From positions 62,001 to 126,000 of the forward strand of contig CAJFUN010000032.1 of assembly GCA_904420205.1 (NCBI GenBank): a stretch of 64,000 nt of DNA. Direction: 5' to 3'. The position numbers were made by a program, and so were the translations under genes. The notes under the pieces are model-generated. The model searched no databases. It was not told the origin of the DNA and saw only the letters and a program-made list of their open reading frames with translations. Shown piece after piece: positions 1-64,000 of this stretch; the first letter of the stretch is position 1; the number at the start of each line of letters is the position of its first letter. The stretch comes from Candidatus Parachristensenella avicola. Lineage in GTDB: Bacteria; Bacillota; Clostridia; Christensenellales; UMGS416.

Positions 1-360
1 TTCGCTGAAAAAATAGCGGCGCTTACGCAGCGGCTGGCCCTCGCGGGTGACAGTAAAGTACATCCGCCCGTCCGCATCAAAGCAGTGCTCATCCAAAAAT
101 TGCATACAGCTTTGGCAAATTTCCATCCACTGGGGCCGCTGGCCGAAATGGGCCATCAGATCGGCATAGGCCCATAGGCAGCGTCCCTGGAACCAAACCG
201 ATTTGTCGGTATGGTACACTTTGCCCTCTCGATCCAACGATGAAAATATGCCGCCGTATTCCCGGTCCAGCATCTCGCCTTGGGTCCAAAATGGTTCCAC
301 CGAATCCAGCAGTTCCCGTTCAAACAGGTCGCGGTACTTCTTCCATTTTGTCGTATCCAT
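1..360 (-). CDS. AGE-family sugar 2-epimerase, N-terminal part (truncated by window edge)
   Basis: The minus strand opens with ATG at 360 and stays open for 120 codons to the window edge, so only the N-terminal third of a roughly 390-residue protein is present. The stretch YGGIFSSLDREGKVYHTDKS followed by VWFQGRCLWAYADL matches the start of the N-acylglucosamine 2-epimerase / mannobiose 2-epimerase (alpha6/alpha6 barrel) family, where the same Asp/Lys-Trp-Gln-Gly-Arg region forms part of the substrate cleft. These enzymes epimerise sugars at C2 in the cytoplasm. It begins 23 bp after the MATE gene stop, so the two are probably co-transcribed. The substrate (GlcNAc, glucose or cellobiose) cannot be told from this part. 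Confidence 0.85.
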   Translation of the reverse strand, partial: MDTTKWKKYRDLFERELLDSVEPFWTQGEMLDREYGGIFSSLDREGKVYHTDKSVWFQGRCLWAYADLMAHFGQRPQWMEICQSCMQFLDEHCFDADGRMYFTVTREGQPLRKRRYFFSE

Positions 361-383
361 CGTCCATCCCTTTCTGGCCGCGA

Positions 384-1811
384 TTACGCCGCGCGGCCCC
401 GGCGTCGTTTTCTTTGGTCGCGGAATGCCGCCAAGGCTGCTTGCCCCTGGGGCGTGACCGGGCGAATCCACCGGCCGCTCGCCAGATAAAACGGCTCAAT
501 GAAGCATTTGATCGCATCTTCAACGTAGAACATGGAAAAGATCACAAGGAAAGGCAGATGCCACACCATGCCCGTCAGGTAAACGAGAGGCACGCCTACC
601 AGCCAAATGCCGCCCACTTCTAAAAACATACCCATGCGCGTTTCCCCGCCGGAGCGGAAAATATTGACCTGAATATAGTTGCTGGTACGCATAGGCGCGG
701 TAACGGTATAAATCATAAGCATGCTCACGACCGTGGCCGCTACACTATCGCTCACGCCAAAAAGGCCCACGATCGGTTGGCGCAGTACCAGTACCACAAG
801 GCACACCATAAAACTTAGGGCCGGGCACAGCAGCGTAAATCGCTTAGCGTCCCGCAGTCCCTTATCCAGTTCTCCGGCGCCGATGGATTTTCCTACCATC
901 ACCGAGGAGGCATTGGACAAGCCGCCGAAGAAAGCGAAGATCAGGCCCTCCAGCGTGCGGAATACCGTAAGCGCGGAGAGGTTGGCCGCGCCCTGCCGAC
1001 CCATGACCATATTGATCGCCATAACGGCGAAGCCATAAAAAAGCTCGTTGGCAATAATCGGCGCAGACTTACGGAAATACTCCCCGATAAAGCTCCATTC
1101 GATATGCAGTACGCGGCGAAGCGCGCCCATCAGCACATTGCCCTGGGCGGCGGAAACGCCCAGGATGATGAATAGATTTACAAAGGCCGCCAGCACCGAG
1201 GCAATCGCGGCGCCCCGCACCCCCAGGGCAGGCATGCCCCAGTTACCATAGATCAATAGCCAGTTCACAAAAGTATTCGTGGCGATCGAGGCCAGCGAAG
1301 CAAACAGCGGCAGCTTGACATTTTCTGTGGAGCGCAGCAGGCCGCTCATAGCCATACTGGCTACTTGAGCCAGGTACCCTACCGACATGATCTGCAGATA
1401 CTGAGCGCCTTGGCGCTGTACGTCCACATCGTTGGTATAAATGGTCAAAACCCAGGTAGGCGCCAGCAGGGCCAATAGGCAAAAGATCAGCCCCACCGCC
1501 ATCATGCTCATGAGCGTAACGGAAAAGGCCCGCCGGATGCCCTTTATATCCCCCGCTCCCCAATACTGGGAGAAGAACATTGTTCCGCCGCAGCACAGCC
1601 CCCAATAGGCCGAGAAGAGCAACGAACCCCACTGGCCCGCCATTCCTACCGCAGCCAGAGAGGTTTCCCCTACAGAACCGATCATCATCGAGTCAATCAT
1701 CGACAGGGTAGACGTCATCAGGTTCTGCAGCGCCACGGGCATACCGATGCGCATAACGCCTTCAAAAAATTCTTTATCCCTGTACCAGGGTGCACTTCTG
1801 GTCTCGCTCAT
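384..1811 (-). CDS. MATE family efflux transporter
   Basis: A 475-residue polytopic membrane protein of the multidrug and toxic compound extrusion family (NorM/DinF-like). About twelve hydrophobic segments are visible, with the MATE signature near the N-terminus (GMPVALQNLMTSTLSMIDS) and its repeat in the second half, as expected of a two-times-six-helix antiporter using Na+ or H+. I chose ATG 1811 (MSETRSAP) rather than the longer ORF start because AGGAG lies 6 bases upstream. The basic C-terminus (QRKRRRGRAA) faces the cytoplasm in this family. It precedes the AGE epimerase by 23 bp. The exported substrate is unknown. Confidence 0.93.
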   Translation of the reverse strand: MSETRSAPWYRDKEFFEGVMRIGMPVALQNLMTSTLSMIDSMMIGSVGETSLAAVGMAGQWGSLLFSAYWGLCCGGTMFFSQYWGAGDIKGIRRAFSVTLMSMMAVGLIFCLLALLAPTWVLTIYTNDVDVQRQGAQYLQIMSVGYLAQVASMAMSGLLRSTENVKLPLFASLASIATNTFVNWLLIYGNWGMPALGVRGAAIASVLAAFVNLFIILGVSAAQGNVLMGALRRVLHIEWSFIGEYFRKSAPIIANELFYGFAVMAINMVMGRQGAANLSALTVFRTLEGLIFAFFGGLSNASSVMVGKSIGAGELDKGLRDAKRFTLLCPALSFMVCLVVLVLRQPIVGLFGVSDSVAATVVSMLMIYTVTAPMRTSNYIQVNIFRSGGETRMGMFLEVGGIWLVGVPLVYLTGMVWHLPFLVIFSMFYVEDAIKCFIEPFYLASGRWIRPVTPQGQAALAAFRDQRKRRRGRAA

Positions 1812-1869
1812 TTTTACTCCTAACCTTTTTTCCCCGGGCACAGGGCCGGCATGCTGCGCCATGCATAGC

Positions 1870-1896
1870 AAAATCGGCCTTTTAAAAGCCGATTTT
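1870..1896 (-). terminator. Hairpin between nucleotidyltransferase and MATE genes
   Basis: Nine-base arms AAAATCGGC and GCCGATTTT enclose a nine-base AT-rich loop, followed on the minus strand by TTTT. It is a likely terminator for the nucleotidyltransferase gene. A TATAAT hexamer on the minus strand at 1923-1928 lies upstream of it, so the hairpin may also be in the MATE leader and act as an attenuator; I could not find a convincing -35 for that promoter. Confidence 0.55.
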
Positions 1897-1964
1897 ACGC
1901 TGGCAACCTGTTATCCGTTATCATTATATCAGCTTCTTCTGGGGTGACATATGGAGAATTTTGC

Positions 1965-2618
1965 TCAGGCCTGCCCCTCGCCTAGGCGAAGCAGCAGGCT
2001 TGCAGCCCATCGCTCGCATACCGATAGGATCTCTTCCGAGGGTGTATCGGACGTCAGGGCCATGACCGCCGTATCCAACGGATCCGTCCGGAAGGCGGAA
2101 TTCCGATCGCACAGCATCCGATATGCCCGCAGGGTATGGCCGATGGTCTTTTTTTCGTCCAATGCTTGCGCCGCGGCCCGCTCCCGGTCGCCGCCATAGA
2201 TCCTGCGGTAGCGCAGGGTGTGGCTCAGCACTGCCAGATTGGCGGCTACCGAATCGATCAGCATCCGGTCGGTCAGCGGAGGCAGCGCGTCGATCGAACC
2301 GATCAGCACCTGATATGCCATATAGGTACCCACATGATCCCAGGCGGGCCAACCAGCCATTTCATCCAACCCGCCAAGCCAACCGCATGCCAGCTCCCGG
2401 TGCGGCAACCCTGCCACCAGGCGCTCCATGGCCTCCACATCCGCCTCCTCCACGTGATCCAGCACCACGTTGACATCCACATCGCTTTCCGGCCCCGCTT
2501 CGCCCCGCGCTTGGCTTCCCACCAACGCCGCCAGGCAAATACGCTCACCAAAGCAGTCCTGCAGCCCCTTCACCCAAGCTGCAAGCAGTTCCTGGGCCCG
2601 CTCATCCATTGGCCTCAT
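1965..2618 (-). CDS. Nucleotidyltransferase domain protein
   Basis: A 217-residue cytoplasmic protein with the polymerase-beta/MNT nucleotidyltransferase core: VGSQARGEAGPESDVDVNVV carries the G-S helix turn (about residues 34-35) and two metal-binding aspartates (46 and 48). The helical C-terminal half resembles proteins related to aminoglycoside adenylyltransferases and GlnE-like minimal transferases, but no resistance subtype can be assigned. ATG 2618 was chosen because GGAGG precedes it by 7 bases; the longer upstream ORF runs into the glycerate kinase promoter region. It is divergent from glycerate kinase. Its substrate is unknown. Confidence 0.8.
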   Translation of the reverse strand: MRPMDERAQELLAAWVKGLQDCFGERICLAALVGSQARGEAGPESDVDVNVVLDHVEEADVEAMERLVAGLPHRELACGWLGGLDEMAGWPAWDHVGTYMAYQVLIGSIDALPPLTDRMLIDSVAANLAVLSHTLRYRRIYGGDRERAAAQALDEKKTIGHTLRAYRMLCDRNSAFRTDPLDTAVMALTSDTPSEEILSVCERWAASLLLRLGEGQA

Positions 2619-2732
2619 GATCCCGCCTCCTTTCATCCAAAGCGTCCCTATTTTATCCCAAAAGGCTATCGTCTGTCTACACAAGGCATGAGGAAAGTTG
2701 TATAGTAGAAAAAACGCCCTAGGAGGTTGCCG

Positions 2733-3875
2733 ATGACGAAAGCGATGCATATCCTGCTGGCCCCCGATTCCTTTAAAGGAACCCTGACCAGCCGCCAAGT
2801 AATCGAAGCACTAACCCAAGCCGCCGCAGAGCTGCTGCCCACAGCCGTACTCACGCCGATTCCCGTCGCCGATGGCGGCGAGGGAACGGTAGAAGCCATG
2901 GCAGCGGCGGCCGGCGGTCAGCTGCATGAGCAGTCGGTAACCGGACCGTTAGGCGAGCCGCGCCAGGCTTGTTGGGCGCTGCTGCCCGACGGCGTTTGCG
3001 TCGTGGAGATGGCCCAAGCCAGCGGCTTGCCTCTGGTGCCCATACATCGCAGGGATCCGCGGCAGACGACCACCTACGGCACCGGCCAGCAATTGGCCGG
3101 CTTAATCCGCGCCGGCCGGCGCCGCCTGCTGCTGGGTCTGGGCGGGAGCGCCACCCACGACGTAGGGCTGGGGCTGATGAGCGCTTTAGGCGCTCGATTT
3201 CTGGATGAAGGCGGCCGCGAGCTGCCTCCGGTAGGCGCATCTCTGGCCCAAGTAGCGCATATCGATCTTTCCGGCCTGGAGCCTGGGCTGGCCCAATGCC
3301 AGCTTATCGCCATGTGCGACGTCACCAATCCCCTGTGCGGTCCGCAAGGCGCCGCCAGCATATACGGCCCCCAGAAAGGCGCCGACGAAGCATGCGTGCG
3401 GCAGTTGGACGCGGGCAGCGCCCACTTTGGCCGGCTGCTGGAGCAGGCCGTGGGCCGCCCCCTGATAGACATGCCCGGCGCAGGCGCGGCCGGTGGCCTT
3501 GGCGCGGCAGTGTTGGCTTTGGGCGGTCAACTTAAGCGCGGCATCGACGCGGTGCTTGACGCCTGCGGTTTTGACAAATTGCTGTCGACTGCCGATCTTG
3601 TCATTAGCGGCGAAGGCCGGGTAGACGCTCAATCGGTCTCCTATGGCAAGGTAATCGGCGGTATCGCTCGGCGCTGCGCCGAAGCGGGCGTGCCTCTGGC
3701 CCTGATTGCCGGTTCCTTGGCCCTGTCTTATGAGGAATTGGCTGCCGCCGGTTGCCCCGCTGCTATGGCCCTGGTACGGGAGCCCATGGCGCTGGAAGAT
3801 GCGCTGGCCCAAGCTCAGCCGCTGCTGCATGACGCCGCCCGCCGCTTGATGGCGTTAATCGCCCTCCGGCGCTGA
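2733..3875 (+). CDS. glxK: Glycerate kinase (GarK/GlxK family)
   Basis: A 380-residue protein, the normal length for glycerate kinase type 1, which phosphorylates D-glycerate and feeds it into lower glycolysis. Diagnostic stretches are LLAPDSFKGTLTS at the N-terminus, the PVADGGEGTVEA motif, LLGLGGSATHDVG, and the C-terminal VISGEGRVDAQSVSYGKV. ATG 2733 sits 6 bases after a full AGGAGG and is preferred over TTG 2727. The gene is monocistronic and divergent from the nucleotidyltransferase. Whether the product is 2- or 3-phosphoglycerate cannot be read from sequence. Confidence 0.95.
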   Translation: MTKAMHILLAPDSFKGTLTSRQVIEALTQAAAELLPTAVLTPIPVADGGEGTVEAMAAAAGGQLHEQSVTGPLGEPRQACWALLPDGVCVVEMAQASGLPLVPIHRRDPRQTTTYGTGQQLAGLIRAGRRRLLLGLGGSATHDVGLGLMSALGARFLDEGGRELPPVGASLAQVAHIDLSGLEPGLAQCQLIAMCDVTNPLCGPQGAASIYGPQKGADEACVRQLDAGSAHFGRLLEQAVGRPLIDMPGAGAAGGLGAAVLALGGQLKRGIDAVLDACGFDKLLSTADLVISGEGRVDAQSVSYGKVIGGIARRCAEAGVPLALIAGSLALSYEELAAAGCPAAMALVREPMALEDALAQAQPLLHDAARRLMALIALRR

Positions 3876-3992
3876 CCGGCGTGACCGAAGCGGCGTATAC
3901 GCGCCTTCCCGCTGACATTTTCTATCGCACAAAGCGTCCCCCATCTCTGTAGCGCCGGGGGATGCGCCTTTACCGTCTTCGATTCACGCCGG

Positions 3993-4498
3993 TTACGGCT
4001 TACCCTTACAAAGCGGTATATTCTCCCCAATTGGGACCATTTTGCCGCAATCGCGTTCGTCATGAGACTTAAATTCGGCCTGCAAGCCGTCATATCCATA
4101 GCCCAATCCGGGCAGCCAGCCCCTAACGCCTGCGCCTAGGTATCGTGAATGGCCCGAAATCCTGATCATCCGGAAACCGGGCGTGGCGAAAACGGCATGC
4201 GAACCGTCCGGCATCCGCTTGTGGTATGGATCGGAGTGCGCCGGGCCGGATGCTTCGGCTTTATCCGCCTCCACGCCCAGCATATTGGTGGAACAGCCAG
4301 TCGTTTCCTCCATATCAAAGTAGCGGGCCGCCTCGCAACGGCGCACCCGGGCATCGTGGTGCGGCGCCGAAAGCGTGGCCTCCTCATCAGGCTATCCCGC
4401 CCAGCATCCCGGCATACCGGCGATCCGCTCAACGCCGCCTAAGCCGAAAAATATTCCGCAATGCCAAGGCCTTCAATCGCTTTTGCCTGCACCATCAT
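3993..4498 (-). pseudogene. Decayed minus-strand gene of unknown family
   Basis: A plausible translation start exists at 4498/4495 (ATGATG after GGGGAGAAATTCTT) reading MMVQAKAIEGLGIAEYFSA, then a stop. Shifting frame continues as LGGVERIAGMPGCWAG, stop, then a long open stretch that includes RYFDMEETTGCSTNMLG and GPAHSDPYHKRMPDG and ends at 3993. The well-formed start, protein-like composition and repeated stops or frame changes suggest a dead gene with at least two lesions. I do not recognise the family. An alternative is that this is chance open reading in GC-rich intergenic DNA. Confidence 0.4.
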
Positions 4499-5000
4499 AA
4501 GAATTTCTCCCCGTTTCTTAAATCCAGCGGCTGCCTTTCCCGGCTGAACCGCGGCGATATGCAGGCAGCGCACCGACGGCGGCCAACCATAGATTCGCTT
4601 AAAGCCTAGCGAATGCCCGCATGCATCTTATACCATGGTCCATCGCCGCATCGGTTACGCTTGTCTCGCGACAGATCGGGCAACGCGCAACCCTCCATCT
4701 TGCGCCGGGCAGTATAGTCCCCTGCCAGGATCCATCACCGCAGGTGATCGCGCGGCGGCTGCGCCCATCCTCCAATTTCAACTTTCTCCCATACGGCATC
4801 CGTCGCTTTCAGCGCCTTTGGGATCACTCACGTATCCGCGCCATGCTGCCGTGCCCTTGATGCTCCGCTTTCGGTATACGGATAAGTGTCCGCCCGCTGA
4901 TTTCGATTGATCCATCCCGCCTATCGCGCGCTCTATCACCGCGCCTTTTTATTTCAATGGATAAAATTTCATGCGCCCCTTGCTTTTTTCCCTCACCCTG
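4499..5000. other. Intergenic stretch without recognisable gene
   Basis: About 500 bp between the decayed locus and the MFS transporter. Short open frames exist on both strands, but none has a ribosome-binding site together with a family-like product. Probably further gene debris or the promoter region of the decayed gene. Confidence 0.4.
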
Positions 5001-5031
5001 CCCATAATGGGTAATGTTCGCCCATTGGGCC
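5001..5031 (+). promoter_or_regulatory. Two small palindromes upstream of MFS gene
   Basis: CCCATAATGGG (5001-5011) and CCCATTGGG (5021-5029) are two small dyads whose starts are 20 bases apart, in the 55 bases before the MFS start. Two helical turns of spacing is typical of a repressor site pair. The regulator is unknown. The second resembles the CCCAATTGGG palindromes at 4026 and 62801. Confidence 0.3.
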
Positions 5032-5055
5032 AATCGCATGAAAGGGAAGACAACC

Positions 5056-6312
5056 ATGAACCGATCCTACGCCGCTACCCAGAAAGCCTGCTATTTGGCT
5101 TGCGCTACCCAGGCTATCATCGTCAACTTGGCGCCGGTATTGTTTCTAACCTTGCAAAGCGCCTATTCCATCTCCTTTGAGCAGCTAGGCCGCCTGGTGC
5201 TGATCAACTTTGTCACCCAGATCATCATGGATCTATGTGCCCATCCGCTGATCCTTCGCTTTGGATATCGGGCCAACATGGTGCTGGCCCATGCGCTGGG
5301 CGTAACGGGCCTTGTGCTTTTCGCCTTTGCTCCTCAGCTTTTTCCAACTGCACCTTATGCCGGTTTTGTAGCGGCTACCATCTTCTATTCCCTGGGCGGC
5401 GGCCTGCTGGAAGTGATGACCTCACCCATCGTCGACGCGCTTCCCTCCGACGCTAAGGACGCGGCCATGAGCCTGCTGCATTCCTTTTACTGCTGGGGGC
5501 AGCTGGCCGTGATCCTTATCACCACCCTTTTGATCCGTTTTATCGGCTCCGCCGCATGGCCGGGGATCGTATTATGCTGGGCCATTTTGCCGCTGTTCAA
5601 TGCCTTTAATTTCGCCCGCGTCCCCATGGTGATGCCGCCCGTCGAGCGGGAGCGCAGCCGTGAGGGCCGGGGCGCCTGGCTGAAAAGCCCTGTGTTTTTC
5701 ATAGCGCTTGCCACCATGGTGGCAAGCGGCGCGGCCGAACAGGTCATGGCCCAATGGGCCAGCTCTTTTGCCGAAAAGGGCCTCGGTCTGCCCAAGCTGT
5801 GGGGCGATCTTGCCGGCCCCTGCTCCTTTGCGCTGATGATGGCCATCGGCCGCATGCTGTACGGCATATTTGGCGCGCGGATTCCTTTAAAACCCACGCT
5901 CTTTGCCTGCGGGCTGCTGGGCCTGGCCTGTTATCTGACCGCCGCCTTCTGCGCGCAGCCTGCGCTGGCGCTGATCGCCTGTGCGCTGTGCGGGATTTCC
6001 GTCAGCCTGATGTGGCCCGGTACGCTTTCTTCCACCTCCGCCCGCTTTCCCGGGGCAGGCAGTCTCTTCTTTGCTCTCATGGCCGTGGCCGGCGACATCG
6101 GCTGCTCCCTGGGGCCCTGGCTTTCGGGACTAACGACCGATCTTGTTATCGCGCATGCGACGCCGCAGCGCCTGGCGCAGCTGGGCCTCAGCGCCGAGCA
6201 ACTAGGGCTAAAGGCCGGTATGCTGGCCGGCGCTTTCTTCAGCCTGCTGCTTCTCGCGGGGCTGGCGCTTTCGCTTCGCAGCGAAAGGCGTCAAGCCGCA
6301 TTGAAAAAGTAG
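5056..6312 (+). CDS. MFS transporter
   Basis: A 418-residue integral membrane protein with about twelve hydrophobic segments in two six-helix halves, characteristic of the major facilitator superfamily. The N-terminal half carries INFVTQIIMDLCAHPLILRFGYR, a degenerate form of the family loop 2-3 motif, and SLGGGLLEVMTSPIVDALP, which recalls the FucP/fucose-glucose permease-like subgroup, so a sugar or organic acid is a reasonable but unproven substrate. ATG 5056 was chosen (AAGGGAAG 8 bases upstream). It stands alone and is closed by a terminator at 6340. Confidence 0.85.
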   Translation: MNRSYAATQKACYLACATQAIIVNLAPVLFLTLQSAYSISFEQLGRLVLINFVTQIIMDLCAHPLILRFGYRANMVLAHALGVTGLVLFAFAPQLFPTAPYAGFVAATIFYSLGGGLLEVMTSPIVDALPSDAKDAAMSLLHSFYCWGQLAVILITTLLIRFIGSAAWPGIVLCWAILPLFNAFNFARVPMVMPPVERERSREGRGAWLKSPVFFIALATMVASGAAEQVMAQWASSFAEKGLGLPKLWGDLAGPCSFALMMAIGRMLYGIFGARIPLKPTLFACGLLGLACYLTAAFCAQPALALIACALCGISVSLMWPGTLSSTSARFPGAGSLFFALMAVAGDIGCSLGPWLSGLTTDLVIAHATPQRLAQLGLSAEQLGLKAGMLAGAFFSLLLLAGLALSLRSERRQAALKK

Positions 6313-6339
6313 CCCTCCGTTTCCTTTCCAAATACGCCC

Positions 6340-6368
6340 AAAGCAGCGCCATTTTGGCGCTGCTTTTA
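6340..6368 (+). terminator. Rho-independent terminator of MFS gene
   Basis: Twelve-base arms AAAGCAGCGCCA and TGGCGCTGCTTT with a TTT loop, followed by TTTT. The downstream edge overlaps the start of the TTACAT repeats that precede the two-component operon. Confidence 0.8.
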
Positions 6369-6393
6369 CATTTTGCTTACATTTGCCTTACAT
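6366..6393 (+). promoter_or_regulatory. Three TTACAT direct repeats, 11-bp period (Pho-box-like)
   Basis: TTACAT occurs at 6366-6371, 6377-6382 and 6388-6393, exactly 11 bp apart, 67 bp upstream of the response regulator start. Direct hexamers on one helix face with 4-6 bp gaps are the known binding pattern of OmpR/PhoB-family regulators; the Bacillus PhoP box is a TTAACA-type repeat of the same period. A TATGAT hexamer at about 6424 could be the -10. Autoregulation by the downstream regulator is an inference. Confidence 0.6.
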
Positions 6394-6459
6394 CCTACTG
6401 CAGGCATCCAAAGTGTGGTATGGTATGATAAAGAGGTGAAGAATGGAGGGTATACATAC

Positions 6460-7119
6460 ATGGCTAAGATCCTCATTGTGGAGGACGATCCGCATATTTC
6501 CCGTCTTGTCCAGGCCTCTCTTCAGCTGGCCGGGCACGATGCTTACCGCTGCATGCGGGGCGACGAGGCAATGGATCGCCTGTCCCATGAAGAATATGAT
6601 TTGATTCTCTTAGATGTAATGCTGCCTGGGATGGACGGCTTTGAAATGATGGAGCACCTGCGGGAAGGATCTACGCCCGTTATCTTTCTGACCGCTCGGG
6701 AAGACGTGACCGACCGGGTGCGCGGGCTGCGCCTTGGGGCGGAGGATTATATTATCAAGCCCTTTGAGCCGGTGGAGCTGCTGGCCCGGGTCGACGTGGT
6801 GCTTCGGCGCGTAGGCCGCGACAAAACCCAGCTGCGCTATGATGACATCACCCTCTCCTTGGATGAACGGGTCGCCCGTAAGGCCGGCAAAAAGGTAGCC
6901 CTTACCCCCAAGGAATTCGATCTACTCGCACTTTTAATCCGCAATGTGGATATCGCCCTCTCCAGGGATAAGATTCTGGCGGTTGTATGGGGCTATACCT
7001 ACGAAGGCGAAACCCGCACGGTCGATATCCATATTCAGCAGCTGCGCAAGAAGTTGGGGCTAAAGGAGCATATCAAGACTGTCAACCGCATCGGTTACCG
7101 GCTGGAGAGCCATGAATGA
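6460..7119 (+). CDS. OmpR/PhoB-family response regulator
   Basis: A 219-residue DNA-binding regulator. The receiver domain (residues about 1-115) has the acidic pair at positions 9-10 (VEDD), the phospho-acceptor Asp52 in LILLDVMLPG and the conserved Lys in EDYIIKPFEP. The winged-helix output domain follows (about 125-219), with LTPKEFDLLALL and the DNA-contact region ending RTVDIHIQQLRKKLG. ATG 6460 follows GGAGGG by 9 bases; the longer ORF start is in the promoter. It overlaps the kinase gene by 4 bases (ATGA), so the pair is translationally coupled. The signal is unknown. Confidence 0.95.
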   Translation: MAKILIVEDDPHISRLVQASLQLAGHDAYRCMRGDEAMDRLSHEEYDLILLDVMLPGMDGFEMMEHLREGSTPVIFLTAREDVTDRVRGLRLGAEDYIIKPFEPVELLARVDVVLRRVGRDKTQLRYDDITLSLDERVARKAGKKVALTPKEFDLLALLIRNVDIALSRDKILAVVWGYTYEGETRTVDIHIQQLRKKLGLKEHIKTVNRIGYRLESHE

Positions 7120-8549
7120 AGCTTTGGCAGAAGGTCTTTATCTATTCGCTGCTGCTGGTCACCCTTTCCGTGGCGGCGTTGGCCGCCTTGGTCAGCCAGC
7201 AGTCCCATCTGCAGAACCTGGAGCGGGAGGAGATGCGCGCCGCTCAGGAACATGGAACGCTGGTCAACGCCCTGCAGGCTTCGCTGATTTATGAGCGCTA
7301 CCGCCAGGGCGATAGCTTTCTATCGCAGCAAGACACGGTGGAGTCCTTCGCCCGCAATGTGGATCTCTATACAGCCGGCCGCAGGGATCTGGCGGTCGAG
7401 CTCTACCAGGGTGACACGTTATTATACAGCTCCTTGGAGGAAGGGGCGCGGCCCAACGCCCCCCGGGAAGAACTGACCGTGGAACAAGGGCAGTGCATGA
7501 CGCTGTATCATGGCTCGAAGAGGCTGTATGCTTCCTGCCAGGTGCAGTTAGAAGGCCAAGAATATATCGTCATCACCAGCCGGGATATCTCCTCGGTATT
7601 CGATCAACGCCGGGATCAGCTGTATTCCATCGCCACCGGCGGCATCATTGTAGCAGGCATCGTCGGCCTTGTGCTGCTTGTCATCACTCGCACGCTGCTT
7701 AGCCCTCTTTCCCGCCTGGAGCGGGCAGCCGACAGCCTTTCAGCCGGCAACTATAGCGTCCGGCTGCCGCTGCGGGGCCATGACGAAATGGCTGTGGTCA
7801 GCGAAGCCTTTAACTCCATGGCCGAAGCCGTGCAGAACACGGTGGCCGATCTGGAGGCCGTAGCGGAAGACCGGAAGCGGTTTACCGATAACCTGGCCCA
7901 TGAGATGAAGACCCCATTGACCAGTATCATCGGCTATGCTGATTTGCTGCGTTCCGCCCGCCGGATCGATGATAACCAGCGTCTGGAATATGCCGATGCC
8001 ATCTATCAGGAGGGTCAGCATCTCAAAACCCTATCGGGTAAGCTGATGGAGCTCATTTTGGTGGGGCGCACCAGCGTAGAGCGCCATAAGATCGACCTGG
8101 TGGATTTTCTTCTGGATATCGCCCAGCTGGTGGAACCCATGGTGGTGCAGCGTCAGCTGACGATGACGGTGGACTGCCCCGGCAAGCTTGCCCTGTGGGG
8201 CGACCGGCCCCTATTGCAGTCGCTGCTCTTTAATCTCATCGACAATGCGGCTAAAGCCTCCAGCCCGGGGAACAACATCGAGCTGGCTGCCCGCCGCGAC
8301 CGGCGGGGACGGATTCATCTGACCGTCACCGATCATGGACGCGGCATGCCGCCGGAGGAAACCCGCAAGGTTACCCAGGCTTTCTATATGCTGGATAAAG
8401 CCCGTACGCGAGCAGAGGGGGGAGCCGGACTGGGGCTGGCACTGTGCTTAGAAATTGCCAAATGCCATAACGCTCAGCTGGCGATTCAAAGCCACACCGG
8501 CGTGGGAACCACCGTGGAGATCACCTTTCCCCAGGAGGGAGCCCTATGA
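7116..8549 (+). CDS. Sensor histidine kinase
   Basis: A 477-residue membrane sensor kinase partnered with the preceding regulator. It has an N-terminal membrane helix (about 5-25), a roughly 140-residue extracellular sensing region, a second helix (about 168-194), a HAMP linker, a HisKA domain with the phospho-acceptor His at about 262 (DNLAHEMKTPL), and a HATPase_c domain with the N box (LFNLIDNAAKAS), DHGRGMP and GGAGLGLAL. It overlaps the next gene by 4 bases. The extracellular domain has no motif I recognise. Confidence 0.95.
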   Translation: MKLWQKVFIYSLLLVTLSVAALAALVSQQSHLQNLEREEMRAAQEHGTLVNALQASLIYERYRQGDSFLSQQDTVESFARNVDLYTAGRRDLAVELYQGDTLLYSSLEEGARPNAPREELTVEQGQCMTLYHGSKRLYASCQVQLEGQEYIVITSRDISSVFDQRRDQLYSIATGGIIVAGIVGLVLLVITRTLLSPLSRLERAADSLSAGNYSVRLPLRGHDEMAVVSEAFNSMAEAVQNTVADLEAVAEDRKRFTDNLAHEMKTPLTSIIGYADLLRSARRIDDNQRLEYADAIYQEGQHLKTLSGKLMELILVGRTSVERHKIDLVDFLLDIAQLVEPMVVQRQLTMTVDCPGKLALWGDRPLLQSLLFNLIDNAAKASSPGNNIELAARRDRRGRIHLTVTDHGRGMPPEETRKVTQAFYMLDKARTRAEGGAGLGLALCLEIAKCHNAQLAIQSHTGVGTTVEITFPQEGAL

Positions 8550-9394
8550 GGAACAGCTTTATGCAAACGCTGCTTTCGCTGCTGTTGGCGGCGGTTATCC
8601 TGGCCGGTGGCTGGTTGGGGATCCGCAGCTTGGATTTGATCCTCCCTTCCGGCACCGAAGGTCACCAGCTTCATGATATGGCTTCTTTGAACGAGGAGAT
8701 CTTCCAGGCGTCTATGATACCGGAGCCTATACCGCCTTTCACCAACGAAGGCTTTCCGCCCCAGGCGCAAGTCATAGATGAATCCTCTCCGGAATATTCG
8801 ACCTATATGTCTATTCTGGATAGTATTAGCTATTTCGATGGCATATCGCTAGCGGTAGGCCGAATCATTGACTCCAACATACAGACGATCATAAACAGCT
8901 CGGACGGAGAGGAATTCTACGAAACCGACCAGCAGTTTCGTACTTATCAGGATGACCGGGGCGTCTGGCTGCTGTCCCAGACGATCCTTCATGCTGGCGG
9001 CACTACCTACCGCCTTGAAATCGCGCTGCACTCCCTGGATGGCCTGCGCCTGATTCAGATGGTATCCGATACCGGCAACAACACGCGCCTTTCGCCAGAT
9101 GAAGCGCTGATGGACCGCGCCGCCAGCATCTGCGGGCAGTTCTTGGCTTATTGGCAGGAATACTCCAAATCTCTGGAAAGCAAGGGCGTTGAGCTGCCCG
9201 GTATGTCTCTGGACGACGGTACCTTTTTCTCCATGAAAGTAGCTGTTCCACTCTCTACGGACACGCCTACGAAAACCGAGCTGGCCGGCTCCCAGTGCCG
9301 CATCTATTATCCGGCCCAGGACGGCCAAATTATCATGATCTACGACTTTATCGGGATGCGCATTACTGGAATGGCCTATATCCCCGACGCATAA
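8546..9394 (+). CDS. Membrane-anchored protein of unknown function in the two-component operon
   Basis: A 282-residue protein with one N-terminal hydrophobic segment (residues about 6-26) and no lipobox cysteine, so probably a signal anchor with an extracytoplasmic domain. The rest is soluble, rich in acidic and aromatic residues, with no motif I know. Its ATGA overlap with the kinase gene and 10-bp spacing to the next gene place it firmly in the operon. By analogy with YycH/YycI-type accessory proteins encoded after kinase genes it may tune the kinase or be its output; that is inference from position only. Confidence 0.75.
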   Translation: MRNSFMQTLLSLLLAAVILAGGWLGIRSLDLILPSGTEGHQLHDMASLNEEIFQASMIPEPIPPFTNEGFPPQAQVIDESSPEYSTYMSILDSISYFDGISLAVGRIIDSNIQTIINSSDGEEFYETDQQFRTYQDDRGVWLLSQTILHAGGTTYRLEIALHSLDGLRLIQMVSDTGNNTRLSPDEALMDRAASICGQFLAYWQEYSKSLESKGVELPGMSLDDGTFFSMKVAVPLSTDTPTKTELAGSQCRIYYPAQDGQIIMIYDFIGMRITGMAYIPDA

Positions 9395-9404
9395 GGAGGC
9401 AGCC

Positions 9405-9773
9405 ATGAAAAACACGCCCACTTGCCAAGCGGCCCGTCAGGTCTATACCCTGTGCTATCGGATTACAGGCTGCCCGCAGGCCGCCCGCCAGGTTGCACTG
9501 GAAGCGCTTACGGATCCCCGGCCCCTGCGCAAAGCCGTTGCCCTCTGCGTGGCGCGCGCCCCCGCGCTGGATGGCGCCGCTGCTCGAGCTGGCGGCTCCC
9601 GCTTGGAGCGCGCGCTTTTTTCCCTGCCTTGGGGCCAGCGGCTTGCGCTTGTATTGCTGGATCAGTTAGGCCTTGCGCCGGACGAAGCCGCCCGCTGGAC
9701 GCAGCTGCCTCAGATCGAGCTTACGCGGCTATGCTATGCCGGCCGCCTGGCCCTGGCCAAGGCAACGGCATAA
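9405..9773 (+). CDS. Small sigma-70 region-4-like protein
   Basis: A 122-residue protein with a good ribosome-binding site (AAGGAGG, 5 bases before ATG). The C-terminal half, LFSLPWGQRLALVLLDQLGL then APDEAARWTQLPQIELTRLC and YAGRLALAKA, follows the layout of sigma factor region 4 (a Leu-rich helix, a G-x-x-x-x-E-A-A turn, a recognition helix and a terminal arginine-leucine helix). The N-terminal half does not look like a full region 2, so it is either a degenerate ECF-like factor or an adaptor using the fold. It is the last gene of the two-component operon. Confidence 0.6.
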   Translation: MKNTPTCQAARQVYTLCYRITGCPQAARQVALEALTDPRPLRKAVALCVARAPALDGAAARAGGSRLERALFSLPWGQRLALVLLDQLGLAPDEAARWTQLPQIELTRLCYAGRLALAKATA

Positions 9774-9790
9774 TCCCTTGGGTTCATGCC

Positions 9791-9831
9791 AAAAGGCCGC
9801 CGTCTTTTTGAAAGACAGCGGCCTTTTTCTT
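9791..9831 (+). terminator. Rho-independent terminator of the two-component operon
   Basis: A long hairpin with arms AAAAGGCCGC-CGTCTTT and AAAGAC-A-GCGGCCTTTT plus trailing T residues, 17 bases after the sigma-like gene. The A-rich left arm could also serve RNase Z on the opposite strand. Confidence 0.85.
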
Positions 9832-9876
9832 GGCGAATCCCTATCTTATATTCTAACCCTTGACCGCACTGCGCGC

Positions 9877-10815
9877 TCAGCGCTCATAATCCTCTTCAAA
9901 CTGTAACGTTACCGACATGCCATCCTGCCCGCAGACCGCCTCCGGAAAGCCGCTCCTTGCATGATCCAGATACGCCTCGGGACGATCGATCATCTGAGAA
10001 TAATGGGTGAGCCACAGGCGCTTCACCCGGGCACTTTGCGCCAGGCGCCCCGCTTGGGCAAAATTCATGTGTCCATACTGGCAGGCAAGCTCCTGCTGTT
10101 CATTCTCCCCATAGGTGGCGTCCGCAATCAAAAGGTCAGCACCTTCGGCCGCCCTCTCCAGGGCGCTGCAAGCCGCCGTATCCCCGGAAAAGACAACTTT
10201 GATGCCCTTCCGCGCCGGCCCCATCACTTGCGGCGGCATAACCGGTCCGCCGCCAACCCACACTGTTTCCCCGCTTTGCAGCCTACCCCATAGGCGCTGG
10301 GGTACGCCTAGCTCCCGAGCGCGCTCCGGCTGAAACCGGCCCGGCCTATCCAGCGTGAAAACGTAACCCTGGCTGGGCACCCGATGTCTGGTGCCAAAGG
10401 CGCAAAGGCGTGCCGTCTCAGGCCATCCTGGGATCAGCGCAGCCAGCCGCAGGCCTTCCATGGGCAGATCCATCGGTTTCAGTTCATAGCCCATTACGCC
10501 TGCCAAGGCAAAAATGGGCGATAGCGCTTGCCGCAGCCCTTCGGGTCCCGTCAGGTACAGCGGCTTTTTTCGCCCCATAACGTCTAAGGTCTGCAAAAGG
10601 CCCGGCAGGCCAAAGATGTGATCGCCATGGTAATGGGTCAGCGCAATCATATCCGCTCGCATCAGGTTTACATGCGCACGGCGGGCCGCCGTCTGCGTCC
10701 CCTCTCCGCAGTCGAATAGGATCGCGTGCCTCCCACAGCTTAAAATAGCGGCGGATAGCGCCCGATGCGGCAGAGGCAATAGGGCTGCCGTGCCTAATAG
10801 CGTAATATCGATCAT
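9877..10815 (-). CDS. rnz: Ribonuclease Z (tRNA 3' endonuclease)
   Basis: A 312-residue metallo-beta-lactamase fold protein, the usual length of bacterial RNase Z, which removes the 3' trailer from tRNA precursors. The zinc motif is at residues 60-70 (THYHGDHIFGL, with His61, His63, Asp65 and His66) and the N-terminus has the family form LGTAALLPLPHRALSA and FDCGEGTQ. The later histidines appear in GHMNFAQAG and LTHYSQ, and VFSGDTAAC supplies the bridging Asp. ATG 10815 follows GGAGAAGG. It stands alone on the minus strand. Confidence 0.95.
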   Translation of the reverse strand: MIDITLLGTAALLPLPHRALSAAILSCGRHAILFDCGEGTQTAARRAHVNLMRADMIALTHYHGDHIFGLPGLLQTLDVMGRKKPLYLTGPEGLRQALSPIFALAGVMGYELKPMDLPMEGLRLAALIPGWPETARLCAFGTRHRVPSQGYVFTLDRPGRFQPERARELGVPQRLWGRLQSGETVWVGGGPVMPPQVMGPARKGIKVVFSGDTAACSALERAAEGADLLIADATYGENEQQELACQYGHMNFAQAGRLAQSARVKRLWLTHYSQMIDRPEAYLDHARSGFPEAVCGQDGMSVTLQFEEDYER

Positions 10816-10927
10816 TCCTTCTCCGGCTCCTCGCTATGTTTACTCCCGTTTTACTATGGCTACCGTCAAATGTCAACGGGCGAAAGGCTTTGGTCAATCC
10901 TGGTTTTCTTACCGATCCCCTTCATGC

Positions 10928-10952
10928 AAAAGGGAGCGTGCAGCACGCTCCC
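10928..10952 (-). terminator. Terminator of the feo operon
   Basis: On the minus strand GGGAGCGTG and CACGCTCCC pair around a CTG loop and are followed by TTTT, directly after the small Cys-rich gene. Confidence 0.85.
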
Positions 10953-10961
10953 CACCTTATC

Positions 10962-11102
10962 CTATTTCTTCTGGCAGCGCTGGCATCGCCCACCGCTGCA
11001 TCCTTTACAGCCTCCGCAGCATCCTCCCCGCCGGAAATGACGCACAAGGCACCAGACGGTCCAACCTAAGATGGCCGCCGCCAGCCCATAAAAGGCCCAC
11101 AT
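10962..11102 (-). CDS. FeoB-associated Cys-rich membrane protein
   Basis: A 46-residue peptide starting MWAFYGLAAAILGW: one membrane helix, a short basic linker (RHFRRGG) and a cysteine-dense tail (CCGGCKGCSGG then CQRCQKK, six cysteines). This layout is that of the FeoB-associated Cys-rich family (FeoC-like position, PF12669-type). The start overlaps the feoB stop by one base (TGATG), which argues for coupled translation. It probably sits by the FeoB channel and handles iron or redox state, but its exact role is not established. Confidence 0.88.
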   Translation of the reverse strand: MWAFYGLAAAILGWTVWCLVRHFRRGGCCGGCKGCSGGRCQRCQKK

Positions 11103-13570
11103 CAGCCCAACCCCAACAGCAGGCCGCCTTGATACACAAGCAGGGATACCACATAGGCCGCTAAAATCTGCCAAAGAACCATGCGCATGGTCCACTTGCC
11201 GCTGCCCAGCTCCCGCCGCATGGTGGAAACCGCCGCCATGCAGGGTACATAGAGCAGCACGAACACCAGGAAGCTATAGGCCGATAAAGGCGTAAAGGTA
11301 CCGGCCATAGAAGCGCGTATTACCTCCGAACCGGCAACGGTAGAAAAGCCAAAGAACATGCTCAGGCTGGACACCACAGCCTCTTTGGCCACCAAACCCG
11401 CCAGCAGCGCCACCGCTGCCTGCCAGGTGCCAAAGCCTAGCGGCGTGAACAGCGGCGCTAGGAATCCGCCAATTACGCCAAGGATGCTCTGGGCCGTATT
11501 TTCCACCATGTGGAAGGTCATGTCGAAATTCTCCAGGAACCAGAGGACCACGCTCATTGCGAAGATGATGGTACCGGCCTTCTCCAGGAAATGCTTCACC
11601 CGCTCCCATACATGCAGCAGCGTGTTGCGGGGCGTGGGCCAACGGTAGGGCGGCAGCTCCATGACAAACGGGGCCGTCTCGCCTTTAAACAAGGTTTTGC
11701 GGAAAATGAGCCCCGAAAGGATGCCTACCAGGATGCCCAGGATGTATAGGCTAAGCACGACAAGCCCCTGACCCTTGGAAAAAAAGGCGCCTGCAATAAG
11801 CCCGTATACCGGCAGCTTGGCCGAACAGGACATAAAGGGGATGAGCATAATGGTCATCCGCCGGTCTTTTTCATTTTCCATGGTACGCGCGCCCATGGAG
11901 GCCGGCACAGAGCAACCAAACCCCATCAACATGGGAATAAAGCTTTTGCCCGAAAGCCCAAAGCGGCGCAGCGGTTTATCCATGATAAAAGCCGTGCGGG
12001 ACATATATCCGGAATCCTCCAGAATGGAAAGGAAAAAGAACAGAATTGCGATCTGCGGAAGAAAGGTGAGCACGCCGCCTACGCCGGGCACAATGCCGTC
12101 GCAGATCAATCCGGTCAGCCAGTCCATGGCGCCGGAGCGTTCCATCAGGCCCCGCAGCGCATCGGCTAGATAGCCGTTTATCAGAACATCTACGCCATCA
12201 GAGAGCCAGGCGCCCAGGGTTCCGAAGGTCAGCGCAAAAATGACCAGCATAATGACCAGGAAGATGGGTAAGGCCAGATATTTATTGGTGAGGATCCGAT
12301 CAATCCGGTCGGAGAAGGAGGCCTCTCCCTGCCCCAGCTTCCGCTGAAGCGCCAGCGCCGTTACCCGGCTGATGTAGCGGTAGCGGCTGTCGGCTACCAG
12401 GGTTTCATTGTCGCCCAGCTGGCTGGAGGCGGCGTATTCCGCGATGATCCCATCCACCGCTTGCCGCTGCTGCTCGGAAAGATTCAATGCTTCCCGCACC
12501 AAGGCATCGCCTTCCAATAGCTTGATCTGAGCCCAATGCTCCGGCAAGCCTGCGGCGCTGGCCCGATCGCCAATCACATCGCCCAGCCGGTGATGCACCT
12601 GGTGGGTATAGTCGTCATATAGATCGTCCGGCTCAATGTGGAAGCCCTCGTGCATCTGTTCGTGCGCGACCTCGATCACCTGCTGGGCAAACTCTACAAG
12701 CTCCTTCACGCCTTGCCCGGTGCGTGCGCTGATGGGCACTACAGGAATACCCAGTTCCAGCGCAAGCCGCTTGCAGTCGATTCGGTCGCCGCGTTTCTCC
12801 ACCTCGTCCATCATGTTCAGGGCGATAATCATGGGACGCTCCAGCTCCATAAGCTGCACGGAAAGATATAGATTGCGCTCCAGGTTGGTACCGTCCACAA
12901 TGTTAATTACAGCATCCGGCTTCTCATTGATGACAAAATTGCGGGCCACGACCTCCTCCATGGAATAAGGGGAAAGCGAATAGATGCCCGGCAGGTCCAC
13001 CAACGTCATCTCGTGGCCCAAAGCATTGATTCTTCCCTCCTTCTTTTCTACGGTCACGCCCGGCCAGTTGCCCACATATTCCCGCGCGCCGGTCATCGCG
13101 TTAAAGAGCGTGGTTTTACCGCAGTTGGGGTTGCCCACCAGGGCAAGCTTAATGGGATGATCCTGATCATACCCGTCGCCCCATGTTCCCGCGGCGCCCT
13201 TTTGCTGGCGCTCCATCACCCGTTCGGTCAGCCGCGCCGCCTTCTCGTGCTGGGGCAGGTCGCCGCTTTGCTCGTGGCGGTCCCCCGCCTGCTTTTCTGC
13301 CTGGCGCTGAGCCATCTTCGCCAGATAGCCGGCCGCTTCATCCGGCTCCATCAGCTGAATCTTCTGGGCGTCCGCCTGCCGCAGCGACAGCTCATATCCC
13401 CTTAGATTGATCTCCATGGGATCTCCCATGGGCGCAACCTTGCGCACCGTCACCTCGGTGCCCGGCGTAATCCCCATGTCCACAAGCCGCCGTTTGACCC
13501 GCGCGTCCTCGCTGCCCGAGCGGAGCACCACACCGCTTTCGCCCGGTTTTAGCTGGCCTAATGTCCTCAT
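11102..13570 (-). CDS. feoB: Fused FeoA-FeoB ferrous iron transporter
   Basis: An 822-residue protein. Residues about 1-75 are a FeoA SH3-like domain (MRTLGQLKPGESGVV, RRLVDMGITPGTEV), then a charged linker, then FeoB. The G domain begins at about residue 140 with GNPNCGKTTLFNA, and WPGVTVEKKEG, DLPGIYSLSPYS and NMMDE supply the other nucleotide motifs. The C-terminal half holds the membrane channel with two Gate regions. FeoA and FeoB are usually separate genes; the fusion is known in some anaerobes. ATG 13570 was chosen over 13582 because GGAGG lies 5 bases upstream. It imports Fe(II) across the inner membrane. Confidence 0.96.
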   Translation of the reverse strand: MRTLGQLKPGESGVVLRSGSEDARVKRRLVDMGITPGTEVTVRKVAPMGDPMEINLRGYELSLRQADAQKIQLMEPDEAAGYLAKMAQRQAEKQAGDRHEQSGDLPQHEKAARLTERVMERQQKGAAGTWGDGYDQDHPIKLALVGNPNCGKTTLFNAMTGAREYVGNWPGVTVEKKEGRINALGHEMTLVDLPGIYSLSPYSMEEVVARNFVINEKPDAVINIVDGTNLERNLYLSVQLMELERPMIIALNMMDEVEKRGDRIDCKRLALELGIPVVPISARTGQGVKELVEFAQQVIEVAHEQMHEGFHIEPDDLYDDYTHQVHHRLGDVIGDRASAAGLPEHWAQIKLLEGDALVREALNLSEQQRQAVDGIIAEYAASSQLGDNETLVADSRYRYISRVTALALQRKLGQGEASFSDRIDRILTNKYLALPIFLVIMLVIFALTFGTLGAWLSDGVDVLINGYLADALRGLMERSGAMDWLTGLICDGIVPGVGGVLTFLPQIAILFFFLSILEDSGYMSRTAFIMDKPLRRFGLSGKSFIPMLMGFGCSVPASMGARTMENEKDRRMTIMLIPFMSCSAKLPVYGLIAGAFFSKGQGLVVLSLYILGILVGILSGLIFRKTLFKGETAPFVMELPPYRWPTPRNTLLHVWERVKHFLEKAGTIIFAMSVVLWFLENFDMTFHMVENTAQSILGVIGGFLAPLFTPLGFGTWQAAVALLAGLVAKEAVVSSLSMFFGFSTVAGSEVIRASMAGTFTPLSAYSFLVFVLLYVPCMAAVSTMRRELGSGKWTMRMVLWQILAAYVVSLLVYQGGLLLGLG

Positions 13571-13608
13571 GGCTTCCTCCATCCAAAATACAAAGTTTCC
13601 GCAAAATA

Positions 13609-13637
13609 ATTGTAGAATTATGTGTTCACCCTGTCAA
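13609..13637 (-). promoter_or_regulatory. Vegetative promoter of feoB
   Basis: On the minus strand TTGACA (13637-13632) and TACAAT (13614-13609) are separated by 17 bases. The -35 is perfect and the -10 differs from consensus by one base. The -10 ends about 38 bases before the feoB start. Confidence 0.85.
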
Positions 13638-13640
13638 TAC

Positions 13641-13667
13641 AAAATGTTACCTTTGGTTAACAATTTT
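13641..13667. promoter_or_regulatory. Inverted repeat upstream of the feoB -35
   Basis: AAAATGTTA and TTAACAATTTT form an imperfect dyad with a 7-base centre immediately upstream of the feoB -35 hexamer. An iron-responsive repressor such as Fur or an MntR/DtxR-type protein would be expected to act here, but the sequence does not match a site I can name with confidence. It also lies about 70 bases upstream of the metH promoter on the other strand. Confidence 0.4.
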
Positions 13668-13734
13668 CATTCGCAAAAAATGGAGAACCTCACAAAGCCA
13701 TAGCGGTCAAAGGGAATTTCTCTCGCGGGTCATG

Positions 13735-13763
13735 TTTACTTTTGGAATCGCAACCATTATACT
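13735..13763 (+). promoter_or_regulatory. Vegetative promoter of the methionine operon
   Basis: TTTACT (13735-13740) and TATACT (13758-13763) with a 17-base spacer, 43 bases upstream of the metH start. No SAM or S-box riboswitch fits into the short leader that would result. Confidence 0.7.
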
Positions 13764-13806
13764 GTTGTCCATTAAAGGCCTAAAATATGGCGGAAAGGGA
13801 GAATTA

Positions 13807-16143
13807 ATGGATCAGATAACCATGATGGACGGAGCGATGGGCACCCTGCTGCAAGCCCAGGGATTGCAACAGGGACGCTACCCAGAGCTGATCTGCCTCA
13901 GGCAGCCCGAGGCGGTGGCGGCTGTGCATCGGGCCTACCTCCAAGCCGGCAGCCGCATCCTTTACGCCAATACTTTTGGGGCCAACCCGCTCAAGCTTAA
14001 GGGCAGCGGCTGCAGCGTGGAGGAAGTAATCGCCGCGGCAGTGGGGATCGCCCGTGCCGAAGCGGGCAGCCGGGCGCGCGTAGCCCTGGATATCGGCCCG
14101 TTGGGGGAGCTGATGGAGCCGATGGGCTCCCTCAGCTTTGACGCTGCCTATGATTGCTTTGCCCAGATGATCGCCGCCGGCGCCAGCGCCGGGGCGGATC
14201 TTGTGGTTTTTGAAACCTTTTCCGATCTGGCGGAAGCCCGTGCCGGCCTTCTAGCCGCTCGGGAAACGTCTTCTCTGCCGGTATGTGTCACCATGACCTT
14301 TGACGAAACGGGACGCACGTTGTCCGGATGCACGCCGGCTGCGGCCGCCATGGCGCTGACGGCGCTGGGCGCTAGCATCCTGGGGGTCAACTGCTCCCAG
14401 GGGCCCGGCGAGTTGGTCGGAATAGTGCGCGAAATGGCCCGCTATACATCCCTGCCCCTGGCTGCCAAGCCCAACGCCGGGCTGCCTGATCCGCAAACAG
14501 GCGCTTATAGCCTGGATCCGGTGGGCTTTGCTCGCCAGATGGTCCAATTTGTTGAGGCTGGCGCCACCTATCTAGGCGGTTGCTGCGGCACTACGCCCCA
14601 GCATATCCGCGCCCTGGCGTCCGCTACCGCACAGCTCACGCCGCCGCCTCGTCCGGCCCCCCGCGCCGGGCTCTGCTCCGCCGGGCGCGTGGTGGAATTA
14701 GATGGGGTGCGGGTGATCGGCGAGCGGATCAACCCCACCGGCAAGAAACGCTTTCAGCGGGCGCTGCGCTTGGGCCAGATGGACTACATCGCCAGCCAGG
14801 CTTTGGAGCAGGCTCATGCCGGCGCCGATATCCTAGACATCAATGTAGGCCTGCCAGGCCTGGACGAACCCAAGGTCATGGAGCAGACGGTACGCGCTGT
14901 GCAGGCCGCAGTGGATCTGCCGCTGCAGATTGACTCCTCGGATCCGGCTGCCATTGAGGCTGGGCTGCGGGCCTTTCACGGCAAGGCGATCGTCAACTCG
15001 GTCAATGCCGAACCGGAAAAGCTTAAGGCCGTGCTTCCGCTGGTGAAAAAATACGGCGCAGCGGTGGTGGGGTTGACCATGGACGACAGCGGCCTGCCGC
15101 GGACCGCTGACGAGCGTCTGCGCCTGGCCTCGGTGATCCTGGATGCAGCCCTTAGCTTAGGCATTCCACGGCAAGATGTCTATATCGATTGCCTTACCCT
15201 AACCGCCTCAGCCGAACAGGCCCAGGCCGCCCACACGCTGGAGGCTGTCCGCCGGGTGCGCGGTGAGCTAGGGCTGCACACGGTGTTGGGCGTATCCAAT
15301 ATTTCCTTTGGCCTGCCTGCCCGGGAGCAGCTCAGCGCCGCCTTCCTCACCGCCGCCATGGCCGCCGGCCTGGATCTGCCCATCATCAATCCCAACAGCC
15401 GGGAGATGATGGACGCGGTAGCCGCCTGGCGTGTGCTCAGTGGCGAGGATACGGGGTGCGCCGGATATGTGGCCCGATTTGCCGGCACAGCCAGCGCAAC
15501 GTCCCCGGCTCCGGCGGCTAAGCCTTCCCTAAAAGAGGCCATCTACAGCGGCCTGCGGGATGAGGCGGTGACACTGACTGAAGCGCTTTGCAGCCAGCTG
15601 GATGAGCTTGCCGTCGTGGAGACGGAGCTGATTCCTGCGCTGGACGAGGTAGGGGCCCGCTATGAGCGCCAGGAGATTTTCCTTCCCCAGCTGCTTCGGT
15701 CGGCCAACGCAGCAGGCGCGGCTTTTGACGCTGTACGAGCCCGCATGAAAGCGCGTGGGGCTGCCGGTGTCAGCAAGGGTGAGATTGTCCTGGCCACGGT
15801 ACACGGCGATATTCATGACATTGGAAAAAACATCGTCAAGACCGTGCTGGAAAACTACGGATATACGGTGATCGATCTGGGACGGGACGTGCCGCCCGAG
15901 CGCGTGGTGGAGGCTGCCGCCGCCCACAAAGTTAAGCTGGTGGGCCTATCGGCGCTGATGACCACGACGGTTCCTGCTATGGCCCAGACCATCGAGGCGC
16001 TGCGGGCCAGCGGGCTCGGATGCAAGGTAATGGTAGGCGGCGCAGTGCTGACGCCGGAATACGCCGCCAGAATCGGCGCCGACTTCTACTCGGCCGATGC
16101 CAAGCAGGCCGTGGACATCGCCCGCAGGGTGTTGGGAGAATAA
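13807..16143 (+). CDS. metH: Cobalamin-dependent methionine synthase, short form without reactivation domain
   Basis: A 778-residue protein making methionine from homocysteine with methyltetrahydrofolate. Domains in order: homocysteine-binding barrel (about 1-300; zinc cysteines in GVNCSQGP and GGCCGTTP), folate-binding barrel (about 310-570; GERINPTGKKRF, DINVGLPGLDEPKVM), cobalamin cap and Rossmann domain (about 585-778) with the base-on His in VHGDIHDIGKNIV. The C-terminal SAM-binding reactivation domain of the roughly 1,200-residue enteric MetH is absent, so oxidised cobalamin must be reduced by another protein. ATG 13807 follows AAGGGAG; the longer ORF runs into the promoter. It is followed after one base by the next gene. 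Confidence 0.95.
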   Translation: MDQITMMDGAMGTLLQAQGLQQGRYPELICLRQPEAVAAVHRAYLQAGSRILYANTFGANPLKLKGSGCSVEEVIAAAVGIARAEAGSRARVALDIGPLGELMEPMGSLSFDAAYDCFAQMIAAGASAGADLVVFETFSDLAEARAGLLAARETSSLPVCVTMTFDETGRTLSGCTPAAAAMALTALGASILGVNCSQGPGELVGIVREMARYTSLPLAAKPNAGLPDPQTGAYSLDPVGFARQMVQFVEAGATYLGGCCGTTPQHIRALASATAQLTPPPRPAPRAGLCSAGRVVELDGVRVIGERINPTGKKRFQRALRLGQMDYIASQALEQAHAGADILDINVGLPGLDEPKVMEQTVRAVQAAVDLPLQIDSSDPAAIEAGLRAFHGKAIVNSVNAEPEKLKAVLPLVKKYGAAVVGLTMDDSGLPRTADERLRLASVILDAALSLGIPRQDVYIDCLTLTASAEQAQAAHTLEAVRRVRGELGLHTVLGVSNISFGLPAREQLSAAFLTAAMAAGLDLPIINPNSREMMDAVAAWRVLSGEDTGCAGYVARFAGTASATSPAPAAKPSLKEAIYSGLRDEAVTLTEALCSQLDELAVVETELIPALDEVGARYERQEIFLPQLLRSANAAGAAFDAVRARMKARGAAGVSKGEIVLATVHGDIHDIGKNIVKTVLENYGYTVIDLGRDVPPERVVEAAAAHKVKLVGLSALMTTTVPAMAQTIEALRASGLGCKVMVGGAVLTPEYAARIGADFYSADAKQAVDIARRVLGE

Positions 16144-16144
16144 C

Positions 16145-17908
16145 ATGCAAGATATTCGTTCCTATCTTAAGGAGAACCGGCTGCTGTTTGACGGAGCCAT
16201 GGGCACCTATCTGGTAGCCCGAACCGGGCGCCCGGCTGCGCGCTGCGAACAGGCCAACCTGGAGCGCCCGGAAGAAGTGTTGGCCATCCATCGTGCCTAT
16301 CTGCAGGCTGGGGCATTGGCCCTGAAAACCAATACCTTCTGCGCCAACCGTCCCGCTTTGGAGGGCGATGAAGCGGGGCTTTACCGGCTTATCGACGCTG
16401 GATGGGCCCTGGCGGAGCGCGCAGCGGAGGGTAATGCCTACGTCTTTGCCGACATCGGCCCTGTTTTTACCGAAGACGCCGCCAGCGAATACTGCCTGGT
16501 GGCCGACCGCTTTCTTGAACGGGGCGCCCGCCATTTTCTTTTTGAAACGTTAAGCGGCTTGGACGGCATCGCCGAAGCGGTCGCCCACATCCGCGCACAA
16601 GCGCCGGAAAGCTTCATCATTCTCTCCTTTGCCGTGCAGCCCGACGGTTTTACCCGCCACGGGGAAGCTGGGCCGGACTTGCTGGCCCGCTCCTGCGACA
16701 TAGCCGACGCAGTGGGGTATAACTGCATTTCGGGCGCCCACCATATGCGCCGCCTGATGCAGGATGCCGGGCCGGTGGCCGGTGTCCTTTCTGCCATGCC
16801 CAACGCCGGATATCCCACGGTGGTAGGCGGCCGCACCTTCTATGACGGCGACCCCGGCTATTTTGCCCGGGAGGTGGCCCGTATCGCGCAGCTGGGCGCC
16901 AACATCCTCGGCGGCTGCTGCGGCACTACGCCTGAACATATTCGCCGCGCCGCCCAGCTGCTGAAGGCGGGCCCCGCTCCGGCATATGCCCCGACGCCCA
17001 AACCCTCGCCCATACGCCCGGCGGCCGGAGAAAACCGCTTTGCCCTTAAGCTCGCCCAGGGCAAGCGCGTGGTGGCCGTGGAGCTGGATCCCCCTCAGGA
17101 CACGGACATCGCCCGATTTATGGAAGGCGCCCGGCGCCTAAAGGATATGGGGGCCGACGCCGTAACCATTGCCGACTGCCCCATCGGGCGCGCCCGCATG
17201 GACAGCAGCCTGCTGGCCTGCAAGCTCAGGCGGGAGCTGGATATCGATCCGCTTCCGCACATGACCTGCCGCGACCGGAATATTAACGCCACCAAGGCGC
17301 TTCTTCTAGGCCTGTGTATGGAGGGCGTCCACAATGTGCTGACCGTTACCGGCGATCCCGTACCCAGCGCCCAGCGGGACGAAGTGAAAAGTGTCTTCAA
17401 CTTCAATTCCCGCATGCTGGCCAAGTATATCCACGCGCTGGGCGATACAGCGCTGTCCACACCTTTTTTCATCTGCGCCGCGCTGAACGTCAATGCCGCC
17501 AACTTTGAGGCTGAGCTGCGCCGGGCTATGGAAAAAGAGGCCTGCGGCGTTTCGGCCTTTTTAACGCAGCCCGTGCTCACCCGCCAGGCCGCGGACAACC
17601 TGCAGCTAGCGCGCACGCGGCTATCCGCCAAAATCCTGGGAGGAATCATGCCCATCGTCAGCTACCGGAACGCTTGCTATCTGCATAGCGAGGTCGCAGG
17701 GATCCGGGTGGAAGAGCAGCTTGTGGAGCTGTATCGGGATAAAGACAAGGCACAGTGCGCCCGTCTGGCAGAGGATATATCGGTTCGTATCGCGCAGCAA
17801 ATCGCCCCGTGGGTGGACGGGTATTATCTTATCACGCCCTTTGCCCGTGTAGGTCTCATGGGAAAAATCATCGCCCGGCTGCCGGATCTGCCCGGCACGA
17901 GATCCTAA
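16145..17908 (+). CDS. Bifunctional homocysteine S-methyltransferase / methylenetetrahydrofolate reductase
   Basis: A 587-residue fusion resembling Bacillus YitJ. Residues about 1-290 are a second homocysteine methyltransferase barrel with the zinc cysteines (GYNCISGA, GGCCGTTPEHIRRA). Residues about 305-587 are MetF, the flavin enzyme that reduces methylene- to methyltetrahydrofolate (VVAVELDPPQDTD, LPHMTCRDRN, NVLTVTGDPV, FLTQPV). It supplies the methyl donor for the upstream MetH; the start is one base after the metH stop, with GGGAG 7 bases before ATG. The presence of two homocysteine barrels in one operon is odd but seen elsewhere in Firmicutes. Confidence 0.94.
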   Translation: MQDIRSYLKENRLLFDGAMGTYLVARTGRPAARCEQANLERPEEVLAIHRAYLQAGALALKTNTFCANRPALEGDEAGLYRLIDAGWALAERAAEGNAYVFADIGPVFTEDAASEYCLVADRFLERGARHFLFETLSGLDGIAEAVAHIRAQAPESFIILSFAVQPDGFTRHGEAGPDLLARSCDIADAVGYNCISGAHHMRRLMQDAGPVAGVLSAMPNAGYPTVVGGRTFYDGDPGYFAREVARIAQLGANILGGCCGTTPEHIRRAAQLLKAGPAPAYAPTPKPSPIRPAAGENRFALKLAQGKRVVAVELDPPQDTDIARFMEGARRLKDMGADAVTIADCPIGRARMDSSLLACKLRRELDIDPLPHMTCRDRNINATKALLLGLCMEGVHNVLTVTGDPVPSAQRDEVKSVFNFNSRMLAKYIHALGDTALSTPFFICAALNVNAANFEAELRRAMEKEACGVSAFLTQPVLTRQAADNLQLARTRLSAKILGGIMPIVSYRNACYLHSEVAGIRVEEQLVELYRDKDKAQCARLAEDISVRIAQQIAPWVDGYYLITPFARVGLMGKIIARLPDLPGTRS

Positions 17909-17921
17909 GCGACGCAAGCGA

Positions 17922-17957
17922 CAAAAAGTCCCCGATGCCGTAAAGCATCGGGGACTT
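17922..17957 (-). terminator. Bidirectional terminator between convergent genes
   Basis: Thirteen-base perfect arms AAGTCCCCGATGC and GCATCGGGGACTT with a six-base loop. The T run (TTTTT) is on the minus strand, so it mainly ends the HAD gene transcript, though it may also stop the methionine operon. Confidence 0.85.
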
Positions 17958-18002
17958 ACGCTTAGAAAAGGTCCGCCTTTACTCGCCGCAGGCGGTCTTT
18001 TA

Positions 18003-18713
18003 TCATGCCATCTGTCTATGGATATAGATCATCAGCTCGTCAAACCCGCCGTGCGGATAGCGGCTAATGTCTTCATGGCGCGTGTTGATAAGGCAATCTG
18101 TCAGCAGAAACACATCAAGGCCCGCCTTTGCCGCAGCCGTGTCCTCCGTCGCGTCGTTGCCCACCATTAGGCAGCCCTGCGCCGGCAAATTCAGCGCATC
18201 CAGAATATCCTGGTAATAGGCAGGATTGGGCTTCGCGTGGCGCGCATTCTCATAGCAGGTATAGAGGACAAAATCCGAAGGCTCCAGTCCTGCCCAGCGA
18301 ATGCGGCTCTCCGTAGCCACAGCCGGAAAAATGGGATTGGTGGCCAACACCAGACGAAGCCCCATCTCCTGCAGGGCTTTGACCGCTTGCACGGCCTTCG
18401 GGTTCTGCCCGCAGTCTTGCCTCACCTGCTGAAATTCATTGGCATAATAGGCGTCGAACACCGGTTTATGGCTCAACGCCTGCTCTCCGTAAATGCTGGC
18501 AAAGCAACGCCAAAATGCCTCCTCATTGGTACGGTCCCCGTCATTTTTCACCATGGCGGCCGTTCCTTGCCATATGGCGTCCGCCAACGCTTTCGGTTCA
18601 TACCCTAGGGGCGCCGCTTTCGCCGCCAGCGTCTTAAAATAGCTTGCAGTAAAAACCTTTTCATCCATCGGCAGCAGTGTGCCGTCCAAATCAAAAAAAA
18701 TGGTGTGAAGCAT
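18003..18713 (-). CDS. HAD-superfamily hydrolase
   Basis: A 236-residue phosphatase-like protein. Motif I is FFDLDGTLLP (nucleophile and acid Asp near residues 8 and 10), motif II is the Thr in VLATNPIF, and motifs III-IV are Lys in HAKPNPAYY and the acidic pair in MVGNDATEDTAAA. The cap lies between motifs I and II, as in subclass IA. ATG 18713 was taken over 18728 because GGGAGGAG precedes it. It probably removes phosphate from a small metabolite; the substrate cannot be named. Monocistronic. Confidence 0.9.
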   Translation of the reverse strand: MLHTIFFDLDGTLLPMDEKVFTASYFKTLAAKAAPLGYEPKALADAIWQGTAAMVKNDGDRTNEEAFWRCFASIYGEQALSHKPVFDAYYANEFQQVRQDCGQNPKAVQAVKALQEMGLRLVLATNPIFPAVATESRIRWAGLEPSDFVLYTCYENARHAKPNPAYYQDILDALNLPAQGCLMVGNDATEDTAAAKAGLDVFLLTDCLINTRHEDISRYPHGGFDELMIYIHRQMA

Positions 18714-19084
18714 CGGCTCTCCTCCCATCCGTATTAGCGCCGTCTCAGCGCGCTAGAGGTTATTGTATCATAGAATGGGCGGCTTGTCATACTCCCGACG
18801 GTGTCCGGCTGATCACCCAAAACCGTCTTCCAAGGCGCTCATTCCACCTCCCGGCATAATCTGCACCCGCCCGCGACCCCGTGGAGCATAGGGCCACGAT
18901 GCCCGGGCCGTTTGCCCCAGCCACGATGGAAGCCTTTTTTATTCATATTCCCACAGCATGATCGTTTTCGGTTCGGATCATCACGATTCTCCTATGATAA
19001 ACAATCCACCCGGATGCCTCCAGTTGGTTTTGCCCATGGCCCCCGCTATTGAATCCCACCGGTGGCCATGATAAAATAAAAATT
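18714..19084. other. Intergenic region with possible small decayed ORF
   Basis: On the minus strand ATG 18981 follows ATAGGAGAATCGTG and reads MIRTENDHAVGI, then TGA, then continues open in the same frame to 18787 for another 52 residues ending RRFWVISRTPSGV. The good ribosome-binding site and the single stop suggest a dead small gene, but the family is not recognised and chance is possible. Confidence 0.25.
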
Positions 19085-19087
19085 ACG

Positions 19088-19097
19088 AAAACGTTTT
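19088..19097. promoter_or_regulatory. LacI-type operator in front of the regulator gene
   Basis: AAAACGTTTT is a perfect palindrome with the central CG typical of LacI/GalR-family operators, 12 bases before the LacI-family start codon and just upstream of its ribosome-binding site. Autorepression is the natural reading. Confidence 0.65.
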
Positions 19098-19109
19098 ATG
19101 GAGGTTGCT

Positions 19110-20141
19110 ATGGCCGTTACCATCAGGGACATTGCCGAATACTGCCATGTCTCCGTAGCCACGGTATCCAAGGCGCTGAATGGCTACGACGACATATCCC
19201 ATGCCACCCGGGAGCGTGTCCGTCAGGCGGTAGCGGCGCTGGGCTACCTGCCCAATGGCCACGCTCAGGCGCTCAAGACGCACCGCAGCTATAACCTAGG
19301 TATCGTTTTTACGGACCGCAAAAACCACGGGCTACGTAACAGCTTTTTTGCCGGCCTGCTCTCTGCCTTCCGTGAGGAGGCCGCCCGCGAAGGATATGAC
19401 ATCACCTTCATCAGCCAAAGCCTGGGCCAGCGGGCTGCCAACTACCTGGAGCATAGTCAATACCGTCACGTGGACGGCGTTTGCATCGCTTCTGTGGATT
19501 TTGAGGATCCCGGCGTATTGGCCCTGGTGCGTTCCGAAATTCCCGTCGTCACCATTGATCATATCTATCCCGGCACAGACGCCGTCGTTTCCGACAACCG
19601 CCAGGGGATGAGCGATCTCATCCGCTATATTTACCGCCGGGGGCACCGTAGGATCGGCCTGCTGCATGGGGAAATGTCTTCGGTTACCCGAATGCGCATT
19701 GACGCCATGCGCCAAACTTTGGCCGAGTTGGGCTGCCCTGCGGCGCCGGATGCCATACGCCCCGGCTATTATCACGATCCCGATGCCACCCAGCGGGAAA
19801 CGGCTCGCTGGCTCAACGAGCCTCATGCGCCCACCTGCCTGATCCTTTCCGACGATTTCAGCGCCATCGGAGCCCGTAAAGCGGTCCAGTCCCGCGGCAT
19901 GACAATCCCCGGCGATATTTCTCTGGCCGGCTTCGACGGCATCGACTTGGCGCGAACGCTAACACCGCCGCTGACCACGGTATGGCAGGACACTGACCGC
20001 ATCGGCGTAGAGGCCGCCCGCCGTCTCATCGCCCGCGTCAACGGCCAGTCTCTCCCGCCTTCTCCGGTCTTTATCCCTACCCGTCTTCTCCCTGGCGGCA
20101 CAGTAGGGCAGATCGACCCGCCCGGCTCAGCGTGGGCGTAA
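19110..20141 (+). CDS. LacI-family transcriptional regulator
   Basis: A 343-residue repressor. The N-terminal helix-turn-helix is MAVTIRDIAEYCHVSVATVSKALNG in outline, the hinge helix follows (GYLPNGHAQALKTHRS), then a periplasmic-binding-protein-like sensor domain with the usual late motif (IPGDISLAGFDGIDLARTLTPPLTT). ATG 19110 follows GGAGG by 5 bases. No sugar operon is next to it: downstream is a relic region, so its original targets may be lost or lie elsewhere. The ligand is unknown. Confidence 0.94.
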   Translation: MAVTIRDIAEYCHVSVATVSKALNGYDDISHATRERVRQAVAALGYLPNGHAQALKTHRSYNLGIVFTDRKNHGLRNSFFAGLLSAFREEAAREGYDITFISQSLGQRAANYLEHSQYRHVDGVCIASVDFEDPGVLALVRSEIPVVTIDHIYPGTDAVVSDNRQGMSDLIRYIYRRGHRRIGLLHGEMSSVTRMRIDAMRQTLAELGCPAAPDAIRPGYYHDPDATQRETARWLNEPHAPTCLILSDDFSAIGARKAVQSRGMTIPGDISLAGFDGIDLARTLTPPLTTVWQDTDRIGVEAARRLIARVNGQSLPPSPVFIPTRLLPGGTVGQIDPPGSAWA

Positions 20142-20153
20142 GGCGGCCGACAT

Positions 20154-20197
20154 AAAGAGAGGGGTTCCACAGCATTAGCTGCGGAACCCCTCTCTTT
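20154..20197 (+). terminator. Terminator of the LacI-family gene
   Basis: Fifteen-base perfect arms AAAGAGAGGGGTTCC and GGAACCCCTCTCTTT around a 14-base loop that can pair further. It can act in both directions. Confidence 0.85.
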
Positions 20198-20249
20198 ATA
20201 TTGCGATTCTCCTTGGCCGTTCGCCAATTGGACCTTCGGATCCAATGCC

Positions 20250-20935
20250 CCACGGCTTGCGCACTATCGGCATTGACCCAGAGCCCATGTACGCCGTCGG
20301 CTCCAAAGACGCCCAGCAGTTTGCCCTCAGCATGTTCAGCCACAATTTCTCGGAGCTGCGTTTTCTCAACCTAGATGCCTCAAGCCATACGGAGAATTTG
20401 CATCTCCGTAGGCTCCGGGGAAATATGGAAATCCAAGCCCAAACCGGAAACGGTTAAAAGGTCGGCAGGAATATTCTCATGCTTAACGTCCGAATTCTTT
20501 AGGAAGGCAGCGCTAATCCGCTCAACCCGGGTGGTTAGCGCTGAATGGACGGCCAATCGTTCTTGGATCTGGAACCCAGCCCAGCAAATCCAGAGCCGTC
20601 GTTATCATATCTTCGCCCGCTACATGCACGTTGTCGTGATAGGCTGAGGGAAGGCTTCCCATATAGCAATCCGCCGCGAACGTCTGGCCCACATGCCGGG
20701 TGTCCACGGCTTGCCCATTCACCCCCACCGGTCTACCATTGGACAGATAAGAAAATCAGCGCGAAAAAAAGAGGCCGCAGATCAGCGTCATGAGGTATAG
20801 CTTGATAAAGTTAAAAAGCATGATGGAGTTTGCAATCGGCATGGAGGCGCTGGCGTCCAGGAAGCTGCCGTTGGTTCCCAGGCGCCTGACGATTTCAAGG
20901 GCCGCTACAGAGCCCATGGCGATCACCTACTTCGC
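20250..20935 (-). pseudogene. kdpC: Relic of a kdp potassium-ATPase locus (kdpA and kdpC fragments)
   Basis: Read from 20935 on the minus strand, GSVAALEIVRRLGTNGSFLD followed by ASMPIANSIMLFNFIKLYLM matches the KdpA selectivity-loop region (GTNGGGFFNANSAHPFENP in intact KdpA). It runs straight into KdpC-like sequence: VGQTFAADCYMGSLPSAYHD, then NIPADLLTVSGLGLDFHISP and VEKTQLREIVAEHAEGKLLG (intact KdpC has PADLVTASGSGLDPHISP and HTEGR). There are several stops and frame changes, and all of KdpB is missing between the two parts. The locus is dead and internally deleted. Confidence 0.75.
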
Positions 20936-20964
20936 CCCTCGACGAGGCTGACGACAATATTGCC

Positions 20965-21125
20965 GCTGAAAGTTCTGCAGCAGGCCAGGGAGCTTATTGA
21001 GGAGTTCGTCTATTTCTATACCCACGAGCGTATCCAAAGCTAAACAGGAAGTGGCACCGCTTACGCTGCGCCACTCCGCTTAAATATATCTTTCCTGCTC
21101 AGAACCTCTTTTTGTGCTGTCCCTA
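20965..21125 (+). mobile_element. IS3-family transposase remnant
   Basis: The plus strand reads LQQARELIEEFVYFYTHERIQ followed, after a one-base frame change, by KQEVAPLTLRHSA and a stop. This is the C-terminal end of an IS3-family OrfB integrase (typically Y-x-x-x-R-I-Q then a PL-x-x-R tail). The rest of the element is gone. GTGCTGTCC near 21116-21124 may be what is left of its terminal inverted repeat. It abuts the kdp relic, so the insertion probably took part in the deletion. Confidence 0.6.
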
Positions 21126-21165
21126 TACCCTGGGGCGGCTGATAGCCTGCGTATTAAATCTTCTT

Positions 21166-21735
21166 TTATAGGATCAGCTCATCCAGCTTACGCTTTGGCA
21201 CATAATGCACGCCCGCCGCATCGCGATAATAGCGGGTATCTCCGTTTTCCGGCACGTCCACCAGCCGGACCGTCTCTTTGGGCCGCCCCAAAGCCAGCAC
21301 CAGGTCGATGCTATAGCGCGCCTGGTCAATTTTCAGCGCCGCCGCCAGCTGATCGCGCCGGATATTCCCCAGCATGCATCCGCCCCAGCCCAGCTCCACC
21401 GCGCCCAGCATCATGGTCTGAGCGGCGATACCGTCGTCCGTCGCCTTATTTTTCCCCAGCGCTTGGTCGCAGAGGATGATAATATAGGCTGTGGGCCGCT
21501 CATCCTCAGCCGGTCCCGGCCAATCCTTCAGCGCCGCCGCCCAGACCAGGCAGGGGAACACCTTATCCGCCTCCTCTTTCTCATGGACAATCCGGAACTT
21601 CAGCGCTTGAGAATTGACGGTAGAGGGCGTAAATCGGGCCAGCTCCACCAGCGCCCGCAAATCGGCCTCCGGTACGGGGCGGGATGCGTCAAACCGGCGA
21701 TAGGACCGATTGCGCAGCACAAGATCCTTCAGCAT
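21166..21735 (-). CDS. Nitroreductase-family flavoprotein
   Basis: A 189-residue FMN-dependent oxidoreductase. The N-terminus has the family signature (VLRNRSYRRFDASRPV with the Arg residues that bind FMN phosphate), STVNSQ lies in the flavin site, and LGAVELGWGGCMLGNIRRDQ is the conserved second FMN region. The C-terminal YYRDAAGVHYVPKRKLDELI is typical of the anaerobe subgroup. ATG 21735 follows AGGAGG; the longer ORF is in the divergent promoter region. Physiological substrate unknown. Confidence 0.92.
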   Translation of the reverse strand: MLKDLVLRNRSYRRFDASRPVPEADLRALVELARFTPSTVNSQALKFRIVHEKEEADKVFPCLVWAAALKDWPGPAEDERPTAYIIILCDQALGKNKATDDGIAAQTMMLGAVELGWGGCMLGNIRRDQLAAALKIDQARYSIDLVLALGRPKETVRLVDVPENGDTRYYRDAAGVHYVPKRKLDELIL

Positions 21736-21846
21736 ATCTGCCTCCTGTCCTCCTTCCTTCTCCGCACAGCCGCAGGCGGAGAAGGGATGGAAATTTTCCC
21801 GAATGGTGGTACAATGGAACCATATCATTCTTTGGAGGAAAAATCA

Positions 21847-23088
21847 ATGTCCGCAGCACTGGAACGTTTTTTACGCTACGTGGTGATCGACACCACCTCC
21901 CGGCATGATACCGGCGAAGCTCCCTCCACCCCCTGCCAGTGGGATTTGGCGCGGCTTCTGGAAAAGGAAATGATCCAAATGGGCCTAGCCGACGTGAAGG
22001 TAGATCCCTACTGCATCGTTACGGGTACCCTGCCCGCCAACCATGCGCCAGACGGGACGCCCGCCATCGGCTTTATCGCCCACCTGGATACGGTGGAACC
22101 CGGCAAGGGTGTAAAGCCGCAGGTAATCGACCGCTATGAAGGCGGCGACATTGTGCTCAATGAGCGGGAGGGGGTTGTGCTGTCCCCCGCTATGTTCCCG
22201 GACATGAAGGAACATGTCGGACAGCGCTTGGTGGTGACCGACGGCACGACCGTGCTGGGCGCTGACGATAAGGCCGGCATCGCCGCCATCCTTACCGCCT
22301 TAGAGGAGCTGATGTCCCATCCTGAGATCCCGCACGGCGTCATCCGCGTGGCCTTTACGCCTGATGAGGAGATCGGCGCAGGTACCGATCATTTCGATGC
22401 CCGCGACTTCGGCGTAGACTTTGGCTATACCATGGACGGCGGCGGCGTGGGCGGCTTCCAGTATGAAAACTTCAATGCGGCCCATGCCCGGGTAACCGTC
22501 CATGGCAACAGCATCCATCCCGGCTCGGCCAAGGGCTATATGGTGCATGCCGCAACCATTGCCGCCGAATTCACAACCATGATACCCCAATGGGAGCGGG
22601 CGGAAACCACCGAAGGCTACGAAGGCTTTACCCACCTTAACTGGATGCACGGCGAGGTGGAAACCGCCCAACTGGATTATATTATCCGTGATTTCGACGC
22701 CCAGGGGCTGGAGCGGCGCAAAAATGATATGGTTAAGATCGCTGGGCTGCTCAACGCCCGCTACGGCGAGGGCACCGTAGAGGTGGCGCTGGAGGACAAC
22801 TACCGCAACATGTTGGAAAAGGTTAAATCCCATCCTGAGGTCGTCACCCTGGCCCGGGACGCCATGGCTTCGCTGGGCATTGAGATGCAGGTGGGCGCAA
22901 TCCGCGGAGGCACCGACGGCGCCAACATCTCCAACATGGAGGGCGGTTTCCCCTGTCCCAACGTTTCCGCCGGCGGATGCAACGGCCACGGCAAGTTTGA
23001 GTACCTGGTGGAATCCCATCTGCTGACGGCGGTCGAGGTGATCAAGCGGATTGCCGCGCTGGCGGCCGGCGCCAAGCTGAAACAATAG
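21847..23088 (+). CDS. pepT: Peptidase T (tripeptide aminopeptidase)
   Basis: A 413-residue M20-family zinc peptidase, the usual length of PepT, which removes N-terminal residues from tripeptides in the cytoplasm. Metal ligands are visible in FIAHLDTV, GADDKAGIAAIL, PDEEIGAGTDHF and YTMDGGG, and the last zinc ligand region is near NVSAGGCNGHGKFEYL. GAIRGGTDGANIS is the substrate-binding motif. ATG 21847 follows TTGGAGG by 7 bases. It is followed 35 bp later by the PIG-L gene with its own strong ribosome-binding site, so they may be co-transcribed. Confidence 0.96.
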   Translation: MSAALERFLRYVVIDTTSRHDTGEAPSTPCQWDLARLLEKEMIQMGLADVKVDPYCIVTGTLPANHAPDGTPAIGFIAHLDTVEPGKGVKPQVIDRYEGGDIVLNEREGVVLSPAMFPDMKEHVGQRLVVTDGTTVLGADDKAGIAAILTALEELMSHPEIPHGVIRVAFTPDEEIGAGTDHFDARDFGVDFGYTMDGGGVGGFQYENFNAAHARVTVHGNSIHPGSAKGYMVHAATIAAEFTTMIPQWERAETTEGYEGFTHLNWMHGEVETAQLDYIIRDFDAQGLERRKNDMVKIAGLLNARYGEGTVEVALEDNYRNMLEKVKSHPEVVTLARDAMASLGIEMQVGAIRGGTDGANISNMEGGFPCPNVSAGGCNGHGKFEYLVESHLLTAVEVIKRIAALAAGAKLKQ

Positions 23089-23123
23089 ACCGGGCGTCGC
23101 CCCGGATAATAGGAGGTATCTCG

Positions 23124-23939
23124 ATGGACCGCAAGCTCAGAATCATGGTGATTGGCGCTCATCCCGACGATTGCGACATCCACGCCGGCGGCGTAGCGGT
23201 AAAATATGCCCGCGCAGGCCACAGCGTGCTCTTCCTCAGCATGACCAACGGCTCGGCTGGCCACCAGGAGATGGGCGGCGCTAAGCTGGCCATGACCCGC
23301 TATGGCGAGGCCCAGGCCGTAGCCCAAGCTGCCGGTATCCGCTACAAAATGTTCGATTTTGACGACGCGCACCTGGAGCCCACCCTTTTTGCCCGGCAGA
23401 TGCTGGTGCGGGAGATTCGGGAATACGCGCCGGATCTTATCATCACCAACCGGCCCAACGATTACCATCCCGACCATCGAGCCACCGGCCAACTGGTGAT
23501 GGACGCATCCTATATGGTCATGGTGCCGAACTTCTGCAAACTTACGCCGCCCTTGCGCTATAACCCCATCATTCTGTATGCGCAGGACCGCTTCAAATTC
23601 CCCGCCCCCTTTAAACCCGACATCGCCGTGGACGTATCGGATGTAGCCGAAGAGAAAATCGCGCTGATGCACTGCCATACTTCCCAGATGTATGACTGGC
23701 TGCGTTGGATCGACCACACACTGGATCAGGTGCCGGAAAGCGAGGAAGCCCGTTATCAGTTCCTAATGGAGCGTTATCGTCCTACCTACGAAAAAAACGC
23801 CCGGGAGCTGGAAGCGCCGCTGACGGCCCGGTATGGTGCGGAGCGCGCCCGTGCCTGCACGGCTGCTGAAGCTTTCGAGGTCAGCGAGTACGGCGGTGCG
23901 CTGCCTATGGACAAGGTAGACGAATACTTCCCCTTCTAA
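23124..23939 (+). CDS. PIG-L/LmbE-family deacetylase
   Basis: A 271-residue zinc hydrolase. The metal motif is GAHPDDCDIHAGG near the N-terminus and NDYHPDHRATG further on, as in MshB/BshB and GlcNAc-PI deacetylases, which remove acetyl groups from N-acetyl sugars. LSMTNGSAGHQEMGG is also typical. The subgroup often occurs beside sugar uptake genes in Clostridia; here only pepT is adjacent, so the substrate is not indicated. AGGAGG is 8 bases before the start. Confidence 0.92.
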   Translation: MDRKLRIMVIGAHPDDCDIHAGGVAVKYARAGHSVLFLSMTNGSAGHQEMGGAKLAMTRYGEAQAVAQAAGIRYKMFDFDDAHLEPTLFARQMLVREIREYAPDLIITNRPNDYHPDHRATGQLVMDASYMVMVPNFCKLTPPLRYNPIILYAQDRFKFPAPFKPDIAVDVSDVAEEKIALMHCHTSQMYDWLRWIDHTLDQVPESEEARYQFLMERYRPTYEKNARELEAPLTARYGAERARACTAAEAFEVSEYGGALPMDKVDEYFPF

Positions 23940-23947
23940 TGGTGTTC

Positions 23948-23982
23948 GCGCCGGGCGCTTTATGCGTTCGGCGCAATTTTTG
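23948..23982 (+). terminator. Terminator after pepT and the deacetylase gene
   Basis: GCGCCGGGCGC pairs with GCGTTCGGCGC (two G-T pairs) around a TTTAT loop, followed by AATTTTT. Confidence 0.8.
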
Positions 23983-24001
23983 TCGGCTTAGTTATTTTAT
24001 G

Positions 24002-24030
24002 TTTACACTTTCAATAAACAATGTTATGAT
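24002..24030 (+). promoter_or_regulatory. Vegetative promoter of the DUF2087 regulator gene
   Basis: TTTACA (24002-24007) and TATGAT (24025-24030) are separated by 17 bases and lie 28 bases before the start codon. Each hexamer has one mismatch to consensus. Confidence 0.75.
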
Positions 24031-24058
24031 ATGATTATTATAATGATAGGAGGTTACG

Positions 24059-24538
24059 ATGAATCCGGATTGGGATCAACTGTCGGTACATCAACTCTCG
24101 GAGGGCCTAGTATACGATACGCAAGCGCAGGCTTATCAATGTCTTTTCTGTTCAGCCCACTTTGCCGCCGAGGAGGTTTTCCCGCAAGCGGACGGCCGGT
24201 ATCTGACAGCAGTAGGCGCGGCGCAGCTGCATCTGTCCCAGGCGCATGGTTCGGCACTCCAGGGGCTGTTGACGCTGGGCAGGAAGGACGCCGGGTTTAC
24301 CGAACGCCAAGCGCAGGTGCTGCTGGAGATAGCCCAGGGCAAGGATGACCGCCAGTCTGCCGCAGCGCTGGGCATCTCGCCTTCCACGCTGCGGCATATG
24401 CGCTTTACCTTCCGTGAACGGGCGCGGCAAGCCCGGCTATGCCTGGCAATTCTGGACTTGGCCCTATCGAAACATCATCCTAAAGACGGGCTTGTGCCCA
24501 TTCATAAGGGGGCTACCATGGTGGACGACCGGTATTAG
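24059..24538 (+). CDS. HTH regulator, N-terminal half of a DUF2087 protein ended by in-frame TAG
   Basis: A 159-residue open frame. It has a two-cysteine element (YQCLFCSAHF) with a later QLHLSQAHG that may complete a zinc finger, and a LuxR/sigma-4-like helix-turn-helix (FTERQAQVLLEIAQGKDDRQ, ALGISPSTLRHMRFTFRERA). The frame ends MVDDRY-TAG, exactly where full-length homologues run on into the DUF2087 domain, which continues in the same frame after the stop. AGGAGG is 5 bases before ATG and a clear promoter lies upstream, so it is probably expressed. The DNA-binding half could still work alone. Confidence 0.8.
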   Translation: MNPDWDQLSVHQLSEGLVYDTQAQAYQCLFCSAHFAAEEVFPQADGRYLTAVGAAQLHLSQAHGSALQGLLTLGRKDAGFTERQAQVLLEIAQGKDDRQSAAALGISPSTLRHMRFTFRERARQARLCLAILDLALSKHHPKDGLVPIHKGATMVDDRY

Positions 24539-24820
24539 ATCACCCAGGAGGAAGAGGAAAAAATTCTCCGCACCAGTTTTGAAAGCTTTGAGCCGCTGAA
24601 GCTGAAGCAACTTTCGCCGAAAGAGAAGCGCAAAATTGTAGTCTTGCGGCGGATCAGCGCCTGCTTTGAGCCGCAGCGGCGCTATAGCGAGCGGGAAGTA
24701 AACGAGATACTCCGCCCAATCTATGACGACTTTGTGCTGGTCCGCCGCTACCTTATTGAATACGGATTCCTTCAGCGAACCAAGGACTGCCGGGCCTATT
24801 GGAGGGAGTCGGATCAATGA
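24539..24820 (+). pseudogene. DUF2087 domain severed by an amber codon
   Basis: In the same frame as the upstream gene, immediately after TAG at 24536-24538, 93 codons stay open: ITQEEEEKILRTSFESF, then LKQLSPKEKRKIVVLRRI, RRYSEREVNEILRPIYDDFV and RRYLIEYGFLQR to a stop at 24820. This is a complete DUF2087 domain with no other lesion. The stop needs only one base change from AAG or CAG. AGGAGG lies inside at about 24545, but no ATG, GTG or TTG start follows it closely. The stop overlaps the next gene by ATGA. Options are a recent point mutation, readthrough, or a sequencing error. Confidence 0.8.
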
Positions 24821-25269
24821 TTCAAAAAATCGAGCGGAACAAAAAGCAATATCTGGATCTGCTGCTCCAAGCGGACCCGGATGAAACGATGATCGACCGC
24901 TACCTTGAAAAAGGCGAAATGTACGTCCTTTTTGAGGAAGGCAATGCGCTGGCTGAAGCTGTGCTGCTGGACCGGGGCGGCGGCGTTTGCGAACTCATGA
25001 ACCTAGCGGTGCGTCCGGACTTTCAGGGCAGAGGGCTGGGCGGGCGGATGATCCGTCACCTCTTTGATCAGGCTCGATCCCGATTCCATACCATGCTGGT
25101 GGGCACGGCGGATGCCAGCGACCAAGCCTTGCATGTGTATCAGCGAGAGGGCTTTACCGTAGATCATCGAATCCCTCGCTTCTTTCTTGAGCATTATGCC
25201 CAGCCGGTCATAGAGGACAACGGCGTGCAGTGCGTCGATATGGTGGTGCTGAAAAAGGCGCTGCGCTAG
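24817..25269 (+). CDS. GNAT-family N-acetyltransferase
   Basis: A 150-residue acetyltransferase with the acetyl-CoA-binding motif LAVRPDFQGRGLGGRMIRHL and the later motif B region (ALHVYQREGFTVDHRIPRFF). Acceptor unknown. ATG 24817 overlaps the stop of the DUF2087 frame by 4 bases (ATGA), so translation was coupled to the regulator before the amber codon arose; a GGAGGGAG site 8 bases upstream lets it be translated independently. The gene ends inside the left arm of its own terminator. Confidence 0.9.
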   Translation: MIQKIERNKKQYLDLLLQADPDETMIDRYLEKGEMYVLFEEGNALAEAVLLDRGGGVCELMNLAVRPDFQGRGLGGRMIRHLFDQARSRFHTMLVGTADASDQALHVYQREGFTVDHRIPRFFLEHYAQPVIEDNGVQCVDMVVLKKALR

Positions 25270-25278
25270 CGCCTTTTT
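25252..25278 (+). terminator. Terminator overlapping the acetyltransferase stop
   Basis: AAAAAGGCGCT pairs with AGCGCCTTTTT around a GCGCT-type loop; the left arm includes the last coding codons. Confidence 0.85.
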
Positions 25279-25290
25279 CGATATAAAGGA

Positions 25291-25322
25291 AAGGATGACG
25301 GGCGCCCGTCATCCTTTTTTTA
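25291..25322. terminator. Second terminator between convergent genes
   Basis: AAGGATGACGGGC and GCCCGTCATCCTT form an uninterrupted 26-base palindrome followed by six T residues on the plus strand. It backs up the first terminator and may end the APH gene from the other side. Confidence 0.8.
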
Positions 25323-25324
25323 CC

Positions 25325-26350
25325 CTAGGGCTCTGCCGTCGCGCCGCACCAGGCCTGAGCGACGGACAGCAGCCGCTGCGCCGCCGGCCGGTCGGCCATC
25401 CAAAGGACAAGGCCCGTAGAAACGCACTGCAAAAAGCCCCATTCCCAGATTCCACGTTGATCCACGCCGGTCAACCGGTGCAAATATCGGCATCGCTCCA
25501 ATCCGCGCGCCAGTGGATCCGGCTGGTACGCTTCCGTCCATTCCCGCATCAGCACCCCTAGGTCATATGCCTTTTCATAAACGAGCCCGTCAGGATCAAT
25601 GAACTTAAAGCATCCTGTCCGCGTCCGATCCTCAAGGGTATTGGCCGCATGTGCATCTCCATGGATCAGCACATAGCCTGACGGATCCAGCCGTTGCTCC
25701 CGAGATGCAAGAAACGCCGAAGCCTGGTCCAGCACCGCGGTCCCGCAGGGCCGCCCCAAGCGCTGGTTTTCGGCGGCGAGAAAGGTTCGGAACCACTGCA
25801 CGCTGTCCGCTCCGGTGGGCAGCTTCATGCCGGCGGCCGGAATACGCCACGTTTCCTCCAACGTACGGCAGATGATGGCCAGCTGCTCCTCCAGCGGCAA
25901 CCCCAGCTTGCTCAGCGGCGCGCCCAGTCGTTCCAGCAGGCAGGCCTGCCGCTTTTCATCCCAGGCAATGAGCCTAGCGTATCCCCGTCCGCCGGCCGCG
26001 GAAAACACCCGGATACTGCGAAAAAATTCGTCATCCTCCGGATCTCCCGGGATATCGATTTTGAGCACATAGCGCTCCCCATCCCAGCCTACCGCATCGG
26101 CCGCCAAGCCGTGGGTGCCGCCTGACAAAACCGCGCCCACTTTAATCCGCCACAGCGATTCCAGCGCTGCGACGACGCCGTCCAGTTCGTCCAGCCAGCG
26201 TATCCCCCGCTCGCCAGAGTCCTCGGCTCGCCTCACGACTACGGCCGGAAGCCTGTGCCGCCATCTTATGCGCTCCGCATCGGAACTTTGCTTGCCGCGC
26301 CTGCCATGCGCTGCGGCCTTTTCATCGTCGAATAAAATTTCTTCATTCAT
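25325..26350 (-). CDS. Aminoglycoside phosphotransferase-family kinase, APH(6)-like
   Basis: A 341-residue kinase-fold protein. The catalytic loop is VLIHGDAHAANTL and the metal-binding FIDPDGLVYEKAYDLGVLMR matches the aminoglycoside / hydroxyurea resistance kinase group. GAVLSGGTHGLAADAV and YVLKIDIPGD provide the nucleotide loop and Lys. The first 50 residues are a charged extension (DDEKAAAHGRRGKQSSDAER) not usual for the family. It may inactivate an aminoglycoside or phosphorylate an unknown small molecule; sequence does not decide. GGAGG lies 8 bases before ATG 26350. Confidence 0.82.
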   Translation of the reverse strand: MNEEILFDDEKAAAHGRRGKQSSDAERIRWRHRLPAVVVRRAEDSGERGIRWLDELDGVVAALESLWRIKVGAVLSGGTHGLAADAVGWDGERYVLKIDIPGDPEDDEFFRSIRVFSAAGGRGYARLIAWDEKRQACLLERLGAPLSKLGLPLEEQLAIICRTLEETWRIPAAGMKLPTGADSVQWFRTFLAAENQRLGRPCGTAVLDQASAFLASREQRLDPSGYVLIHGDAHAANTLEDRTRTGCFKFIDPDGLVYEKAYDLGVLMREWTEAYQPDPLARGLERCRYLHRLTGVDQRGIWEWGFLQCVSTGLVLWMADRPAAQRLLSVAQAWCGATAEP

Positions 26351-26490
26351 GGTTGCATCCTCCTATTTTTTCTCTCTACCGGGATGCAGGATTGGTTGCC
26401 ATACCGAAGACCTCCCTTTATATTTTCTTATCATAGGGCATATCTACCCGCGCTGCGGACGACCGTCATGAAGCTTCAGATACCTCGCGC

Positions 26491-26823
26491 TTACAGCCCG
26501 CCCATTGCGAACCAGGCCATCAGCCGCTCTACGACGAATACCGTAGCCGTGGCTGCCAGCGCCACCGGCAACAGGCCCTTCCGACGATAGGCCAGCCAGA
26601 AAGCCACCGCCCCTCCCGCCAGGGCCGACACGACCGAGCCTGTAGAGAAGAGTATATCCGGCAGGATCATAGCGCCAAGGATTGCATAGGGCATATACAG
26701 CAGAAACGACTGGACAAAGCGGTTGGTGATACGCCTACGGAATACGGCCAGCGGAATCATACGGGGCAGATATGCCGTCAGCGCCAACACCAGGATAAAG
26801 AGCGCAAGCCTACCTGTCGTCAT
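26491..26823 (-). CDS. azlD: AzlD-family branched-chain amino acid exporter subunit
   Basis: A 110-residue protein with four predicted membrane helices and the AzlD pattern (ALTAYLPRMIPLAVF at the start, YMPYAILGAMILPDIL in the middle). It pairs with AzlC to export branched-chain amino acids or analogues. The start overlaps the azlC 3' end by 14 bases, with GGAGGAGG upstream inside azlC. Confidence 0.93.
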   Translation of the reverse strand: MTTGRLALFILVLALTAYLPRMIPLAVFRRRITNRFVQSFLLYMPYAILGAMILPDILFSTGSVVSALAGGAVAFWLAYRRKGLLPVALAATATVFVVERLMAWFAMGGL

Positions 26824-27556
26824 GCTCTACCTCCTCCACCGCGGGATAACGCCACGCGCCGAAGGCCGCCGCCACAATCCCACAGAGGATAACGCTCCAC
26901 CCGCTGCCCAGCAGCCGCAGCCCCGGCATATAGCGCATGAGCAGGCTAAGGCCGGCCGCCACCAGGATAATCTGCATGACGGGTTTGGCGTCTCTGGCCG
27001 GCGGTACGATAATCGCAAGGAACATTGCGTATATCGCGATCCCTAGAGCCGCCCGCACCGAGGCAGGCAAAATGCCGCTGGCCACGCAGCCCAACAACGT
27101 CCCCCCTACCCAGCCCATAAGGGGAGTAAGAATCAAGCCTGCCAGGTAAGGGGCCTTCAGCATACCCGGCTGAGCCATGGATACCGCGAATACCTCATCG
27201 GTGTTGCCGAAGGCCAATAGCATGCGCTGAAAAAGATTCAGCTCGGGATCCAACCGCTGGGACCAGGACAGCGCCATCAGCAGATAGCGCAGGTTAATCA
27301 CGAGCACCGTGCAGGCGATCTGCGTCAGCGCCGCTCCCTTAGCCAGCATATCTACCCCTACGAATTGTCCGGTCCCAGTAAAACTGGTCAGCGAAGTGAC
27401 GACGGCCGCCCATGTCGGCAGCCCATTTTCCAGCGCCAGCATACCAAAGGCAAAGGATACGGAAAGATAGCCCAGCGCCACCGGCATCCCGTCCTTCATG
27501 CCCTGTGTAAAAATCCGTTTTTCCTTCATCCGTTTCTCATTTCTCTCCCAAACCAT
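26810..27556 (-). CDS. azlC: AzlC-family branched-chain amino acid exporter subunit
   Basis: A membrane protein of up to 248 residues with about seven helices; GMKDGMPVALGYLSVSFAFG and LTSFTGTGQFVG are the AzlC signatures, and the family works with AzlD, encoded directly downstream with a 14-base overlap. The start is uncertain: ATG 27556 has GGGGA upstream but that site lies in a strong hairpin (27563-27584); ATG 27529 (MKEKRIFTQ) is closer to the family start but has only a weak site. Confidence 0.92.
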   Translation of the reverse strand: MVWERNEKRMKEKRIFTQGMKDGMPVALGYLSVSFAFGMLALENGLPTWAAVVTSLTSFTGTGQFVGVDMLAKGAALTQIACTVLVINLRYLLMALSWSQRLDPELNLFQRMLLAFGNTDEVFAVSMAQPGMLKAPYLAGLILTPLMGWVGGTLLGCVASGILPASVRAALGIAIYAMFLAIIVPPARDAKPVMQIILVAAGLSLLMRYMPGLRLLGSGWSVILCGIVAAAFGAWRYPAVEEVEHDDR

Positions 27557-27562
27557 AAGAAT

Positions 27563-27584
27563 TCCCCGCGGTAAGCCGCGGGGA
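27563..27584 (-). promoter_or_regulatory. Hairpin masking the azlC ribosome-binding site
   Basis: TCCCCGCGG and CCGCGGGGA pair perfectly around a four-base loop. On the azlC strand the 3' arm contains the GGGGA that would serve ATG 27556, so the hairpin would hide it. It has no T run after it, so it is not a terminator for azlC's strand. Confidence 0.45.
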
Positions 27585-27655
27585 GCGATTCAAGCAGAGC
27601 AATTATATCATGCCAAACGCCAATGTGGAACCGCCCTTCGGCAAATTCCCCCAAA

Positions 27656-27688
27656 AGCAAAAAGGGCCCCGAGGATCACTCGGGGCCC
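27656..27688 (-). terminator. Terminator of the SIS-domain gene
   Basis: GGGCCCCGAG and CTCGGGGCCC pair around a five-base loop; on the minus strand the stem is followed by TTTTTGC. Confidence 0.88.
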
Positions 27689-27701
27689 CTGAAAGGATCG
27701 T

Positions 27702-28433
27702 TTACCAGCCGAACTCATCGTAATGGGGCTCGATTACGGTCTTGTTGTAATCGTTGCCGCCAGGGAAGTTGGCGCTCTTGAGGATACCCGGAGTCTTACC
27801 GCGCTTCATTAGTTCCTCAACCGCCACAGAGGTAACGCTCCAGAGGATATAGTCGGAAGCAATACCGGATGCCGCCGCATAATGGGCCTCAATGCCCTCT
27901 ACTTCCATCATGGCCTCGGCAGCGGGCGCACAGTTGTCCAGCGTCAGGTCGACCATCTCATAGAGCTTCTTGCCGGAGGAGTGGACCGGATCCACGGCCT
28001 GCGCATAGGTCATCGAAGACATAGCAATGACCTTGATGCCCATCTTCTTGGCCTCGTAAGCCAGATCCACCACGCTAGCGGTGCGGCCGGACACGGAACC
28101 TACAAAGAGGACGTCGCCGGGCAGCATGTTCGAAGCGCGCAGCGCGTAAGCGGCCAGGCCTTCCATGTTCTGGTCAATGCTGGAACGGTCGCGCTCACGG
28201 CCCTGCTTCTCCACGTCCAGTTTGTAGGAGAAGTGCTTATAGAAGATGGGGCCGCCGCCGCGATAAATCACATCGTTCTCGATGGAGTGGCAGATGCCGC
28301 TCAGGTAGATATTGCCGCCCGCCTCGACTGCGTCGGCGATCATCTGTCCAGCCTTGATAATGTTCTCACGCTGGGTAGTACGCACCTTTTCAAAGAGCGC
28401 GTCCACCGCCTCGTGATACTTGTCCATCAACAT
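27702..28433 (-). CDS. SIS-domain sugar phosphate isomerase/binding protein (UPF0309-like)
   Basis: A 243-residue SIS-fold protein. The phosphosugar-binding elements are NIYLSGICHS and DVLFVGSVSGRTASVVDLAY, the latter being the usual S-x-S-G-x-T loop. The family includes UPF0309 proteins beside sugar or amino sugar PTS genes, acting as isomerases or ligand-binding subunits. GGAGG lies 9 bases before ATG 28433. It is monocistronic with an extended upstream region carrying two inverted repeats, so it is probably regulated by its own effector pathway. Substrate unknown. Confidence 0.88.
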   Translation of the reverse strand: MLMDKYHEAVDALFEKVRTTQRENIIKAGQMIADAVEAGGNIYLSGICHSIENDVIYRGGGPIFYKHFSYKLDVEKQGRERDRSSIDQNMEGLAAYALRASNMLPGDVLFVGSVSGRTASVVDLAYEAKKMGIKVIAMSSMTYAQAVDPVHSSGKKLYEMVDLTLDNCAPAAEAMMEVEGIEAHYAAASGIASDYILWSVTSVAVEELMKRGKTPGILKSANFPGGNDYNKTVIEPHYDEFGW

Positions 28434-28515
28434 TGTTCTTTTCCTCCCTCGGATGAGTGTTAGCTTTTTACCGGTATTATTCTACACCCGCAACCAGACA
28501 AAAGCAATTTACTTT

Positions 28516-28535
28516 TTTGACCTATTGCAGTCAAA
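28516..28535. promoter_or_regulatory. Inverted repeat 1 upstream of the SIS gene
   Basis: TTTGAC and GTCAAA separated by 8 bases, overlapping a minus-strand TTGACT that could be the -35 of the SIS gene promoter (TAAATT 17 bases further). A repressor here would block RNA polymerase directly. Confidence 0.45.
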
Positions 28536-28576
28536 TAGATATTTTACGAAAATTTCATGTTGATTGGCGCTTAACT

Positions 28577-28602
28577 CGATTTTCATTTTACATTGAAAAT
28601 CG
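28577..28602. promoter_or_regulatory. Inverted repeat 2 upstream of the SIS gene
   Basis: Perfect nine-base arms CGATTTTCA and TGAAAATCG with an 8-base spacer, 42 bases upstream of repeat 1 and with the same spacer length. TTTCA/TGAAA arms resemble RpiR-family operators, and RpiR proteins are themselves SIS-domain regulators of phosphosugar genes; the match is by eye only. Confidence 0.5.
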
Positions 28603-29400
28603 GATTAAACCGATCATTTTACCCAAAAAGTAGGTCGTGAGCGCATCGCGATTTATACGTTTGCGATGAAGCAAAGCCTACCTGCTGCATGCCATATTGA
28701 AGTGCTGCTATTGTATCCGCAGGCTATCCCAATGCAACCCATGCTTACCGATACCCGTTTCCGGATCCTATCCTCCGCATACGCAGCTTATCCGCCGCAT
28801 AGCCGAACCTTTATATACAGGCACGCAACCATTTCGGAGCCGGCGCTAACAGATGGCAATCTGAATGCTATTTCGATCCCACTTCATATGCCAATGCTAT
28901 AGTACGTCCGATGTTGTCTTCCGCTTTCCTATCTAATGGCTCATGGGCCTGGCGCAGCTACGGCTATACGCTTAGAAAGGGATCTGCCGCTTTAGCCATG
29001 CCGAATGAGCAAGCGCTTCACATCCTTCGCCCATCTATATGCTTTCCCTATCGCAAAGAAATCTGCTTCTACAAGCTTATGATCCGTTGTTCCATGAGGA
29101 TAATAGGCACAATGGGAGGACCATCATTATTTTGCAGACCGTGCAGAGAGTGATTTCCGCATTACAAATTTATTTTTCTATCTGAATGTTCCTTCATATT
29201 GGGCGATTGCCGGCCATTGTTTTTTTCTATACCTCTGCTCCGACTTGTATTCGTGATCAATCGCTGTTATGGCGAAGGGCAAAGATGAATCATATTGAAG
29301 TCCTAAAACAGCTTAATTTTGCAAGTTTTTTTGCATTTCATTGTGCTTTTTCGATGCATAATTGGTATCATTAATAGAAATTTTTATTTCAATACAAATT
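28603..29400. other. 800-bp region without a recognisable gene
   Basis: AT-richer than the neighbouring genes. Short open frames occur, for example 28666-28902 and 28911-29153 on the plus strand, but they lack ribosome-binding sites and family features. The last 100 bases are very AT-rich and form the upstream element of the promoter at 29407. Confidence 0.5.
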
Positions 29401-29406
29401 TCTATA

Positions 29407-29435
29407 TTGACATTCTATCTTCCCCTCTATATAAT
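29407..29435 (+). promoter_or_regulatory. Perfect consensus vegetative promoter
   Basis: TTGACA (29407-29412), a 17-base spacer and TATAAT (29430-29435), all matching consensus exactly, with an AT-rich upstream element. The start codon of the RHH-PUA gene is 33 bases after the -10. Confidence 0.92.
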
Positions 29436-29468
29436 GAACTCAATCATCCGAATAAAGGGGGCTTTTCT

Positions 29469-30122
29469 ATGAGCGCTGCCGGCGATAAAATACTAGCGCG
29501 CCTGCAACGGCCTGACGAAGAGGTGCGCAAACCGCTATCCATTCCGCTAAAGCTGTCAAGCATCCGCCGCCTTGACGACCTAGCCCGGGTTCTCACACAG
29601 CATTCTGGCGTAACCACCACCCGCAACATGCTGATTGAAGACGCCGTCGATAGCCTGCTTGAAGAGGCCGCGCCGATCCTTGAGTCTAAGGGCATCGAGT
29701 TTACCGCATCCCAGGCGGATTCTCCTGCTTCCGCCGGACGTCTAGATGATTACTTTGATACCATCGTGTTCCCCGCTCAACCGGGCGAACAATACCGCCG
29801 GGCCTTTTTCACCGACCATGAATGGCGTTTTGTGCGGGTGGATAAGCGCAAGATCCCGCATATCCGCTATATTGCGCTGTATATCGGCGCGCCGCAATCG
29901 TCCATCCGCCACTATGCAGAGGTTGCGCCTGACGGCTTTCATTTCGACCCCGAGACAAAAAAATACCGCATTAAGCTAAACGGGCCGCCCAAAGAGCTGC
30001 CCCATCCCATTCCTCGAGGTACGGCGTCGCCCCAAGCTGTGCGTTCCGCAAAATATACAACGCTGGAACGGCTCCTCAGCGCGCAGGATTTCCGCAGCCT
30101 GTACGCGGACGCCGAGGCCTAG
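29469..30122 (+). CDS. Ribbon-helix-helix protein with a PUA/EVE-like C-terminal domain
   Basis: A 217-residue protein. The N-terminus (about 15-75) looks like a ribbon-helix-helix DNA-binding domain: PLSIPLKLSSIRRLDDLARV, then a TTTRNMLIEDAVDSLLEEA helix. The C-terminal part (about 100-215) reads FFTDHEWRFVRVDKRKIPHI, RYIALYIGAPQSSIRHYAEV, then YRIKLNGPP and a late SAKYTTLERLLSA. This pattern recalls the PUA/EVE-type fold seen in proteins associated with modified-base recognition and restriction, though I cannot name the exact family. ATG 29469 follows AAAGGGGG. It stands behind a perfect promoter and is followed 14 bp later by an unknown gene. Confidence 0.7.
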   Translation: MSAAGDKILARLQRPDEEVRKPLSIPLKLSSIRRLDDLARVLTQHSGVTTTRNMLIEDAVDSLLEEAAPILESKGIEFTASQADSPASAGRLDDYFDTIVFPAQPGEQYRRAFFTDHEWRFVRVDKRKIPHIRYIALYIGAPQSSIRHYAEVAPDGFHFDPETKKYRIKLNGPPKELPHPIPRGTASPQAVRSAKYTTLERLLSAQDFRSLYADAEA

Positions 30123-30136
30123 CCCTGCTGGGATCC

Positions 30137-30760
30137 ATGCAAAAGGGCTGGAACCAATATTTCGCCGTCTGGAACAGCGTTAGCAAAAACGCGCTTTTGA
30201 GCAGCCCGGTCCGCCCGATTCGGTTTCAAATTCACGCGCCGAAGGACGCGGAGCAAACGCCCTACTTTCTGCCCGAGTGGGTTCTCGCGGATGAGCGGGC
30301 CGGGGATCTGCTCCCCGTCCAAACCAAGGGATCCCGCCATACGCTTCAAATGCTGATCGAAGCCCGGAGCGAAGAGGAGTGTGCCGCCGTCTGGATCTAC
30401 AGTGTAGCCAAAACCATGCTGGACGAAAACCGTCGCCTGCAGAAGGGCAGCGGACACCGCTTACCGGAATGCGCCGCTATGATTCTTGATGATTTTTGCA
30501 GGGCTGCCCGGCCCTTTCTAGCCGCCCGCTTTTCATTGTGGCATCCTGCCATGCGCAGGCTGATCCCTTACCGGCCTTTGCTTTTCCCTTCGTGCTGGCC
30601 CAAGGGCGTACAAAGCGCCCCAGCGCTGATGCATATCGTCGTGGCAAACGCCGATATGGTGCTGCACCAATGTACCGCCAGGCTCTATACCTCGCTGGAC
30701 GGGTATCAATGCCCGGCTGCCCTGACGCTGCGCAAGGCATGCGCCTCTGTCGAGTCGTAG
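30137..30760 (+). CDS. Hypothetical protein downstream of the RHH-PUA gene
   Basis: A 207-residue open frame starting 14 bp after the preceding stop. Codon third positions are G/C-rich like the neighbours, which supports real coding, but the ribosome-binding site is weak (GGGATCC). The product is soluble, rich in Arg and Trp, with several cysteines and HRLPECAAMILDDFCRAARP in the middle. No domain recognised. It probably shares the promoter at 29407. Confidence 0.55.
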   Translation: MQKGWNQYFAVWNSVSKNALLSSPVRPIRFQIHAPKDAEQTPYFLPEWVLADERAGDLLPVQTKGSRHTLQMLIEARSEEECAAVWIYSVAKTMLDENRRLQKGSGHRLPECAAMILDDFCRAARPFLAARFSLWHPAMRRLIPYRPLLFPSCWPKGVQSAPALMHIVVANADMVLHQCTARLYTSLDGYQCPAALTLRKACASVES

Positions 30761-31178
30761 CCGGGCAATAATCCTTTGCTTTTGATTGCGTCCGTTATGA
30801 CGTCAGCGTTCACCCGCTTTTTCGGTTGCGATGCCGCCAGCTTGGCCTCGCCTTTGTATCGGATTTCGCCCTGCAATTACTACCGCGCTTCAAGTCCGAT
30901 TTTGCCGTCATCGCCATCGTACCGGCGGCCAGCATCTCTTTCCGCTTCTCTCTTTAAGCCGGTTTCTTCCCATTGTAATCCCCCGCTCAGAAATCTTGTT
31001 CATCCATGAAATTAGATAAATCCTAACGCTGAGGCTGCCGGCCTGCATTCGCGGATCCGTCTTGCCACCCTTTCGCTGCCCTTAGCGTTTCTCATTTTCT
31101 TCTGTCGAGGCTGCTTCATCGCGGCCTTTTTTTATTCATCCCGCTGGAATGCAATGGGCGCAACGGAGGAAATTTTTC
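30761..31178. other. Intergenic region, nothing recognised
   Basis: About 420 bp with C-rich, pyrimidine-biased plus strand and only short open frames lacking start signals. It ends at the promoter of the transglutaminase-like gene. Confidence 0.5.
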
Positions 31179-31208
31179 TTTACACCCCGCCTTCCAGCGG
31201 ACTATAAT
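31179..31208 (+). promoter_or_regulatory. Promoter of the transglutaminase-like gene
   Basis: TTTACA (31179-31184), an 18-base spacer and a perfect TATAAT (31203-31208), 46 bases before the start codon. Confidence 0.7.
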
Positions 31209-31253
31209 AAGGTCATAATTAAAAATCGCATATGACTTACGGGAGAATCTTAC

Positions 31254-32420
31254 ATGGAAAGAAGAAAGTATATCCGATCTTTAGCAGCGCTGATATTGGT
31301 TTTGGCGCTGCTGCTTCCCTCTGCTGCCGTACTGCCCGCCTCGGCCGCCCTGGCCGCTCCCCTCTATCAGCAGTCTACGGACGCCCCTTCTTTTACCAGC
31401 GTAGAAGAGATGCAGGATTACTTGCTGCAATGCGTGGACCAGCGAATGCAAACCGTAACCTTTTATATGGATCCGAGCCTCGATAAGATCAGCGCCGGAG
31501 AATTCTGCCGACTTGCCAGCCTCTTCTTCTGTTCATCCAACTACAGCGCTTCTACCGGGCGGTATGAGCTGCAAATCACTTATTATCCGGGCACCCGAAT
31601 CGCCGACGCCTATGCCTCCGGCGACCTCTCCGGCCTGACGGCGGAGGAACGCCAAACGCTGGAAAAAGCCCAGCAGGTGGTTCAGCAGGCCGTGTCGGAA
31701 TCCAAAACCAATCTGATTTTGGAATTGAAGCTGCACGACTGGATCTGCGCCAACGTAAGCTATACCACCGCTGACACCGATTTTACCCAGCTATCAGACG
31801 CGCCGCGCGCGCTGACCGCCGTAGGCGCGCTATTAGACGGCCAGGCCAACTGCCAAGGCTATTCCGATGCTTTCTATCTGCTAGGCACGATGGCCGGGCT
31901 TCACGTGGATAGGATGTCGGGCTTCGCCGGTGAAGATCGCCACATGTGGAACACCATTGAACTGGATGGGCGCTGGCTCGTCGTCGATGTGACGGGCGAC
32001 GATGCCCCGGTCAGTGGTGATTTCGCCAATCAGGTCTATGTCAATTACCGCTACTTCAATGCCGGCCGAGACATGATCGGCGATACGCTGACTTGGCCGG
32101 AGCTCTATGAATACCGGCCCATTGAGCAGGCCAGCAACCATACGTATTACTATTACACGCCCCAGGGCAATAGCTTCGACGGCTTTGGCGCCGCCTTCTG
32201 GGATCTTGACAGTATGGCCGATTTCATTTACCGCCGGATGCGCGATGATAAGCAGGCGCTGACCTATACCCTGGCCGTGGGGCAAACCTTTGACTGGGAT
32301 GCCCTCAGCGCCGAAATCAAGGAGCGGGCCGCCGACTATAACCGCCGCACCACTTGGTATATTTGGGTCATCAATATGGCGGGCAATACGTATTGCATCA
32401 CCCTTTTCACCGAATTCTAA
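31254..32420 (+). CDS. Secreted transglutaminase-like protein
   Basis: A 388-residue exported protein: basic start (MERRKYIRS), hydrophobic core to about residue 28, and an Ala-x-Ala cleavage region (PASAALAAP). The transglutaminase/protease-like core carries Cys in GQANCQGYSDAFYLL, His in EDRHMWNTIELDG and Asp in WLVVDVTGDDA, in the order Cys-His-Asp. Such proteins in Clostridia cleave or cross-link peptides at the cell surface; the reaction here is not known. GGGAG lies 7 bases before ATG. It is followed 20 bp later by the Imm5-like gene. Confidence 0.88.
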   Translation: MERRKYIRSLAALILVLALLLPSAAVLPASAALAAPLYQQSTDAPSFTSVEEMQDYLLQCVDQRMQTVTFYMDPSLDKISAGEFCRLASLFFCSSNYSASTGRYELQITYYPGTRIADAYASGDLSGLTAEERQTLEKAQQVVQQAVSESKTNLILELKLHDWICANVSYTTADTDFTQLSDAPRALTAVGALLDGQANCQGYSDAFYLLGTMAGLHVDRMSGFAGEDRHMWNTIELDGRWLVVDVTGDDAPVSGDFANQVYVNYRYFNAGRDMIGDTLTWPELYEYRPIEQASNHTYYYYTPQGNSFDGFGAAFWDLDSMADFIYRRMRDDKQALTYTLAVGQTFDWDALSAEIKERAADYNRRTTWYIWVINMAGNTYCITLFTEF

Positions 32421-32440
32421 CCGCTAATTAAGGAGCCGAT

Positions 32441-32968
32441 ATGGCCTATCTTCGCAAAACCTTGGGCCGTCCGGACGCGCCCTATGTCCAGTCCTTAATG
32501 GCGCTGATGCAAACACAGAGCAAAGCTACCCTTATCCGATGGTGTGTGGCCTATGCTCGGGAAAATGTCTTGCCCATCTATGAACGTGCCTATTCGGCCG
32601 ACGGACGGCCGCGTCAAGCGCTAGATGCCGCGGAGGCGTGGCTGAGGGGTACCCTGCAGTTCCCCCTGGCTAGGAAGTTGATCCTGCAGGCCCACGCCGC
32701 CGCCAGGGAGGCGGCAAATCATCCGGCCGCACAGGCTGCGGCACGGGCAGCCGCACAAGCCGCATCCTCGATACACGTACCTTCCCATGCCCTGGGGCTT
32801 GCCTTTTACGGCGCGGCGGCCGTAGCGTATGATCGGCTTGGCCTTGGCGAACCGGCTGCTGCTTATGAGGGGATTGCCGCCGCCTATATTTCCGATATGG
32901 AAGCGGCGCTGCGGAAAGCCGCCGTACCCAACGAACCAAACCCGGCCCGGATCGTCTGGCATTTCTAG
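32441..32968 (+). CDS. Imm5-like protein
   Basis: A 175-residue helical, Ala-rich protein. RWCVAYARENVLPIYERAYS, DGRPRQALDAAEAWLRG and the run of AHAAAREAANHPAAQAAARA match the putative immunity protein Imm5-like domain, first described from polymorphic toxin loci but now found alone in many genomes. No toxin gene is next to it unless the upstream transglutaminase-like protein plays that part. AAGGAG is 6 bases before ATG. Its function here is unknown. Confidence 0.8.
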   Translation: MAYLRKTLGRPDAPYVQSLMALMQTQSKATLIRWCVAYARENVLPIYERAYSADGRPRQALDAAEAWLRGTLQFPLARKLILQAHAAAREAANHPAAQAAARAAAQAASSIHVPSHALGLAFYGAAAVAYDRLGLGEPAAAYEGIAAAYISDMEAALRKAAVPNEPNPARIVWHF

Positions 32969-32997
32969 CCGTCTCTGATTTCCATTTTCCTTATTAA

Positions 32998-33033
32998 AAA
33001 GCGCCTGCAGCGCAAGCTGCAGGCGCTTTCTTG
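32998..33033. terminator. Bidirectional terminator
   Basis: Eleven-base arms GCGCCTGCAGC and GCTGCAGGCGC with a GCAA loop, flanked by AAAAA on the left and TTTCTTGTTT on the right. It separates the Imm5-like gene and the convergent GH38 gene. Confidence 0.85.
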
Positions 33034-33039
33034 TTTCTG

Positions 33040-35532
33040 CTATCGGTGCCTTTCCAGCAGGCCTTCCATGGCGTCGGTTTCCTCAATACCCTTGCAGGTC
33101 AGCCGCAGCGTTTTGACCTCGTAGGGGGCGAATTCCATCAAAAGCTCCTGCCTCCACAGCGGGCAACGAACCCGGATCTGCTCGTTGGACGGCTGCGGAT
33201 GATAGAGGCGGGCAATATACCCTTCGCCCTCCTCTGCCGCTTTCAAGGCGCCCAGAACGACGTTGCCCTCCGTCTCTATGAGCTGCGCCGGGGCCTCCCC
33301 GATGCCGGCAGGGAAGAAGGACATCGCTACCGGCGCTTCGGCAAAGCTCGCCGCATCCCGTTCCACTTGCTCCATTCTGCTCTGCAGACTTCCGCCTTGA
33401 ATCTCAAAACGGAAGATGCGCTCGCCCTGCTCGCTGCGGGGCAGGAAGCGATCCTCCGGCACCAACGGGCGCTCCTCAATCGGGTGAACGCAGTACCCCG
33501 TAGAACGCAGCAATGACAGCCGCAGCTCGCCGTCCAGCGCATCGGAGCCATGGATGGAGTCGTTGAGGATCGTCAGGGCCTGATTGCCGTCGTCTACCAT
33601 AACCCACTTACCGCTCGCCATCTCGCGGCCGTCGGGCGCAAGATCGCTTACGCCATAGGCAGTCTGGCCCCGATACCCCACAATGCCGCCGGCCGGCGAA
33701 GCGCACAATTTCAGCATCCGCTGCTTCTCATTCCAGAACACCCGCACCTTCAGCTCAAAGGCGGCGCCCCGCTTGGGCAGCAAATAGGTCATGACCGCAT
33801 AGCTGTGCGCACAGCAAAGCATTACCTCGATAACCGTACGCACCGCGCCATCCTCAATGGCGCGGATGGACTCCAACCTTCGCCCCTCCAACCCGGATAG
33901 CCAGCTGCCGGTCTCCGGATCGGCCAGGCGGAAAGAATCGCCGCCACGGGGGAAAGCGCATGCCCGCATAAACCATGGATCCGGAATATCCGCTACCATA
34001 TCCAGGCGGAAAGCGCCGGGTTTTACCTGCTCCACGCCACCCACCCGGTAGCTGTCTACCCATCCGGTGGCTCCGTTAATGACAAGCCGCATATCGCCAT
34101 TGTCAAATATGGCGTTTCCATCCCCGTCGCGCTCCAGATGGGGCGTGGGCTTTTCCGGGATCGTCTCTAAGCGGCAGTCAAAGCGGTTCATGGACATTGG
34201 CGCCAGCTCGGCCGTAAAGCTTACGCGCTTACGCCAATCCAGATTAAGATTCGATGCCTCCTTTTCCGGCTGCGAGGGGATGGGGGCGCCGTCTTTCATT
34301 ACCACTGGTAGGGTGAATTCCTCTTTCCAATTCTGATCGGCCAACATGAATTCGCACTCCACCGTCCGGGTAACCGGAAAGGGGTGCGGATTGAACACGA
34401 TGATCGGAATCTCGCCCTGCCTGGCCGGGGTCTGGCCGGCAGTCAGCGCAAAAAGCGCGCGGGTAATCACCCGGGAGACGGTTTCATATCCCTTATCCAG
34501 CACGCGCAGCGCGCCTTCCTCTCCCTCCTGAATGGAGCTGCCGGGCAGCACATCGTGGAATTCGGAAAGCATTAGATCCTTGGCCGCTTCCCGCAGCGCT
34601 TGAGCCGGATAGGCCATCAATCCGGCTGCGCAGGCGGATGATGCCATTTTTTCCGCCGTATACAGTCCGTTTTCCAGGCGTCGATGCTTTTGCTTGATAC
34701 GGATCATAGATGTATAGCATCCCACGTTTACCGGTACAAGATCGCCTTCATAGCTGGGAAGGGCTTCGCGTTCCTGCTGGGGCATATCGTCGAAGTAATC
34801 ATCCAAGCTGCTGTGTAATATCTGGCACCCTTCCGTCTTGTATGCTTCAATCAGCGCATTGACCGCAACTATATCTTCGCGCGAAGGCCCTCCGCCATGG
34901 TTGCCCACGCCCCATGCCACCAAGCCTCGTTCCATGTCCGGATGGGAGCGGATATAGCGGTCGATACATTCGCTGGCATGCCCTAGGGGCGTATTGTAGG
35001 GGCCGTCCAGCCGATGCGCAACAATCTGCGAGCCGTCCTGGCCCTTCCAAATAAAATTAACGCCGGGCAGCTCCAGTTGGTTTTGATCTGGACGCATAAA
35101 CACATACCGGTCATAGCCGCTTTTTTTCAGCAGTTGCGTCAAAGATCGCGTATGGCCGAAGGAATCAAAATTGACCGCCGTACGGGGCACCTGCCCGAAT
35201 TTCTCCAGAAAATATCGTCTTCCCGTCAGCATTTGGCGCAAGAAGGATTCGCCGCTGGGCATGAGGCAGTCCGGCTGCAGATACCACCCGCCGATGATTT
35301 TCCATTGCCCGGCCCGGGCTAGCCGCTGAATCCGTGCAAACAGCGCCGGCTCATACTCCTCCACCCATTCGTACAGCAGCATCTCATTGTGATTAAAGAC
35401 AAAGCAGCCGTACTCTTCGCAAAGCGAGGCCGCCACCCGGAAGGTGGACACGGCCGCAGCTGCGCCTTCCGGCCATTCCCACTGCCAAATCGGGTCAAGG
35501 TGGGCGTTGCAGATTAAAAACATCTTCTTCAT
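33040..35532 (-). CDS. Glycoside hydrolase family 38 alpha-mannosidase
   Basis: An 830-residue protein. The N-terminal catalytic domain starts NAHLDPIWQWEW (zinc ligands His and Asp), NFDSFGHTRSLTQLLKKSGY supplies the nucleophile Asp and further zinc His, and a mid-domain helical bundle and large C-terminal beta domains follow. Such enzymes remove alpha-linked mannose from glycans, probably host-derived here. No signal peptide is present, so it acts inside the cell on imported oligosaccharides. GGAAGGATC precedes ATG 35532. It lies 28 bp after glpK. Confidence 0.93.
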   Translation of the reverse strand: MKKMFLICNAHLDPIWQWEWPEGAAAAVSTFRVAASLCEEYGCFVFNHNEMLLYEWVEEYEPALFARIQRLARAGQWKIIGGWYLQPDCLMPSGESFLRQMLTGRRYFLEKFGQVPRTAVNFDSFGHTRSLTQLLKKSGYDRYVFMRPDQNQLELPGVNFIWKGQDGSQIVAHRLDGPYNTPLGHASECIDRYIRSHPDMERGLVAWGVGNHGGGPSREDIVAVNALIEAYKTEGCQILHSSLDDYFDDMPQQEREALPSYEGDLVPVNVGCYTSMIRIKQKHRRLENGLYTAEKMASSACAAGLMAYPAQALREAAKDLMLSEFHDVLPGSSIQEGEEGALRVLDKGYETVSRVITRALFALTAGQTPARQGEIPIIVFNPHPFPVTRTVECEFMLADQNWKEEFTLPVVMKDGAPIPSQPEKEASNLNLDWRKRVSFTAELAPMSMNRFDCRLETIPEKPTPHLERDGDGNAIFDNGDMRLVINGATGWVDSYRVGGVEQVKPGAFRLDMVADIPDPWFMRACAFPRGGDSFRLADPETGSWLSGLEGRRLESIRAIEDGAVRTVIEVMLCCAHSYAVMTYLLPKRGAAFELKVRVFWNEKQRMLKLCASPAGGIVGYRGQTAYGVSDLAPDGREMASGKWVMVDDGNQALTILNDSIHGSDALDGELRLSLLRSTGYCVHPIEERPLVPEDRFLPRSEQGERIFRFEIQGGSLQSRMEQVERDAASFAEAPVAMSFFPAGIGEAPAQLIETEGNVVLGALKAAEEGEGYIARLYHPQPSNEQIRVRCPLWRQELLMEFAPYEVKTLRLTCKGIEETDAMEGLLERHR

Positions 35533-35560
35533 GGATGATCCTTCCTTTTGATTCTATCCT

Positions 35561-37051
35561 CTAGGGCTGGGCCCAGCCCCGGCTGCGTTCCAGCGCACGC
35601 TGCCAACCCCGGTATAGCCGCTCGCACTCTGCCGGCTCCATCGCGGGCGTAAAGCGCCGCTGCGTCTCCATCGCTTGCCGAATGGCCGCCCGGCTGGCAA
35701 AGACACCGCTGGCCAGTCCAGCCAAAAAGGCCGCGCCCTGGGCCGTCGTCTCGATGCAGGCCGGACGCTCTACCGGCAGCGACAGGATGTCGCTCTGAAA
35801 CTGCATCAGCATATTATTGGCGCTGGCGCCGCCATCCACCCGCAGGATCGAAAGCGGCATACCCGAATCCCGCCGCATGGCCTCCAGCACGTCGCGGCTT
35901 TGATAGGCGATCGCCTCCAGTGTAGCCCGGACGATATGGGCGCGGCTTGTGCCCCGCGTCATGCCCACCAGAGTACCCCGGGCATACATATCCCAATAGG
36001 GCGCGCCCAAACCGGTAAAGGCCGGCACCAGGTAAACGCCGCCCGTATCAGGCACGGATAAGGCCATTTCTTCAGACTGCGCTGAGCTTTTGATAAATCC
36101 CATCTGATCCCGCAGCCACTGCACCGAAGCTCCGCCCATAAAGATGGATCCCTCCAGCGCATATTCCGTTTTTCCCTCCACCTGCCAGGCGATGGTCGAG
36201 AGCAGCCGGCTCGGCGAATCTACGGGCGTTTCACCGGTATTCATGAGCAAAAAGCAGCCCGTGCCATAGGTATTTTTGCACATGCCCGGTTCAAAGCACC
36301 CCTGTCCGAAAAGGGCGGCCTGCTGATCTCCCGCTACGCCCATGATCGGGATCTCCCGCCCCAACCAGGACGCGTCCAACATGCCAAAGAGCCCTGCATT
36401 GGGCTTCACCTGGGGCAGCATGGCCTCCGGAATATCCAAAAGCTGCAAAATTTCTTCGTCCCAGCGCAGGGTATGGATATTAAAAAGCATGGTACGGGAG
36501 GCATTTGAGAAATCGGTTACATGGAGCGCGCCGCCGGTCATATGATAGATCAGCCAGCTATCCACCGTGCCGAAACAGAGATCACCCGCCTCAGCGCGCT
36601 GCTGTGCGCCGGGGACGTGATCGAGGATCCAGCGCAGTTTGGTCGCGGAAAAATACGCATCCAGCACCAGGCCCGTCTTGACCCGCAGAGGTTCCTCCCA
36701 TCCGTGGGCCGCCAGATGCTCGCAAATGGGGGCCGTTCGGCGGCACTGCCACACGATAGCGTTATAGATGGGCCGCCCTGTCTTTCGTTCCCATACCAGC
36801 GTCGTCTCTCGCTGGTTGGTGATCCCGATCGCCGCGATGTCCCGCACATCCACGCCTGCCTGCTGTATGCAGCGTGTCATCGTAGCACGCTGGCTGGCTA
36901 ACAGCGTATCCGGATCATGCTCCACCCATCCGGGCTGGGGAAAAAGCTGCTCAAAGGTTTGGTTTGCAGAGGCCACCATGCGGCCGGACGCATCGAAAAG
37001 CACGCTGCGGCTGGAGGTGGTCCCTTGATCCAGCGCCAGGATATATTTCAT
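35561..37051 (-). CDS. glpK: Glycerol kinase
   Basis: A 496-residue FGGY-family kinase of normal length, making glycerol 3-phosphate. Signatures are [16 protein letters not shown], the glycerol-site [29 protein letters not shown] and the FGGY region [18 protein letters not shown], with [17 protein letters not shown] near the end. GAGGG lies 9 bases before ATG. No glpF or glpD accompanies it; instead the GH38 gene follows in the same operon, which is unusual. Confidence 0.97.
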
Positions 37052-37127
37052 AAGCGGCTACCCTCCCTCTTATATGTCCTACACGACAATATGTTTCTAT
37101 TGTCCTTCATTCATGATAAAATTAGCA

Positions 37128-37157
37128 TTGCCTAATTTGACTTTATAGCTATATACT
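37128..37157 (+). promoter_or_regulatory. Candidate promoter of the cation diffusion facilitator gene
   Basis: TTGCCT and TATACT separated by 18 bases, 31 bases before the start codon, in an AT-rich divergent region with glpK. Confidence 0.5.
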
Positions 37158-37188
37158 AGTAAAAATATTGACAAGAGAGGAGAATCTG

Positions 37189-38094
37189 ATGCAAACCCGC
37201 GAGCAGGCCGGCGCGCGCACCGCCCTTTGGGGAATTGCGTGCAACCTGGGGCTGATGGCCGCCAAAATGGCCGTCGGCCTCGTCACCCGCAGCCAGGGCA
37301 TGATTGCCGACGGCCTAAATTCCGCTGGCGACGTGTTCGCTTCTTTGGCTACGCTGCTGGGCAGCCGCGTAGCCGGCAAACCCAGCGATAGCGGGCACCC
37401 CTTCGGCCATGGTAAAGCGGAATACTTAGCTTCCCTGGCGATTGGGGTATCGATGCTGGCCGTTGCCTTTACCGCCGGGCGCTCGGCCGTGCTGACCCTG
37501 GTGGAGCGCACGCCCTTTACCTTTTCCCCCTGGCTGGTAGCGGTCGCCCTAGCGACCATTGCGATCAAGCTTTCTTTGTATTTCTATACCCGCGCTTATG
37601 GACGCAAATACAATTCCCTGCTGATCTTAGCCAATTCCGAGGACCATCGCAACGATGTGTTCGTCACCTCCGGCACCCTGGCTGGTATACTAGGCGCAAT
37701 AGCCGGGCTATGGTGGCTGGATGGCGTGGTAGGCATCCTGATCTCGCTTTGGATAGCCTATAGCGGGACACGTATCCTGATCGCTTCGCTGCGTGTGCTC
37801 ATGGATACCGCCATGAGCAAGGATATTGAGCAACATCTAATCGATCATATCCTGGAAATCGACCAGGTGCAGCATATCGATTCCATTACCTCGCTGCCCG
37901 TGGGCGCCCGGTATATTCTCATTATCAAAGTATCCGTGCCGCCGGATCTGACGGTGGCCGACGGCCATGCCATCGCCGGCAAAATCCGGGCGCTTCTATT
38001 GGATCACCACGAAGTCGCTGACGCCGTTGTGCATGTGAATCCGGACTTTCCGCATGAAGGCGAAGGCCCGTCAGGTTTTGGGGCTTCGTCTTAA
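37189..38094 (+). CDS. Cation diffusion facilitator (CDF) metal exporter
   Basis: A 301-residue protein with six membrane helices and a cytoplasmic C-terminal domain (residues about 205-301). The metal sites are DGLNSAGDVFAS in helix 2 (Asn-Asp in place of the more usual His/Asp-Asp) and SEDHRNDVFVTSG in helix 5, with the conserved GHPFGHGKAEYL between helices 2 and 3. This pattern fits Mn/Fe/Zn exporters of Gram-positive bacteria. ATG 37189 follows GAGGAG; the 37168 start is in the leader. Metal specificity cannot be fixed. Confidence 0.93.
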   Translation: MQTREQAGARTALWGIACNLGLMAAKMAVGLVTRSQGMIADGLNSAGDVFASLATLLGSRVAGKPSDSGHPFGHGKAEYLASLAIGVSMLAVAFTAGRSAVLTLVERTPFTFSPWLVAVALATIAIKLSLYFYTRAYGRKYNSLLILANSEDHRNDVFVTSGTLAGILGAIAGLWWLDGVVGILISLWIAYSGTRILIASLRVLMDTAMSKDIEQHLIDHILEIDQVQHIDSITSLPVGARYILIIKVSVPPDLTVADGHAIAGKIRALLLDHHEVADAVVHVNPDFPHEGEGPSGFGASS

Positions 38095-38129
38095 CTACCG
38101 ACTCTTCCCGGGACAATGAACTGCATAGG

Positions 38130-38162
38130 AAAAGGGCTGGGCATGCGCCCAGCCCTTTTTGC
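38130..38162. terminator. Terminator between convergent genes
   Basis: AAAAGGGCTGGGC and GCCCAGCCCTTTT pair around an ATGC centre, followed by T. Confidence 0.88.
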
Positions 38163-38182
38163 ATCCGGCGGGTAACCGGGAT

Positions 38183-38593
38183 TTATAGCTTGTTCTCCGT
38201 CCAGATGCAGGCAGACTTAGCCCATCCGGAAAGCACCGGTACATTCGCATCCTCGCCCTTGCGAACCTTAGAAATGGCGACCAGCGCAAAGATCAGCACC
38301 ACGATGGCGAGCACCTGATCCAGCACATTAAAGGTGGTGCTGAAAAAGCGCGATACCGCCGCCAAAGTGTAGTTCGTCACCAGGGTAAAGATGGATGATA
38401 CTACCCCCATCACCGAATTAACAAAACACAGGCCGAGGGCTTGAATCACCTGGCAGGTCAGCCAGCTATCCCGTTCCGTAACGATGACGAAAGCCAGCAG
38501 CAGGCCGCAGAGCAGCGTCTGCCCAAAGATCGCCAGGACAAAGGCCAGCACCGCATAGAACCATAGATACATTCCCGTCTTTGGTTTATTCAT
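38183..38593 (-). CDS. Small integral membrane protein, DUF4870-like
   Basis: A 136-residue protein with three to four membrane helices (about 8-36, 45-72, 85-108). The central ERDSWLTCQVIQALGLCFVN and the C-terminal NVPVLSGWA resemble the DUF4870/Tic20-like group of small membrane proteins (charged residues, a Gln-Ala pair before a helix, and a terminal P-x-x-G motif). Function unknown. AGGAGG is 5 bases before ATG. It lies 30 bp downstream of lysA, so it may be co-transcribed with it. Confidence 0.7.
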   Translation of the reverse strand: MNKPKTGMYLWFYAVLAFVLAIFGQTLLCGLLLAFVIVTERDSWLTCQVIQALGLCFVNSVMGVVSSIFTLVTNYTLAAVSRFFSTTFNVLDQVLAIVVLIFALVAISKVRKGEDANVPVLSGWAKSACIWTENKL

Positions 38594-38623
38594 GTTCTTC
38601 CTCCTTATGATAGCGGGGACGGA

Positions 38624-39865
38624 CTAAAAGTCGTAGCCCCGCATAAGATCCGCAAAGCTTTCCCGGCGTCGAATCAGGCGCGCACGGCCCGATTCCTCGA
38701 TCAGCACCTCAGCCGGGCGCAGCCGCTGATTATAAGTAGAGGCCATCGAATAGCCATAGGCGCCCGCATCGGAAAGCGCTATCACATCCCCTTCACGCGC
38801 TTCCGGAAGCAGCCGATCTTCCGCCAGCTTGTCGCCGGACTCGCAGATGTTGCCGACGACGGTGACAGGATGCCCTTCTCCGTCCAGCCGCTTTCCGTCG
38901 CGATAGAGCGTTAATTCGTGGTAACTATCGTACATGACGACCCGCTGCATGACATTAAACCCAATATCCGTGCCAACATACGCAATACCCGCATGCTCTT
39001 TAAGGGCCTGCACTGTACCCAGCACCACGCCGCACTCCGCCGTAACATAGCGGCCCGGTTCGATCTTAAAGGTTACCCGCCGGCCATACCGGTCGGCAAA
39101 GCGTTCCATAGCCTCGCTCATCCGGCTACCCAGCTCCTTCAGATCCAGACGCGCCTGGCCCTGATGATAGGGCATACCAAACCCGCCGCCTAGGTCGATC
39201 AGTTTCAGGTGCTCAAATCGCTGCGCCAGCTCCAGCAGCCGGTCCATACCCGCCAGAAAGGCTTCCGGCTCCATAAAAAGGCTGCCCACGTGCTGGTTGA
39301 TGCCCATAAGCGTCAGGTGATAGCGCTTTAAAAGGGCCTCCACCTGTTCTACCTGGTCGTCCCCAATGCCAAATTTTGTCTTTTTCCCGGCGGTCACCAC
39401 CTTTGCGCTGTGGCCGGCACCGTGCCCGGTGTTAAACCGGATCGCGACCTCCGCACCGGGAAAAAGCCGCCCAAAGCGCTCCAACTGGCTAAGCGAATCA
39501 ACGCTCACCATGACGCCTTCTTGGACTGCGTCGGTTAGTTCCTGCTCGGATACATTGTTAGGGATATAAAAAATCTCTCCCCCCTGGTATCCGGCCTGCT
39601 TGAGCATAAAGATTTCCCCCGGCGACATGGCGTCGGCCAACAGCCCCTCGCTTCGGATGATTCGGAGCAATTCCACATTGGTATTCGCTTTGCAAGAAAA
39701 GTTGGCGGTAAAGGGCCGGTAGTCGACCAGATGGGCCATCTCGCGGCATCGCCTACGCAGGATAGATTCATTATACACATAGAGCGGGCTGCCAAACTGA
39801 TCGACCAACGCCTGCGGATCGGTCGACCCATAAAAGCTACCCGCTTCAAAATCATATGGGGGCAT
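38624..39865 (-). CDS. lysA: Diaminopimelate decarboxylase
   Basis: A 413-residue PLP enzyme of the Orn/DAP/Arg decarboxylase group 2. The PLP Lys is at about residue 59 (ANFSCKANTN), GGGFGMPY lies in the phosphate site, EPGRYVTAECG binds PLP, and CESGDKLAEDRLLP holds the active-site Cys. It performs the last step of lysine synthesis from meso-DAP. The sequence sits in the DAP-decarboxylase / carboxynorspermidine-like spectrum, but the CESGD motif favours DAP. No lysine riboswitch is visible in the 160-bp upstream gap. Confidence 0.9.
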   Translation of the reverse strand: MPPYDFEAGSFYGSTDPQALVDQFGSPLYVYNESILRRRCREMAHLVDYRPFTANFSCKANTNVELLRIIRSEGLLADAMSPGEIFMLKQAGYQGGEIFYIPNNVSEQELTDAVQEGVMVSVDSLSQLERFGRLFPGAEVAIRFNTGHGAGHSAKVVTAGKKTKFGIGDDQVEQVEALLKRYHLTLMGINQHVGSLFMEPEAFLAGMDRLLELAQRFEHLKLIDLGGGFGMPYHQGQARLDLKELGSRMSEAMERFADRYGRRVTFKIEPGRYVTAECGVVLGTVQALKEHAGIAYVGTDIGFNVMQRVVMYDSYHELTLYRDGKRLDGEGHPVTVVGNICESGDKLAEDRLLPEAREGDVIALSDAGAYGYSMASTYNQRLRPAEVLIEESGRARLIRRRESFADLMRGYDF

Positions 39866-40026
39866 TGCACATCTCCTATCTTACATCTATGATATAACCC
39901 GATGATAATGCCCGGTATATACGCTGTCAAGGCGTCGGCAGTAAATCGGATAAATTTCTTTATTCTGCACCAAAAAGCGTATAAAGTTTGAGCATTTCCA
40001 GTATAATCCGGAATATTATGCGCCGC

Positions 40027-40701
40027 CTAGGCTTCTGGGCCAACCGGCGCCGTCAGGTAATGCGCAGCTTCCCGCAGCGTGGGAAAAACCCGGGTAGCCA
40101 GCTGGGCTGTATCCGGCCGCTCCTGGGGCAGTATCTGATCCGGAATCCACAGGCCTTCCATTCCTGCGTCAATAGCGGCGCGGATCCCATTGGGCGAATC
40201 CTCCAGGACTGCGCAAGCCTCGGGAGAAAGTCCCAGGCGGCGGGCTGCCAGCAAAAAAATATCGGGGGCAGGTTTACCCCGCTCCACCTCGTTACCAAAG
40301 GCCAGCGTATCGAAAAAGCCTATTATGCCCGCCTCACGCAGCTCTATCTCCGCACGATCTCGGTTGGTGGAGGTCGCCAGCGCCAGGCGGAATCCCGCAT
40401 CCTTAAGCTGCTCCAGAATCTGCCTAGCGTAAGGCCGAAGGGGCATTTTTAACTGCTGCATCCGCTCGAAGATCAGATCGCCCACCCGCCGGTAAAGCCG
40501 GTCAAAATCCAGATCTGGCCCCAGGAACCCCTCCATCGCAGCCCGGCAGCTGGCGTGGTTGGTTCCGGTAACCGCATGAACCATCTCGGTGGTAATCTCA
40601 TACCCCATCTCCCGTCCTGCGGCAGGCCAACATAGCACGCTTTGGGCTTCCGTATCCAACAAAAGGCCGTCCATATCAAAAATTGCGCCTTTAAGCCTCA
40701 T
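40027..40701 (-). CDS. HAD-IA phosphatase / beta-phosphoglucomutase-like, copy 2
   Basis: A 224-residue HAD with FDMDGLLLDTE (Asp nucleophile and acid), Ser/Thr in LALATSTNRD, Lys in RGKPAPDIF and VLEDSPNGIRAA. The helical cap follows motif I, as in PGMB and small sugar phosphatases. About half of its residues are shared with the upstream neighbour, including long blocks (VERGKP-PDIFLLAA, VLEDSPNGI, PDQ-PQERPDTA), so the pair arose by tandem duplication. It overlaps the upstream gene by 11 bases with GAGGAGG inside that gene. Confidence 0.9.
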   Translation of the reverse strand: MRLKGAIFDMDGLLLDTEAQSVLCWPAAGREMGYEITTEMVHAVTGTNHASCRAAMEGFLGPDLDFDRLYRRVGDLIFERMQQLKMPLRPYARQILEQLKDAGFRLALATSTNRDRAEIELREAGIIGFFDTLAFGNEVERGKPAPDIFLLAARRLGLSPEACAVLEDSPNGIRAAIDAGMEGLWIPDQILPQERPDTAQLATRVFPTLREAAHYLTAPVGPEA

Positions 40702-41368
40702 TGCGCCCGTCCTCCTCCATCAGCCACTGCCCGGCCTCCTTTAGGTTGGGGAAAAGATAGTCCGCCATCTCCGCCGTATCCGGCCGCTCCTGGGGCGTTA
40801 CCTGATCGGGGATCCACAGGCTGGTCATTCCCGCTGCATGGGCGGCCGCAATGCCGTTGGGCGAATCCTCCAGCACAACGCAGGCCTCCGGCGCTACCTT
40901 AAGCTGCTGCGCCGCCAATAGGAAAATATCGGGGAACGGCTTCCCCCGCTCTACCTGGCTGCCAAAGCACAACGCATTGAAATAATCCATCAGGCCCCTG
41001 GCCTCTAGCAGATGGCGGGCCACATGCTCCCGGGTCGAGGTGGCCAGCGCCAGCCGCCAGCCCTCGCCGGTCAGCCATTGCAGGATCTCGGCCGCATAGG
41101 GCTTCAGGGGGATCCCCTCCTCCTCCAGCCGCCGGTAAGTCAGATGCCGCGCCGCCTCATGGAAGGTATGGAAATCAAAATCCTCCCCCAGGCGGCCTTT
41201 CATATACTGCTCGCTTACCTTGGCGTTCATGCCGATGGTGGCATGGATCATTTCTTGAGTCAGCGGGATCCCCATCTCCCGGGCCGTATCAGCCCAAGCC
41301 GCGCCATATACCCGCTCCGAATCCAGCAGCAGGCCGTCCATATCGAAGATCGCTGCTTGAAATTTCAT
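40691..41368 (-). CDS. HAD-IA phosphatase / beta-phosphoglucomutase-like, copy 1
   Basis: A 225-residue HAD with FDMDGLLLDSER, LALATSTREH, RGKPFPDIF and VLEDSPNGIAAA as motifs I to IV. It is the first gene of a tandem paralogue pair; the cap sequences differ more than the cores, which suggests different substrates, probably phosphorylated sugars. GGAG is 9 bases before ATG 41368. Confidence 0.9.
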   Translation of the reverse strand: MKFQAAIFDMDGLLLDSERVYGAAWADTAREMGIPLTQEMIHATIGMNAKVSEQYMKGRLGEDFDFHTFHEAARHLTYRRLEEEGIPLKPYAAEILQWLTGEGWRLALATSTREHVARHLLEARGLMDYFNALCFGSQVERGKPFPDIFLLAAQQLKVAPEACVVLEDSPNGIAAAHAAGMTSLWIPDQVTPQERPDTAEMADYLFPNLKEAGQWLMEEDGRNEA

Positions 41369-41602
41369 GATTTCACGCTCCTTATGCCTTATAGATTATT
41401 ATAGCGGATTATCGCAGCTTTGAACAGAAGATTTTGTCCGCAGCCTGGTGGTCCTTCCCGGATGGGCAATCAGCCTTTGCAATTTAACCCGACGCGCTGT
41501 ACTGAACCCGGTATGCTTTTCTCATATTCACCAATGCTTACCTCAGGCCCGGTGCTCTTATCGCGCTGCGGCCCCTGGACAGAACCGTTTTTTTCTATAG
41601 GG

Positions 41603-41635
41603 AAACCTCCCGTCATAGGAGCCGGGAGGTTTTTG
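41603..41635. terminator. Hairpin terminator downstream of the lipoprotein gene
   Basis: AAACCTCCCG and CGGGAGGTTT pair around a ten-base loop. The longer T run is on the plus strand, where no gene precedes it, but the hairpin lies 45 bases past the stop of the minus-strand lipoprotein gene and probably ends that transcript. Confidence 0.55.
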
Positions 41636-41676
41636 AGGCGAATTCCCATGGTATTGCTCATAAAAAGTCTTTTGCG

Positions 41677-43554
41677 CTATTCACTCAGCACCGTGCCATC
41701 GGCCAGCGTAATGGTAAACCCATTGAAGTGAATCGTCCCATTGTTGGTCAGACTGGTCAAGGTGGAGTTTCCGGTCAGCGTCCAAGTGCTGCCGCTTTCT
41801 ATGGTCACAACCGCGTTATCCGCTGCAGCGCTGCCGCCCTGGTCATTTTCGATGATGTTGATGGCGCCGGTAAAGTTGCTTGCCCCTGTCAGGACCATGT
41901 TCAGGCTGGAAATGGTGTCCACAGCAATTTCACCCTCCAGCTGCTGATCCCGCGCGGTAAAGTCTACCTGCGCCCCATTGGCTCCGGCCTCCCCCCATCC
42001 GCGGCTGGCGTCGTTGCCGGACACGAGAAGCAGATACCCGTCCGGATCTTGGTTCTCCAGGGCCACGCCAGAAAGCTCAAGCACACAGTGGGTGTTGGTC
42101 ACATAGAAGAGGTCCCCGTTGGCCCCGGTCAAGCTGCCTCCTGTCATGGAAAAGGCGGACGTGCCCACCTCTGCATCGCCGGACATGGACTGGTAAATCA
42201 TCACGTTATGGACGTTCACCTCCGAACTGGCCCCTTGGGTATCGCTCATGTTGCCCGTTACCGTGCAGTTTTCCAGGGTAATGGCGTTTTCCCCCTCAAT
42301 TACCAGCGCCTCGGAGTTTACGGCCGTCAACGTTGCATCCTGTACTGTAATATCCGCTGTGGAGTATACGGCAGGGGAATTATAGCCGGTCGTGGTATAG
42401 CTGCCTTGCTCCACCTGCACTGTGCCGCCGCCCCGGTCGGACCGAATTGCGGCTGATGAATCGCCCTGGGTATGAATCGTCAGGTTATGCGCATAGGTTG
42501 TGCCGCCGCCGGTGGTCTGAATGCCGCCGGAATGGTCCGCCTGCGTAGCGATCGTGGAATCGGAGATGGTCACCACCGTACCTTCCCCATAGCTGAATAC
42601 GCCGTTACCATTCTGCGCCGCAGAGGTTATATTGGCGTTGCGAATCGTCACATTTGCCCCATCGGTAGCCAAAAGCGCCGCGTTCATGCCGTAGAAATCG
42701 CCATCCTCGGTATTGGAGCTAGCGCCGGATGGCTTATCGACGGTGATACCATCCAGCGTTACCGTCGCCCCGTCAATGCGCAGCGCGTTTTCATCGTCCC
42801 CGGTAGAGGTATAGCTGGTCCCGCTTTGCTGCTCGTCGGTATCGATCGTATGGGCTGCCGTGCCCTGGTTCACCGTTCCGGAGCCGCCAAATCCGCCGGG
42901 CTGGCCTTGCGGGCTGTCCAGCACCTTTATGGTCACGATTTGGGCCTTCACACCATCCTGTGCTTCCACGGTCAGGATATCGCCCACGGCAATGTCCTCC
43001 AGGCTGCCTTCGGCGGCTCCATCGGCCGATTCCACTGTGACGGTCGCTTCCGAAAGGTCAAACGTCGCCGTTTCCCCGTTCTCCGTGAAGAAGGTAGGCC
43101 CGGCGCCTGCCTCGTCCGCCGGCCGCGCCGGAGGCTCCCCATCCCCGTCCTGGGGCATGGATTCCCCTGCCTGCCCTTCAGGCTTCTCCGGCGGCTGATC
43201 CCGCTTTTCCGTTTCTTCCCCTTCAGGCCCGTTCTGTTCGGATTCCGTCGTTTCGCCTGGCTCGGCGGCCGTCGCCGTTTCGCGTTCATCCGGCGGCGTT
43301 TCACCTTGCTTAGGCGTCTGATTCTGATCCGGATCGCCCTCCGGCCGCTGCAGCTGGTTTAGCTCGCCCAGCGCAAGGGTTATGGTGGCATCCTCAATCG
43401 ATGTTACTTGGCCGGTATAAGCCGCAGCTGCGTCAGCCTGCGCGGTCTCTGTCTGTTCTGGCTCGTTGTCCGGCGCGAGATTCGATTGGTTTGCGCAGCC
43501 TGTCAGTCCGGCAAAAAGCGCCAGCACGCAGGCCAATAATCGTATGGGTTTCAT
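41677..43554 (-). CDS. Large surface lipoprotein with acidic spacer and beta-helix repeats
   Basis: A 625-residue lipoprotein: signal peptide with lipobox LTGC (Cys about 19), a short first domain, an unstructured acidic Pro/Glu/Gln-rich spacer (about 70-155), a small beta domain, then right-handed beta-helix-like repeats from about residue 250 (ATVTLDGITVDK, ANVTIRNANITSAAQ, TVVTISDSTIATQ, ITVQDATLTAV) to the end. Related proteins in gut Firmicutes occur with polysaccharide or adhesion functions; none is proven. ATG 43554 lies 8 bases after AGGAGG and is preferred to 43605, which has no site. Confidence 0.82.
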   Translation of the reverse strand: MKPIRLLACVLALFAGLTGCANQSNLAPDNEPEQTETAQADAAAAYTGQVTSIEDATITLALGELNQLQRPEGDPDQNQTPKQGETPPDERETATAAEPGETTESEQNGPEGEETEKRDQPPEKPEGQAGESMPQDGDGEPPARPADEAGAGPTFFTENGETATFDLSEATVTVESADGAAEGSLEDIAVGDILTVEAQDGVKAQIVTIKVLDSPQGQPGGFGGSGTVNQGTAAHTIDTDEQQSGTSYTSTGDDENALRIDGATVTLDGITVDKPSGASSNTEDGDFYGMNAALLATDGANVTIRNANITSAAQNGNGVFSYGEGTVVTISDSTIATQADHSGGIQTTGGGTTYAHNLTIHTQGDSSAAIRSDRGGGTVQVEQGSYTTTGYNSPAVYSTADITVQDATLTAVNSEALVIEGENAITLENCTVTGNMSDTQGASSEVNVHNVMIYQSMSGDAEVGTSAFSMTGGSLTGANGDLFYVTNTHCVLELSGVALENQDPDGYLLLVSGNDASRGWGEAGANGAQVDFTARDQQLEGEIAVDTISSLNMVLTGASNFTGAINIIENDQGGSAAADNAVVTIESGSTWTLTGNSTLTSLTNNGTIHFNGFTITLADGTVLSE

Positions 43555-43663
43555 ACACATATCCTCCTTATCCGTTTCAAGGGCATCGTCTGTCCATCCG
43601 AACACGAAGAGTATGACCCATCAACCTTAGATTTACCTAAAATGCCTGCCGCCAAAATGCCAA

Positions 43664-43694
43664 CAAAAAATCCGCGGTTTTCTTGCCGCGGAAA
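43664..43694 (-). terminator. Terminator of serS
   Basis: On the minus strand TTCCGCGG and CCGCGGAT pair around an AT-rich loop and are followed by TTTTTTG. Confidence 0.85.
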
Positions 43695-43729
43695 AGGTTA
43701 AACGGATCGCGCTTTTGGATCCTGCCCGC

Positions 43730-45007
43730 TTATTTTTTGGGGAGCAGCTTTTCCTGGCCGCCCATAAAGGGCCGGAGCACCTCGGGGATCAGCACGCTTC
43801 CGTCAGGCTGCTGGAACTGCTCCACAATAGCCGGCATCAAGCGGCTAGTCGCCAGGCCCGAACCGTTAAGCGTATGCAGGAACTCGATCTTCTTGCTGCC
43901 TGCACGGCGCACGCGCATGTTGCCCCGCCGCGCTTGATAATCCCGGGCATTGGATACCGAGGAGCACTCCTTGTATTCGTTCATGCTGGGAATCCACAGC
44001 TCAATGTCGTAGGTCGTCGCCATGGAGGCCGATACATCGCCAGCCGCCAGCTTGGAAAGCTGATAATGCAGGCCCAAGCCCTCCACCAGGGCGCAGGCCT
44101 TGCGGATGAGCTCCTTATGCATTGCGTCCGACTGCTCAGGTAGCGTATAGGCGAACATCTCCACCTTGTTGAACTGATGTCCGCGAACCATGCCGCGTTC
44201 GCTGGCCCGGTAGGTGCCCGCCTCTTCCCGGTAGCAGGGCGTATAGGCGAACATGCGCTGAGGCAAATCGCCTTCCTCTACAATTTCATCCCGATGCAGG
44301 TTAACCAGCGCCGTTTCCGCCGTAGGCAGCATAAAGGAGAAGTTATCTTCCTGCAGGCGGAATACGTCTTCCTGGAATTTGGGGAACTGTCCCGCCGTAT
44401 ACCCGCAAGCATAGGTCAGGATATGGGGCGGCAGGATGAACTCATAGCCATCCTTGAGGTGGGTGGTAATGAAGTAATTCAGCAGGGCCCATTCCAGGCG
44501 CGCGCCGTCGCCGGTATAAAGCCAGTAGCCATTGCCACCCAGCTTGACGCCCCGCTCATAATCGATCAGCCCAAGCGAAAGGCAAAGGTCCACGTGATTT
44601 TTGGGTTCAAAATCGAACTCAGGCTTCTGGCCGAACACCGAAACCACCTGGTTATTCTCTTTGCCACCAGCTTGCACATCCTCGGCCGGTAGGTTGGGCA
44701 GCGCTTCCATAAAGCGCTGAATTTTGTCTTCCAGCTCCCGTTGCTCGGCATCCAGCCGCTTTACCTGCTCGGCGGCTTCCTTCATTTGCTCCAGCAGGCC
44801 GCTTACGTCTTCGCCTGCTTTTTTCCGGCGGGGAATGTCCTTATTGATCCGGTTGCGTTCCGCCTTCATTTGCTCGTTTTCCTGGATAATGGCCCGGCGG
44901 CGGGCATCCCATCCCAGCAGCTCGTCGAACTCCACTTCATATTCCCGCTTGGCCAGGGCCGCCTGTACGGCCTTGGGGTCGTTGCGGATCAGATTCAGGT
45001 CCAGCAT
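43730..45007 (-). CDS. serS: Serine-tRNA ligase
   Basis: A 425-residue class II synthetase of normal length. The N-terminal coiled-coil arm that grips tRNA-Ser is visible at about 30-105 (many Glu/Lys/Arg). Motif 2 is FAYTPCYREEAGTYRASERG and motif 3 is NGSGLATSRLMPAIVEQFQ. The Met-start MLDLNLIRNDPKAVQAAL is the canonical N-terminus, with GGAGG 7 bases upstream; the longer ORF start at 45085 lies in the T-box leader. Expression is probably controlled by uncharged tRNA-Ser through that leader. Confidence 0.97.
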   Translation of the reverse strand: MLDLNLIRNDPKAVQAALAKREYEVEFDELLGWDARRRAIIQENEQMKAERNRINKDIPRRKKAGEDVSGLLEQMKEAAEQVKRLDAEQRELEDKIQRFMEALPNLPAEDVQAGGKENNQVVSVFGQKPEFDFEPKNHVDLCLSLGLIDYERGVKLGGNGYWLYTGDGARLEWALLNYFITTHLKDGYEFILPPHILTYACGYTAGQFPKFQEDVFRLQEDNFSFMLPTAETALVNLHRDEIVEEGDLPQRMFAYTPCYREEAGTYRASERGMVRGHQFNKVEMFAYTLPEQSDAMHKELIRKACALVEGLGLHYQLSKLAAGDVSASMATTYDIELWIPSMNEYKECSSVSNARDYQARRGNMRVRRAGSKKIEFLHTLNGSGLATSRLMPAIVEQFQQPDGSVLIPEVLRPFMGGQEKLLPKK

Positions 45008-45019
45008 CTCGGTTCCTCC

Positions 45020-45245
45020 TTCAAAATACAAAAGACCCGTCCCTCTATCGGGACGGGTCCAATCGTTATGTTCCCGCGGTACCACCCAGCTTGACGCCTA
45101 AGCATCCACCTTTATCGGCTTATCGCGCCGCCGCGGCGGGCTCATCGCCCGCAGGCTCGGAAAGCGGAAAGAGCAGTTCCCCGCCGGTTTACACCTACCA
45201 CCGGCTCTCTTCAGGGGAAGGATGCCCATTTTCTTCGTCATAGCC
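45020..45245 (-). promoter_or_regulatory. T-box riboswitch leader of serS
   Basis: On the minus strand the T-box core GGGTGGTACCGCG lies at about 45088-45076, followed by the terminator hairpin GACCCGTCCC / GGGACGGGTC with TTTTG. Upstream are a Stem I with AGAGAG and GGTGTAAACCGG elements. Two UCC triplets (CTTTCCGCTTTCC, about 45156-45172) are candidates for the serine specifier. Uncharged tRNA pairing with the specifier and the T-box would favour the antiterminator. Confidence 0.93.
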
Positions 45246-45282
45246 CTTGTTTTACCTAGTATACCACATTTTTTCAAAAATG

Positions 45283-45852
45283 CTACAGGATGATGGTCAA
45301 AAATTTTGCCGTGCCGCCGACGCCGCGCTGGCCATGGGGAATCGTGGGATCAAAATACAGCGAGTCCCCCTGCTGAAGCAGCAGTTCGTGCTCGCCCACG
45401 GTAACGCGCACGGCACCTTCAACTACATAGTTGAACTCCTGACCCGGGTGGGTAACAAGCTCCAGAGGATTCTGTTCATCATCCTCCGGCCCGACCGTAA
45501 CCATCAACGGCTCTGCCGACCGATGGGTAAAATTATAGGCCAGCGATTGAAAATCATACCCGCGATACCGGTCTACCTGGATCCCCTTGCCCTGGCGCAC
45601 CAAACAGAAAGCATGCAGCCGCGGCGGTTTGCCGGTTAATAGCTCGGTTAGATCCACGCCCATCAGCTCTGCAGCGCTATGGAGGATGGAGACCGGGATA
45701 TCCAGCTCCGCCTCTTCGTAGGCCCGGTAGGTTTCTTCCGAAACGCCCAGCTTTCCAGCGGCGTCGGCTATTGTATAGTCGGAAAGCTCCCGCAGCGCCT
45801 TAAGGCGCGAGGCGATCTGCTGCAGCTGCGCATCCTGCAATTTAGCGGCCAT
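45283..45852 (-). CDS. XRE-family regulator with cupin domain
   Basis: A 189-residue protein: helix-turn-helix (about 10-65; LKALRELSDYTIADAAGKLG, VSEETYRAYEEAELDIPVS) and a C-terminal cupin (about 115-185) with PGQEFNYVVEGAVRVTVGEH and GDSLYFDPTIPHGQR. Proteins of this design sense small metabolites and repress transporters or catabolic genes. ATG 45852 follows GAGGAGG. It is downstream of the permease gene on the same strand, 79 bp away. Confidence 0.92.
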   Translation of the reverse strand: MAAKLQDAQLQQIASRLKALRELSDYTIADAAGKLGVSEETYRAYEEAELDIPVSILHSAAELMGVDLTELLTGKPPRLHAFCLVRQGKGIQVDRYRGYDFQSLAYNFTHRSAEPLMVTVGPEDDEQNPLELVTHPGQEFNYVVEGAVRVTVGEHELLLQQGDSLYFDPTIPHGQRGVGGTAKFLTIIL

Positions 45853-45931
45853 GGATCTTCCTCCTCGTATCAGGATGCCTGCATTATACCACAGGGGCCG
45901 TCCCCATGCAAATCCGATTCCCACCGGATGC

Positions 45932-46984
45932 CTATGGCTCCCGGATCAATTTCATATCGCCATCCTGGATCCATCCAATGCGATGGAAAATCCAATAGAA
46001 GCCCAGGCTTAACAGCGCCGGCGCAATCACATGGAGAATTAGGATCTGGGCCAGCGCCGTGCCGGCCGCCATCCCGCCTTCGGTGACCATGGCCTGCCAT
46101 GCCCCGAACTGCCCGACCAGCCCCGAGGTGCCCATGCCCGCGCCAGAGGGCGTATTGGTCATGCCCAACAGCGCCGTGGAGATGGGGCCCAACACCGCGC
46201 CGGCCAGTGTCGGCGGAAGCCAAATCGCCGGTTTGCGCAGAATATTCGGCACCTGCAGCATGCTGGTCCCCAGCCCTTGGGAAAGCAGGCCGCCCCAGCC
46301 GTTATCCTTAAAGCTAATGACCGCAAAACCCACCATCTGCGCGCAGCAGCCGGCGGCCGCCGCGCCGGCCGCCAAGCCGCTGAGGTTCAGCATGATGCAC
46401 AGCGCCGCTGAGGATATGGGCGCCGTCAGCGCAAGCCCCACCACCGTCGCTACCACGATACCCATGGGAATCGGGGCCATTACCGTCGCCGCATTCACCA
46501 CGCTTCCCAGCCAGGTCATAAAGCCGTTAACCCCTGGGCCAACGAATTTGGCCACCAGCGATCCGGCCACAATCACCGCCATAGGCGTCAGTACAATATC
46601 CACCTTGGTCTTGCCGGATATAAAGCGCCCTACCTCGCAGCTGACCACAGCCGCGATATAAGCGCCTACCGGGCCGCCCAGCTGGTAACCCAACGCGCCG
46701 GTCGCCGCGCAGGAGAACATGACAAGGGGCGCGCTCTTTAGCCCATAGGCAATGGCCACGCCGATCGCTGCGCCTACCACCGGCGAGCTGGCCGCCAAGA
46801 TCTCGGAGCTAAAGCCAAAGAAGGCCAACCCCGGCACCTTGGCGATCTGCGAAAGAATCAGCCCCACAATCAGCGACGCAAACAGGCCCAACGCCATAGC
46901 GCCCATGGCCTGGATGAGGTACCGCTGATAGATATACTGGAAGGGCGTGTACCATTTGAATGCTTTTTTCTCTTTCTTTTCCAT
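45932..46984 (-). CDS. Orphan PTS EIIC-like permease (PF13303-type)
   Basis: A 350-residue membrane protein with about ten helices, glycine-rich (VVGAAIGVAIAYGLKSAP, LAAGAAAAGCCAQMVGFA). It matches the PTS_EIIC_2 group, which looks like the membrane part of a phosphotransferase system but has no EIIA or EIIB gene nearby. ATG 46984 follows AGGAGG. It lies directly downstream of a NiaR-type repressor gene, and two copies of the same palindromic motif lie between them. This makes uptake of a vitamin or NAD precursor a stronger guess than sugar. Confidence 0.85.
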   Translation of the reverse strand: MEKKEKKAFKWYTPFQYIYQRYLIQAMGAMALGLFASLIVGLILSQIAKVPGLAFFGFSSEILAASSPVVGAAIGVAIAYGLKSAPLVMFSCAATGALGYQLGGPVGAYIAAVVSCEVGRFISGKTKVDIVLTPMAVIVAGSLVAKFVGPGVNGFMTWLGSVVNAATVMAPIPMGIVVATVVGLALTAPISSAALCIMLNLSGLAAGAAAAGCCAQMVGFAVISFKDNGWGGLLSQGLGTSMLQVPNILRKPAIWLPPTLAGAVLGPISTALLGMTNTPSGAGMGTSGLVGQFGAWQAMVTEGGMAAGTALAQILILHVIAPALLSLGFYWIFHRIGWIQDGDMKLIREP

Positions 46985-47002
46985 CTTTTCCTCCTGGCCG
47001 CA

Positions 47003-47020
47003 TGGGTGTCTTGTCACCCA
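47003..47020. promoter_or_regulatory. Palindrome before the permease gene (candidate NiaR operator 1)
   Basis: TGGGTG-TCTTGT-CACCCA: 6-base arms with a 6-base centre, 19 bases upstream of the permease start codon. The 16-base core GGGTGTCTTGTCACCC is repeated exactly at 47113-47128. Confidence 0.7.
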
Positions 47021-47030
47021 AGCTTATCAT

Positions 47031-47054
47031 AAAGCCGGCTGATGCCGGCCTTTT
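47031..47054 (-). terminator. Weak terminator between NiaR gene and permease gene
   Basis: On the minus strand AAAAGGCCGGC and GCCGGCTTT pair around an ATCA loop, between the two palindromes. It could separate the two transcripts. Confidence 0.5.
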
Positions 47055-47097
47055 ACCTTTGCAAGCCATGTCCCCCTCGGGGCGCAGCCGCTCCAAA

Positions 47098-47141
47098 ACA
47101 ATGCATGCAGGGGGGTGTCTTGTCACCCCTGCATGCATTGT
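47098..47141. promoter_or_regulatory. 44-bp nested palindrome with the second candidate operator
   Basis: Arms ACAATGCATGCAGGGG (47098-47113) and CCCCTGCATGCATTGT (47126-47141) are perfect inverted repeats of 16 bases. The centre contains the second copy of GGGTGTCTTGTCACCC. In RNA it would form a very stable hairpin; as DNA it is a strong operator candidate upstream of the permease gene. Confidence 0.7.
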
Positions 47142-47201
47142 ATCCTCCTTGCACGAACTTGGCAAGGCAGAAAACTGCCAAAGTTCGCAATCCGTTTTCG
47201 G

Positions 47202-47723
47202 TTATTCCGTTAACTCCACCAGTATTCCCTGATCTTTGAGGGTTGTAATGGCGCGCTCTAAAGCCGCTTGGCTCTCGGCGGTCAGCGTATGCAGGTGCAG
47301 CCCGCCTGTCACCACTGAAAGCGGTGCCGCCTCCGGCTGAGAGAGGCTCTCTACCAGCCGGTCGGCTTCCTGGCGGGTAGAAATACGCAGGCGCCCCACG
47401 ATTTCCCCATAAACCGGATGCTCCACCACAATATCCGCGACGCATGCGCCAGCATCCGCAACCGCATACAGCTCCCGGCGCATGGCCTCCTCGCCGGTAT
47501 GCCGGCAGGCTACTACGCAGGCGCAGCGCTCCCGAGGGCCCCGCAGGCTATAGCCCTGGGCGCTGGCCTCCACCTCCAGCCCCCCAGCCCGCAACACCGC
47601 CATATCCTGAACGATTACCTGGCGGCTCACCTGGAAGGCGGCCGCCAGCTGGTTGCCGGTCACCGGCTCCTTCGAGGTTCTCAATAGCTGCTCAATGGCC
47701 TTGCGCCGTTCGCAGGTCTGCAT
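47202..47723 (-). CDS. niaR: NiaR-type niacin-responsive repressor (HTH_11 + 3H domain)
   Basis: A 173-residue protein: winged helix N-terminus (RRKAIEQLLRTSKEPVTGNQ, VSRQVIVQDMAVLRAGGLEV) and a 3H domain named for its three histidines, seen here in CRHTGEEAMRREL, VVEHPVYGEIVGRL and TGGLHLHTLTAE. This is the design of YrxA/NiaR/TM1602, which binds nicotinic acid and represses niacin uptake and NAD synthesis genes. ATG 47723 follows AAAGGGGG. It is divergent from murG and upstream of the permease gene, its likely target. Confidence 0.9.
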   Translation of the reverse strand: MQTCERRKAIEQLLRTSKEPVTGNQLAAAFQVSRQVIVQDMAVLRAGGLEVEASAQGYSLRGPRERCACVVACRHTGEEAMRRELYAVADAGACVADIVVEHPVYGEIVGRLRISTRQEADRLVESLSQPEAAPLSVVTGGLHLHTLTAESQAALERAITTLKDQGILVELTE

Positions 47724-47798
47724 GAAACTTCCCCCTTTGGTGTGCTTTCGCGCGCATTTCGTGTATAATAAGAATACCACAAACAAAAAGGAGTTCCC

Positions 47799-48881
47799 AT
47801 GGGTAAAACGATTATTTTAACCGGCGGCGGCACTGCCGGCCACGTTACTCCCAATATGGCGCTGATCCCCCTGCTGCTGGAAGACGGCTGGACCATTCAC
47901 TATATCGGATCCTTCCAAGGGATCGAGAAGGAGCTCATCGCGCAATTTCCCCAGGTAACCTATCATGGGATATCCTCGGGCAAATTGCGCCGCTATCTCG
48001 ACCTTAAGAACCTATCCGATCCCTTCAAGGTCATCGCCGGGGCTTTCCAGGCCCGCCGTCTGGTGGGGCAAATCAAGCCCCGGGTAATCTTCTCCAAAGG
48101 CGGCTTTGTCAGCGTGCCGGTGGTATGGGCAGGACACAGCCGCCGGGTGCCGGTAGTGGTGCACGAGAGCGATATTACGCCGGGCCTGGCCAACAGGCTG
48201 GCTATCCCGCTATGCCAGCGGGTGTGCACTACCTTCCCGGAGGCGGCCCGGGCCGTGGGGGAGAAGGGCGTCTGCACCGGCTCCCCCATCCGCCCTAGCC
48301 TCTATGCGGGCAGCCGCGCTCGTGGCCTTGATTTTACCGGCCTGCCCGGCAAGCTTCCGGTGCTGCTCATTATGGGCGGTTCGTTAGGGGCGCAGGCCAT
48401 CAACCAAGCAGTAGACGGCTGCCTTGAGCGCCTGACGGAGCGCTATGAGGTAATCCACCTGCGAGGCAAGGGCGGCTTGAATCCCTCCCTTAATGGAAAG
48501 CACAATTACGTGCAATATGAATACATTCAAGGCGAACTGCCCGATCTGCTGGCGGCTTCCGATCTGATTCTCTCCCGGGCCGGGGCTAACGCCATCTGGG
48601 AATTCGCCGCCCTGCACAAGCCCATGCTGCTGATCCCGCTTCCACTCTCCGCCAGCCGGGGCGATCAGATTCTGAATGCGGAAAGCTTTGTCAAGCTGGG
48701 CTACGCCCGCAGCTTAGCGCAGGAAAGCATGACGCCTGAAACGCTGCCCGACGCGTTGGCTACCCTATGGGCGAACCGTGAATCGATTATTGCAGCCCAG
48801 CAAGCCGGCGATACCCGAGGCGGCCTCAAGCGCCTGCTGGCAGAGATCTATCGGGCCGCCGGGCTGCCGGATGCCCAATAA
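47799..48881 (+). CDS. murG: UDP-GlcNAc:undecaprenyl-PP-MurNAc-pentapeptide GlcNAc transferase
   Basis: A 360-residue GT28 enzyme that makes lipid II on the inner face of the membrane. Signatures: TGGGTAGHVTPNMAL, FSKGGFVSVPVVWAG, VLLIMGGSLGAQAIN and the UDP-GlcNAc-binding SRAGANAIWEFAAL with LLIPLPLSASRGDQ. Length and motifs are normal. It is away from the usual mur/fts cluster, suggesting either the only copy moved or a second paralogue elsewhere. AAGGAG precedes ATG by 6 bases; TATAAT at 47764 is a probable -10. Confidence 0.95.
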   Translation: MGKTIILTGGGTAGHVTPNMALIPLLLEDGWTIHYIGSFQGIEKELIAQFPQVTYHGISSGKLRRYLDLKNLSDPFKVIAGAFQARRLVGQIKPRVIFSKGGFVSVPVVWAGHSRRVPVVVHESDITPGLANRLAIPLCQRVCTTFPEAARAVGEKGVCTGSPIRPSLYAGSRARGLDFTGLPGKLPVLLIMGGSLGAQAINQAVDGCLERLTERYEVIHLRGKGGLNPSLNGKHNYVQYEYIQGELPDLLAASDLILSRAGANAIWEFAALHKPMLLIPLPLSASRGDQILNAESFVKLGYARSLAQESMTPETLPDALATLWANRESIIAAQQAGDTRGGLKRLLAEIYRAAGLPDAQ

Positions 48882-48970
48882 AGGGATGGGTTGGTCACTT
48901 CCGGATATACCCGCGCCACTCCTTATCGCTTATAATAGGTTGAAATAACGTCCGATATAGGAGGCAAGTC

Positions 48971-50002
48971 ATGAAAGGCGTATTCTTTTTAGGCAATCAG
49001 CGTTTTGAAACCAGGAAGATGGAGCTGCCGCCGCTGGGCCCTCGGGATGTACTGGTACGCAACGAGGCCGCCGGCGTATGCGGCACAGACGTCCATATCT
49101 ACCATGGTGAAAAAGGTTCTGCCGACGTCACGCCGCCGGTGGTTCTGGGCCATGAATATGCCGGCATTGTCGAGCAGATAGGCAGCGAAGTGACGACGGT
49201 TCGCCCCGGCGACGCGGTGACGGTCGATCCCAACATCTACTGTGGCCAGTGCCCTGCCTGCCGCATGGGGATGAAGCAAAATTGCCACCATCTGGTGGCC
49301 GTCGGTGTAAACTTTAACGGGGGCTTTGCCCAGTATTCCGTGGTGCCCGAGCAGCAAGCTTTCCGCCTAGCGCCCGGCGTCAGCCTGGAGGCAGGGGCCA
49401 TGGCCGAGCCGCTGGCCTGTTGCCTGCACGGGATCGATCGGGTAGGGATTCTGCCCGGCCAAAGCGTTTGCGTCATCGGAGGCGGCGCCATCGGCCTGAT
49501 GATGGTGCAGCTTGCCCGCCTATCTGGCGCCGGTTTTGTGGCTCTGTCCGAGCCTGTGGCCATGCGTCGGGAAATTGGTTTATCTCTGGGGGCAGATTTT
49601 GCCTTTGATCCCCTTACCCAGGATCCGGCTGCCACCCTTTCCGAGCGTCTGGAGGCTGAAGGCGTCGACATCGTGATCGAGTGCGTGGGGAACACGGCCG
49701 CCACCCGCCAAGCCTTTGCCCTGGCCGCGCGGGGCGGGCACGTCCTGCTCTTCTCCGTGCCTTCGGTGGATGCTACCACGCCGCTGCCCCTTTTTGACGT
49801 ATACCATAAGGAGCTTACCATTTATGGCTCGCTTATCAATCCTGATACCCATCAGCGCGCGGTAAATCTCATTAACGCCGGGCGCATCCAAACCGCGCCG
49901 CTGATTACACACCGCTTCCCGTTGGATCAGGTGGAGGCGGCGATCCTGGCGCAGCAGGGCAACGAATCCATTAAAGTCCTGGTAAAACCCTGGCAAGATT
50001 AG
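48971..50002 (+). CDS. Zinc-dependent alcohol/sugar-alcohol dehydrogenase (MDR family)
   Basis: A 343-residue medium-chain dehydrogenase. Catalytic zinc ligands are Cys in AGVCGTDVHIYHGE, His-Glu in VLGHEYAGIVEQIG and a Glu later; the structural zinc is held by four cysteines in IYCGQCPACRMGMKQNC. The NAD site is VCVIGGGAIGLMMVQLARL. It groups with sorbitol, L-iditol and threonine dehydrogenases. AGGAGG is 6 bases before ATG; a TATAAT at about 48932 suggests its own promoter. The substrate cannot be fixed. Confidence 0.92.
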   Translation: MKGVFFLGNQRFETRKMELPPLGPRDVLVRNEAAGVCGTDVHIYHGEKGSADVTPPVVLGHEYAGIVEQIGSEVTTVRPGDAVTVDPNIYCGQCPACRMGMKQNCHHLVAVGVNFNGGFAQYSVVPEQQAFRLAPGVSLEAGAMAEPLACCLHGIDRVGILPGQSVCVIGGGAIGLMMVQLARLSGAGFVALSEPVAMRREIGLSLGADFAFDPLTQDPAATLSERLEAEGVDIVIECVGNTAATRQAFALAARGGHVLLFSVPSVDATTPLPLFDVYHKELTIYGSLINPDTHQRAVNLINAGRIQTAPLITHRFPLDQVEAAILAQQGNESIKVLVKPWQD

Positions 50003-50029
50003 CCTTTATCATTTTTGTCACCCATCTAG

Positions 50030-50080
50030 AGAAGATCGCCGCAGCTTATATAAAGCTGTGGCGATCTTCTTTTATTTTCG
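50030..50080. terminator. Bidirectional terminator between convergent genes
   Basis: AGAAGATCGCCGCAGCTT pairs with AAGCTGTGGCGATCTTCT (one G-T pair) around a short AT loop, followed by TTTATTTT. Confidence 0.88.
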
Positions 50081-50536
50081 GGTTTCCGGTTGAATAACGA
50101 TTTTTTGCGACCGGTACTGGTTATCCTCGATCCAGAGCAAAGCCATAGAGGCTTCCCTTCCAAAGCGCCGCGGCCCGCAGCTGCCTGGGTTCAGCCAAAG
50201 CCGCCCGTTCTCTATTTTTTCTGAATATTGGTGGGAATGCCCGAAAACAACGATTGCGGCTGCGTCCGCCGCCGGGGAAATGTCCGCCCGGCGATGGATC
50301 ACGAAAAATACCGTGCCACCCAGGGTGATTCGCAGGCTTTCGGGAAGCGCTCCGTCCCATGCCCCGTCGTTGTTGCCGCGCACCGCGTAAACGGGCGCAA
50401 TCCCCCGCAGCGCGTCCAACACATGCGGCCCGCCGATATCGCCGGCATGAAGAATAGCATCGCACCCTGCCAAGCGCTGAACAACCTCCGGCCGCAGCAA
50501 TCCGTGCGTGTCTGAAATGACGCCGACCCGTAACAT
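50072..50536 (-). CDS. YfcE/MJ0936-type metallophosphoesterase
   Basis: A 154-residue calcineurin-like phosphodiesterase. Metal motifs: VGVISDTHGLLRPEV (Asp, His), LHAGDIGG (Asp), VRGNNDG (Asn) and FGHSHQYSEK (His), then LNPGSCGPRRF. Small proteins of this type hydrolyse phosphodiesters such as cyclic nucleotides or phosphodiester lipids; substrate not known. ATG 50536 follows GGGGAAGG. The 3' end runs into the bidirectional terminator. Confidence 0.92.
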   Translation of the reverse strand: MLRVGVISDTHGLLRPEVVQRLAGCDAILHAGDIGGPHVLDALRGIAPVYAVRGNNDGAWDGALPESLRITLGGTVFFVIHRRADISPAADAAAIVVFGHSHQYSEKIENGRLWLNPGSCGPRRFGREASMALLWIEDNQYRSQKIVIQPETRK

Positions 50537-50775
50537 CTTCTTTTCCTTCCCCGCCGGATCGAACCTTTGGACCGTTCAGCATTGATCCGGCGAATATTCC
50601 TATAGGCTTTCAGATATTTTACCCATGTCATCCTACACCCAAATATGGTATAGTAAAAGGGCAGCGCGTAGTTTGTCGGCGGCGGAACGTAAATCCAGCT
50701 GCCTGCGGCGAAGCGCTTTTTTTCATTCGTCCCCCTTTCCCAACACGCAAAACGCGACCAACGGGAGGTATGGGC

Positions 50776-51282
50776 ATGCTATCCATCCATGACGCAATAC
50801 TCTACGGGAATTACGGCGTATGCCAAATTGTCGACATTCGCCAGGAAAACTTCTGCCAAAAGGGTACGCTCTATTATGTGCTTTCCCCGATTGACGATCC
50901 CCATTCGACGATCTACTGCCCGGTGGAAACCGGCGCCGGACGGATGCGGCCTTTGTTGACGCCTGTACAGGCGGACGAGCTCATCCGTTCCATCCCTACC
51001 ATTGCTCCCAAGTGGATCGAAAACGCCCAGGCGCGCCGGGATCAATATCGTAAGATTCTCAAAAACGGCGACCGCCGAGAGCTTATTATGCTGATCAAAA
51101 CCTTATATGAAAGCCGCACCGGTAAAGCCCAAGCCGGTAAGCGGATGAGCGCTTCCGACGAGGAAGCGCTTCGCGAAGCTGAGCGCCTCTTACATCATGA
51201 GCTCGCCTATGTGCTGAAATTGGATCCCGACCAAGTTACCGGGTACATTGCCCACCAGCTGGATAAAGACGCGCAGGCATAG
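50776..51282 (+). CDS. CarD/CdnL-family transcription factor
   Basis: A 168-residue protein. The N-terminal RNA-polymerase interaction domain resembles CarD/TRCF (DAILYGNYGVCQIVDI, YYVLSP, IYCPVE), and the C-terminal half is helical and charged (about 75-168), as in CdnL-like factors that stabilise open complexes at rRNA promoters. ATG 50776 was preferred over 50770, which is one base after GGGAGG. A TATAGT hexamer at about 50650 may be its -10. Confidence 0.85.
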   Translation: MLSIHDAILYGNYGVCQIVDIRQENFCQKGTLYYVLSPIDDPHSTIYCPVETGAGRMRPLLTPVQADELIRSIPTIAPKWIENAQARRDQYRKILKNGDRRELIMLIKTLYESRTGKAQAGKRMSASDEEALREAERLLHHELAYVLKLDPDQVTGYIAHQLDKDAQA

Positions 51283-51329
51283 GCCCGGTTCCAGGCGAAG
51301 GAAGCCCTGAAAGGCTGGATCAATGCCCT

Positions 51330-51665
51330 TCAGAGCTCCGGCTTATGGCGCTCTGCCAGCAATCCCGCATTCCATAGCTCAAACCGCAGCCCATGCAGAA
51401 ATTCTTTATTGGTGGGGCAAGGCTTAAAGGGATCGTGATAGATTTGCGCCACCGAATTGTTAATGCATGTATGAATCTCCTGGCAAACGTTCATCTTTGA
51501 CTTGCCAAAGGCCCGTCCAACCTGCTCATATACCTTCATCATCGGTAAGGGGCGGTCGATAGGATACTGCTCGGCAATTTCCAAAAATTTCACAATCATA
51601 TCATACCCCGTTACCGTGATATCCAATCTCTCCATCAGGTAAAGTTGGACCTTGCGTTCGTTCAT
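51330..51665 (-). CDS. Stand-alone Spo0A C-terminal-like DNA-binding protein (1)
   Basis: A 111-residue protein without a receiver domain. Residues about 13-105 follow the Spo0A effector domain pattern: ITVTGYDMIVKFLEIA, PMMKVYEQVGRAFGKSKMNV, CQEIHTCINNSVAQIY, and the terminal CPTNKEFLHGLRFELW (Spo0A has a KPTNSEFIA motif here). A perfect 0A box lies about 95 bases upstream on the same strand. It may bind Spo0A-type sites without phosphorylation control, so act as an antagonist or relay. This function is inference. Confidence 0.75.
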   Translation of the reverse strand: MNERKVQLYLMERLDITVTGYDMIVKFLEIAEQYPIDRPLPMMKVYEQVGRAFGKSKMNVCQEIHTCINNSVAQIYHDPFKPCPTNKEFLHGLRFELWNAGLLAERHKPEL

Positions 51666-51757
51666 TGCGAAACCCTCCTTTTGAATCTGCCCTTAAAGAA
51701 GCACATTCAAGGCGGGATTTTGACCGAATTATGGCCTTTCGGTAAAATATGCTAAAA

Positions 51758-51765
51758 TTCGACAA
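51758..51765 (-). promoter_or_regulatory. Perfect Spo0A box (0A box)
   Basis: On the minus strand TTGTCGAA, the consensus 0A box, lies 93 bases upstream of the Spo0A-C-like gene. An eight-base site is expected about twice per window by chance, so it is suggestive because of the gene it faces rather than on its own. Confidence 0.5.
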
Positions 51766-51932
51766 GTTTTCAAAAGCCTAGGCCGTTTTAGCAAGATTTG
51801 CCAACGCAAGCTGAAGATCAGGATTCAGATTTTGTTCACCAAAATGCAATATTTTCATCCTATAATAGAGTAACGGAATTCTATGCCCCGCCGCTTGGCC
51901 GGGCAAACGCTTAGTTCAAAAGGAGAATGCGC

Positions 51933-53066
51933 TTGAAACACATGAAATTCCCCCTTACTCTGGCGGTATTGACGGTCAGCGCCGCGCTGGTCGCCGGGTG
52001 CAGCCACCCTGCCTCCACAACCAGCTCCAGCGCTACCCAGACGACAACGACGGCGGCCGCCGGTGAAGCGCAAACCACGGCGGCCTCACAGCAAGAAGAG
52101 GCCTTTGACTACAGCGCGGGTTTGACGGCCGAAGGCTACTTTGAAGGCGTAACCGCTTCCGATTACATCACCTTACCGGAATACAAAGGCATATCCATCT
52201 CCAGCGAGGTGCTTACGGCCAGCGAAGAAGACCTCAACGCCCAGATTGACAGCATCCTGAGCAACTATGTTACCTATGAGCAGATCAAGGATCGGGCGGT
52301 GGCTGACGGCGACACCCTGAACATCGACTATGTAGGAAAGGTGGACGGCGAAGCGTTTGAAGGCGGCAGCACCGATGGAGCCGGTACGACAGTGACCGTC
52401 GGCGAGACCAACTATATCGACGACTTTATCGAGCAGCTGATCGGCCACAAGCCCGGTGAAACCTTTGACATTGAAGTTACCTTTCCGGAGGTATATGAAA
52501 CCAACCCCGACCTTCAGGGGAAAGACGCGGTCTTTACTGTGACCATAAACTATATCCATGGGGATGAGATTATACCCGAGCTCAGCGACGAGATTGCCGC
52601 CGATTACGGCTTTACCACCGTCGACGAGCTGAAAGACGATATTGCCAAATGGCTGGTCAGCACCCAAAAATCCGAGTACATGCAAACCCTGCTTTCCAGT
52701 GCGACCTGTAAGCAGGAAGTGCCGGAAAGCGTGCTTAACTATGTAATCGAGTCTGAACTGGCCCAATATAGCTACTATGCCGATCTATACGGTCTGGATC
52801 TGGACGGATTCCTTGCCGCATACAGTGAGTATGATTCCAAGGACGCTTACATCGAGGCCAACCAGGCTGTCTTTGAGGAAACAGCCGTTTACTATCTGGC
52901 CCTGCAGGCCATTGCCGAGGCAGAGCAGCTTTCCGTCGACGCTCAGACGCTGGAAGACTCCGGCTATGCCGATTATGTGGCGAGCTATGGTGAGCCCTAT
53001 GTCAAAATGATCGTGCTGCAGGAGACGGTCGTGCCGAATTTTATCTTTGATCACGCCGTTTCATAA
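51933..53066 (+). CDS. Exported trigger-factor-like FKBP prolyl isomerase lipoprotein
   Basis: A 377-residue lipoprotein with lipobox LVAGC and a Thr/Ser/Ala-rich linker (SSSATQTTTTAAAGEAQ). An FKBP domain follows (about 105-200; DGDTLNIDYVGKVDGEAFEG, QLIGHKPGETFDIEVTFPE), then a helical trigger-factor-like C-terminal region (about 205-377; VDELKDDIAKWLV, CKQEVPESVLNYVIESEL). It probably folds secreted proteins outside the membrane. The start is uncertain: TTG 51933 fits the AGGAG spacing (7 bases) better than ATG 51927 or ATG 51942. TATAAT at 51861 may be its -10. Confidence 0.88.
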   Translation: MKHMKFPLTLAVLTVSAALVAGCSHPASTTSSSATQTTTTAAAGEAQTTAASQQEEAFDYSAGLTAEGYFEGVTASDYITLPEYKGISISSEVLTASEEDLNAQIDSILSNYVTYEQIKDRAVADGDTLNIDYVGKVDGEAFEGGSTDGAGTTVTVGETNYIDDFIEQLIGHKPGETFDIEVTFPEVYETNPDLQGKDAVFTVTINYIHGDEIIPELSDEIAADYGFTTVDELKDDIAKWLVSTQKSEYMQTLLSSATCKQEVPESVLNYVIESELAQYSYYADLYGLDLDGFLAAYSEYDSKDAYIEANQAVFEETAVYYLALQAIAEAEQLSVDAQTLEDSGYADYVASYGEPYVKMIVLQETVVPNFIFDHAVS

Positions 53067-53078
53067 AAGTAGGGCCAC

Positions 53079-53112
53079 AAAAACCCTGGATCGAATGATC
53101 CAGGGTTTTTCG
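53079..53112 (+). terminator. Terminator of the prolyl isomerase gene
   Basis: AAAAACCCTGGATC and GATCCAGGGTTTTT pair around a GAAT loop, 13 bases after the stop codon. Confidence 0.92.
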
Positions 53113-53150
53113 CTTTTTATAGGGCAAAATAGCTAAATTTTTCAAAGCAA

Positions 53151-53158
53151 TTCTCGAA
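53151..53158 (+). promoter_or_regulatory. 0A-like box upstream of second Spo0A-C-like gene
   Basis: TTCTCGAA differs from the 0A consensus TTGTCGAA at one position, 75 bases upstream of the second Spo0A-C-like gene. Confidence 0.3.
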
Positions 53159-53233
53159 TTCGTTTTAACTTTCTCCACGTCTCCCTAATCGCCTCTACAT
53201 TCAAGGCTATAAGCATGATAAGGAGGCGTACTT

Positions 53234-53548
53234 GTGGAAAACATCGAAATTCAGGAGCACATGATTAAGCACGGGATCGTACCCGGCGCCCAAGGATTTT
53301 ATGATCTTGTTCGCGTCCTAGAACGCTGTCAGGATGTGGAAACGAAAATGCCGCCCCTTACCCATCTGTGCGCCCTGGTCGGGGCGCAACGGGGCGTCGG
53401 CTGGGCAACAGTCTATGCCGATATACGCAAATGCCTAGCAATCTCCCGGGCGGAGGGCGGCTTTACACTGGAGGGTACGCCGGCTAAAGTAGTCGGACTG
53501 CTGGCCCTTGAAGTATGGACCGGAGCTGACGCTCCCATGGATGATTGA
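53234..53548 (+). CDS. Stand-alone Spo0A C-terminal-like protein (2)
   Basis: A 104-residue protein starting at GTG 53234, 7 bases after AGGAGG. Its fold pattern parallels the protein at 51330-51665 and Spo0A-C: HGIVPGAQGFYDLVRVLERC, LTHLCALVGAQRGVGWATVY, ADIRKCLAISRAEGGFTLEG. Similarity to Spo0A itself is weaker than for the first protein. Its pair position around the prolyl isomerase gene suggests a local duplication that diverged. Role unknown. Confidence 0.6.
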   Translation: MENIEIQEHMIKHGIVPGAQGFYDLVRVLERCQDVETKMPPLTHLCALVGAQRGVGWATVYADIRKCLAISRAEGGFTLEGTPAKVVGLLALEVWTGADAPMDD

Positions 53549-53594
53549 CAGGCCGCCTGCGCTCTGCTACCCTTGTGGCAGGGGGGGAGTTTTC

Positions 53595-54197
53595 ATGCAG
53601 ATGATTTACGGTACAGGGAACCAAGCCAAGCTCGCTCATATGCGAAGGCATCTGGAACCACTTGGATTGTCCCTCATAGGACTGGACAGTTTCGATTCGC
53701 TGCCCTCGGTGGAAGAAACCGGCCGGACACCGTTGGAAAACGCCCGCTTGAAGGCCCATGCCTATTATCGCGCCCTTGGGCGTCCTGTGTTTTCCTGCGA
53801 TTCCGGCCTGTATTTCGCCGGCCTGCCGGACGCACTGCAGCCGGGCGTGCACGTGCGCTCCCCTCAGGGACGCTATCTGGACGACGATGCTATGACCGCC
53901 TATTATGGGGAGCTGGCCCGGCAATACGGCGGCCTAACCGCCCGCTATCACAATGCTATTTGCCTGGTAATGGATGAGGCGCACTGCTTTGAAAGCGAAG
54001 ATCCTTCCCTATGGGGAGAGTCCTTCCGTATCGTCGCGCAGCCGCATCCGAAGCGCGAATCCGGCTTTCCGCTGGATAGGATCTCCGTACATATCCCCAC
54101 TGGTCGGTATTATTATGATTTGGATCATCTCGAGGTAGACGGCGGCACATTGCCCGACGGCTTTCGTTGCTTTTTCCGGCAAGCTTTAGGCTTATAG
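53595..54197 (+). CDS. Ham1/RdgB-family non-canonical purine NTP pyrophosphatase
   Basis: A 200-residue protein. The N-terminus YGTGNQAKLAHMRRHL is the ITPase signature (normally ATGN-x-x-K-x-x-E), followed by NARLKAHAYY and DSGLYFAGL (the catalytic Asp-Ser-Gly). It would hydrolyse ITP or XTP and keep them out of DNA. It is more divergent than housekeeping RdgB: the late S-H-R-x-x-A motif is not clear, so it may be a specialised paralogue. ATG 53595 follows GGGGGGAG. Confidence 0.82.
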   Translation: MQMIYGTGNQAKLAHMRRHLEPLGLSLIGLDSFDSLPSVEETGRTPLENARLKAHAYYRALGRPVFSCDSGLYFAGLPDALQPGVHVRSPQGRYLDDDAMTAYYGELARQYGGLTARYHNAICLVMDEAHCFESEDPSLWGESFRIVAQPHPKRESGFPLDRISVHIPTGRYYYDLDHLEVDGGTLPDGFRCFFRQALGL

Positions 54198-54847
54198 CTT
54201 GTCCGGGCAGCCGGTCGCGCCAAAAGCACCCGGTTCATATTGCTTGCCGGGAACACCCGAGCGGTTGCCCTATTTTGCCCCAACCACAGGGGACCTTTGC
54301 CGGATCGTCCGCCCTTAAACCGTATCCTTTTAGCTGTAACAAAGCCGCAACCCCAAACATCTTGACTTTCCGCTTCACGTATGATACCGTATAAAAAATA
54401 TCTTTTCCGCCGGGAAAACGCTTATTTTTACTCCATTAGGCCATTGAAGGAGTAAAAATAAGCGTTTTATTTTTTGCAGGAGGCTAAGCGACGCTTCCAG
54501 TCATGCGCCGAAAAGGGAAAGCCTTATACGCTTCCGTCATTTTCCATCGTTGGCCCCCTGGCATTTCAGCCTTCGCCAATGACGCGCCTGATCTTGACGC
54601 CATTTTCATAAGCGGCGCATAGGGCGGAGAAAAGCGCCGCCCTATGGGGCGAACCGGCTTCCCTCAATATGACGGGAGACCGAATTGGTAGGGCGGCGTA
54701 CACTGCCTATCTTAAAGCGCAATTGCTTGATGAGGAATCTTATGCCGAGAATAGCGCCGGATTCCCATGCGGGAACTGGTAAGCACCCCTGCAGAAAGCA
54801 TGAAAACCGCACAACCGGGATTCATCAAAAACAAGGAAGGCAACCAT
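54198..54847. other. 650-bp intergenic region with hairpins
   Basis: No gene is supported. It contains the long hairpin at 54415 and a second inverted repeat, CATAGGGCGG / CCGCCCTATG, at 54618-54646. Confidence 0.5.
54415..54478 (+). terminator. Strong 20-bp stem terminator, possible small RNA end
   Basis: Twenty-base perfect arms (54415-54434 and 54449-54468; start AAAACGCTTA, end TAAGCGTTTT) with a 14-base loop and then TATTTTTTG. It is 217 bases past the Ham1 gene stop. TTGACT at 54362 is a possible -35 for a short transcript ending here, but no good -10 is at the right spacing. Confidence 0.6.
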
Positions 54848-55528
54848 ATGTGGATGCTTTTGGGTTCTACCGTCGCAACAAGTTTTTTGGATAGCCTAAA
54901 TCCTTCCGCCATCGCACAGCAAATGCTGCTGCAAGCTATGGTGAAAAACAAGCGCCATATCTGGTTCTTTATTGGGGGGATCGGGTCGGCCAACCTCATC
55001 CTCGGACTAGCCGTTTATTACGGCATCGCCGCGTGGGTTTCAGCACTTTTTTCCCAAGCCGTTGAACGGTATCCGCAGCATATATATGGCGCCGCATTGG
55101 GCGCCGGCATGATCTGCTTGCTGGCAGGTTTTAGGCTTATCGCCAGAAAAAAGCGTCAAGCGAACAATGCGCAGGCGGCTTCCGAGGTGAAAGCGCCGGC
55201 GCAGCTTACCCCGCTATCCTTGTTTCTCTTGGGGGGCGCTTTCTGCGCGATTGAATTGGCCAGCGCGTTTCCGTATTTTGGGTTTTTGGCGATATTAGCA
55301 AGTTATCGCTTCATGTTTCCATTTGTTTTGCTTTTTATGATGATCTATAGCTTTGTGTATACGCTTCCATTGATTTTGCTATACTTTGGCTATCAAAAAT
55401 TGCAGGGCACGGCAATACTCATACGAATCGAGCGCATGCTGAGCGGGGTTGCCGGTTATGTCGTTCCCGTTGTGGTCGTGCTTTGCGGCGCCTTTTTATG
55501 CTATTTCGGGATCGATGCCTTGCTTTAA
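54848..55528 (+). CDS. Integral membrane protein, GAP/LysE-superfamily-like
   Basis: A 226-residue protein with six predicted helices and a central charged loop (RKKRQANNAQAASEVKAPAQ). The first helix region SFLDSLNPSAIAQQMLLQAM has the D-S-L-N-P motif found in the GAP (Sap) and related LysE-superfamily exporters. It is more AT-rich than its neighbours. ATG 54848 follows AAGGAAGG by 8 bases. Substrate unknown; CcdA-like function is an alternative. Confidence 0.65.
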   Translation: MWMLLGSTVATSFLDSLNPSAIAQQMLLQAMVKNKRHIWFFIGGIGSANLILGLAVYYGIAAWVSALFSQAVERYPQHIYGAALGAGMICLLAGFRLIARKKRQANNAQAASEVKAPAQLTPLSLFLLGGAFCAIELASAFPYFGFLAILASYRFMFPFVLLFMMIYSFVYTLPLILLYFGYQKLQGTAILIRIERMLSGVAGYVVPVVVVLCGAFLCYFGIDALL

Positions 55529-55621
55529 GCGGAATCACACCCTCTCGCATTGATTTTGCGCCTGCGCGGCCAACGGGCGAAACTACATCGTTACTCTTTC
55601 ACTGGCTCAATCTGCCGCCGG

Positions 55622-56443
55622 TTAAACCGGATCTTTCTCATATCGCCTGTCCCGGTACTGGCCAGGCGTCTGCCCGGTATACCGCTTGAAAACGCTGTGA
55701 AAATAGCTGGCGGAAGCGAATCCGCAGGCCTTGGCTACTTCCTCCTGCGTCATTTCGCTGGTCAGAAGCAGCATCCTGGCGCGCCGCATCCGCCGCTCCA
55801 GCAAGTATTCTCGCGGCGTCTTCCCTGCCAACGAGCAAAATACCCGGTGGAAATAGTTAGGATGCAGGTTGAATTGGGCGGCAATATCCGCCAAACTGAG
55901 CGGATACTCCAAGTGCGCGTCCATATACTCCATGGCCCGCTTGACACGCTCCCGCCCGGCGGCAAGCTGCCTGCTTACCCCGCGGCCTACGGCCAGCGCA
56001 TCCAGCTGCATTTGGTAAAACAGCGCCAGCATCCGCTCCTGCAGCAGAAGGTCTCCCGCCTCTCGTCGGTGGGCGAGCGCATCGGTCATATCAGCGAAAA
56101 GCGCCAAGCAACGATCAAAATCCGTAACCTGCATCATATCGGGAAATCCGTCCAGCAGCTGCCGGAACTGGCCTTCAGCAACGGTGAGATACAGATAATA
56201 GCACCGGAAATGCAATTCGCTGCTGCGCCGTTGACCCGGCTTAGCGCAAAGCAGATATCCCTGCCGGATCGGATAGCGCTTCCCTTCTACAAAAACGGCG
56301 CCCCCATCCTCCAAATAAAGCTCCAGTTCATACTGCGTCATTACGCGCCCCATGGTGGCACGCTGGCCGGCGAATTTGATGCGGCTGTCAAAAAGGCCCG
56401 CCTGCAACAGCGCCGGCAGATAGGCGGATATGGCTGCGTCCAT
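55622..56443 (-). CDS. AraC-family transcriptional regulator
   Basis: A 273-residue regulator. The N-terminal half (about 1-150) is a cupin-like sensing region with YELELYLEDGGAVFVEGKRY, and the C-terminal 100 residues form the AraC double helix-turn-helix (LSLADIAAQFNLHPNYFHRVF, TQEEVAKACGFASASYFHSV and FKRYTGQTPGQYR). It is divergent from the dehydratase gene with 152 bases between starts, so it very likely controls it in response to its sugar acid. The ribosome-binding site (GGGAG) is somewhat far from ATG. Confidence 0.93.
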   Translation of the reverse strand: MDAAISAYLPALLQAGLFDSRIKFAGQRATMGRVMTQYELELYLEDGGAVFVEGKRYPIRQGYLLCAKPGQRRSSELHFRCYYLYLTVAEGQFRQLLDGFPDMMQVTDFDRCLALFADMTDALAHRREAGDLLLQERMLALFYQMQLDALAVGRGVSRQLAAGRERVKRAMEYMDAHLEYPLSLADIAAQFNLHPNYFHRVFCSLAGKTPREYLLERRMRRARMLLLTSEMTQEEVAKACGFASASYFHSVFKRYTGQTPGQYRDRRYEKDPV

Positions 56444-56595
56444 GGAGTATCTTGGCTCCCATCATAAGATATTGCAAGAAAAGGTTAAGATTTTCTCTTG
56501 GATCGGATTCCGGATTCTTTTATGCTTTTCTTGATTTCTTCCTATTATATCATGGGCAGCGCCCTTGTCAGCCCGAAAACGAAAGGATGGAGCAG

Positions 56596-57756
56596 ATGAA
56601 GATAACGGAGATCAAGACCTTCACGGTGGACGCCTACCGTACCAATTGGGTCTTTGTCAAGGTCTATACCGACGAAGGCCTTACCGGTCTTGGGGAAGCC
56701 ACCCTGGAATACAAGGAGAAAGCGTTGGTTGGTGCGGTGGAGCACATCCGGGAAACGCTGGTGGGTAAGAATCCTTTGAATATTGAAAAGCACTATCACG
56801 ATATCTACCGCGACGCTTACTGGCGCGGCGGCGCGGTGCTGATGTCCGCCCTATCGGCTGTGGAAATGGCCCTCTGGGATCTGCTGGGCAAATATCTTGG
56901 CGTATCCGTGGCGCAGCTTCTGGGCGGCCGCGTGCGCGAACGTGCGCGCATCTATGTAAACGGTTGGTTTGCCGGAGCCAAAACACCGGAGGAATTCGCC
57001 CAAAAGGCCAAGATTGCCGTCGCTCGGGGCGTCACCGCCATGAAATGGGATCCCTTTGGACAAAGCTACTTGGAAATCTCCACTGCTGAGCTGGACCGCG
57101 CGCTGGCCTGCATCAGTGCCGTGCGTGAAGCGGTCGGCCCAGGCGTCGACCTGCTGATCGAAGGGCATGGCCGCTTCAACCAGCCCACAGCGGAAAAAAT
57201 CGCCAGGGAACTGGCTGCTTTTAAGCCGCTGTTCTTCGAGGAGCCGGTGCCTCCCGATAGCCTGGAAGCTTTGGAGGCCGTCCGGCGCCGTTCGCCCGTG
57301 CCCATTGCCGCCGGTGAACGGTTGTATACGCTGCGCGCTTTCCGTACGTTGTTGGAAAAGGGCGCCGTTGATTATGTGCAGCCCGATGTAAGCCATGCCG
57401 GCGGCGTGATGGAGCTGAAAAAAATAGCCGCCTTGGCTGAGGCTTGCTACATTCCCTTTGCCCCCCATAACCCCAGCGGCCCCGTCGCCAACGCCGCTAC
57501 GCTGCAGCTGGCTGCATGCTGCGCCAATTTCTCACTGCTGGAGATCATGGACAGCGACGTGGATTACCGAAGCGACATCACCGACGAAGCGCTCGTCTAT
57601 GCGGATGGATATCTATCCATCCCAGACAGGCCGGGCCTGGGAATCGAACTGAGCGAAGAAGCCTGCGCCGCCCATCCTTACCGTCCCCATACGCTTCGCC
57701 ACTATACCGGCGCTCTGACCGATATCCGTCCGCCCCAAACCCGATATTATTTCTAG
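56596..57756 (+). CDS. Enolase-superfamily dehydratase, D-galactonate dehydratase-like
   Basis: A 386-residue mandelate racemase / muconate lactonising enzyme family member. The N-terminal cap starts MKITEIKTFTVDAYRTNWVF and the barrel carries KWDPFGQSYLE, the acid His region LLIEGHGRFNQ, metal ligands Glu in FFEEPVPP and AAGERLYT, and the base His in FAPHNPSGPVANA with LEIMD at the end. This order matches DgoD-type galactonate dehydratases, which make 2-keto-3-deoxy sugar acids. The start ATG 56596 was chosen by family alignment (AAGG 9 bases upstream). It heads a two-gene operon with the SDR. Confidence 0.88.
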   Translation: MKITEIKTFTVDAYRTNWVFVKVYTDEGLTGLGEATLEYKEKALVGAVEHIRETLVGKNPLNIEKHYHDIYRDAYWRGGAVLMSALSAVEMALWDLLGKYLGVSVAQLLGGRVRERARIYVNGWFAGAKTPEEFAQKAKIAVARGVTAMKWDPFGQSYLEISTAELDRALACISAVREAVGPGVDLLIEGHGRFNQPTAEKIARELAAFKPLFFEEPVPPDSLEALEAVRRRSPVPIAAGERLYTLRAFRTLLEKGAVDYVQPDVSHAGGVMELKKIAALAEACYIPFAPHNPSGPVANAATLQLAACCANFSLLEIMDSDVDYRSDITDEALVYADGYLSIPDRPGLGIELSEEACAAHPYRPHTLRHYTGALTDIRPPQTRYYF

Positions 57757-57767
57757 GAGGTATTGCC

Positions 57768-58538
57768 ATGAACCCATCCGTATTGGTTACCGGCGCCACG
57801 AATGGCACCGGATATGCTATCGCCCGGCGCTTTGCCCAAGAGGGTTATGACGTCGTCATCACCAGCCGGGACCATGAGCGTGCTTGTGAGGCCGCTCTGC
57901 GCTTGTCCGCGTCGTATCCTCACGTGCGCGTGTGGGGGTATGGCCTTCCTGCGCCCGATGAAACTCCGGTGATCGAGCTTTTTGAAAAGCTTCGCGGCCA
58001 TGGTATCCTGCTGGACACCGTGGTGCTCAACGCCGCCAATCTAGGCATTGGCATGGATGCGCTGACCACGCCCATAGAGGACTTTATGGCCGTGTTTCAT
58101 ACCAACATCGGCTGGAATTTTGCGATCGCCCGGCAGGCAGCGCTGATGATGAAGGAAAAAGGTGGCGGCTCCATCGTCTTTATTACCTCCAACACCGCTT
58201 ACCGGGCCATTCCTGACCGCTGTGCATATGGCGCGTCGAAAAGCGGCATTTTGGGCCTTTCTCGCGCCCTGGCAGTGGATTGGGGGAAATATGGGATCCG
58301 GTGCAACTGCGTGCTGCCGGGTATGATCAAGACTGTCCGCTGGCAAAACAACGTCAACGACTGCCGCAATGCACCTTCGAACTATACTCCCCTGGGCGAT
58401 ATTGCGGAGTTCGACGATATTGCCAACGCCGCCTGGTATCTGGGTAGCCAACAATCCCGTAACACGACAGGCGCCGAGCTGACCGTGGACGGAGGCAATA
58501 CGGTGCAGCTCTATCCCATCATTCCTCCGCAGGGCTAA
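57768..58538 (+). CDS. Short-chain dehydrogenase/reductase
   Basis: A 256-residue SDR. The cofactor loop is VTGATNGTGYAIARRF, the catalytic Ser-Tyr-Lys are in FITSNTAYRA (Ser), AYGASKSGILGLSRAL (Tyr, Lys), and the C-terminal GAELTVDGGNTVQL is typical. The start lies 11 bp after the dehydratase stop with AGGAGG at the right distance, so they form one operon, probably for a sugar-acid route. Substrate unknown. Confidence 0.92.
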   Translation: MNPSVLVTGATNGTGYAIARRFAQEGYDVVITSRDHERACEAALRLSASYPHVRVWGYGLPAPDETPVIELFEKLRGHGILLDTVVLNAANLGIGMDALTTPIEDFMAVFHTNIGWNFAIARQAALMMKEKGGGSIVFITSNTAYRAIPDRCAYGASKSGILGLSRALAVDWGKYGIRCNCVLPGMIKTVRWQNNVNDCRNAPSNYTPLGDIAEFDDIANAAWYLGSQQSRNTTGAELTVDGGNTVQLYPIIPPQG

Positions 58539-58639
58539 GCCGCCTTTCCCGGCGGTAGGCATCGGGCCTCGTTGTGTGGTAGAATAGAAACGGCCTTGCG
58601 CCAGCTGAAACTTATTGGCCTATCGGCCGGGAGGAAGCC

Positions 58640-59173
58640 ATGCATTATATCAGCACCTACGATTCGCCGCTAGGCGGCATTACCCTGGCCAGCGACGGCA
58701 ATCGCCTCACGGGGCTGTGGTTTCAAGGGCAAAAATATTACGCCGATACCTTGCCGGAAGCCTTTGATGAAAAACCGTTGGCCCTGTTTGACGAGGTTCA
58801 TCGCTGGCTGGACATCTATTTTTCTGGGCGGATACCCGATTTTATGCCGCCGCTGGCGGCTGCCGGTTCCCCCTTTCGCATGGCAGTTTGGGCCATCCTA
58901 ATGCAGATCCCCTATGGCCAGGTCATGACCTACCGGCAGATCAGCCAGCAGCTAGCGCAGCAGCGGGGACTTTCTGCCATGTCTGCCCAGGCGGTGGGCG
59001 GCGCGGTAGCCCATAATCCCATATCAATCCTGATCCCCTGCCACAGGGTAGTGGGCAGCGACGGCAGCCTTACAGGGTATGCCGGCGGCATAGCAAAAAA
59101 GCGCCGCCTGCTGATGCTGGAAGGGGTGGATATGGCGGGCCTATACATACCCAAGAAGGGGACAGCGCTATGA
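58640..59173 (+). CDS. ogt: Methylated-DNA-protein cysteine methyltransferase
   Basis: A 177-residue DNA repair protein that takes the alkyl group from O6-alkylguanine onto its own Cys. The acceptor motif is ILIPCHRVVGSDGSL, preceded by the helix-turn-helix YGQVMTYRQISQQLAQQ and followed by GYAGGIAKKRRLLMLEG. The N-terminal domain is the shorter Ogt type. GGGAGG is 5 bases before ATG. It overlaps the next gene by 4 bases. Confidence 0.95.
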   Translation: MHYISTYDSPLGGITLASDGNRLTGLWFQGQKYYADTLPEAFDEKPLALFDEVHRWLDIYFSGRIPDFMPPLAAAGSPFRMAVWAILMQIPYGQVMTYRQISQQLAQQRGLSAMSAQAVGGAVAHNPISILIPCHRVVGSDGSLTGYAGGIAKKRRLLMLEGVDMAGLYIPKKGTAL

Positions 59174-59949
59174 AAAAATCCGCCAACCTTGACGTAATCC
59201 AAAACTCCTTTGCCGTGCAAGCGCAGCGCTTTGAGGCGCCTTCCATGCATTTTTCCAAGCAGGAATATCTCGACTATACCGTACGCTGCATTGCGCCCAG
59301 CTCCCGGGACCGGGTGCTGGAAGTCGCGTCCGGGACCTGTGCCTGCGGCCGTGCGCTGGCCTCCCATGCCCGAGCGGTAACCTGCCTGGATGCGACCTAT
59401 CAAATGCTGGAGATCGGCCGCCAGCAAGCGGACCGCCTGGGGCTCGATAATATGACCTTTATTTTGGGCGACGCCGGCGATCTGCCTTTTCTCAACTGCA
59501 GCTTTGATCTTGTCGTCTCCCGCCTGGCTTTTCACCACTTCCCTGAAGCGGATACCCCCTTTGCCGAAATGGTTCGGGTGCTGCGCCCCGGCGGTACGCT
59601 GGCGCTCATCGATATGGAGGCGGCAGAAGCGTCCTTACGCGCCACGGAGGACCAATATGAAAAGCTCCGGGATCCCTCCCATGTCAAAAACCTTAGTTCG
59701 CACGAGATGAGCCGCCTATTTGACAGCCATAACCTTTCGATCCGCCACTGCGAGAGGACGCGCATCCCCGTATCCCTCGAGAGCTGGCTGGAGCTGACGC
59801 AAACGCCGCCAGGGAAGCGGCATATCATTCAGACGGCGATGCAGCGGGAAATCGAAGGCTTGGAGGCGACCGGTTTCGCTCCGTATCGGAAAGACGGCGC
59901 AATCTATTTCGATCAACGCTGGCTGCTGATCGTGGGGGTAAAGCCTTAA
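59170..59949 (+). CDS. Class I SAM-dependent methyltransferase
   Basis: A 259-residue Methyltransf_11-type enzyme. Motif I is RVLEVASGTCACGRALA (with Cys where Gly is more usual), the acidic end of beta 2 is TCLDATYQMLEIG, and VVSRLAFHHFPEADTPF and LRPGGTLALIDME follow, as in UbiE-like proteins. It overlaps ogt by ATGA, so the two are coupled. The acceptor is unknown; position suggests a link to alkylation stress but does not prove it. Confidence 0.9.
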   Translation: MKKSANLDVIQNSFAVQAQRFEAPSMHFSKQEYLDYTVRCIAPSSRDRVLEVASGTCACGRALASHARAVTCLDATYQMLEIGRQQADRLGLDNMTFILGDAGDLPFLNCSFDLVVSRLAFHHFPEADTPFAEMVRVLRPGGTLALIDMEAAEASLRATEDQYEKLRDPSHVKNLSSHEMSRLFDSHNLSIRHCERTRIPVSLESWLELTQTPPGKRHIIQTAMQREIEGLEATGFAPYRKDGAIYFDQRWLLIVGVKP

Positions 59950-59987
59950 ATGCCAGCACGAATCAGCCTAGAAAGTCCTTTCACGTC

Positions 59988-60029
59988 AAAATCCCTCCTT
60001 CGGGGCATATGCTCCGAAGGAGGGATTTT
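59988..60029. terminator. Bidirectional terminator between convergent genes
   Basis: Sixteen-base arms (start AAAATCCCTC, end GAGGGATTTT) with a ten-base loop, followed on either side by T-rich ends. Confidence 0.9.
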
Positions 60030-60078
60030 CCTATACGTGCTAACCGGATGCGTCCTCCTTATGGGGGAGGGCCCAACC

Positions 60079-61524
60079 CTAGTAGGCGCGGGCCCAGAAA
60101 ACCAGGTGCTTGGCCGGCCTGCCGCAGCATACGCAAGTCTCGCCGACCGGTGTTTGATCAAAGGGCATATTTCGCGCAGTGGCGGAAAATTTTTCCTTGA
60201 TCGCATCCTCGCAGGCGCGATCACCGCACCACATGGCCCGCACATAACCCTTGCCATGGTCCAGCCGCTCGCCCATCTCCTCCAGGTTCGTGCAGTCATA
60301 GGTATGGGCGCTGAGATATGCCTGAGCCTTGTGAAGCATACCCAGATGGATCTCATCCAGCAGGCGCAGGGCCTGCTCGCCAATATCCTCCAGCGGAAGC
60401 GGCAGCTTCTCCAGCGTATCGCGGCGCATAGCCAGCGCCATCCCCTTCTCAATATCTTTAGGGCCGATCTCCAGCCGCAGCGGCACGCCCTTGAGCTCCC
60501 ATTCGTTGAACTTAAAGCCCGGCGACACGCTGTCGCGGTCGTCCAGCTTCACCCGAATGCCCGCGCCTTGAAGCGTATCGGCTACCCGCTGGCAAACCTC
60601 CATTACGCCGCCCTTATGCGCCGCAATGGGCAAAATCACCACCTGAATAGGTGCGACCCGCGGCGGTAACACCAACCCCCGTTGATCGCCATGCACCATG
60701 ACCAGCGCACCGATCAGCCGCGTGGTAGCGCCCCAGCTGGTTTGATACCCATACTCCAGCTGCCCTTCCTTGTTCTGGAACTGGATATTGAAGGCCTTCG
60801 AGAAGTGCTGTCCCAGATTGTGGCTGGTACCCGCCTGCAACGCTTTGCCGTCCTGCATCAGCGCTTCGATCGAATAAGTTGCCGCTGCACCGGCGAATTT
60901 CTCTTTCTCCGTCTTGCGTCCGGTTACCATCGGGATCGCCAGGACATTTTCGGAGAATTCCCGATACACTTCCAGCATCCTGAGGGTCTCTTCCTGCGCT
61001 TCTTCGGCCGTGGCATGCACCGTATGCCCCTCCTGCCAAAGGAATTCGCTGGTGCGCAAAAAGGGCCGCGTTGTTTTCTCCCAGCGCACCACGTTAGCCC
61101 ACTGGTTAATCATAACGGGAAGATCCCGCCAAGACTGCACCCATTTGCTGTACATCGAGCATATGATGGTCTCGCTGGTGGGACGCACCACCAAACGCTC
61201 GGGCAGCACCTCGTTACCCCCTTGGGTCACCCAAGCCACCTCCGGCGCGAAACCCTCCACATGCTCGGCCTCCTTCATCAGGAAACTTTCCGGGATAAAG
61301 AGGGGGAAATAGGCGTTCTGATGGCCGGTATCCTTAATCCGCTGATCCAGCTCGCGCTGAATGAGTTCCCACACGCCGTAGCCGTACGGCCGGATCACCA
61401 TGGTGCCCTTAACCGGGCCATAGTCCACCATCTCGCTTAGCCGGATCACATCCGTATACCACTGAGGGAAATCCTGGGACTGGTCAGCGATAAAGCTGAC
61501 AAACTGCTCGTTTCTTTTTGCCAT
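60079..61524 (-). CDS. proS: Proline-tRNA ligase, archaeal/eukaryotic-type
   Basis: A 481-residue class II synthetase of the ProS type 3 (archaeal-like) form, shorter than the bacterial 570-residue type with its editing insert. Motif 2 is VRWEKTTRPFLRTSEFLWQEGHT, motif 3 contains the late GATTRLIGALVMVHGD, and the C-terminal domain has the cysteine-rich zinc motif (MWCGDRACEDAIKEKF, CVCCGRPA). It ends with Tyr, as this type does. ATG 61524 follows AAAGGAG. It is preceded by a T-box leader. Confidence 0.96.
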   Translation of the reverse strand: MAKRNEQFVSFIADQSQDFPQWYTDVIRLSEMVDYGPVKGTMVIRPYGYGVWELIQRELDQRIKDTGHQNAYFPLFIPESFLMKEAEHVEGFAPEVAWVTQGGNEVLPERLVVRPTSETIICSMYSKWVQSWRDLPVMINQWANVVRWEKTTRPFLRTSEFLWQEGHTVHATAEEAQEETLRMLEVYREFSENVLAIPMVTGRKTEKEKFAGAAATYSIEALMQDGKALQAGTSHNLGQHFSKAFNIQFQNKEGQLEYGYQTSWGATTRLIGALVMVHGDQRGLVLPPRVAPIQVVILPIAAHKGGVMEVCQRVADTLQGAGIRVKLDDRDSVSPGFKFNEWELKGVPLRLEIGPKDIEKGMALAMRRDTLEKLPLPLEDIGEQALRLLDEIHLGMLHKAQAYLSAHTYDCTNLEEMGERLDHGKGYVRAMWCGDRACEDAIKEKFSATARNMPFDQTPVGETCVCCGRPAKHLVFWARAY

Positions 61525-61549
61525 GTAGCGCTCCTTTTCTTTCCAAAAG

Positions 61550-61785
61550 AACATGGGCCGCCCCCTCAGGGACGGCCCATGACCGCGATACCACCCTGGT
61601 TAGCGCCCGCAGGCGCTCACCTCGATCCACGATAACGGCGTGATCCGGCGCAGTTTGTTCCCCTGCGCATTTGGGAGCATTTCTCCCCCGGAGGGCGGGA
61701 TAATCCGTGAGAACGCGCCGGCTTTCACCCTGTCCGGCTCGCTTAGGCGTCTTAAAGCGGATATGCTCCCTCCTATACTTTCTTA
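61550..61785 (-). promoter_or_regulatory. T-box riboswitch leader of proS
   Basis: On the minus strand AGGGTGGTATCGCGG is the T-box core (about 61595-61581), followed by the terminator stem CATGGGCCGTCCC / GGCGGCCCATG and TTCTTTT. The Stem I base is closed by GGGAGCAT near 61765 and ATGCTCCC near 61675. Proline (CCN) triplets occur in the right area (CCCGCCCTCC), but I could not single out the specifier. Confidence 0.9.
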
Positions 61786-61799
61786 CTTATACCATAATT

Positions 61800-62800
61800 C
61801 CATCAAGGATTCAATAGCGGACGAACTTTTGCCATGTTTGTATTTTCCCGCACAGGTCTCGTCTGCAAAGTCCTTTACGCGGCTGCGATAATCGGGTAAG
61901 ATGATACAAAGTCATCCAAATTGATTACTTGGATCATATTGGAAAGTAAAATTTGTGCGTACTACGCAATATGCTATGGTCGCCTGAGCAGTCAGGCCTT
62001 ATCTTGCCTGCTCGCCATCCCATTTCGCATAAGATAGCACTTCTAGCACCGCAAAGCAGCAAGAATCGAAGGAAGCGGCGATGAATTTTGTCCATCCGCC
62101 ATTACGCCGTTCGCCGCGGAAGATATCGGTTTCCGTGATAGGGGTGCCGCCGGGCGGAGCGTGTAACCGCCCGGCGCTTAGGTGTGATCGGTTAGCGGCT
62201 CACGCCCAGCAGTGCATGAGGTAAAATCCATGTCCTTAATCGTGGCGGTTGATGCCTTTACGACTAAAGTTCACAGCAAAGCACTTCTGCCTTATGGATG
62301 CCGGTGCACCCGCCGGCGGCTCAAAACGCCGCGGAGATATTCAACTGCATAAGGTCTTATGCCGCCCAAACCCTTGGACTTTGAAAATGGCGCGCACTGA
62401 TTTCCTAGTTCTTTTGCGGCAACCCGCCAGTGTACGGCAATACAAGGAAGAGATTCAGTTTGTTTTCACCGGCATCGCCGGCGGATCAAGTGAGCGTATG
62501 AGCTTACTTCCCATCCGGCGGATGATCCCCTTGAATTCGCTGCGCAAAAGGGCGTGGCGCCGGTCAAGCGCCGTGCGAAAGATTCATCGCGCCCATGGGG
62601 CCTGCAATCGTGCGAAAATTTAGGGGAACGGCCGCCGCCTATTTTTGCGCCCCGGATTTATAAAGCCCGCCTGAAGAGCGGCCTTCTGCCTTGCTCCCTT
62701 TTTTTCGTGGATTCGTTTAATCCCATCTTTTATCGTGTCATTCGCCCTAATTTCCCGGCCATCCCGTCATAGGCTCCCTATCCGCCGCCGGGAACGCATA
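61800..62800. other. One-kilobase region without a recognisable gene
   Basis: The most gene-like frame is 62249-62623 on the plus strand (124 residues), but it has no ribosome-binding site and no family feature. The rest is mixed AT-rich and GC-rich sequence. Probably gene debris. Confidence 0.5.
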
Positions 62801-62810
62801 CCCAATTGGG
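62801..62810. promoter_or_regulatory. CCCAATTGGG palindrome before the uroporphyrinogen-decarboxylase-family gene
   Basis: A perfect ten-base palindrome 29 bases before the start codon, in the leader or at the promoter. The same ten bases occur at 4026-4035 in the decayed locus. A repressor site is plausible. Confidence 0.3.
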
Positions 62811-62838
62811 AAAATCATAAAAAGAGGAGACAGCTATC

Positions 62839-63969
62839 ATGGAACTGACCAACCGCCAGCGGCTAATGCGCATCTTCCAATGCCAGCCTATCGATCGTCC
62901 TGCCCTCAAGCTTTGGGGCGCCCATATGGGGATGAAGGCGCTCCATCCGGATTACCAACCGGTCATTGACAAGGCGCTGCAATGTACCGACCTTTTCGGA
63001 GGCGCATCATCCCCGCTGCATCTCTTGGGCGGCGCGCTTCACAAGCAGTATGTATCCGTTGAGACGCGTCCCACCGCTGATCCGCTATGGGAGGAGCGCG
63101 TCACCACCGTGCGCACACCGCTGGGCAATATGAGGAGCGTCCACCGAAGCTCGCTGATCGGAGATCCCGGCTTTACCACCGAATACCTGATCAAGGATGC
63201 TTCCGACCTGAAAAAGCTGCTTTCGATGCCCTATGAGCCGGAACCCGTCTCCGTCGAAGGATATCACCGGGCGGTAGCCGAAATGGGCGAACGCGGCATC
63301 GTCACCTATGGCTTGCCCCATGCCGGATACGGCGTTCAAGATCTTTGCGGATCGGAAACGCTGGCCTATTTCAGCGTGGACGACCGCGAGCTGCTGGACG
63401 AAGCCGTCGCCCTCTTCGCCAGCCGCATCCAGGCTCATACCCAGGCCGTGCTGGCAACCGGCATACAGCCGGTCTTTGCCTGGGTCGGTCCGGAGGTCTT
63501 CGTGCCGCCGCTTTTGTCGCCCCGCGATTTTGAAGATTTCGTCTTCCGCTACGATAAACCGCTGTGCGATATGATCCATAACGGCGGCGGATACGTATGG
63601 GTGCACAGCCATAATAAGGTATCCCGCTTTCTCAGCCGCTTCATAGAAATGGGCGTGGATGTGCTCAACCCACTGGAACCGCCCAAAAACGGCGATATCG
63701 ACCTGGCCCAAGAGGTAAAGCGCTATGGTGACCGCATCGGTTGGGAGGGGAATATCGAGATACAGGAGCTGCTGCTGAGCGATTCGAAGCGAATTGAACA
63801 GCTTATCGACGAATGCTTGGAAGCCGGCGCGCCCAGCGGGCGTATGATCCTGTGTCCATCGGCAGGCTTCATGGAGTATGCTCATCCTACGGCTCAATAC
63901 ATTGAAAACCTCATGCGCTACCTGGAATATGGCTACATGCGCGTGAACGCATATCGCACAATGGGATAA
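62839..63969 (+). CDS. Uroporphyrinogen decarboxylase-family (MtaA/CmuA-like) protein
   Basis: A 376-residue TIM-barrel protein of the URO-D family (methyltransferase branch with MtaA, CmuA and many anaerobe proteins). NRQRLMRIFQCQPIDRPAL is the usual N-terminus and GGYVWVHSHNKVSRFLSRFIEMG, DVLNPLEPPKNGD and LCPSAGFMEYAHPT are the later conserved blocks. A zinc Cys-x-His pair as in MtaA is not clear (VHSHNK and LCPSAG are candidates), so it may bind a sugar or methyl donor without transferring a methyl to corrinoid. GAGGAG precedes ATG. The window ends 31 bases after it. Confidence 0.85.
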   Translation: MELTNRQRLMRIFQCQPIDRPALKLWGAHMGMKALHPDYQPVIDKALQCTDLFGGASSPLHLLGGALHKQYVSVETRPTADPLWEERVTTVRTPLGNMRSVHRSSLIGDPGFTTEYLIKDASDLKKLLSMPYEPEPVSVEGYHRAVAEMGERGIVTYGLPHAGYGVQDLCGSETLAYFSVDDRELLDEAVALFASRIQAHTQAVLATGIQPVFAWVGPEVFVPPLLSPRDFEDFVFRYDKPLCDMIHNGGGYVWVHSHNKVSRFLSRFIEMGVDVLNPLEPPKNGDIDLAQEVKRYGDRIGWEGNIEIQELLLSDSKRIEQLIDECLEAGAPSGRMILCPSAGFMEYAHPTAQYIENLMRYLEYGYMRVNAYRTMG

Positions 63970-64000
63970 AGGTACAGGGTGCCGCCTTTCAATCGTTCGG

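Follow-up and report, generated by a model that had tools for sequence, protein, structure and literature searches.

A PF13303 permease under predicted NiaR control as a probable nicotinate importer in a Christensenellales genome

INTRODUCTION

What does an orphan permease of the PTS IIC type carry when the gene before it encodes a niacin-responsive repressor? The question is raised by a locus of Candidatus Parachristensenella avicola, lying in a window of 64,000 nucleotides (the whole stretch of DNA that was analysed), in which niaR is followed by a PF13303 permease gene, both on the minus strand. The public product name of the permease is 'PTS sugar transporter subunit IIC'. A first-pass annotation had proposed that it imports niacin or a related NAD precursor, and that it might be a new kind of transporter for such compounds. 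The answer matters beyond this genome, as little is understood of B3 uptake: a large survey of the human gut detected the three known B3 transporter families with confidence in just 25% of the B3 auxotrophs (PMC6593275). If the PF13303 permease imports nicotinate, many missing-transporter gaps would be filled and a common sugar-transporter annotation would be corrected.

RESULTS

The locus and its two proteins

The features of the locus are collected in Table 1. The niaR product has the domain organization of the NiaR (YrxA) family, an N-terminal HTH_11 (Pfam, 2.1e-14) and a C-terminal 3H domain (1.4e-26), and its nearest solved structures are the NiaR proteins of Thermotoga maritima (1j5y, 9ebr) and Bacillus halodurans (7cv0). 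It also possesses the conserved metal-binding His/Glu set of the family: H75, E84, H143 and H145, which we take to be the candidate metal ligands of the 3H domain, are invariant in an alignment of seven proteins that includes the T. maritima and B. halodurans sequences. The permease matches PF13303 (PTS_EIIC_2) over positions 2-327 of the 327 of the profile (5.3e-90, 302 bits for a cut-off of 28.9) and contains no second Pfam domain. Its most likely start is the ATG at 46984, preceded by the ribosome-binding site AGGAGG, rather than the upstream GTG at 47017, which places operator 1 immediately 5' of the permease reading frame. The scanned neighbours of the locus are serS, a gene for an HTH and cupin regulator, and murG, with no EIIA or EIIB among them. 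Pfam and the neighbour scan thus agree with the first-pass description of a NiaR-type gene followed on the same strand by a IIC permease devoid of EIIA/EIIB. The 2.96-Mb assembly contains a single gene of each type, PF13303 and 3H.

Table 1. Features of the niaR-permease locus (positions in the window)
Feature	Position	Strand	Basis
niaR, 173 aa, HTH_11 + 3H, niacin-responsive repressor	47202-47723	-	Pfam
Promoter-like TTGCCA-17-TACAAT, directly before operator 2	47137-47165	-	consensus scan
NiaR operator 2 (predicted), GGGTGACAAGACACCC on the permease strand, about at the expected transcription start	47113-47128	-	exact motif
Long inverted repeat that encloses operator 2 and is followed by TTTT; may be the niaR terminator	47096-47144	-	fold
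NiaR operator 1 (predicted), ~20 bp before the permease ATG	47004-47019	-	exact motif
PF13303 permease of 350 aa with IIC fold (orphan); probably imports nicotinate and belongs to NiaY	45932-46984	-	Pfam, AlphaFold2 model, genomic context

The gene order murG, niaR, permease, HTH-cupin regulator, serS is kept across two genera (loci L106 and L095, of the host, G000, and of G017). The regulator gene lies closely 3' of the permease and might be linked with it. On the minus strand 5' of serS, at ~45050-45130, there is a T-box-like tail, GGGTGGTACCGCGG, for which Rfam made no call at its gathering threshold.

The operators

The 16-base GGGTGTCTTGTCACCC is present in exactly two copies between niaR and the permease, as first annotated, and nowhere else in the genome. 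A pattern search of the host assembly with its 14-base core returned these two exact matches only; no other site was found with one mismatch or less, and the next-best matches, with two mismatches, were about as frequent as for the reversed control. In both sites the core TGTCTTGTCA is one base off TGTCTTGACA. A type I operator that resembles TGTCTTGACA and precedes the target gene is a further mark of the NiaR family, present here as two sites and found in relatives as well. TGTCTTGACA lies within R1, a predicted NiaR site of the Streptococcus pneumoniae nadC gene, of which the functional site is R2, TGTATTGACA (PMC5343564).

Operator 2 begins 9 bases past the end (47137) of the promoter-like element, which agrees with the consensus at 10 of 12 positions (0.3 expected per shuffle) and was called from the consensus only. 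It also lies within a near-perfect hairpin of 16 bp (-29.6 kcal/mol, z -7.2) that is followed by TTTT, so that operator 2 may in addition end the niaR transcript, the hairpin perhaps serving both to terminate niaR and to control the permease. In G017, by contrast, the hairpin and its T run stand apart from the operator, of which there is one copy, downstream. The position of operator 1 is similar, about 30-50 bp before the ATG, in G017, G396, G219, G466 and G344.

Conservation of the box before permeases

The first-pass annotation had made its proposal depend on the motif being conserved before NiaR-linked permeases of related genomes. We took the permease loci of 39 NiaR-positive and 40 NiaR-negative genomes, and counted as a NiaR box any match to GTGTCTTGACAC with at most two mismatches within 300 bp 5' of the permease. 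A box was found in 12 of the 39 NiaR-containing genomes and in none of the 40 others, for 0.4 predicted from shuffles, while of 722 further 300-bp segments taken from these loci 8 had such a site (p=5e-12). The motif recurs in many lineages, and the proposal withstood this test; the core is found before permeases in both orientations and only if NiaR is present. In several box-bearing genomes (e.g. G026, G219, G466, G344) niaR is distant or on a separate contig, which argues for a regulon signal and not for carry-over from a neighbouring gene. At the cut-off used, 24 of the 39 genomes had neither box nor operon linkage. In B. halodurans, whose NiaR structure has been solved, the only PF13303 gene is preceded by the NiaR box ATGTGTCTTGTCATGT.

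The search for the adjacent pair itself, which the first-pass annotation had suggested, had a mixed outcome. niaR directly adjoins the permease in G017, G396 and Acetoanaerobium noterae also, but strict adjacency is rejected as a general rule, the pair being adjacent in only 2 of the 18 NiaR genomes of the order, where the permease mostly occurs without NiaR. In A. noterae (L185, 5422-6996) niaR lies ~37 bp 5' of the permease gene. Nor does NiaR regulation mark one permease clade: in a tree of 80 PF13303 proteins, the boxed or operonic members are scattered, their state changing 11 times with at least 8 changes forced. The simplest reading of this tree is a single shared substrate, with NiaR control repeatedly gained and lost. 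No box was found before the remote PF13303 paralogues of ~30% identity (e.g. in Terrilactibacillus), and the claim of nicotinate import does not extend to them.

Association with NAD synthesis

The order niaR-[box]-nadA-nadB-nadC-permease is found in three genomes (G267, G471 and G327), in which the permease gene overlaps nadC by 17-20 bp or starts 1 bp past it. Among the 151 genomes sampled in the order, the permease is present in 92 (61%), NiaR in 18 and NadA in 15. The permease is nearly always found without nadA: it occurs in 3 of the 15 NadA-containing genomes versus 89 of the 136 lacking NadA (p=0.0012) and, when only NiaR-less genomes are considered, in 0 of 10 versus 80 of 123 (p=6e-5). 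The within-family product for this avoidance is 2e-4, over the families with members among the matches listed. In the host's own family, three genomes have NadA and no permease, and the five without NadA all have the permease. A link of the permease to NiaR or to loss of NadA throughout the phylum is rejected, as neither association was clear in the wider phylum sample.

NadA and PncB both went undetected in the host assembly, whose completeness of 90.8% may account for the absence of PncB. The salvage enzyme of the host is either absent from the assembly or unrecognised. NAPRTase matches were obtained in four permease-bearing relatives of its family.

Association with nicotinate fermentation

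A link that owes nothing to NiaR boxes, and that spans several families, is provided by other permease loci. Two upstream neighbours of permeases, found without any NiaR criterion, are molybdopterin-binding proteins of 328 aa whose best solved relative is 3HRD_B, the medium subunit of the Eubacterium barkeri nicotinate dehydrogenase (338 bits versus 153 for the next one, and 395 versus 198). For the genes around them we use Hnr, Dml, Mii, Mgm and Dmd, presumptive assignments by protein family and gene order after the E. barkeri pathway. In G202 the permease gene overlaps ndhM and precedes the gene of an Hnr-like Fe-S protein, with ndhFSL, dml, mii, mgm and dmdA/B homologues behind. The arrangement is ndhFSLM-permease in G384, where no NiaR was found, permease-ndhF-(S)L-M ... 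hnr in G351, of which the G448 locus is a near copy, and dmdAB-mgm-mii-dml-permease in G197. Gene order varies among the clusters of G197, G202, G351 and G384 (L182, L177, L184 and L176), each of which includes a PF13303 permease; in G384, ndhFSLM and the permease adjoin other genes, and those for the later steps of the pathway are missing. Both NdhM proteins have, as read from their residues, a tyrosine at position 13, and Tyr13 has been modelled as holding the nicotinate ring nitrogen (PMC5746545).

Predicted fold of the permease

A search of solved structures by permease sequence gave no match, and profile comparison detected no similarity to Escherichia coli PtsG. An AlphaFold2 model built from 80 homologues (mean pLDDT 95.2) matched, above background, glucose-superfamily PTS IIC structures: 8qsr with Z 15.1 (4.1 A over 300 residues), 6bvg with 14.7 and 3qnq with 10.8, the best unrelated structure reaching 6.1. 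Of what a PEP-dependent sugar PTS comprises, the permease model thus has the IIC fold, and the IIA and IIB parts are neither fused to it nor encoded at the locus. The simplest reading of such a combination, which we infer from the model and the neighbouring genes, is that the permease is probably a simple carrier or symporter that leaves its cargo unphosphorylated.

DISCUSSION

We consider it highly probable that niaR and the permease constitute a niacin-uptake unit, in which the permease is a NiaR-repressed importer of nicotinate supplying NAD precursor. Gene content, the operators and their conservation, the co-operonic genes and the predicted fold are the direct basis of this reading, and from them we infer which substrate is carried, in which direction, and the response to niacin. 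The proposed mechanism is as follows. Niacin would bind the metal-containing 3H domain of NiaR, and the loaded repressor would occupy the two operators between niaR and the permease, one over the likely start of the permease promoter and the other just before the permease ribosome-binding site. The permease would then be switched off when niacin is plentiful; when it is scarce, NiaR would let go and the permease would bring in nicotinate as NAD precursor. Three points count against the proposal: with no PncB detected in the host, the enzyme that would use the imported nicotinate is not seen; the wider phylum sample gave no clear association of the permease with NiaR or with lack of NadA; and box and operon linkage are both absent, at the cut-off used, from 24 of the 39 NiaR-containing genomes.

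The missing PncB leaves room for another cargo, such as nicotinamide, nicotinamide riboside, NMN or quinolinate, because a host with neither NadA nor a detectable PncB could possess a salvage route other than PncB, and pnuC, coding for a riboside transporter, can belong to NiaR regulons (PMC5343564). We nevertheless hold such a cargo to be unlikely, since the link to nicotinate dehydrogenase and fermentation names nicotinate, quinolinate and the ribosides being outside that pathway. Much less credible still is the possibility that the repeats are not protein operators but RNA hairpins, i.e. pieces of a terminator, attenuator or riboswitch. The very stable hairpin around operator 2, with its TTTT, would fit this, but Rfam gave no match, on which ground a riboswitch or other RNA element was rejected; the core occurs before the permeases of other genomes in either orientation and only in those with NiaR, and it resembles the S. 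pneumoniae sites TGTCTTGACA and TGTATTGACA (PMC5343564).

We give the least credence to the reading implied by the public product name, that of a sugar PTS which borrows its IIA and IIB from elsewhere and lies next to niaR incidentally. Besides that name, the glucose-superfamily fold speaks for it, as does Lachnospira eligens, where the permease is near PTS genes. Against it stand the NiaR boxes in many lineages, the nadABC operons and the nicotinate-degradation clusters, together with the lack of IIA/IIB beside the permease in the window and of profile kinship to PtsG. The COG of the permease presumably carries the label PfoR. A function as the PfoR toxin regulator was also rejected, since according to a review pfoA expression is unchanged in a pfoR mutant (PMC4448169).

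Nicotinate import by a NiaR-controlled permease at this locus can be placed in a broader proposal, on which our opinion is evenly divided: that the main PF13303 clade, a large one annotated as orphan PTS sugar IIC, consists of widespread nicotinate transporters. A PTS IIC fold would here have become a non-phosphorylating vitamin carrier, used for NAD salvage, whether NiaR is present or not, and for nicotinate fermentation alike.

As to known systems, the host NiaR shares with 1j5y (T. maritima) and 7cv0 (B. halodurans) the HTH and 3H domains and the conserved metal-ligand positions; it differs from them in that identity is ~40% and that it is linked to a permease as target instead of to nadABC. 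The permease model shares its overall fold with the glucose-superfamily IIC proteins PtsG (8qsr), MalT (6bvg) and ChbC (3qnq), but identity is 10-13%, IIA and IIB are missing and the genomic context is not that of a sugar. Niacin import by the permease, which the first-pass annotation had put forward, is supported by the NiaR boxes, the nadABC operons and the nicotinate-fermentation clusters, whereas the idea of a new kind of transporter is weak and finds no support. NiaY, from Rodionov et al. 2008, is a NiaR-regulated family of candidate niacin transporters of Bacilli and Clostridia, named in that year and counted in five genomes (cited in PMC5343564, PMC7713382 and PMC6593275). One trait of NiaY, that of a membrane protein under NiaR control, is seen at the level of sequence in the operators here and in relatives, and the permease shares with NiaY the predicted NiaR control, the proposed role in niacin uptake and the occurrence in Bacilli and Clostridia. 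Since the single PF13303 gene of B. halodurans has a NiaR box, PF13303 is probably the NiaY family. The B. halodurans gene is presumably BH3254, 'predicted nicotinate-regulated transporter', a name which agrees with this identity and is no test of it. The likeness extends to NiaX (an ECF S component) and NiaP (MFS), NiaR-regulated niacin importers that belong to transporter classes other than that of the permease. Unlike the five-genome count of NiaY, PF13303 is spread far wider, and this spread independent of NiaR, the nicotinate-fermentation link and the model of a IIC fold are what the present analysis adds.
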